Virus record (IMG/VR): IMGVR_UViG_3300025687_000360
Location: 1 to 22,246 of that record
DNA: 22,246 nt
Strand: one strand, 5' to 3'
From: a virus
Below, piece by piece: positions 1-22,246 of the stretch (the first letter of the stretch is position 1; each line of letters opens with the position of its first letter). The notes under the pieces were generated by a model that was given only the letters and a program-made list of their open reading frames with translations, was not told where the DNA came from and made no database searches. Both the position numbers and the translations under genes were made by a program.

Positions 1-2414
1 TTCTTCATTGAAGATTGATTTTCTTTATCTTTCTGTGATCCAGCTAGAACCCCCACTCCAGCACCAGCACCTACACCATAAGCTGTGATTGGTTCATCCT
101 TTGGTGTCCACTCATACCATGTGTTTCCTTTTTCGTCAGTAACTTTTTTTGCACCATACTTCTTTTGAACATAAGTAGACAACTGTTTTTCATATATATT
201 GTAAAGGTCTCTATATTTTCTAGCAATCTGTGTTCTGGTATTTTTATTTAAAGCTTGTTCAACAACATCTATAAGATCATTATCCATGTTTGGAATTCGA
301 CTTAAATCAATTTTGTCTTTTCTTAAATCAATAAAAAATTTGTGGACAGGATCATCAATCTTTTCAACCTCAAACAAAAATGTATTTCTTACTGGAAATT
401 GAACTAGTTTACCAGTAAGAGCATACTCATTAAGTTCATATCCCTCTTCAGGACTATAGATACCAAGTTGAAGCACATCTCCCTCTTCAGTTTCATCCCA
501 AAAGTCAAACTTTTTACCTTTGACTGAAGGTATGTCTACTGTATTTACATCTTCTCTATATAACTTACTTAGTGCAGGATCAGGTTTACCATTAACAAGA
601 GAACTTTCATAAGCCCAGTGTTCTATTTCTGCTGCTGTTTTACCAGTCGGAATTCTAATAGATTTTTTTCCATCAAATAAAGCTTTTGCATTCTCTTCTT
701 GAACAATTCTTTCAAACATTGCTCTTTTAAATTGCTTTATTTCAGACTCATATGGGAAAGGTAGTCCACGGTCTCTTTCTTCTTCTAATCTCCATATAAT
801 ACTAGAAAGATTATCTCTTTGATCTCTACCAATTTTTAAAGCAAAGTTAGATAACTCTTGGTTTTCTTTAAAACTCCTAACAATTCCTACATAAGGTTCT
901 GCTAATCTTTTTTGTAAAGTGTCTGGTAATAGGGTTAAGGGAACTTGACCGTAATATCTTTGCTCTGGTCCAACAGGTCTATTGTAATTTACATGAAATA
1001 ATAATTCATTCCCGGTAATTCTATTAGTTGTAGTAAGACCTTTTTCAGCATTGTTAATAGAAAGATCGGGCCAGACTTTAGCAAATGTGCCATCTTTTAA
1101 TTGTAGGTTGTCAGGGACTTCTCTAAAGATTGATTCAATGGACTGATTCCATCTCTTTATGTCTGGCAGATTATTAAATAATCCACCAACTTCTGGATTA
1201 TTTTGAATTAGTGTATTACCTTGAATTGGATCACTTTGTAATTCAGAAACGTATCTTATTTCACCACCAACATCATCAAATACTCTTGAGTGACCAATAA
1301 CTTGAGGATTCTCCCAGTGTTTAGTTGTTCCAGTATTAAACGGAACAGTCCATAAATGTGACTCAGGATTTACATAATCACCTTGAGCATAGTGTATTCT
1401 ATCAAGACCTAAAATATTATAACGGTCGCTTACTTCCAGTCGCAGAGGAATTATATCTTTAACTAACTCTCTCTCGACATCTTCTCTTGATATAATAGTA
1501 GAGTCTGTTTCATTTAAAAATCTTCTAAGATTTGTTACGTCTAGTTCACGAAGATCTTTCTGTCCAAGAAGATCTTCTAAAGTAGCTCTTTTAATAAAAT
1601 TAGACTTAGGTAATCTTTTTAAAAGATTTGTTGTAAATTTTTTAGTTGTATTAGAAATTGTACCTGCTGGAATAAATGATAAACTGAACATTGCTGCTTC
1701 AGCAATATCTGGATCAATCTGAATCTGATTAATATTATTAACCTCTCCACTACCAGCTAGAGACATGCCAGCTTTTTGAAAACCCTCTGGTGCTTTTCCT
1801 ACAGCAAAGTCTTTTAAAGAAGCATCAGTAAATGCACCTACAGGAGATGGTCCAGAAATGTCTTGTACAGATCCATCACTCATCCTAGCCATGTGACCTG
1901 GAGTGGATGTAGTAGAAGAGGTTGAGTCTCTCCAAGATTCTAGTGAATCTCCAACATCAGTTAATGTATTACTAAAAGCTCTAGCTTCTCCAAATGGATT
2001 AAAGTTTTTTATATCATTTGACATCTTTACATGGATTCGACGTTCAGCATCAAGAGCTTCGTCTACTGTATCAAAAGATGGAAACTTATCAAGACCAATT
2101 TGTCTAGCTCTTTCAACAGATGCAACATCATCTAAGACTTTCCCATCTCCCCAATAACTTGGAAGAAGGTATTCTCTTCCTTCAACATTAGTAACTATAC
2201 CACGATAAGTAGTGATATCTCCGTTTGAACCAGTCATGTATTGATTAGAATCAAGAATTCTTTTATGATGAGAATAAGCTCTCATTTCATTTTGAGTCAA
2301 CATTCCATAATCAGGTTGATTCATTGAATTAAAGATATCACTCTTTATTCTATCAAAGTCCGCCAGTCCTGGTCTAATAAACTGCTCGTTCTCTTGTAGA
2401 AAATTATCTTCCAT
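1..2414 (-). CDS. Large phage protein with ELQSD-type polyvalent-like domain, partial (C-terminus off the left edge)
   Basis: An uninterrupted minus-strand frame runs from an ATG at 2414 to the window edge, giving at least 804 residues. The start overlaps the end of the preceding 1205-residue gene by 11 bases and has AGAAGG just upstream. I see an ordered set of motifs: HWENPQVIGHSRVFDD then ELQSD (residues 391-395), an IPTGKTAAEIEHW segment (about 588-600), and near the edge KKYGAKKVTDEKG followed by WYEW (about 751-769). From memory, this ELQSD / FPTGxTAAxIEG / YLxKKYxAKxITDxxG series recurs in very large multi-domain 'polyvalent' proteins of phages and conjugative elements. Its biochemical role is unknown to me. 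A Gly/Ala-rich hydrophobic run (AYGVGAGAGVGVLAGS) begins close to the edge. Position after the ejection proteins suggests an internal virion protein co-delivered with DNA, which is inference. The gene looks more A/T-rich than the capsid gene. Confidence 0.85.
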   Translation of the reverse strand, partial: MEDNFLQENEQFIRPGLADFDRIKSDIFNSMNQPDYGMLTQNEMRAYSHHKRILDSNQYMTGSNGDITTYRGIVTNVEGREYLLPSYWGDGKVLDDVASVERARQIGLDKFPSFDTVDEALDAERRIHVKMSNDIKNFNPFGEARAFSNTLTDVGDSLESWRDSTSSTTSTPGHMARMSDGSVQDISGPSPVGAFTDASLKDFAVGKAPEGFQKAGMSLAGSGEVNNINQIQIDPDIAEAAMFSLSFIPAGTISNTTKKFTTNLLKRLPKSNFIKRATLEDLLGQKDLRELDVTNLRRFLNETDSTIISREDVERELVKDIIPLRLEVSDRYNILGLDRIHYAQGDYVNPESHLWTVPFNTGTTKHWENPQVIGHSRVFDDVGGEIRYVSELQSDPIQGNTLIQNNPEVGGLFNNLPDIKRWNQSIESIFREVPDNLQLKDGTFAKVWPDLSINNAEKGLTTTNRITGNELLFHVNYNRPVGPEQRYYGQVPLTLLPDTLQKRLAEPYVGIVRSFKENQELSNFALKIGRDQRDNLSSIIWRLEEERDRGLPFPYESEIKQFKRAMFERIVQEENAKALFDGKKSIRIPTGKTAAEIEHWAYESSLVNGKPDPALSKLYREDVNTVDIPSVKGKKFDFWDETEEGDVLQLGIYSPEEGYELNEYALTGKLVQFPVRNTFLFEVEKIDDPVHKFFIDLRKDKIDLSRIPNMDNDLIDVVEQALNKNTRTQIARKYRDLYNIYEKQLSTYVQKKYGAKKVTDEKGNTWYEWTPKDEPITAYGVGAGAGVGVLAGSQKDKENQSSMK

Positions 2415-5400
2415 TTCTCATACCTTCTCTTAGATCTCTTTCAGAAATGTATAAACTACTTGAATCAGTACGTAAATCACTCTCTAATGTTTGCGGCTCA
2501 TGCCTATACTCTCGTCTTGTTCCTAGAACATCACCAAGATATCCCTGATATGCTGATCTAATACCAGGATTAAGATGGGCTGCTGCTTTAAACAGTTCAC
2601 CATCTGCTGCATCAGGAATTGCCTGTAAAAACTTACCAAATGTAGCAGTCAATGGTATAGGGTACATAGCAGAAGGATTAATCTCGTGAGTTCCAATAAG
2701 ATTATATCTCATACCTAAAGCAGCAGATACAGGCCATGACCCAGCACTACTCATTTCAGCACCCTTAGCCATCTGCATACCCATTCCTTGATCTGGTGGC
2801 CACTCACCATAACTAAAGAAGTATCTAAAGTCTTGTTGTGCTGCATATACTGGTAACATAGCTAGCATAGCTACAAAGACCTTAGTATCACCATCCTCTA
2901 TACGCTCGATAAGCTCATTTGTTTGAGCAGATTTAGCTTGAAGCCAAGAAGTATACTGACCAAGTAATCTAATTGTAGGGTCTCTTGATTGTACAAACAA
3001 GAGTCTATTGCCAACATTAGCAATCTTAGCATCACGTTCAGCAGCTTTATATCCTGCTCTTTCTAGAACAGTTCTGGCTTTAGGATTTCTAAAAGCATCT
3101 TCAAAGGTAGAATGTTGACTTAATATCTTAGCTTCTTCAGATGTAACACCAAGTGTTTCTAAATATTGTAAGTGTGATAGTGCCCTCTTTCCAGGAACTT
3201 GACCAGTAACTATAGACTTTGGAGAAGAGATAGCTTTCTGTGCAGAGATGAACGCATCTTCCATCCCTGTATTATAAGCATACCTTCTACTTAAAGAAGT
3301 AACTGATGTTAGACCAGATAGTGAAAACAACCATGTATTAAATTGCATCATTTTCTGTACATATGGATCACTACTATTAGTTAATCCGTGTTGAGCAGCA
3401 AGTTCTTGTTGAATAGCTGTTCTCTCTGAAAATCTCATATTAGCTGATTTATAATCCCACTTTCCTCGAAGTGAAGTGCTACCAAGAACTGGAAAATTCT
3501 TTATCATAGCTGACCAGTTCTTTGAGTTTTGTATTGGTTGTAATAAATCACCAAGAGCAGATATAGTAACATTAGGTGCTAGCAGCACTACGTTACTAGC
3601 TGTAGCCAGTGTAGTTAAGATTCTATTAGCCACTGGTCCAAGGGTGTTCTCACCATATCTACCAAAGAAGGAGTTAACTCCATTAATAATAGCTTCCATT
3701 TCTCGCTCTTCTTCTGGATGCATCATCTTACCTTGACGAGATCCATCATACTTTCTACGTACAGCAAGTAGTAATTCCTTAACCCCCTCCATACCTTTTC
3801 CAAAAGTTCTTGACACTTCAATAGAACGTACAGAATTCTCAAGAGTATTATAAACTACAGAAGTAGGATCATTGACTAGATATGGTTCTAGTATCTCTTC
3901 AATCTTAGCATTGATCACAGGGTCTTTTGTATGTAATATACGCTGACGTTCAATATGTACCTGAGTAGGAGTTTTTAATTCTATATTTCTAATAGCTCTA
4001 TCGATAGTATGATGACTAGAAAGATCTCCTGGTTTTGCTTTCATATTACCATCGGATACAGCTTTCTTTAGTCCTCTTAGTGTCACAATAGGTTCTAGTT
4101 GATATGCTTGAATGTCTTGAGCAATCCCTAAAGCTTTCTGATGTCTAGCACCCATATCCATTTTAGGATACATAAGTGCCATTACTTGATCCATAGCCCT
4201 TGTAAATCCATCAAAATCTTTACCTATCTCATTAGGATTATAAACACGAGTGAAATAATTTGGGATCTCTTGTGGAAATGTAAAGCCTGCATCAGTAGCA
4301 TACTTAATAAAGTATGTGTACATGTCTCTGACTTCTTCTGAAGCCCTTAATACTTCTGGATCAGTTGATTTACCATATCCTCGTAGTCGTCTAACAACCT
4401 CTAGTTGTTGTTCAGGAGACAGTTTTTCACGAGTAACTGGATTAGTAAGAGCATCATCAATAGCTCTATGCCACAACATTGTATTCTGATCTGATCTAGA
4501 TTCAACAGATTGATTACCAGCAGGAGCTTTAATTTTCATACCACCAAGAGAAACCTTAGCTCCACTTGGCATAGTTACTGACATCTCACCAAGTCTTTTA
4601 CCAGTATCATATCTACCGTGTTGATTGAAAAGAAGTCTGGAGAAAAGAGTTGTCTCGTTCCCCATAGAATTAAGTCTTGTTGCTTGAGTCATAGAAGTAG
4701 ACACATTAATATATCTAGCAGCAGTATTCATCATACCATGATAGCCAAGCTGTAGAAATCTCTTACTTGCATCTGTTGGTATATATTTACTTGCCATAGT
4801 CTTTCTATGCAATGCTCCTAAAACAACACCAGTCCACCCTAACATAATTGCTAGTGAATCTGGATCTTCGATATCAGCAGTGTCACCTAATAATAAACCA
4901 GAAGCTCCACCAATACCGCCATAAAAGATTGGTCGAGTTACATGATCATTTAACATAATGATCATACGGTCAGTTAAAGTTTGATTCTTAGCAAGTTCTT
5001 CCATAATCTGAACAACCATATCAGATTGAAGACCTGCTTGTTTCTCCATATATTCTTGTATCTTTTCTCGTCTTAAGGTTCTTATTGTATGGAGTTGAGT
5101 AGTATCCCATTTTTTCTTTGGTATCTTATTTCCATTAGCATCTACAGAAATACGATTAGTTTCATCTTTGATTCTTTTATCAAAGTATCTCAGTAGGCCA
5201 TTAAAGCTATTATCTTCAGATTCAACCTTAAGCCAAAGCTCACGAAGAGGTTGATTGTTTGTAACAATCTCCTCAAATGAATCAACCTCTTTTTGTGTGA
5301 ATCCATAACGAGATACTAATAAGTTTCGTCTTTCAGCAATCATAGCAGTAGATGGACTATATTGTGCTACCTTATTACCAGTAGCCATAAGTTCATAAAC

Positions 5401-6021
5401 ACCATTAGCTTTTTCTTGCATCCTAGCTTTGACTCCCATCTTAGAAGCAATCCATGGCATAACAATATTACCAACTGCTGCTCCGGTTAATCCAGCAACA
5501 GCAGACTCTCCTGCATTAAAATCACCAGTCTCACTTAATTGTCGGAATGTTGAGTAACCAGCAGCTTCTACACCAATAGCAGCAGCAGTTAGATTTCTAA
5601 CCCCAGCTTTTCCAGTATTTAATGCGACTGCTGCCCCCCTTGCTGGAGGATATAAACTGACAGGATCCATAAATGATACTGCTATATCACCAAAAATAAC
5701 TGATGGATCTTCATCATATATTCCACCAGCAAACTCTGGATAATCTTTATATAAGTTTTTTAAATACTCTTCCTGTTGATCAATAAGATTTTGATCAAAG
5801 TCTCCATCTTTCCAAGCAGCACTGACTACATTATAGATCATTGGAAGAAGAAATCTAGACTTAGCAGCACCATACTGAATCTTCCTAAACCTGGTTGGTT
5901 CTGGAGTTTCATTTGGATCTAGATTTGCTAGATCCATTAATGACATCTCATCAGGAGACTTATTACTTACTTCTTCTTGATCAGGAGGAAGGTTAGCTAA
6001 TTCTAATAAAGAACTATTCAT
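2404..6021 (-). CDS. Large internal virion (ejection) protein, T7 gp16-like role
   Basis: This is a 1205-residue protein. Its start overlaps the end of the 770-residue gene by 8 bases and is preceded by AGGA. Size and position match T7 gp16 (about 1318 residues), the last of the core proteins that form the DNA ejection channel. I see no lytic transglycosylase signature of the kind found at the N-terminus of T7 gp16. Two copies of SL(L/M)(E/D)LANL(P/D)P occupy residues 4-13 and 27-36 in an acidic N-terminus. Hydrophobic Gly/Ala-rich stretches occur near residues 174-195 and 363-405, around 795-820, and near 1045-1065 (AMLAMLPVYAAQ), suggesting membrane contact. The remainder is mainly predicted helical and charged. 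The role is assigned from size, gene order and composition, not from a recognised domain. It could alternatively be a tape-measure-like or other virion protein. Confidence 0.7.
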   Translation of the reverse strand: MNSSLLELANLPPDQEEVSNKSPDEMSLMDLANLDPNETPEPTRFRKIQYGAAKSRFLLPMIYNVVSAAWKDGDFDQNLIDQQEEYLKNLYKDYPEFAGGIYDEDPSVIFGDIAVSFMDPVSLYPPARGAAVALNTGKAGVRNLTAAAIGVEAAGYSTFRQLSETGDFNAGESAVAGLTGAAVGNIVMPWIASKMGVKARMQEKANGVYELMATGNKVAQYSPSTAMIAERRNLLVSRYGFTQKEVDSFEEIVTNNQPLRELWLKVESEDNSFNGLLRYFDKRIKDETNRISVDANGNKIPKKKWDTTQLHTIRTLRREKIQEYMEKQAGLQSDMVVQIMEELAKNQTLTDRMIIMLNDHVTRPIFYGGIGGASGLLLGDTADIEDPDSLAIMLGWTGVVLGALHRKTMASKYIPTDASKRFLQLGYHGMMNTAARYINVSTSMTQATRLNSMGNETTLFSRLLFNQHGRYDTGKRLGEMSVTMPSGAKVSLGGMKIKAPAGNQSVESRSDQNTMLWHRAIDDALTNPVTREKLSPEQQLEVVRRLRGYGKSTDPEVLRASEEVRDMYTYFIKYATDAGFTFPQEIPNYFTRVYNPNEIGKDFDGFTRAMDQVMALMYPKMDMGARHQKALGIAQDIQAYQLEPIVTLRGLKKAVSDGNMKAKPGDLSSHHTIDRAIRNIELKTPTQVHIERQRILHTKDPVINAKIEEILEPYLVNDPTSVVYNTLENSVRSIEVSRTFGKGMEGVKELLLAVRRKYDGSRQGKMMHPEEEREMEAIINGVNSFFGRYGENTLGPVANRILTTLATASNVVLLAPNVTISALGDLLQPIQNSKNWSAMIKNFPVLGSTSLRGKWDYKSANMRFSERTAIQQELAAQHGLTNSSDPYVQKMMQFNTWLFSLSGLTSVTSLSRRYAYNTGMEDAFISAQKAISSPKSIVTGQVPGKRALSHLQYLETLGVTSEEAKILSQHSTFEDAFRNPKARTVLERAGYKAAERDAKIANVGNRLLFVQSRDPTIRLLGQYTSWLQAKSAQTNELIERIEDGDTKVFVAMLAMLPVYAAQQDFRYFFSYGEWPPDQGMGMQMAKGAEMSSAGSWPVSAALGMRYNLIGTHEINPSAMYPIPLTATFGKFLQAIPDAADGELFKAAAHLNPGIRSAYQGYLGDVLGTRREYRHEPQTLESDLRTDSSSLYISERDLREGMRNGR

Positions 6022-8326
6022 TACTGATTCCTACTTTTTTTGCATTAAATTTGAAAGTCTCTCTATATTGTTGAACACCTCTTTCTCCAAACTGACTTCT
6101 AATTATGTTAACTCTGTTATAAAACTGAGCTGGATTGAAATTAGTAGTCTTGCCATTAGGATCAGTTACTACAATGGTGTGTATATCCATCCCATCTTCT
6201 ACATATAAAATGTCTTGTAGTAGTGAAGAAATATTACCAATCATAGAAGGTGAAAGATCCATATCTCTTAGTGGAATTCCTGAATCTTTACTAGCAGCTT
6301 TTGATGGAGTAAAGGTTACGTTTCCATTTTTCTGTTTAGAAAGCTTCCCTTGCATTATATTTGCAGTAGCTGCAAGAGCTTCAGCATGTGTTACATTTCT
6401 GTTTGTATTTCTATATTCATTATATGTATTTTTAAAATCAATTGAATATGTAGCTCTAGCAGTGCTGTCAGAATCGTTTTGTGCCCAAAACTTTCTCATA
6501 AGATCATAAGATGGATCATTAGAATCAACTAAACTAGAAACATATCCATATCCTTCTGCTGCTGTTTGTTCATCAGGTCTTCCAGGACTACCTGTAGGAC
6601 CAGCTACTGGTTGACCGGCAGCCAGTACCTGTGATCCCAAGGCTCGCATATCATATCCAAATACTGATTCTTCACCAGATGAGTTTCCTAGGGTAGCGGT
6701 GCGTACAGTTTCAAGAGTAGTGAACTCTTCTCCAGCAAGTCGGATAATCTTAAACTTATCCATAGGAGTAAGTGTCTCTCCTCTTTCTGCTGCTGCTGCC
6801 ATTTCAACAGCTAGTCTATTCTTTACATATCCAGAAAGTAATCCGTTAGGAATACCCATAGAAGCTTCTTGAGCTTGATATCCAGCAATCAAAGCATCAA
6901 AAACATTTTTTGATGTTTTAGCATCTTGGGATAGTTGTCTAGTAAATGCACTAGCAACAGCTTCAGCCTCTTCCCTTTGCTCTTTAGTAAGTGCAAGCTC
7001 TCCTCTCTTACCTTGTGTAAATAAATTGAAGCCTTCTAGATATTGATTCCATAAAGTTCCTTCTTTAATAGCTCTCTCTAAACCTTGTCCATCAATTTCA
7101 AAATCTTTGATAATAGAATCAAGAACCTTCATATGATATTCTAAAGGTAAAAGTCGGATCTGTCCTCTTTTAATTTCATTAGATAGTCTCTCAGCAGCTA
7201 TCTTCTCATTACCAAGAGCTATACTCTGACGTTGAACATGCATGTTTATACGAGCATTATTTAAATTTGCAATAGCCTGAGCATGCTCTATTGGAGACAT
7301 TGTACGATCTTTAGAGAACTGCCATGTTAGTTTATTATATTCTAAAACCCTAGCATTATAATCTAGTGGAGCAGTGGCGTTATTCCATCTAGCAACAGCT
7401 AAGTTAAGAGCAGCCATTTCTTGAGCATTTTCAAAATTAATAAGACCTGTTCTATTCTCAATATCTCTAATACTGATATTTAATTTAGTTAATTGATTAT
7501 TAAGTTCTTGTCCAGTAATTTCAGTAGCAGTTTTACGAACATTCTGTTCAGCTTGATCTGCTTTAGCAGCAGCCTCTCTATCTTGATTTTGAAGTCTATC
7601 TGGAAGATTTTTATTTTCTGTTACTGCTTTGAATAGATTTTGATTAGCTACCTGTCTATTGACAACACTACTTTCATGAGTGTCTTGAAGAGCTTGGTTC
7701 TCAGCAATAGCAACTTCTTGAGAAGCTTGTGAGATCATTGCCCATTTCATTTGTTCTGAAGGTTGTTTACCTTCACGAGCTACATATTCTCCAATAAATG
7801 CCAAAGTTCTTGTTCTAACTTTATCTGGAAGATCTTTTAATTCAATATCCTTCTCTCTTTGCTCAGGCAGAGGCATAGCAGGACGCTTAGTTATCTGCTT
7901 ATTAATTGCAGCAGAAAAACCTGGAGGATTATAATCAACACCAGTAGCTTCTCTCAACCAACCGACAAATGGATGTGGGCCTAGTGGTTCTCTATAATTA
8001 TCGAGAGTAGGTTCATCACCTGGATCAAAAGACTTAATAACCTTTTGTCGATTATCTCCTTCATTCATCCAGTTCTTTAATTGAACACGATACTTTGCAT
8101 CCTCTTGCCAATTCTTTTCAAGACCAGATGCTTTAGCTAAACTATAAAGGATCTCTTCATCACCCTTAGTCTGAGCAGCAGCATACTCCTTCTTACGTTC
8201 ATCCCAAGCAGTAAGAGATTTTTCATACAACTTCATCTGAAGTTCTTTATTATACTTATCATTTGCTGCTATATCAGCAGTACCTTGTTTTGCAGCACCA
8301 GCAAAGAATGCAAGTAGATTCCCCAT
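6014..8326 (-). CDS. Internal virion protein, T7 gp15-like role
   Basis: This 770-residue protein begins one base after the stop of the 156-residue gene, with AAGGG upstream. T7 gp15 has about 747 residues and occupies the same relative place between gp14 and gp16, so the same role in the ejection channel is proposed. A short hydrophobic N-terminus (MGNLLAFFAGAAKQG) leads into long helical, Gln/Asn/Ala-rich regions over roughly residues 170-420. Examples are ENQALQDTHESSVVNRQVAN and ALNLAVARWNNA, with no catalytic motif. Around residues 575-595 is a Gly/Pro hinge (AAGQPVAGPTGSPGRPDEQ) separating a C-terminal segment of about 180 residues. The 3' end overlaps the start of the 1205-residue gene, which fits coordinated production. 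Sequence-level homology to T7 gp15 is not evident by eye. Confidence 0.65.
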   Translation of the reverse strand: MGNLLAFFAGAAKQGTADIAANDKYNKELQMKLYEKSLTAWDERKKEYAAAQTKGDEEILYSLAKASGLEKNWQEDAKYRVQLKNWMNEGDNRQKVIKSFDPGDEPTLDNYREPLGPHPFVGWLREATGVDYNPPGFSAAINKQITKRPAMPLPEQREKDIELKDLPDKVRTRTLAFIGEYVAREGKQPSEQMKWAMISQASQEVAIAENQALQDTHESSVVNRQVANQNLFKAVTENKNLPDRLQNQDREAAAKADQAEQNVRKTATEITGQELNNQLTKLNISIRDIENRTGLINFENAQEMAALNLAVARWNNATAPLDYNARVLEYNKLTWQFSKDRTMSPIEHAQAIANLNNARINMHVQRQSIALGNEKIAAERLSNEIKRGQIRLLPLEYHMKVLDSIIKDFEIDGQGLERAIKEGTLWNQYLEGFNLFTQGKRGELALTKEQREEAEAVASAFTRQLSQDAKTSKNVFDALIAGYQAQEASMGIPNGLLSGYVKNRLAVEMAAAAERGETLTPMDKFKIIRLAGEEFTTLETVRTATLGNSSGEESVFGYDMRALGSQVLAAGQPVAGPTGSPGRPDEQTAAEGYGYVSSLVDSNDPSYDLMRKFWAQNDSDSTARATYSIDFKNTYNEYRNTNRNVTHAEALAATANIMQGKLSKQKNGNVTFTPSKAASKDSGIPLRDMDLSPSMIGNISSLLQDILYVEDGMDIHTIVVTDPNGKTTNFNPAQFYNRVNIIRSQFGERGVQQYRETFKFNAKKVGISNE

Positions 8327-8327
8327 C

Positions 8328-8798
8328 TTATAGACCCTTCATCATTAAACCAACAGGTTGTTTCTTCATCTTAGCTTCATCACTTCTCTTCTGAAGATCT
8401 TTCTGTTTCTTCATTTTATTACGAACCATACCCTCTAGTGTAGTTGGTATCTGTCTACTGTATACATAATCAATACCATTGTCATAAGCTACTTGTAGGA
8501 TCATATAGATCAGTGGCTCTAGAATTAATAGAGAGACATCAGTATTCCACATTCCATTATACACACCAACTTTTGAGATTAGTGTAGCAATATCAGCTAC
8601 TGGCATTCCTTTACGTAAGAAGTCAATCAACTGAACTTGATAGTCTTGTTCTGCCATTGACATCCATAGAAACCTTAGAACTTTATCTACACTAGAAAAC
8701 TTAGGTGGACGTTCAAATGGTAGCTTATTTTCAGGAGAGTTTGTTAGGCTAGCTCCTGGAACTGGATGATCATATAAAAACTGTTTTGCTTTTTCCAT
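8328..8798 (-). CDS. Conserved phage protein of unknown function (PVPGASLT family)
   Basis: This is a 156-residue protein. Its ATG shares one base with the TAA of the upstream gene (TAATG), so translation is probably coupled. The N-terminus contains PVPGASLTNSPENKLPFERPP, a pattern I recall (PxPGxSLTxEPxNxPWExPP) from small proteins in structural modules of marine myo- and podoviruses whose role is not established. The middle is hydrophobic and helical (VSLLILEPLIYMILQVAYDN, about residues 87-106). The C-terminus is strongly basic with several Lys-Met pairs (MKKQKDLQKRSDEAKMKKQ). It sits among the ejection proteins, so a minor virion component or assembly factor is possible, but nothing in the sequence shows which. 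Confidence 0.75.
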   Translation of the reverse strand: MEKAKQFLYDHPVPGASLTNSPENKLPFERPPKFSSVDKVLRFLWMSMAEQDYQVQLIDFLRKGMPVADIATLISKVGVYNGMWNTDVSLLILEPLIYMILQVAYDNGIDYVYSRQIPTTLEGMVRNKMKKQKDLQKRSDEAKMKKQPVGLMMKGL

Positions 8799-10195
8799 TA
8801 TGCCATTAACCCCTGACTAGTTTGCATACCATAAGACTGAGCGAACTGAGCTTGTCTACGTTGAGCTGCTTCGATATTAGCTACTAGAGCTGGAGCATAT
8901 TGTCTCCATTGTTCTAGAACTGAATTTGCATAAGTACCGCCACCAACACCTAGTCCCTTAGAAGCACTTAAATTTCCACTAGGAGTTCTTGCTGGGACTA
9001 CTGCCTTACGATCAGCTAGTAATCCACCACCACCAGCAGTTCCTGTAGCTGGATTAGAGCGTCTAGATGTTCTTTCTATGTTTGGACCAGCAGCAAGCTG
9101 AGGAGTGTTAGATAGTCCAGCAGTTTGAGAGTATGGAGAAATATATGGATCTGTAATAGAAGCTTGTTGTGTCATTATACCTGCTTCTGGTGGAGCTCCA
9201 AGATTCTGTTCTGCTAACATTCTTCCTTGCTGTGAAAGAGGATTTGTAGCCATTTCACCATATGAAGGTGGGTTTTGAAGTAATGGACTTGTAGGATCAA
9301 AAGCCAAAGCTTCTTCATATGTCATACCGCTGTATTGCTGAGCTAACATATTATATTGAGAACCTCCAACTTGAATTCCTGACTGAGCAGCGTGTTGCAT
9401 TACATCTATTGGTGTATATGTATTTGGAGATTGTCCATACATCCATGAAGTTGTATCAGTTGCTCCATTTATCCCATTTAGATTAAATTGCTGTGCCATC
9501 TCATTGTTAGTGTTCCAAAGATTTCCCCATCCACTCTGACCATTACCACTAAAGAAGTTATCTACACCAGTTAAAGCATCAGTAATCTTACTTGGGATTT
9601 CAAGAAAAGCAGATACAGCATCATGACCCACTTCAAGAAACTTAGCTACACTTCCACTAAACCCATCTGATAAAGCAGCATCATGTAGGGATGTTCCCCA
9701 ACTATTCCAAGAGTTACTTATTTGATCTGCAAATGTACCGAAGTCAGCAGAGAGTGCATCTCCTACTCTTCCAAAAGCATTCTTAAATTCAGTACCTACA
9801 TTTCCAATAGCTTCTAGGATACCTGGTTCTGAAGCAGCAGTTGCAGCAGAAGAGGCAGCATTAGCACCAGAAGAAGCAGCATTAGCACCAGTAGCAGCAG
9901 GACTAAACAAGTATCCACCAAGAGCTGATAGCCCAATACCTACAAGTAAACGACCAGGATCTTCAAACACATCACCAAGAGATCCACCAGATGCTAGAGT
10001 ACTTGCCATCATACCACCAAGTCCAGCAGCTACGCCAGTGATAATACTAGCCATTGCACCACCAACTCCGATAGCAGTTAATCCTGCTGCTGCCGCAGTA
10101 CCGGCTGCCCATCCACCAGCTATAGCAGCAAAGACTGGAATTACTGGACCCTCTTTTTTATAACCATAGTCTAGATGTAAACTATTCTGAAACAT
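8798..10195 (-). CDS. Gly/Ala-rich internal virion protein, likely membrane-active (T7 gp14-like role)
   Basis: This is a 465-residue protein. Residues about 18-100 are almost entirely small or hydrophobic with repeated GxxxG/AxxxA spacing (VIPVFAAIAGGWAAGTAAAA, then ASIITGVAAGLGGMMAS and LLVGIGLSALGGYLF). Such a region could insert in or cross a membrane as oligomeric helices. A short tandem repeat (TGANAAS SGANAAS) follows. The C-terminal two-thirds are Gln/Asn/Ser/Gly-rich and end in a helix with VANIEAAQRRQAQFAQSYG. The order upstream of the 770- and 1205-residue proteins resembles T7 gp14-gp15-gp16, and gp14 forms the part of the ejection channel in the outer membrane. The assignment is by composition and context. 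The start at 10195 overlaps the previous gene by 14 bases. Confidence 0.65.
   Translation of the reverse strand: MFQNSLHLDYGYKKEGPVIPVFAAIAGGWAAGTAAAAGLTAIGVGGAMASIITGVAAGLGGMMASTLASGGSLGDVFEDPGRLLVGIGLSALGGYLFSPAATGANAASSGANAASSAATAASEPGILEAIGNVGTEFKNAFGRVGDALSADFGTFADQISNSWNSWGTSLHDAALSDGFSGSVAKFLEVGHDAVSAFLEIPSKITDALTGVDNFFSGNGQSGWGNLWNTNNEMAQQFNLNGINGATDTTSWMYGQSPNTYTPIDVMQHAAQSGIQVGGSQYNMLAQQYSGMTYEEALAFDPTSPLLQNPPSYGEMATNPLSQQGRMLAEQNLGAPPEAGIMTQQASITDPYISPYSQTAGLSNTPQLAAGPNIERTSRRSNPATGTAGGGGLLADRKAVVPARTPSGNLSASKGLGVGGGTYANSVLEQWRQYAPALVANIEAAQRRQAQFAQSYGMQTSQGLMA
9855..9896 (-). repeat. Short tandem repeat, period 21 bases (7 codons)
   Basis: Two near-identical copies of a 21-base unit containing gcagcattagcaccag lie inside the 465-residue gene. 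They encode (T/S)GANAAS twice, followed by further Ala/Ser-rich residues. The unit keeps the reading frame, so copy number could vary without breaking the gene. It forms a flexible linker after the hydrophobic N-terminal region. Confidence 0.7.
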
Positions 10196-10496
10196 TGATT
10201 TCAGCCTCTATAATATAACCAATAATTTTTGTATTAAATCTTTTATTCCAAGCTTTAGGATTACGTTTAGTTGTCCCACGAATACCCCTTAGCCCTAACC
10301 TCTTACACTCGTTTGATAGATACTCATACCAATACTTACCATCACCATACAACTGCCACAACCAAATAGTATCCTTTCCTATATCATATGCTACAAATCC
10401 ATGTTCATTTGATACCACATGTTTAGCTGGATAAAGAGTATTATACTCACTCTTTGATTTATCTAGAAACCTTAAGAAATCATTATAATCTATCAT
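10182..10496 (-). CDS. Small GNAT-like protein, possible T7 gp13 counterpart
   Basis: This 104-residue protein starts at the ATG that shares one base with the TAA of the preceding gene (TAATG). Its C-terminal part reads like the second half of a GNAT acetyltransferase fold: a strand (TIWLWQLYG), a helix (YWYEYLSNECKRLG), a strand (GIRGTTKRN), a short helix (PKAWNKRFN) and a last strand (KIIGYIIEAEI). The usual acetyl-CoA loop (R/QxxGxG/A) is replaced by GDGKYW, so catalysis is doubtful. T7 gp13 is likewise a small protein encoded just before the core proteins and I regard it as GNAT-like, so an assembly role is inferred. The start is not certain: a GTG at 10556 in the same frame has AAGGAG four bases upstream and would add 20 residues. 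That purine run also encodes ENEGD of the overlapping gene, so I prefer the later start. Confidence 0.65.
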   Translation of the reverse strand: MIDYNDFLRFLDKSKSEYNTLYPAKHVVSNEHGFVAYDIGKDTIWLWQLYGDGKYWYEYLSNECKRLGLRGIRGTTKRNPKAWNKRFNTKIIGYIIEAEINVSE

Positions 10497-12340
10497 TATG
10501 AACGTGGCAGATACTGACCAAGTAATGTAGTTACAAACCCGCCAATAGACTGCCACATATCTCCTTCATTCTCTAGTGTTTGTGCAGTGATAGCAGATTC
10601 ATTAGTAAGAGCAGCTAGAGCAAGCTTACCCATACGATCAGCAATATTCTCACCAGAGGTCCATGTCCAGTAAGCTTCATCTCTAACCTGTTGCCACAGA
10701 TCTGCCATAGCCTGAGTAGAAAGGTTAAATGCATTCATTGCATTAGCTTGATTAATAGCATTCTCACCAGAGTTGTCAATAGTGGCGATCTGTCTACGCC
10801 ACTCTACATTAGATTGTTGGATCTGTGCATATAACTGTTGATTAAATTGCTCCCTATTAAAGTTCATCTGATCAATAGACTTAGCTAAATCAATTTGTGA
10901 AGTCTTAGCAAACTGAGTCATAGCATCAGTTCTAGCAGAGTTGTCCATTGAGAGTTGTGCTTGAAGTTGTGATACGAACTGATTAACCTGATCTTGTGAT
11001 TCTGCATTGAATTGTAATGCTGCATTATTAGCAGACTGATTACTTAATAAGACTTGCTGTCTTGCTTGTAGATTAATTTCATTAGTACGTTGAACATTAT
11101 CCATGTTCTTAAACTGCATTTGTAAAAACGCTTGAGCATTCTGAGCTTGAGCTTGTTGAATAGCAGTAGCATTCTGCATATCCATATTAGCTGTAGTGGA
11201 TGCATTCAACATGGTTGTTTTAAGCTTAGCATCCATATTAGTTAGCCAAGCTTCTTTATAAGCACCAGCATCATTCTGTGCAATCTGTAATGCTGATCCA
11301 ATTACTGCATTATATAGAGTATCCCTAGCTACATTAGATCTTCCAACACCGCGTTCAGCCATAGCAGCATTAGCCATATCAACAGCAGGCTGTGCCCACA
11401 CTGGAATACTTCCATCACCTGGTAGTAACTCTGCTAACTGTCCCTGAATAGTAGCCCTTCGATCTAGTTCTTCTTGTTGCCACTGAGCATAAGCTTCTGG
11501 AGAAAGGGATTGAGCAAGGTTATTAGTATCAACAAGAGCTTGTCCGTTTAACTCTCTAACAGTAGCTCCCATCTGATTGTTAGGATCATTTGGATTTATC
11601 TGATCAGCCGTATATCCAGTAGCTGTCCCTACAGTATTAGCACTAGCAGTTCTTGAACCAAGATTATCTGTACGAACTGCTCTCATTTGATCAGTTGCAC
11701 CAGAACTTATACCAGCCTGTTGGGTCATGAACTGATTATCTTGTACATCTACATTAGTATAATTTTGAGTAGCTTCAGGACTAATCCAGTCTCCTGGATT
11801 TAGCATAATATTCTGTAGTACTTGTGGATTAGGAAAATCTACACCAAGGCCTTGAGCTGTTGAATTATATCCTTCATTTAAAGGAATATTAGAGTGTCCA
11901 CCCCAATCATCAGCATATTCAGATGGAATCATTATCTGTTCATTCTGAGTACCAGGTTCATGGAATTGACCATACTGATATCCAGTTCCAGGAGGAGTAG
12001 TGTCACCACCAGGATCAGTAGTATTATTAGTAGGAGGATTAGTAACTACAGTATCAGTTGGAGTAGTATCAACTGTTGTAGATCCAGAGAATGGATTTAT
12101 TCTTGTATTTTCATCCATTCTATTATAGGTATTCATGAAATCACTTAGTGGTGACATGCCCTGTAAAGAATTATTTCTAGATTGATATCTAACACCAGCA
12201 TCACTACGGATAACTTGATTTACTTCTTCAGGAGTCCACTGATTAGTCCTCATAGCCTGAAGAATTTCATCATAAGTTACATCTTGGCTAGAGTCAAGCC
12301 ATCTTGTTATAGAATCTACGCTCTGTTGTCTAACGGCCAT
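10496..12340 (-). CDS. Gln/Asn/Ala-rich helical virion protein
   Basis: This is a 614-residue protein. Residues about 75-125 are a Thr/Pro/Asn/Asp-rich linker. From about residue 290 onward it is a long alpha-helical, Gln/Asn/Ala-rich region (for example AIQQAQAQNAQAFLQMQF and NREQFNQQLYAQIQQSN), then a more ordered C-terminus with VEWRRQIATIDNSGENA, LWQQVRDEAYWTWTSGEN and ADRMGKLALAALTNESA. I recall this last combination (WRRxIAT..NTA..N, LWQ..RD.A.W, EN..DR...LA) from structural proteins of marine podoviruses with no established function. It is probably an internal virion or tail component used in DNA delivery. Both ends use one-base TAATG overlaps with neighbouring genes, so it is probably translated by coupling. 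Confidence 0.7.
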   Translation of the reverse strand: MAVRQQSVDSITRWLDSSQDVTYDEILQAMRTNQWTPEEVNQVIRSDAGVRYQSRNNSLQGMSPLSDFMNTYNRMDENTRINPFSGSTTVDTTPTDTVVTNPPTNNTTDPGGDTTPPGTGYQYGQFHEPGTQNEQIMIPSEYADDWGGHSNIPLNEGYNSTAQGLGVDFPNPQVLQNIMLNPGDWISPEATQNYTNVDVQDNQFMTQQAGISSGATDQMRAVRTDNLGSRTASANTVGTATGYTADQINPNDPNNQMGATVRELNGQALVDTNNLAQSLSPEAYAQWQQEELDRRATIQGQLAELLPGDGSIPVWAQPAVDMANAAMAERGVGRSNVARDTLYNAVIGSALQIAQNDAGAYKEAWLTNMDAKLKTTMLNASTTANMDMQNATAIQQAQAQNAQAFLQMQFKNMDNVQRTNEINLQARQQVLLSNQSANNAALQFNAESQDQVNQFVSQLQAQLSMDNSARTDAMTQFAKTSQIDLAKSIDQMNFNREQFNQQLYAQIQQSNVEWRRQIATIDNSGENAINQANAMNAFNLSTQAMADLWQQVRDEAYWTWTSGENIADRMGKLALAALTNESAITAQTLENEGDMWQSIGGFVTTLLGQYLPRS

Positions 12341-12480
12341 TATTCTTTCTCTTCAGTTGACTTAGGTTTAGCCTGTTCATGAATCTTAGCAACCAGTTGA
12401 TACACATCAACATATGGTTGTTTTACTAGAAGATGAATAATAAGATTAATCTCTTCTTCAGTGAATTCAAATCTATACAC
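12340..12480 (-). CDS. Small 46-residue helical protein, GTG start
   Basis: A frame of 46 codons plus stop fills the otherwise unexplained gap between the 114-residue gene and the 614-residue gene. It begins with GTG at 12480, eight bases inside the preceding gene, and has a good Shine-Dalgarno AAGGAG seven bases upstream. Its TAA shares one base with the ATG of the next gene (TAATG). The product begins YRFEFTEEEINLIIHLLVKQ and continues PYVDVYQLVAKIHEQ, then a charged tail. The pattern FTxEExNxIxxxLxxxPYxxVxxLIxKI is one I recall from small proteins in phage structural modules, with two short helices. Function unknown. The start site, both overlaps and the family-like pattern together make it convincing despite its size. 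Confidence 0.75.
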   Translation of the reverse strand: MYRFEFTEEEINLIIHLLVKQPYVDVYQLVAKIHEQAKPKSTEEKE

Positions 12481-12817
12481 TAGTGATCTCCTTAATACCA
12501 AATTCAGTTTCAACCTCAGCTCTAGACTTAACTATACGTGTTGGTTGTTTATCTTTAATCCCCTTCCACTTTAAATAAGCCTCTTGAAGTTTAGGACGAA
12601 TAACACCTAGTAGTGCTGACTTACGAGAAGTAAGTGTACCCCTATCAATAATATTCTTAAGACCTGGGATATCATCAGAAGTAATCCAGTGTTCTACATA
12701 GAATGGTTCATCACTGACTACACTGTCATATAGTTCAAATGCTACAAAGACCTTTACAGTACCATCATTTTCAGTAATGATTTCAAATCTAGTATTAGTT
12801 GCTTTTTCAAATGCCAT
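12473..12817 (-). CDS. Conserved hypothetical protein, 114 residues
   Basis: A small alpha/beta protein starting MAFEKATNTRFEII. I chose the ATG at 12817 because GGAG lies nine bases upstream. A TTG at 12823 in the same frame is only three bases from that GGAG and is less likely. The first half has alternating hydrophobic strands (FEII, VKVFVAFEL, FYVEHWI) followed by basic helical sequence (SRKSALLGVIRPKLQEAYLK). It lies between the fibre gene and the ejection block, spaced 18 bases from the fibre stop. No enzymatic motif is visible. It might be a fibre-associated or assembly protein, but I do not recognise the family. Confidence 0.7.
   Translation of the reverse strand: MAFEKATNTRFEIITENDGTVKVFVAFELYDSVVSDEPFYVEHWITSDDIPGLKNIIDRGTLTSRKSALLGVIRPKLQEAYLKWKGIKDKQPTRIVKSRAEVETEFGIKEITSV
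12488..12493 (-). promoter_or_regulatory. Ribosome binding site that fixes the GTG start
   Basis: AAGGAG on the minus strand, seven bases before the GTG at 12480. It lies inside the end of the 114-residue gene (codons for KEIT) and is the main support for the small GTG-started gene. Confidence 0.7.
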
Positions 12818-12835
12818 CTTCAATTACTCCGCTTA

Positions 12836-14392
12836 CTATTCATACAATTTGACATAATAGTTTGTTCCACCAAGATTAACAATCCAAAAATAACCACTCT
12901 CAACTTCAAATCCTGGTACATAAGATGGTAAAGCATCATTAACTCTTAATCTACCATCCATAGTTACTCCTGACGATGTAATTGAAATCCCTTTATTAGA
13001 GCTAAGAACATCTGTTTTTATCTCTATTGTTGAGTTCTCATAAGAATGCATAGCATATGTTCCTGTACCCCTATGAATTACAGACGTAACGCCATTAACA
13101 CCAACATCACGATTTAATACAAAACCACCACCAGTATATGTTGCTCCAGATATAGCCTCACCATATAAGATTAATTTTGATACTCCTTCAGCAGCACGTT
13201 GAGCGCCGATTGCAATTTGAGAAGTGGTGTTTGATCCATATCCTGCATTAAAATTGCCTTTAAAATAACCTACACCATCAGAAACAACATTTGATGATAA
13301 AAATGATAATCCATTAACATATAGCTTATAAGCTCCAGGATTAGTTGTACCAACAGCAACGGTATCTGCTGTTACTGCATCTAGATAAGCTGTACCATCA
13401 ATATACAAATCCTTGAATTCATAAGTAGCAGAGCCTAGATCAACTGTGTTATCAACAGTTGGAAGGAAGCTTGTAGTTACATCAAGACTTGTGAAAGTAC
13501 CACCTGCTGGTGTAAATAAACCTATATCAGTAGCATCGATATTACCACCATTGATATCAACAGTTCCTGCTGTTAAGGTTGTAAAGACTCCTGTACTTGG
13601 TGTAGTCGCACCTACTGTACAATTGTCAATCGTACCAGAGTTGATATCAGTAGTGGTGATAGTAGCAGCAGTTATCTGAGCAGTATCGATGTATGCTATA
13701 CCATCGATATATAGGTCTTTCCACTCGTTAGTTGCTTTACCTAGATCATAAGTGTCATCTATAGTTGGATACAAAGCAGCAGTTGATGTATTTCCAGAAA
13801 TAGTTAAACTAGAAAAAACACCAGTACTGGGACCACTAGTTCCTATTGTAGTTCCATTAATACTTCCACCATCTATATCCACAGTATCTAAGTATGCAGT
13901 TCCATCGACATAAAGGTTTCTATATTGATAAGTAGCAGATCCTAAATCATATGTATCATCTGAGCTTGGAAGTATACTTCCTGATACCGTATCACCAGAT
14001 ATTAACACATCTCCAGCAGATACTAGATCAATGTATGCAATCCCATCAATGTATAGATCTTTAAACTCTTTAGTAGTAGAACCAAGATCAATGTCATCAT
14101 CTGTAGTTGGTTCAATAACACCATCTTTAATCTTTACTTGCTCTACTGCTGCTGAAGATACATTAACATGAAACTCAATCTCATTGTTTCCAGCATCAAT
14201 GTTTACTTTATTATATCCATTTGAACTTTGAACAGTAGCAATAGGACCACCCTCACCAGGAGTACCATCATGAGTGTGTCCACTAGTTTCATGGAATGCT
14301 GTATCTAATGCTGTAAACTCATTATTAAAATCACCAGATAGGATGGTCTGTCCTGGTGATTTATTAAAACTAATCTCGTAACCATTACTCAT
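12836..14392 (-). CDS. Tail fibre protein with repeated stalk
   Basis: This is a 518-residue fibre. The N-terminus has SGHTHDGTPGEGGPI (residues 37-51), a pattern common at the virion-attachment end of fibre proteins in marine phages. Residues 98-338 hold four copies of a 25-residue unit, (D/N)xxxDLG.AT.E(F/W)KDLYIDGxAYxD, separated by Gly/Thr/Ser-rich beta-type stretches such as TTIGTSGPSTGVFSSLTISG. This looks like a trimeric beta-structured shaft. The C-terminus (about 350-518) is rich in Gly, Ser and Thr, ends GGTNYYVKLYE, and is the likely tip. I see no S74 intramolecular chaperone. The start overlaps the nozzle gene as ATGA, with no clear Shine-Dalgarno, so re-initiation is likely. The receptor cannot be deduced. 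Confidence 0.8.
   Translation of the reverse strand: MSNGYEISFNKSPGQTILSGDFNNEFTALDTAFHETSGHTHDGTPGEGGPIATVQSSNGYNKVNIDAGNNEIEFHVNVSSAAVEQVKIKDGVIEPTTDDDIDLGSTTKEFKDLYIDGIAYIDLVSAGDVLISGDTVSGSILPSSDDTYDLGSATYQYRNLYVDGTAYLDTVDIDGGSINGTTIGTSGPSTGVFSSLTISGNTSTAALYPTIDDTYDLGKATNEWKDLYIDGIAYIDTAQITAATITTTDINSGTIDNCTVGATTPSTGVFTTLTAGTVDINGGNIDATDIGLFTPAGGTFTSLDVTTSFLPTVDNTVDLGSATYEFKDLYIDGTAYLDAVTADTVAVGTTNPGAYKLYVNGLSFLSSNVVSDGVGYFKGNFNAGYGSNTTSQIAIGAQRAAEGVSKLILYGEAISGATYTGGGFVLNRDVGVNGVTSVIHRGTGTYAMHSYENSTIEIKTDVLSSNKGISITSSGVTMDGRLRVNDALPSYVPGFEVESGYFWIVNLGGTNYYVKLYE
13379..14101 (-). repeat. Four copies of a 75-base repeat in the fibre gene
   Basis: Copies lie at 14027-14101, 13886-13960, 13685-13759 and 13379-13453. 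Each encodes about 25 residues with the core DLG, KDLY(I/V)DG and AY(I/L)D. Spacing between starts is about 141, 201 and 306 bases, so the intervening segments grow toward the C-terminus. The copies are similar but not identical at DNA level, which suggests old duplication with divergence. Confidence 0.8.
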
Positions 14393-16020
14393 AAGGGTTT
14401 ACCTGTGTAAAATCTAATATACATATTTGAAATTGAGAAAGCTGATTCACTACTGAAACTTGTAATCTTAATGCTGTGGCTATATCCACTACCTTCCACT
14501 CTAACTCTTGATACTGCTCTAGCTGTGCTTGAGAATTCTGCTGAATCAAATAGAGCATCATCATATACAGCAAGTGCCAGTAGGTCAGAGATCTTATATG
14601 TATTAGGTTGCATTGTACTAGAACTACCAAAGTCGTAACTAACATACATGTTAATACTGGTGTTAGCTCCCTCTACTACAAAGAATGTGTCAACCCAATG
14701 TAGTGTTTTCTTTGTTCCAATATCTCCATAATCTAGTTCTGGGACTTCATAGGTGGCATCAATATTATCTCCATTAAAGCTGTTTCCACTATCATGAAGA
14801 TAAACATAACCATCTAGTCCACCGTGCAGGATAACTTCTGATTTATTAAAAGTATCTGCTAAACTCTCATTAATAATGCTAGTAGTGGAGTATGGATGAA
14901 TACCAAGAGTCTCTGACCATTCCCACCTTAGTCCTTCTTGAGACATCTTATATGTACCAATTATACCATATTGCTTAGTACCAGTAGTAGCTATAGCGTC
15001 TTCATCAATATAATATAACCTATACTGATTTTTAGATCTGATAACCATAGATGTAATAGTGTAGTTATCAAACTGGTTAATCAAGTTATTAATAATTGGA
15101 GAGATGTTTCTAGAGATAGAAGACAGTTCGATGTCATCAATCTTAGCAGTACCAGCAATATTACGTAATCCATCTGGTGCTAGCCATACAATATCACCAC
15201 CAATCTCTTGAATAGTCCAACCGGAAATACATCCAATATTACGAGAGATGCTTTGTAGAGAGACCTGTCCATTAATATCTACTATCTCAGAGATAGAGTT
15301 CTTTCCAAAAACAATAAGCTTATCTCTCCATGATACTACACCAGTTATAATATCCGGTACTTGAATGAATCCAGAAGTTCCTCCAGTAAAGTTAGTTGGT
15401 TCAAATGCATTAGACCAAAAGATTGTGTCTGGTTCAGTTGGGTCTCCAACTAGAATTACATGATCCTTGAACACCGTACCCCACTGAGCTTGTGGTACTG
15501 CGGTAGCAACATAGTCAATCTCATTAGTATAATACACTCTTCCAACACCATCTCCTACAAATTTAATATAGAAGATGTCATTAGTTCCATCTAAAACTAA
15601 AAGCTCTCCATGTGGAGTATTACCTTCATAATGTACGAAGGTACAGCGTCCTTGATTAGTTCTAGTAACAGCACTAGCAGCAGCTAATGCAGTACCATTA
15701 CCACCAGCAGAAAGATCCTTATTAATCTGTAACCAACTAGTACCGTCTGTAGAGAAGTAGATGTCTTCTTCAATACAAGCAACTACTCCATCAGCATAGG
15801 GATATAATCCAAGTACCTGTGTAGTCTCTCCACCAACTGAAGCAGCACTTATACCACCTAGCTTTTCATATCCACTAATACGACGATACCCTCCAGTGAG
15901 GGCAGATTCAAAATTAATCAGTTGTCTAGCAAACCCTGGCTTCTGATTCATCTCTTGAGTTGTAGAGATTAAATCAAGACCACCTCCAACTGATATAGGA
16001 AATTGAGCTATATTCCCCAT
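14389..16020 (-). CDS. Tail nozzle / beta-propeller-like tail protein (T7 gp12 / P22 gp10 role)
   Basis: This is a 543-residue protein beginning MGNIAQFPISVGGGLDLIST. It has regularly repeated beta-strand blade-like segments typical of this group: VGGETTQVLGLYPYADGVVA, EDIYFSTDGTSW, GELLVLDGTNDIFYIKF, WGTVFKDHVILVGDPTEPDT, VVSWRDKLIVFGKNSISEI and GGDIVWLAPDGL. The FWSNAFEPTNF / VPDIITGVVSWRDKLIVFG order closely parallels P22 gp10 and related tail hub or nozzle proteins (IGIGTWRDFIVCFGSSTIEYF in gp10). T7 gp12 has a similar propeller. The gene shares one base with the adaptor stop (TAATG) and its own TGA overlaps the fibre ATG. The likely role is to form the tail tube end below the adaptor, where fibres attach. 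Confidence 0.75.
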   Translation of the reverse strand: MGNIAQFPISVGGGLDLISTTQEMNQKPGFARQLINFESALTGGYRRISGYEKLGGISAASVGGETTQVLGLYPYADGVVACIEEDIYFSTDGTSWLQINKDLSAGGNGTALAAASAVTRTNQGRCTFVHYEGNTPHGELLVLDGTNDIFYIKFVGDGVGRVYYTNEIDYVATAVPQAQWGTVFKDHVILVGDPTEPDTIFWSNAFEPTNFTGGTSGFIQVPDIITGVVSWRDKLIVFGKNSISEIVDINGQVSLQSISRNIGCISGWTIQEIGGDIVWLAPDGLRNIAGTAKIDDIELSSISRNISPIINNLINQFDNYTITSMVIRSKNQYRLYYIDEDAIATTGTKQYGIIGTYKMSQEGLRWEWSETLGIHPYSTTSIINESLADTFNKSEVILHGGLDGYVYLHDSGNSFNGDNIDATYEVPELDYGDIGTKKTLHWVDTFFVVEGANTSINMYVSYDFGSSSTMQPNTYKISDLLALAVYDDALFDSAEFSSTARAVSRVRVEGSGYSHSIKITSFSSESAFSISNMYIRFYTGKPL

Positions 16021-16790
16021 TAATATAAGAACCTAATACGATCATCACTAATAAAGTCAGGTTGATCCTCTATAAGAACTTCTCTCATTCGACGGATACC
16101 TTTCTTATAATCTTCTATAGCTAGTGATGCTTGTTGTGGATTTTCTTTAATCTGCCAAGCATAGTACCTGGCTCTAGCAATCAATGTAGAGATGAACTTA
16201 TCTGGGATAACAAATTCATCAGTAGCAAGTTCAAGCTTTGTTGGTTGCTTGTATGCATAAAAATAAATCCTGTACACTTGATCTGGAATTGGAGAAAGAC
16301 CAAACCGAATGTTATCAGGATTTCTTAAAGTTCGTAGTGGACGTCCATACTGTGGATTCTCAGAAGAAAGGTCATCGTCCTCCCTAGCTCTGAAATGTTT
16401 CATCCAATAATCAATGTCTATATATTTTAATCTATTATTCTTATAAGGAACACTCTCTCCATCTACACCCATTGTAGTTAGATAGAATCTATCCCAATCT
16501 ACAAAAGCATAATCATCATCCTTATCTGTACGATCTGGATTAAGAAGATACCATCTTTGACCAGCAACTGTTTCAATATAAGTATTTCCAAGAAACGGTT
16601 CTGAAGAAGTATTCTCAGCTAAGAATGGCCAACGATAGTGTTCAGTACAAATATCAAAGTAAGCTCTATTGACCAGAGCCTTCACATGATTCTGAATATT
16701 AACAGCAGAAGGAAAAGTTACATCAGTTAAATTAACTTCATTTAACTCAGTTAAGATTTCATTCACTACTTCAATATACGTGGTTGCCAT
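16020..16790 (-). CDS. Head-tail adaptor (tail tubular protein A, T7 gp11-like)
   Basis: This is a 256-residue protein starting MATTYIEVVNEILTELNEV, a helical opening usual for podovirus adaptors. It continues with VKALVNRAYFDICTEHYRWPF, a strand-rich middle with AGQRWYLLNPDR and PLRTLRNPDNIRFGLSPIPD, then YRIYFYAYKQPTKLELATD and IPDKFISTLIARARYYAW. This order matches T7 gp11 and related adaptors that bind under the portal. The gene follows the post-capsid hairpin and has AAAGGAAAGGT before its ATG. The stop shares one base with the next start. The small size (T7 gp11 is about 196 residues) and adjacency to the nozzle gene support the call. Confidence 0.8.
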   Translation of the reverse strand: MATTYIEVVNEILTELNEVNLTDVTFPSAVNIQNHVKALVNRAYFDICTEHYRWPFLAENTSSEPFLGNTYIETVAGQRWYLLNPDRTDKDDDYAFVDWDRFYLTTMGVDGESVPYKNNRLKYIDIDYWMKHFRAREDDDLSSENPQYGRPLRTLRNPDNIRFGLSPIPDQVYRIYFYAYKQPTKLELATDEFVIPDKFISTLIARARYYAWQIKENPQQASLAIEDYKKGIRRMREVLIEDQPDFISDDRIRFLY

Positions 16791-16812
16791 ACCTTTCCTT
16801 TATTAAAGAAGT

Positions 16813-16856
16813 AACCCCCCTGGTGCGCAGATCTTACGAGATGCGTGGGGGGTGTT
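16813..16856 (-). terminator. GC-rich hairpin after the major capsid gene
   Basis: In the 72 bases between the capsid stop and the adaptor start, six Cs (complement of 16847-16852) can pair with six Gs (complement of 16815-16820). The loop contains further pairing (CGC with GCG and ATCT with AGAT around CGTA). The hairpin begins about six bases after the capsid stop. The sequence after it in the direction of transcription is TTACTTCTTTAATA, a weak T-run, so it is probably a partial terminator or an mRNA stability element. T7 has its terminator in the same place, after gene 10. Confidence 0.6.
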
Positions 16857-16862
16857 GTTACA

Positions 16863-17873
16863 TTACACTACGTCGTAGTAGCAAGCGCATAGTGAGGTAG
16901 GACGTAGAACCTTACGGCCCCATACCATCATACCACGTACTGCATCACCAAACACAGTCTGTGAACGGTAGCTCTCTACCTTAGTCATGTCAGATGCATA
17001 AGCAACAGCACCCATGTGACCAGCTAGAAGAACACCATCAGCATAGGTAGTGCTAGGAAGGTTGTTGGACTTATAAAGACTAAATCCACGTAGCTTACCT
17101 TCAGCTACTAGACCATTACGTAGACCACCTTGACCTTGGTTATAGTCAACAGACATTAGCTTAGAAGCAGTCTTAGCTAGAGACTCGTAGAAACTAGGAC
17201 CAGCTACAACCCAACGATTCTCTTCAGGTACGTCTCGATCATCCATTAAACGAGCAAAACGAGCTAGAAGGTCTAGAGGGTCAACCGCACTAGTCTGACC
17301 AATAGATACAGGAGTAGTAGCTGCAATAGCGTTAGCTAGAGTAGTTACATTAGCACCTGAACCATCAGCACCGTAGATGTGATCTACAGGGGAGGTAGCT
17401 ACATTAGCTAGGATAGCAGCTAGTACATTCTGATCAACTACCTTCTGAAGTTCATAAGCAGCACGATCAGCAGCTAGACTATTCCAGTTTACATGACTGA
17501 AACGAGTTTCCAGATCTTCGATAAGGAACTCGAATACGCGAGCCTGGTCGATGGTTAGAGTGTCCTCTTCATCAGTTAGAGCAGTACGTGCCCAGTCACC
17601 AGTACCACCACCACCTAGAGCACCACCACGGTGATATTCATAAGTAGTAATGCTTGGTTCCTTGATGATGTTTACAGTATCACCAAACTGAGTGATTTCA
17701 CCAAAGTAGTCTGTATTACAAATACCTTCTGCAACAGATGCAGTACGGTAGGTCATCAGAACATTCTTAGAGTAAATCTCTGGAACCCAGAAAGCATTAC
17801 CCTGGTTGGTTACGGTAGTGTCAAAGTTGACAGTGGTTGTAGGGTCAAGACCCTGGTGGTTAAGAATTGCCAT
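16863..17873 (-). CDS. Major capsid protein
   Basis: This is a 336-residue protein, close in length to the T7 capsid protein (345). It follows the scaffold gene directly and precedes the adaptor. The N-terminal part carries KNVLMTYRTASVAEGICNTD, then FGDTVNIIKEPSITTYEY, TIDQARVFEFLIEDLE and SHVNWNSLAADRAAYELQ. This succession (NTDY.GEI..YGDTV.IIKEP...IDQ...F.F...DIE...SHVNW) is a recognisable HK97-fold capsid pattern in marine podoviruses. The C-terminus has NRWVVAGPSFYESLAK and a final FGDAVRGMMVWGRKVLRP. An AGGAG sits before the ATG inside the last codons of the scaffold gene. The coding sequence is clearly richer in G+C than most neighbours, in keeping with high expression. No slippery-site extension is apparent. 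Confidence 0.88.
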   Translation of the reverse strand: MAILNHQGLDPTTTVNFDTTVTNQGNAFWVPEIYSKNVLMTYRTASVAEGICNTDYFGEITQFGDTVNIIKEPSITTYEYHRGGALGGGGTGDWARTALTDEEDTLTIDQARVFEFLIEDLETRFSHVNWNSLAADRAAYELQKVVDQNVLAAILANVATSPVDHIYGADGSGANVTTLANAIAATTPVSIGQTSAVDPLDLLARFARLMDDRDVPEENRWVVAGPSFYESLAKTASKLMSVDYNQGQGGLRNGLVAEGKLRGFSLYKSNNLPSTTYADGVLLAGHMGAVAYASDMTKVESYRSQTVFGDAVRGMMVWGRKVLRPTSLCACYYDVV

Positions 17874-17878
17874 AATTA

Positions 17879-18754
17879 TTATCTCCTAATTACTCGGCCT
17901 TCTCTCTGAGCTTGCATGATCTCAGATTGAAGTTTAGCATAATCACTTATGCTTAGTGCTGCAATTTCGGAGGTAGTCCAAACCTTAGGAGAGGAAGACA
18001 CTGGCTCTTGTGCTCTAGGAGTCCGTACCTGTTGAGCAGCAGGATTCATTGGTCTTGTGGTCGCCTGTTTTGGAGGCTCTGTTCGCTGACCGTGTTCGGC
18101 TTTATACATAGTAATAACCTTAGCAGCTTTATTTGGGTCAGCGTAGTTTTTATAAACCCAGTCTTGCATTTCCTGTGGTTGAACTTTCACCCAGTCGTGG
18201 AAATCTTTTGACTGTCTTAGATTATCAATATCAGGATGCATCAGTCGAAGTTCTCGTTCTGCTGCATTCCTAACTTGAATAGCTTTTTCTCTTTCTACAA
18301 ATTCTAATTTCTTCTTTAGCCCTTCAGCTTCTTTATTAGTAATCTGATGGGCAATGGTTTCAACAACTTCAAACAGATCAGGATTAGTTTCCTTAAACTT
18401 AGCTAGTTCTTCTTCAGACTTTGGAGGAGTATACTTGGGACGATTCTTTGCAAGTTGCTCTTCTAGATCTGATTGCTTACTTTTCCATTCATTAACCTTA
18501 CTATCATAGTGACGTTTGAGATCATCATATCGTTTCTTATAATCTACTGGACTATATACTTGAGTCTGTACTTCTTTTTGAACTGGTGCTTGTTCTTCTG
18601 GACGGTGGTCGATAACCACACTTCGCTTCTCTTTCCTTCCATTAAGAGCTACACCAACGTCATTGGCTGAAACAACACCACGCTCTACTTCACTCTGATC
18701 TTTAGTGTATTCCTTACGAGCATTATAAGGATTAGCTTTTTGTTCTCCTGTCAT
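17879..18754 (-). CDS. Scaffolding protein
   Basis: This is a 291-residue, highly charged, helical protein directly upstream of the capsid gene, as expected for an internal scaffold. A disordered N-terminus is followed by a coiled coil (about residues 73-165, with YKKRYDDLKRHYDSKVNEW and LKKKLEFVEREKAIQVRNAA). A Pro/Gln/Thr-rich linker (about 225-255) leads to the C-terminal WTTSEIAALSISDYAKLQ and SEIMQAQREGRVIRR. This ending (S.sEI..LS..(D/E)(Y/F).k....I..A..eGRI) is frequent in phage scaffolds, where a basic C-terminal helix binds coat protein. A strong GGGAGG lies before the ATG. The stop is five bases upstream of the capsid ATG. Confidence 0.82.
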   Translation of the reverse strand: MTGEQKANPYNARKEYTKDQSEVERGVVSANDVGVALNGRKEKRSVVIDHRPEEQAPVQKEVQTQVYSPVDYKKRYDDLKRHYDSKVNEWKSKQSDLEEQLAKNRPKYTPPKSEEELAKFKETNPDLFEVVETIAHQITNKEAEGLKKKLEFVEREKAIQVRNAAERELRLMHPDIDNLRQSKDFHDWVKVQPQEMQDWVYKNYADPNKAAKVITMYKAEHGQRTEPPKQATTRPMNPAAQQVRTPRAQEPVSSSPKVWTTSEIAALSISDYAKLQSEIMQAQREGRVIRR

Positions 18755-18790
18755 ATTGTCCTCCCTTGGGCTGTTATACAGGTAGCAAGA

Positions 18791-18806
18791 GATAAGTTGT
18801 CTTATC
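18791..18806. other. Short perfect inverted repeat between structural genes
   Basis: A six-base stem GATAAG / CTTATC around a four-base loop lies in the 57-base gap between the Met-rich protein gene and the scaffold gene. The gap is one of the longest in the window. There is no T-run after it on the minus strand, so it is not a typical terminator. It might be an RNA processing or stability site. Confidence 0.45.
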
Positions 18807-18811
18807 CTTTA

Positions 18812-19207
18812 TTACATCATCATACCAAGACCAGCCATCTCATCACCTGGAGGAGGGCCAGCCATTACATCAGGTGATCCACCAGGAGATACCATCTCTG
18901 ATCCATCACCTTCCATCATCTCTTCATCTTCACCAGTAAGAGCACCGAAGACCTTATCTAGTGCATCTACAATAAATGGATTCTCATTTACTACTTGTGC
19001 TAGAGCTTCTTGCTCATCTGGTTCCAGTACATTACTAGAAAAATCTAGAAACATAGACTGTACTGAATCTTGTGGTTGTTCCATTGGTGGAGCCATGGGA
19101 TCTGCACTCATTGGATCTCCCATTGGACCACCCATAGGTGGCATACCACCACCACCCATCTCAGGTCCACCTGGACCCATTAAACCTTGCATCTCATCAC
19201 CCATCAT
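18812..19207 (-). CDS. Met/Gly/Pro-rich acidic protein of unknown function
   Basis: This is a 131-residue protein with about 20 methionines (about 15%). The first 45 residues are dominated by Met, Gly and Pro (MGGGGMPPMGGPMGDPMSAD). A more ordered central part (VQSMFLDFSSNVL, then EPDEQEALAQVVNENPFIVD and ALDKVFGALTGEDEE) looks like two or three helices. The C-terminal part is acidic and Gly/Pro/Met-rich and ends in GLGMMM. AGGAG lies upstream and two ATGs occur in tandem at the start. The portal C-terminal tail has a similar Gly/Pro/Met composition. Its place between portal and scaffold suggests a role in procapsid assembly or a minor head component, but I do not recognise it. Confidence 0.75.
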   Translation of the reverse strand: MMGDEMQGLMGPGGPEMGGGGMPPMGGPMGDPMSADPMAPPMEQPQDSVQSMFLDFSSNVLEPDEQEALAQVVNENPFIVDALDKVFGALTGEDEEMMEGDGSEMVSPGGSPDVMAGPPPGDEMAGLGMMM

Positions 19208-19216
19208 AGTCTCCTG

Positions 19217-19762
19217 TTATCCAATACTACCATCATCAAATATTGGTGTTACAAATGTATCCCATTCATCTTTAGCTCTACTCCATTGAGCCATCTTATA
19301 AATATGTTTCTTTTGTTTATAGGTTAATTTTTTCCAATCCTCTGGATCAGTTAGTCCATAATAAGCGGCTGTTCCTATTGAAGGTATCCGTATTCCTGCG
19401 TTATCCGGTTGTTCATCATAAGACATACTTGGAGAGAATCTTTCTGAATAATTAAACCAATCTTCCATGTCTTGTGAAGTGGGGTTAGTTTGTTTATAGT
19501 ATCTTGTAAATGCTTTTTTCCAACCTTCATCTGTAAGCTTTGCACGATCTACTACTGAAGAGGTGTCATCACCAAAAATAAGTGGTCCTCTGTATCTACC
19601 AACATCATTGTCGAAAGGGCTTTCTCTTTCTACAGCCCCTACATCTTTTAGGTATTGATATAATTCTGGGGTTTGTGGTTGAGGTTGTTCATGATAACCT
19701 TCTTCACCACCCTGAAGTAATCCTAAATCTGAATTAACTACCTTCTCATCTATTACTGACAT
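19217..19762 (-). CDS. Hypothetical protein, 181 residues
   Basis: A hydrophilic, aromatic-rich protein with an intrinsically loose N-terminus (GGEEGYHEQPQPQTPELYQY). Later parts look more ordered: TDEGWKKAFTRYYKQTNPTS, DMEDWFNYSERFSPSM and LTYKQKKHIYKMAQWSRAKDEW. There is no transmembrane segment, catalytic triad or known motif. It begins one base after the stop of the 70-residue gene (TGACATG) and ends nine bases before the next start, so it is part of the same transcript. The ribosome binding site is weak (AGAGAAA). Position in the head block suggests a virion or assembly protein, but function is unknown. Confidence 0.7.
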   Translation of the reverse strand: MSVIDEKVVNSDLGLLQGGEEGYHEQPQPQTPELYQYLKDVGAVERESPFDNDVGRYRGPLIFGDDTSSVVDRAKLTDEGWKKAFTRYYKQTNPTSQDMEDWFNYSERFSPSMSYDEQPDNAGIRIPSIGTAAYYGLTDPEDWKKLTYKQKKHIYKMAQWSRAKDEWDTFVTPIFDDGSIG

Positions 19763-19763
19763 G

Positions 19764-19976
19764 TCATTTCTCTAGTTGATAGTTAACATCTTTTAGGAGT
19801 TCTTCCACGAGTTCTTGTTTGCCTACGTTTCGCCATAATTCAGGAACCGCCCTTGATTGAGTATAAGATTTATGTATACTAGCAGCAACAGCTTCTAACA
19901 CTTCCTTTAATTGAAATGCAGCATTCTTATTGCCACATAGTCTTTCAAGACTTTCTCTAGTATTTTTATTTAACAT
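19764..19976 (-). CDS. Small hypothetical protein, 70 residues, probably from a leaderless transcript
   Basis: A small helical protein (LERLCGNKNAAFQLKEVLEA, then VAASIHKSYTQSRAVPELW and KQELVEELLKDVNYQLEK). Its ATG is at 19976, six bases beyond the -10 element of a consensus promoter, so transcription would begin at or very near the A of the ATG, leaving no room for a Shine-Dalgarno. I see no good in-frame alternative start close downstream. On the longer transcript from the terminase-portal side it would also lack a recognisable Shine-Dalgarno. No family is recognised. It is the first gene after the portal and could serve assembly or regulation. Confidence 0.65.
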   Translation of the reverse strand: MLNKNTRESLERLCGNKNAAFQLKEVLEAVAASIHKSYTQSRAVPELWRNVGKQELVEELLKDVNYQLEK

Positions 19977-19982
19977 GTATAT

Positions 19983-20011
19983 ATTATATCATACTTTAAG
20001 TTAAATGTCAA
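19983..20011 (-). promoter_or_regulatory. Consensus sigma70-type promoter with extended -10
   Basis: On the minus strand TTGACA (20011 to 20006) is followed by exactly 17 bases and TATAAT (19988 to 19983), with TG one base upstream of the -10 element (TGATATAAT). Both hexamers match the consensus perfectly. The TGA of the -35 element is the stop codon of the portal gene. The predicted start of transcription is at about 19976, the first base of the next gene. It would drive the small genes, scaffold and capsid using host RNA polymerase. Confidence 0.85.
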
Positions 20012-22110
20012 GCTTTATTTGCAGAGAATTCAGGTTCACCTGGTTGAGGTGCTGCTCCAGTTCCGATATTTCCGTTTCCGTTACCGGTTGGACCTGCTGG
20101 TCCTCCTGGTGGTAAACCTCCACCTGGCCCCGGTGCTCCTTGCATTTGTGCCATTCCTGGCATTCCACCCATTGCATTCTGTAATCCGATGATTTCTGCA
20201 TACGCCTTAGCCTCTTCAGGTGAATTGATAAACTCAGCAATATCAAAGTCAAGAGTCTTTGCAAACTCCTTAAGTACCGTCTCCCACTTAACCATAGGTG
20301 CTAGCATTGGATTAGCTGCCATCTGCATAAACATCTGTAGTCGTTGAGACCTTACCTCTTTCTGCATAACTGATGCAGTACCTAAGGCTTGAATTGTTAG
20401 ATCACCATCAATAAATAAGTCACCATCATAGAACTGCATATTCCATGAATAGAAAGCCTTACCTAGTGGTTCTAATAGATAGAAGTCAAGGTTCTTTACA
20501 ACAGTCTTAATATTGAGTGCAGCTGCTCCCATTAACATCGACATACCAGAAGCAGTACGAGTCATCCCAGTTACACCAGTGTTTCCATGTGAATAAGATG
20601 GGATACCAGTACTTTCATCAGCCAGTTGTCTGAAACGGTCGAACATCTGCATATTCTCATTAGCCGTATTAGGGAACTTAATACCATAGATAGACTGACC
20701 TGGAGCACCTGAGTTGCGTACAAACTTCTTACCTGGATAGATAGTCATATCCTGTCCAGGAGCCAGTGCTGTCTCATCAATATCAAATACTAAGTTTCCA
20801 GCTAAAGCCAAGTTATCAACAGCCATACGTGCATGACCATTCATACCATGCTGTGAATCTTCCATATTCTCAGCTACACCAACACCAAAGATTGAATATG
20901 GATTCTCTTCATATGGCACTACATAATAAGGAATACGAGCAGGAGAGAAAGGATTAACTACCAGTCGTAGTAGCTGATCACCACAAATCCATGCATTGAT
21001 CTGTAGTTCACTCTCTTCTTCATTAACATCTAGTCCTGCCTTCTTTGCTACCTCAGCATCTACAATACCCCAATACTCAAATACATCCCACTGATTACCT
21101 TCTAAGGATGGCATATGGTCTTCTGTTTGGATGGTTGTATCAAAGTTAGTATCTTCATGATTAGGGTGTTTAGATAACACCTTAAGAATAGCAGACATAC
21201 TAAACAGTGGACGCTTTGCTAGTTCTCGTAATTGTACCCTATTAAGTACATGTTTCTGGATTACATACTCTGCATCTTCAGTACTGAATGCATTAGGATC
21301 TGGATAGAAGTTCCATACACTACAATACTCAATCATAGGAGACTTCACATACTCAGGAGAGTATGCCCGTATACCTTCCTCATCTGTCTCCCACTTATTA
21401 ATAGTACGGAAGTGAGTGAATGGTCCTTTGATAATACCAGTACCTAGTAGACAGAGTTCAAAGATAGACTTACGTAGATGAAACTTTGCATTAGTCTCAG
21501 TAAGCTGATCCTTAATCAACTTATCTGCATTCTCTGCTGCCATCTTAGATAGTTTAAAATTAGTGAACTGTCCAGAGAGATCCCTACCAACTGCCATCTC
21601 CCTATCGTTCTCCACATCTACTTCAAAAAGATCCCCGAATTTTGCACCTTTTTTGAGCTTTTTACCATCCCCTGCATAACCCACATCCATAGGGTTAGGT
21701 GTCTCTGGGGGTGCCATTTCTTGCCCTTTTTCCTCAGATTCTGGACCTGTATTCACCCATTCAGTGATACCCATTGGTACTGGTGTTTCTTTCACTGATA
21801 GTGGGAAATCATTTGCTCCAAATAGAATATCTTCTACCTGTCCAAAAGCAGCTAATACTTTAGTCTTTGTTACCTTAATAAACAGACGAGACTTCTCGTG
21901 TTCATTAAATCTAATGTTCTTCATATACTGACCACGATAATTGTGGTAAGCTTTAATCCAACGATCTTCGTGTGATCTGCGTGCGCTCTTAGCTTTCTCA
22001 TACTTAGACTTGATATCTGCTACTAGATTACTCTTGTTATCCTCACTAGATAACATCTCAGCAATCTCTAAATTAGTGTCTTCTTCTGGAAACTGATTGT
22101 CTGATTTCAT
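20008..22110 (-). CDS. Portal protein
   Basis: This is a 700-residue protein immediately downstream of the terminase, similar in length to P22-type portals (725). The N-terminal helix region (SKYEKAKSARRSHEDRWIKA, then YHNYRGQY and SRLFIKVTKTKVLAAFGQVE, DILFGANDFPLSV) is typical of podovirus portals. It is followed by a wing/stem region with ENADKLIKDQLTETNAKFHL, VWNFYPDPNAFSTEDAEYVI, VVPYEENPYSIFGVGVAENM and RMAVDNLALAGN, then SGMSMLMGAAALNIKTVVKN. Residues about 645-700 are a Gly/Pro/Met/Asn-rich tail (MPGMAQMQGAPGPGGGLPPG) that is probably disordered. The start lies three bases after the terminase stop. The Shine-Dalgarno is weak, which suggests coupling to terminase translation. The role is to form the dodecameric ring through which DNA is packaged and ejected. 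Confidence 0.85.
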   Translation of the reverse strand: MKSDNQFPEEDTNLEIAEMLSSEDNKSNLVADIKSKYEKAKSARRSHEDRWIKAYHNYRGQYMKNIRFNEHEKSRLFIKVTKTKVLAAFGQVEDILFGANDFPLSVKETPVPMGITEWVNTGPESEEKGQEMAPPETPNPMDVGYAGDGKKLKKGAKFGDLFEVDVENDREMAVGRDLSGQFTNFKLSKMAAENADKLIKDQLTETNAKFHLRKSIFELCLLGTGIIKGPFTHFRTINKWETDEEGIRAYSPEYVKSPMIEYCSVWNFYPDPNAFSTEDAEYVIQKHVLNRVQLRELAKRPLFSMSAILKVLSKHPNHEDTNFDTTIQTEDHMPSLEGNQWDVFEYWGIVDAEVAKKAGLDVNEEESELQINAWICGDQLLRLVVNPFSPARIPYYVVPYEENPYSIFGVGVAENMEDSQHGMNGHARMAVDNLALAGNLVFDIDETALAPGQDMTIYPGKKFVRNSGAPGQSIYGIKFPNTANENMQMFDRFRQLADESTGIPSYSHGNTGVTGMTRTASGMSMLMGAAALNIKTVVKNLDFYLLEPLGKAFYSWNMQFYDGDLFIDGDLTIQALGTASVMQKEVRSQRLQMFMQMAANPMLAPMVKWETVLKEFAKTLDFDIAEFINSPEEAKAYAEIIGLQNAMGGMPGMAQMQGAPGPGGGLPPGGPAGPTGNGNGNIGTGAAPQPGEPEFSANKA

Positions 22111-22113
22111 ATA

Positions 22114-22246
22114 TTAATACCCGAATACCTGGTCCGCTATGTAGTGTGTCTCTCGTTTCATCTTATATACTCGATTATAGAAAGTATCTTGGATAGGTCT
22201 AGACATACATATATACCTCAGAGCATCATAAGCATGATCCTCCTGT
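22114..22246 (-). CDS. Terminase large subunit, partial (C-terminal 43 residues)
   Basis: A minus-strand frame enters from the right edge and ends with TAA at 22114. The visible end reads QEDHAYDALRYICMSRPI, then QDTFYNRVYKMKRETHYI and ADQVFGY. The EDHAYDALRY motif is typical of the C-terminal nuclease domain of large terminases, where the acidic residue in D(H/D)AxDALxY is thought to be part of the metal-binding catalytic set. The rest of the gene, including the ATPase domain, lies outside the window. Terminase followed directly by portal is a common packaging order, but unlike T7 itself. Confidence 0.82.
   Translation of the reverse strand, partial: QEDHAYDALRYICMSRPIQDTFYNRVYKMKRETHYIADQVFGY

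What the first reader, a model, noticed from the sequence alone, without database searches (positions are those of the whole stretch)
1..2414. ELQSD-type polyvalent-like domain encoded with phage ejection proteins
The motif order ELQSD, IPTGKTAAEIEHW and KKYGAKKVTDEKG resembles a domain I know from very large multi-domain proteins of phages and conjugative elements, whose function is not settled. Here it is encoded right after the gp15/gp16-like pair in a short-tailed phage. If packaged, it would be a candidate effector delivered with the DNA, perhaps protecting it or acting on the host early. The conserved His, Glu, Asp and Trp residues look enzyme-like.
Basis: partly seen in the sequence, partly recalled or inferred. 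Interest (0 to 1): 0.7.

Follow-up and report, generated by a model that had tools for sequence, protein, structure and literature searches.

The report
Divergent polyvalent-type domain in ejection cassette
A marine virus of bacteria carries, right behind its probable DNA-ejection proteins, a large protein with a distant copy of a widespread but uncatalogued domain whose typical members are predicted to fold like acyl-group transferases, so it may be an effector carried into the host cell with the viral DNA.

Summary
ORF 3-2414 (-), 804 aa and cut by the contig end, overlaps a gp16-like gene by 11 nt behind a good Shine-Dalgarno and contains ELQSD, IPTGKTAAEIEHW and KKYGAKKVTDEKG. The window is a fragment of an HMO-2011-like marine podovirus (portal about 52% identical to Pelagibacter phage HTVC115P). 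No Pfam, PHROGs or NCBIfam model matches the protein. It is nevertheless a divergent member of a very common phage domain, usually EIQSDWHQ (at least 120 IMG/VR stretches), also seen in giant plasmid and phage polyvalent proteins and, in pelagiphage HTVC028P, encoded between probable internal virion proteins. Profile comparison scores 49 against 17±3 for 176 decoys, but over only 37 residues; the C-terminal half is suggestive only. Pfam lacks this domain. AlphaFold of a typical member (pLDDT 86) gives a GNAT-like fold with a coiled-coil insert. The window copy keeps His366, Arg377, Glu391, Gln393, Ser394, Asp395 and Gln398, but lost the Trp and the [Q/R]xxG loop found in 55 of 58 relatives, so acyl transfer is uncertain. 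Relatives carry lysozyme, glucosaminidase or methyltransferase modules in this same slot. Packaging and ejection are inferred, not shown.

The parts
3..2414 (-). ORF of interest ('winA'), 804 aa, C-terminus cut by the contig end; proposed ejection-cassette cargo protein
   Evidence: SD and 11-nt overlap with upstream gene; no match in Pfam, PHROGs, NCBIfam, phages or plasmids
1410..1571 (-). residues 282-335, possible copy of the helical module that precedes the EIQSD domain in relatives (GvK.eEl.w.Gl...L....vTk.e)
   Evidence: MAFFT places it there, but hhalign of this part alone is at chance (rank 63 of 220): weak
1221..1325 (-). residues 364-398, TKHWENPQVIGHSR...ELQSDPIQ: beta hairpin and following loop with the family's invariant H, R, E, Q, S, D, Q
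   Evidence: hhalign score 49 against decoy maximum 25.6; pLDDT about 70-89 in window model
615..767 (-). residues 550-600, GLPFPYES...IRIPTGKTAAEIEHW, proposed equivalent of PDAPFKxxW...iawTTGeqqaeRY (predicted alpha3-beta5 of the fold)
   Evidence: hhalign and one MAFFT run; the other MAFFT run disagrees: suggestive
96..215 (-). residues 734-773, YRDLYNIYEKQL...KKYGAKKVT...NTWYEWTP, proposed equivalent of GMkgfYDKilp...gKkyGakv...iTPemr
39..77 (-). residues 780-792, Gly/Ala-rich hydrophobic stretch, as in many family tails (e.g. GAGAAGLGTAGLLATEEDQF*), which suggests that little of the C-terminus is missing
2423..2429 (-). Shine-Dalgarno-like GAGAAGG before the start codon at 2414
2404..6021 (-). 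gp16-like large late protein ('winB'), 1205 aa; homologous over most of its length to HTVC103P gp52, HTVC104P gp54, HTVC115P gp40
6014..8326 (-). 770-aa upstream protein, gp15-like by gene order only
8328..8798 (-). 156-aa protein in the position of a gp14-like or other small internal protein (gene order only)

Best explanation
winA is a late protein made together with the gp16-like ejection protein and most likely travels in the virion and enters the host with the DNA. Its C-terminal ~440 residues are a divergent copy of the EIQSD domain, an abundant phage and plasmid polyvalent-protein domain that is predicted to have a GNAT-like (acyl-CoA acyltransferase) fold with a coiled-coil insert after the EIQSD strand. 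By analogy with GNATs, the Glu of E[IL]QSD, on the strand that corresponds to GNAT beta4, with the nearby invariant His, Arg, Gln, Ser and Asp, would form the active or ligand site, and the protein would bind or modify a host or viral target in the first minutes of infection. Shown: the ORF, its position, family membership of the ELQSD region, the predicted fold of a typical member. Inferred: packaging, ejection, catalysis. The window copy lacks the family's [Q/R]xxG loop, so it may have changed or lost acyl transfer and act by binding.
For: Family membership. Same domain in an isolated pelagiphage between probable internal virion proteins (HTVC028P gp34), in metagenomic phages directly before a PHROG 'internal virion protein' (L117) or next to the portal gene (L044, L189), and in a giant plasmid polyvalent protein. 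Fold: AlphaFold of a 349-aa member, pLDDT 85.7; VIA-align best matches apart from coiled coils are nearly all GNATs (AtaT, KacT, TacT, NatD; Z 9.5, rmsd 4.2, 131 aligned); Foldseek top hits NatD, E 0.03, prob 0.89. Cargo slot: in 53 relatives the gp16-like protein ends in a 200-760 aa extension (35) or is followed at once by a separate ORF (17), with lysozyme, glucosaminidase or methyltransferase domains. Polyvalent-protein precedent: PMC5512222.
Against: No virion proteomics. The window model itself is poor (pLDDT 59, alignment partly misplaced; GNAT matches only Z 6.2). Foldseek gives no PDB match below E 0.001 and Z 9.5 is only moderately above the usual 7-8 for models without a clear match. 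No sequence profile links the family to any GNAT. The full CoA motif [QR]xxGx[GA] occurs in only 6 of 58 members, [QR]xxG in 55, the full motif not in the window copy. None of the 53 gp16-slot relatives carries an ELQSD protein.
Confidence: 0.5

Rival explanations
1. winA is a purely structural part of the ejection machinery (extra inner-core or channel protein). The EIQSD domain is an assembly or binding module without enzymatic activity, which explains loss of the Trp and of the [Q/R]xxG loop.
For: Position in the ejection cassette; hydrophobic Gly/Ala tail typical of membrane-active ejection proteins; loss of conserved residues in the window copy.
Against: Domain occurs fused to enzymes such as ART-PolyVal, and in plasmid polyvalent proteins, where no phage ejection channel is expected; strongly conserved polar residues.
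Confidence: 0.3
2. The EIQSD domain is an enzyme of another class whose predicted fold only resembles GNAT.
For: Foldseek E-values are weak, the complete CoA motif is mostly absent, sequence profiles find no GNAT.
Against: Nearly all non-coil structural matches are GNATs, with the order of strands and helices expected for GNAT.
Confidence: 0.25
3. The motif resemblance is chance and winA is an unrelated orphan protein.
For: No database hit for winA; only 37 residues align with significance; C-terminal half rank 3-9 of about 230 decoys.
Against: About 11 standard deviations above decoys; the conserved order of motifs ending in TP and a Gly-rich tail; same genomic setting as other members.
Confidence: 0.07

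Closest known systems
EIQSD(WHQ) domain of polyvalent and ejection proteins (no Pfam model); isolated example Pelagibacter phage HTVC028P gp34
   Same: Invariant H, R, E, Q, S, D, Q of the hairpin; motif order; 800-950 aa protein in the ejection cassette; hydrophobic tail
   Different: Window copy has Pro instead of Trp (HTVC028P has Leu), lacks GRxxGY, has long inserts; it lies after, not before, the large gp16-like protein
Polyvalent proteins of Iyer et al. 2017 (PMC5512222)
   Same: A domain shared by phages and plasmids, encoded among late virion genes, predicted to enter the host with DNA
   Different: winA shows only one recognisable domain; whether the EIQSD domain is one of the LPDs of that paper could not be checked, because its supplementary alignments were not available
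GNAT acyltransferases (AtaT, KacT, TacT, NatD)
   Same: Predicted fold of a typical EIQSD member (Z up to 9.5)
   Different: No sequence relation detected, coiled-coil insert after the beta4-like strand, canonical CoA motif incomplete and absent from the window copy
HTVC103P gp52, HTVC104P gp54 and HTVC115P gp40 of HMO-2011-type pelagiphages
   Same: Homologous gp16-like body; additional cargo at its C-terminus (methyltransferase-like and lysozyme-like, read from sequence, in HTVC103P and HTVC104P)
   Different: Cargo is fused rather than a separate ORF, and none has the EIQSD domain

Membership tests
EIQSD domain family | H-x(n)-H-x-R ... E-[ILVM]-Q-S-D-x-x-Q hairpin | tested here: met
   H366, H375, R377, E391, Q393, S394, D395, Q398; hhalign 49 against decoy maximum 25.6
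EIQSD domain family | Trp after EIQSD and GRxxGY following it | tested here: not met
   Pro396, and PIQGNTLIQNNPEVGG in place of WHQxGRxxGY. Not treated as excluding membership: HTVC028P gp34, a clear member by profile (239 bits), also lacks the Trp
EIQSD domain family | PFK..W, TTGeqqaeRY and YDK...KKyGAKv motifs in order downstream | tested here: inconclusive
   Aligned by hhalign and by one MAFFT run; score only in the top 1-4% of decoys; another MAFFT run disagrees
Polyvalent proteins | several disparate domains in one polypeptide | tested here: inconclusive
   Only one domain recognisable in winA; residues 1-280 match no Pfam or PHROGs family
Polyvalent proteins | delivered with the DNA | not testable with these tools
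   needs virion proteomics; genomic position agrees
GNAT superfamily | GNAT fold | tested here: inconclusive
   Typical member: Z 9.5 to GNATs; window model too poor
GNAT superfamily | acyl-CoA motif [QR]xxGx[GA] after beta4 | tested here: not met
   6 of 58 family members, none in the 200 residues after ELQSD in winA

The most novel reading that the evidence does not exclude
The EIQSD domain is a major uncatalogued class of GNAT-fold effectors that phages and plasmids deliver with their DNA, and marine podoviruses swap it with lysozymes and methyltransferases in one cargo slot behind gp16.
Probability: 0.35. Interest if true: 0.7.

Novelty: new variant of a known kind. Interest (0 to 1): 0.5.

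Why it matters
The domain is very common in metagenomic phages, yet has no Pfam model and no assigned function. A predicted GNAT-like fold turns 'unknown polyvalent domain' into a testable hypothesis (acyl-CoA binding, acyl transfer to a host target). The cargo slot behind gp16 in HMO-2011-type phages, an abundant marine phage group, would be a place to look systematically for ejected effectors.

Tried and rejected
tblastn of winA against phages (also at E 10 for the C-terminal part) and plasmids: nothing. IMG/VR scans with exact winA or winB peptides: no relatives. Scan for H-W-E/D-x-P...ELQSD followed by non-Trp: nothing. Scan for IPTGKTA: only unrelated proteins. A genome-contig scan gave one pattern match in Legionella that did not translate into the motif in my check, so it was not used. 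Second AlphaFold job (window protein) used an alignment that probably misplaced the middle of the protein; its model is not relied on. A Foldseek search of that model against viral structures was not accepted at the time. N-terminal module similarity is not significant alone. PDB sequence searches of winA, winB, the 770-aa protein and the EIQSD family gave nothing significant. A literature search for the string EIQSD found no phage paper.

Full report
What is there. The window is a 22,246-base virus record. Its portal is about 52% identical to that of Pelagibacter phage HTVC115P and 45% to that of Puniceispirillum phage HMO-2011, so it is a fragment of an HMO-2011-like marine podovirus. The late genes run on the minus strand: portal, capsid, tail and connector genes, then ORFs of 465, 156, 770 and 1205 aa, and finally the ORF of the finding, 804 aa, which runs off the contig. 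It starts at 2414 behind GAGAAGG and overlaps the previous gene by 11 nt.

Neighbours. The 1205-aa protein is homologous over most of its length to gp52 of HTVC103P, gp54 of HTVC104P and gp40 of HTVC115P (25-29% identity). Calling it gp16-like rests on gene order, length and the peptidoglycan-hydrolase cargo of relatives; no profile names it. A conserved block (GQ[FY]xSWxxAKxxQTN) retrieved 53 IMG/VR relatives. In 35 of them the protein has a C-terminal extension (about 200-760 aa after the conserved tail); in 17 it stops early and a separate ORF follows at once; one is undetermined. The added modules include phage lysozyme, glucosaminidase and methyltransferase domains by Pfam. The window phage belongs to the separate-ORF class, with a quite different cargo.

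The domain. No library matches winA. The collected domains share the motif order Y-x-E, H, HxR, EIQSDWHQxGRxxGY, PDAPFKxxW, TTGxxQxxRY, GGEGMKxFYDK, KKxGAK, ITPEMR. 58 members share no Pfam family, so a missing Pfam hit for winA says nothing. The domain sits in a Pseudomonas plasmid giant protein annotated as LPD23-containing, in a 1921-aa phage protein with ART-PolyVal, and in Pelagibacter phage HTVC028P gp34, encoded directly before a 'putative internal virion protein'. In L117 it is encoded directly before a protein that matches a PHROG internal virion protein. That is the polyvalent-protein pattern described by Iyer et al. (PMC5512222), who inferred delivery with the DNA from computation.

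Is winA a member? hmmsearch with the family profile puts winA first among 208 sequences that include 200 shuffles (E 0.001). hhalign gives score 49.2 against 16.6 +/- 2.9 for 176 decoys, best decoy 25.6. The match is the hairpin with H366, H375, R377, E391, Q393, S394, D395, Q398. Note that family rows were retrieved with E-QSD patterns, so invariance of those letters is partly by construction; invariance of H366 is not. For the C-terminal half the family motifs line up with IPTGK, YEK, KKYGAKK and WTP, but scores are only rank 3 of 220, 6 of 234 and 9 of 234, and one MAFFT alignment disagreed. The N-terminal module is not significant. I take membership as likely (about 0.85), with extent uncertain.

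Fold and mechanism. AlphaFold of a compact member with 58 sequences gave pLDDT 85.7. Its sheet and helices follow the GNAT order, with EIQSD ending the beta4-like strand and a coiled coil inserted before the alpha3-like helix. VIA-align lists AtaT, KacT, TacT, NatD and many other GNATs (best Z 9.5, 131 residues, 4.2 A); Foldseek ranks NatD first but only at E 0.03. In GNATs of the GCN5 type the general base is a Glu on beta4 (established knowledge), the position of the invariant Glu here (inference from strand order; no coordinates were superposed by me). However, [QR]xxG follows EIQSD in 55 of 58 members but the complete [QR]xxGx[GA] in only 6; in winA the sequence after ELQSD is PIQGNTLIQNNPEVGG, with neither. 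So a GNAT-like fold of the family is probable, catalysis by acyl transfer possible, and for the window copy doubtful. The window's own model is poor (pLDDT 59), although its 50 listed matches are nearly all acyltransferases or their relatives at Z up to 6.2; because its alignment borrowed the family and was partly misplaced I give this little weight.

Verdict. The finding is real and its family link holds; the effector role is a reasonable inference with no direct evidence. What is new, as far as I could check, is the link of a widespread, uncatalogued domain to a GNAT-like fold and the description of a variable cargo slot behind the gp16-like protein in HMO-2011-type phages. Whether the domain was already listed under an LPD number in the supplement of PMC5512222 could not be checked.

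Noticed in passing
L127-L179 (53 loci): Variable cargo slot behind the gp16-like protein of HMO-2011-type phages: lysozyme, glucosaminidase, methyltransferase and unknown modules, fused or as a separate overlapping ORF; many end in KKGGLLDKKRG or a close variant.
   Followed up: partly
L189:6673-12435: EIQSD domain and ART-PolyVal in one 1921-aa protein encoded directly after the portal gene.
   Followed up: no
PHROG phrog_7348; phages Nsp-JY18 and Mel-JY33: The PHROG labelled 'endolysin' (2564 positions) contains the EIQSD domain near positions 1750-1950; phage annotations such as 'lysin' may be carried over by this domain rather than by a lytic one.
   Followed up: no
L199:3463-3924 (HTVC028P gp37): A separate gene annotated 'putative acetyltransferase' lies in the same late cluster as the EIQSD protein gp34.
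   Followed up: no
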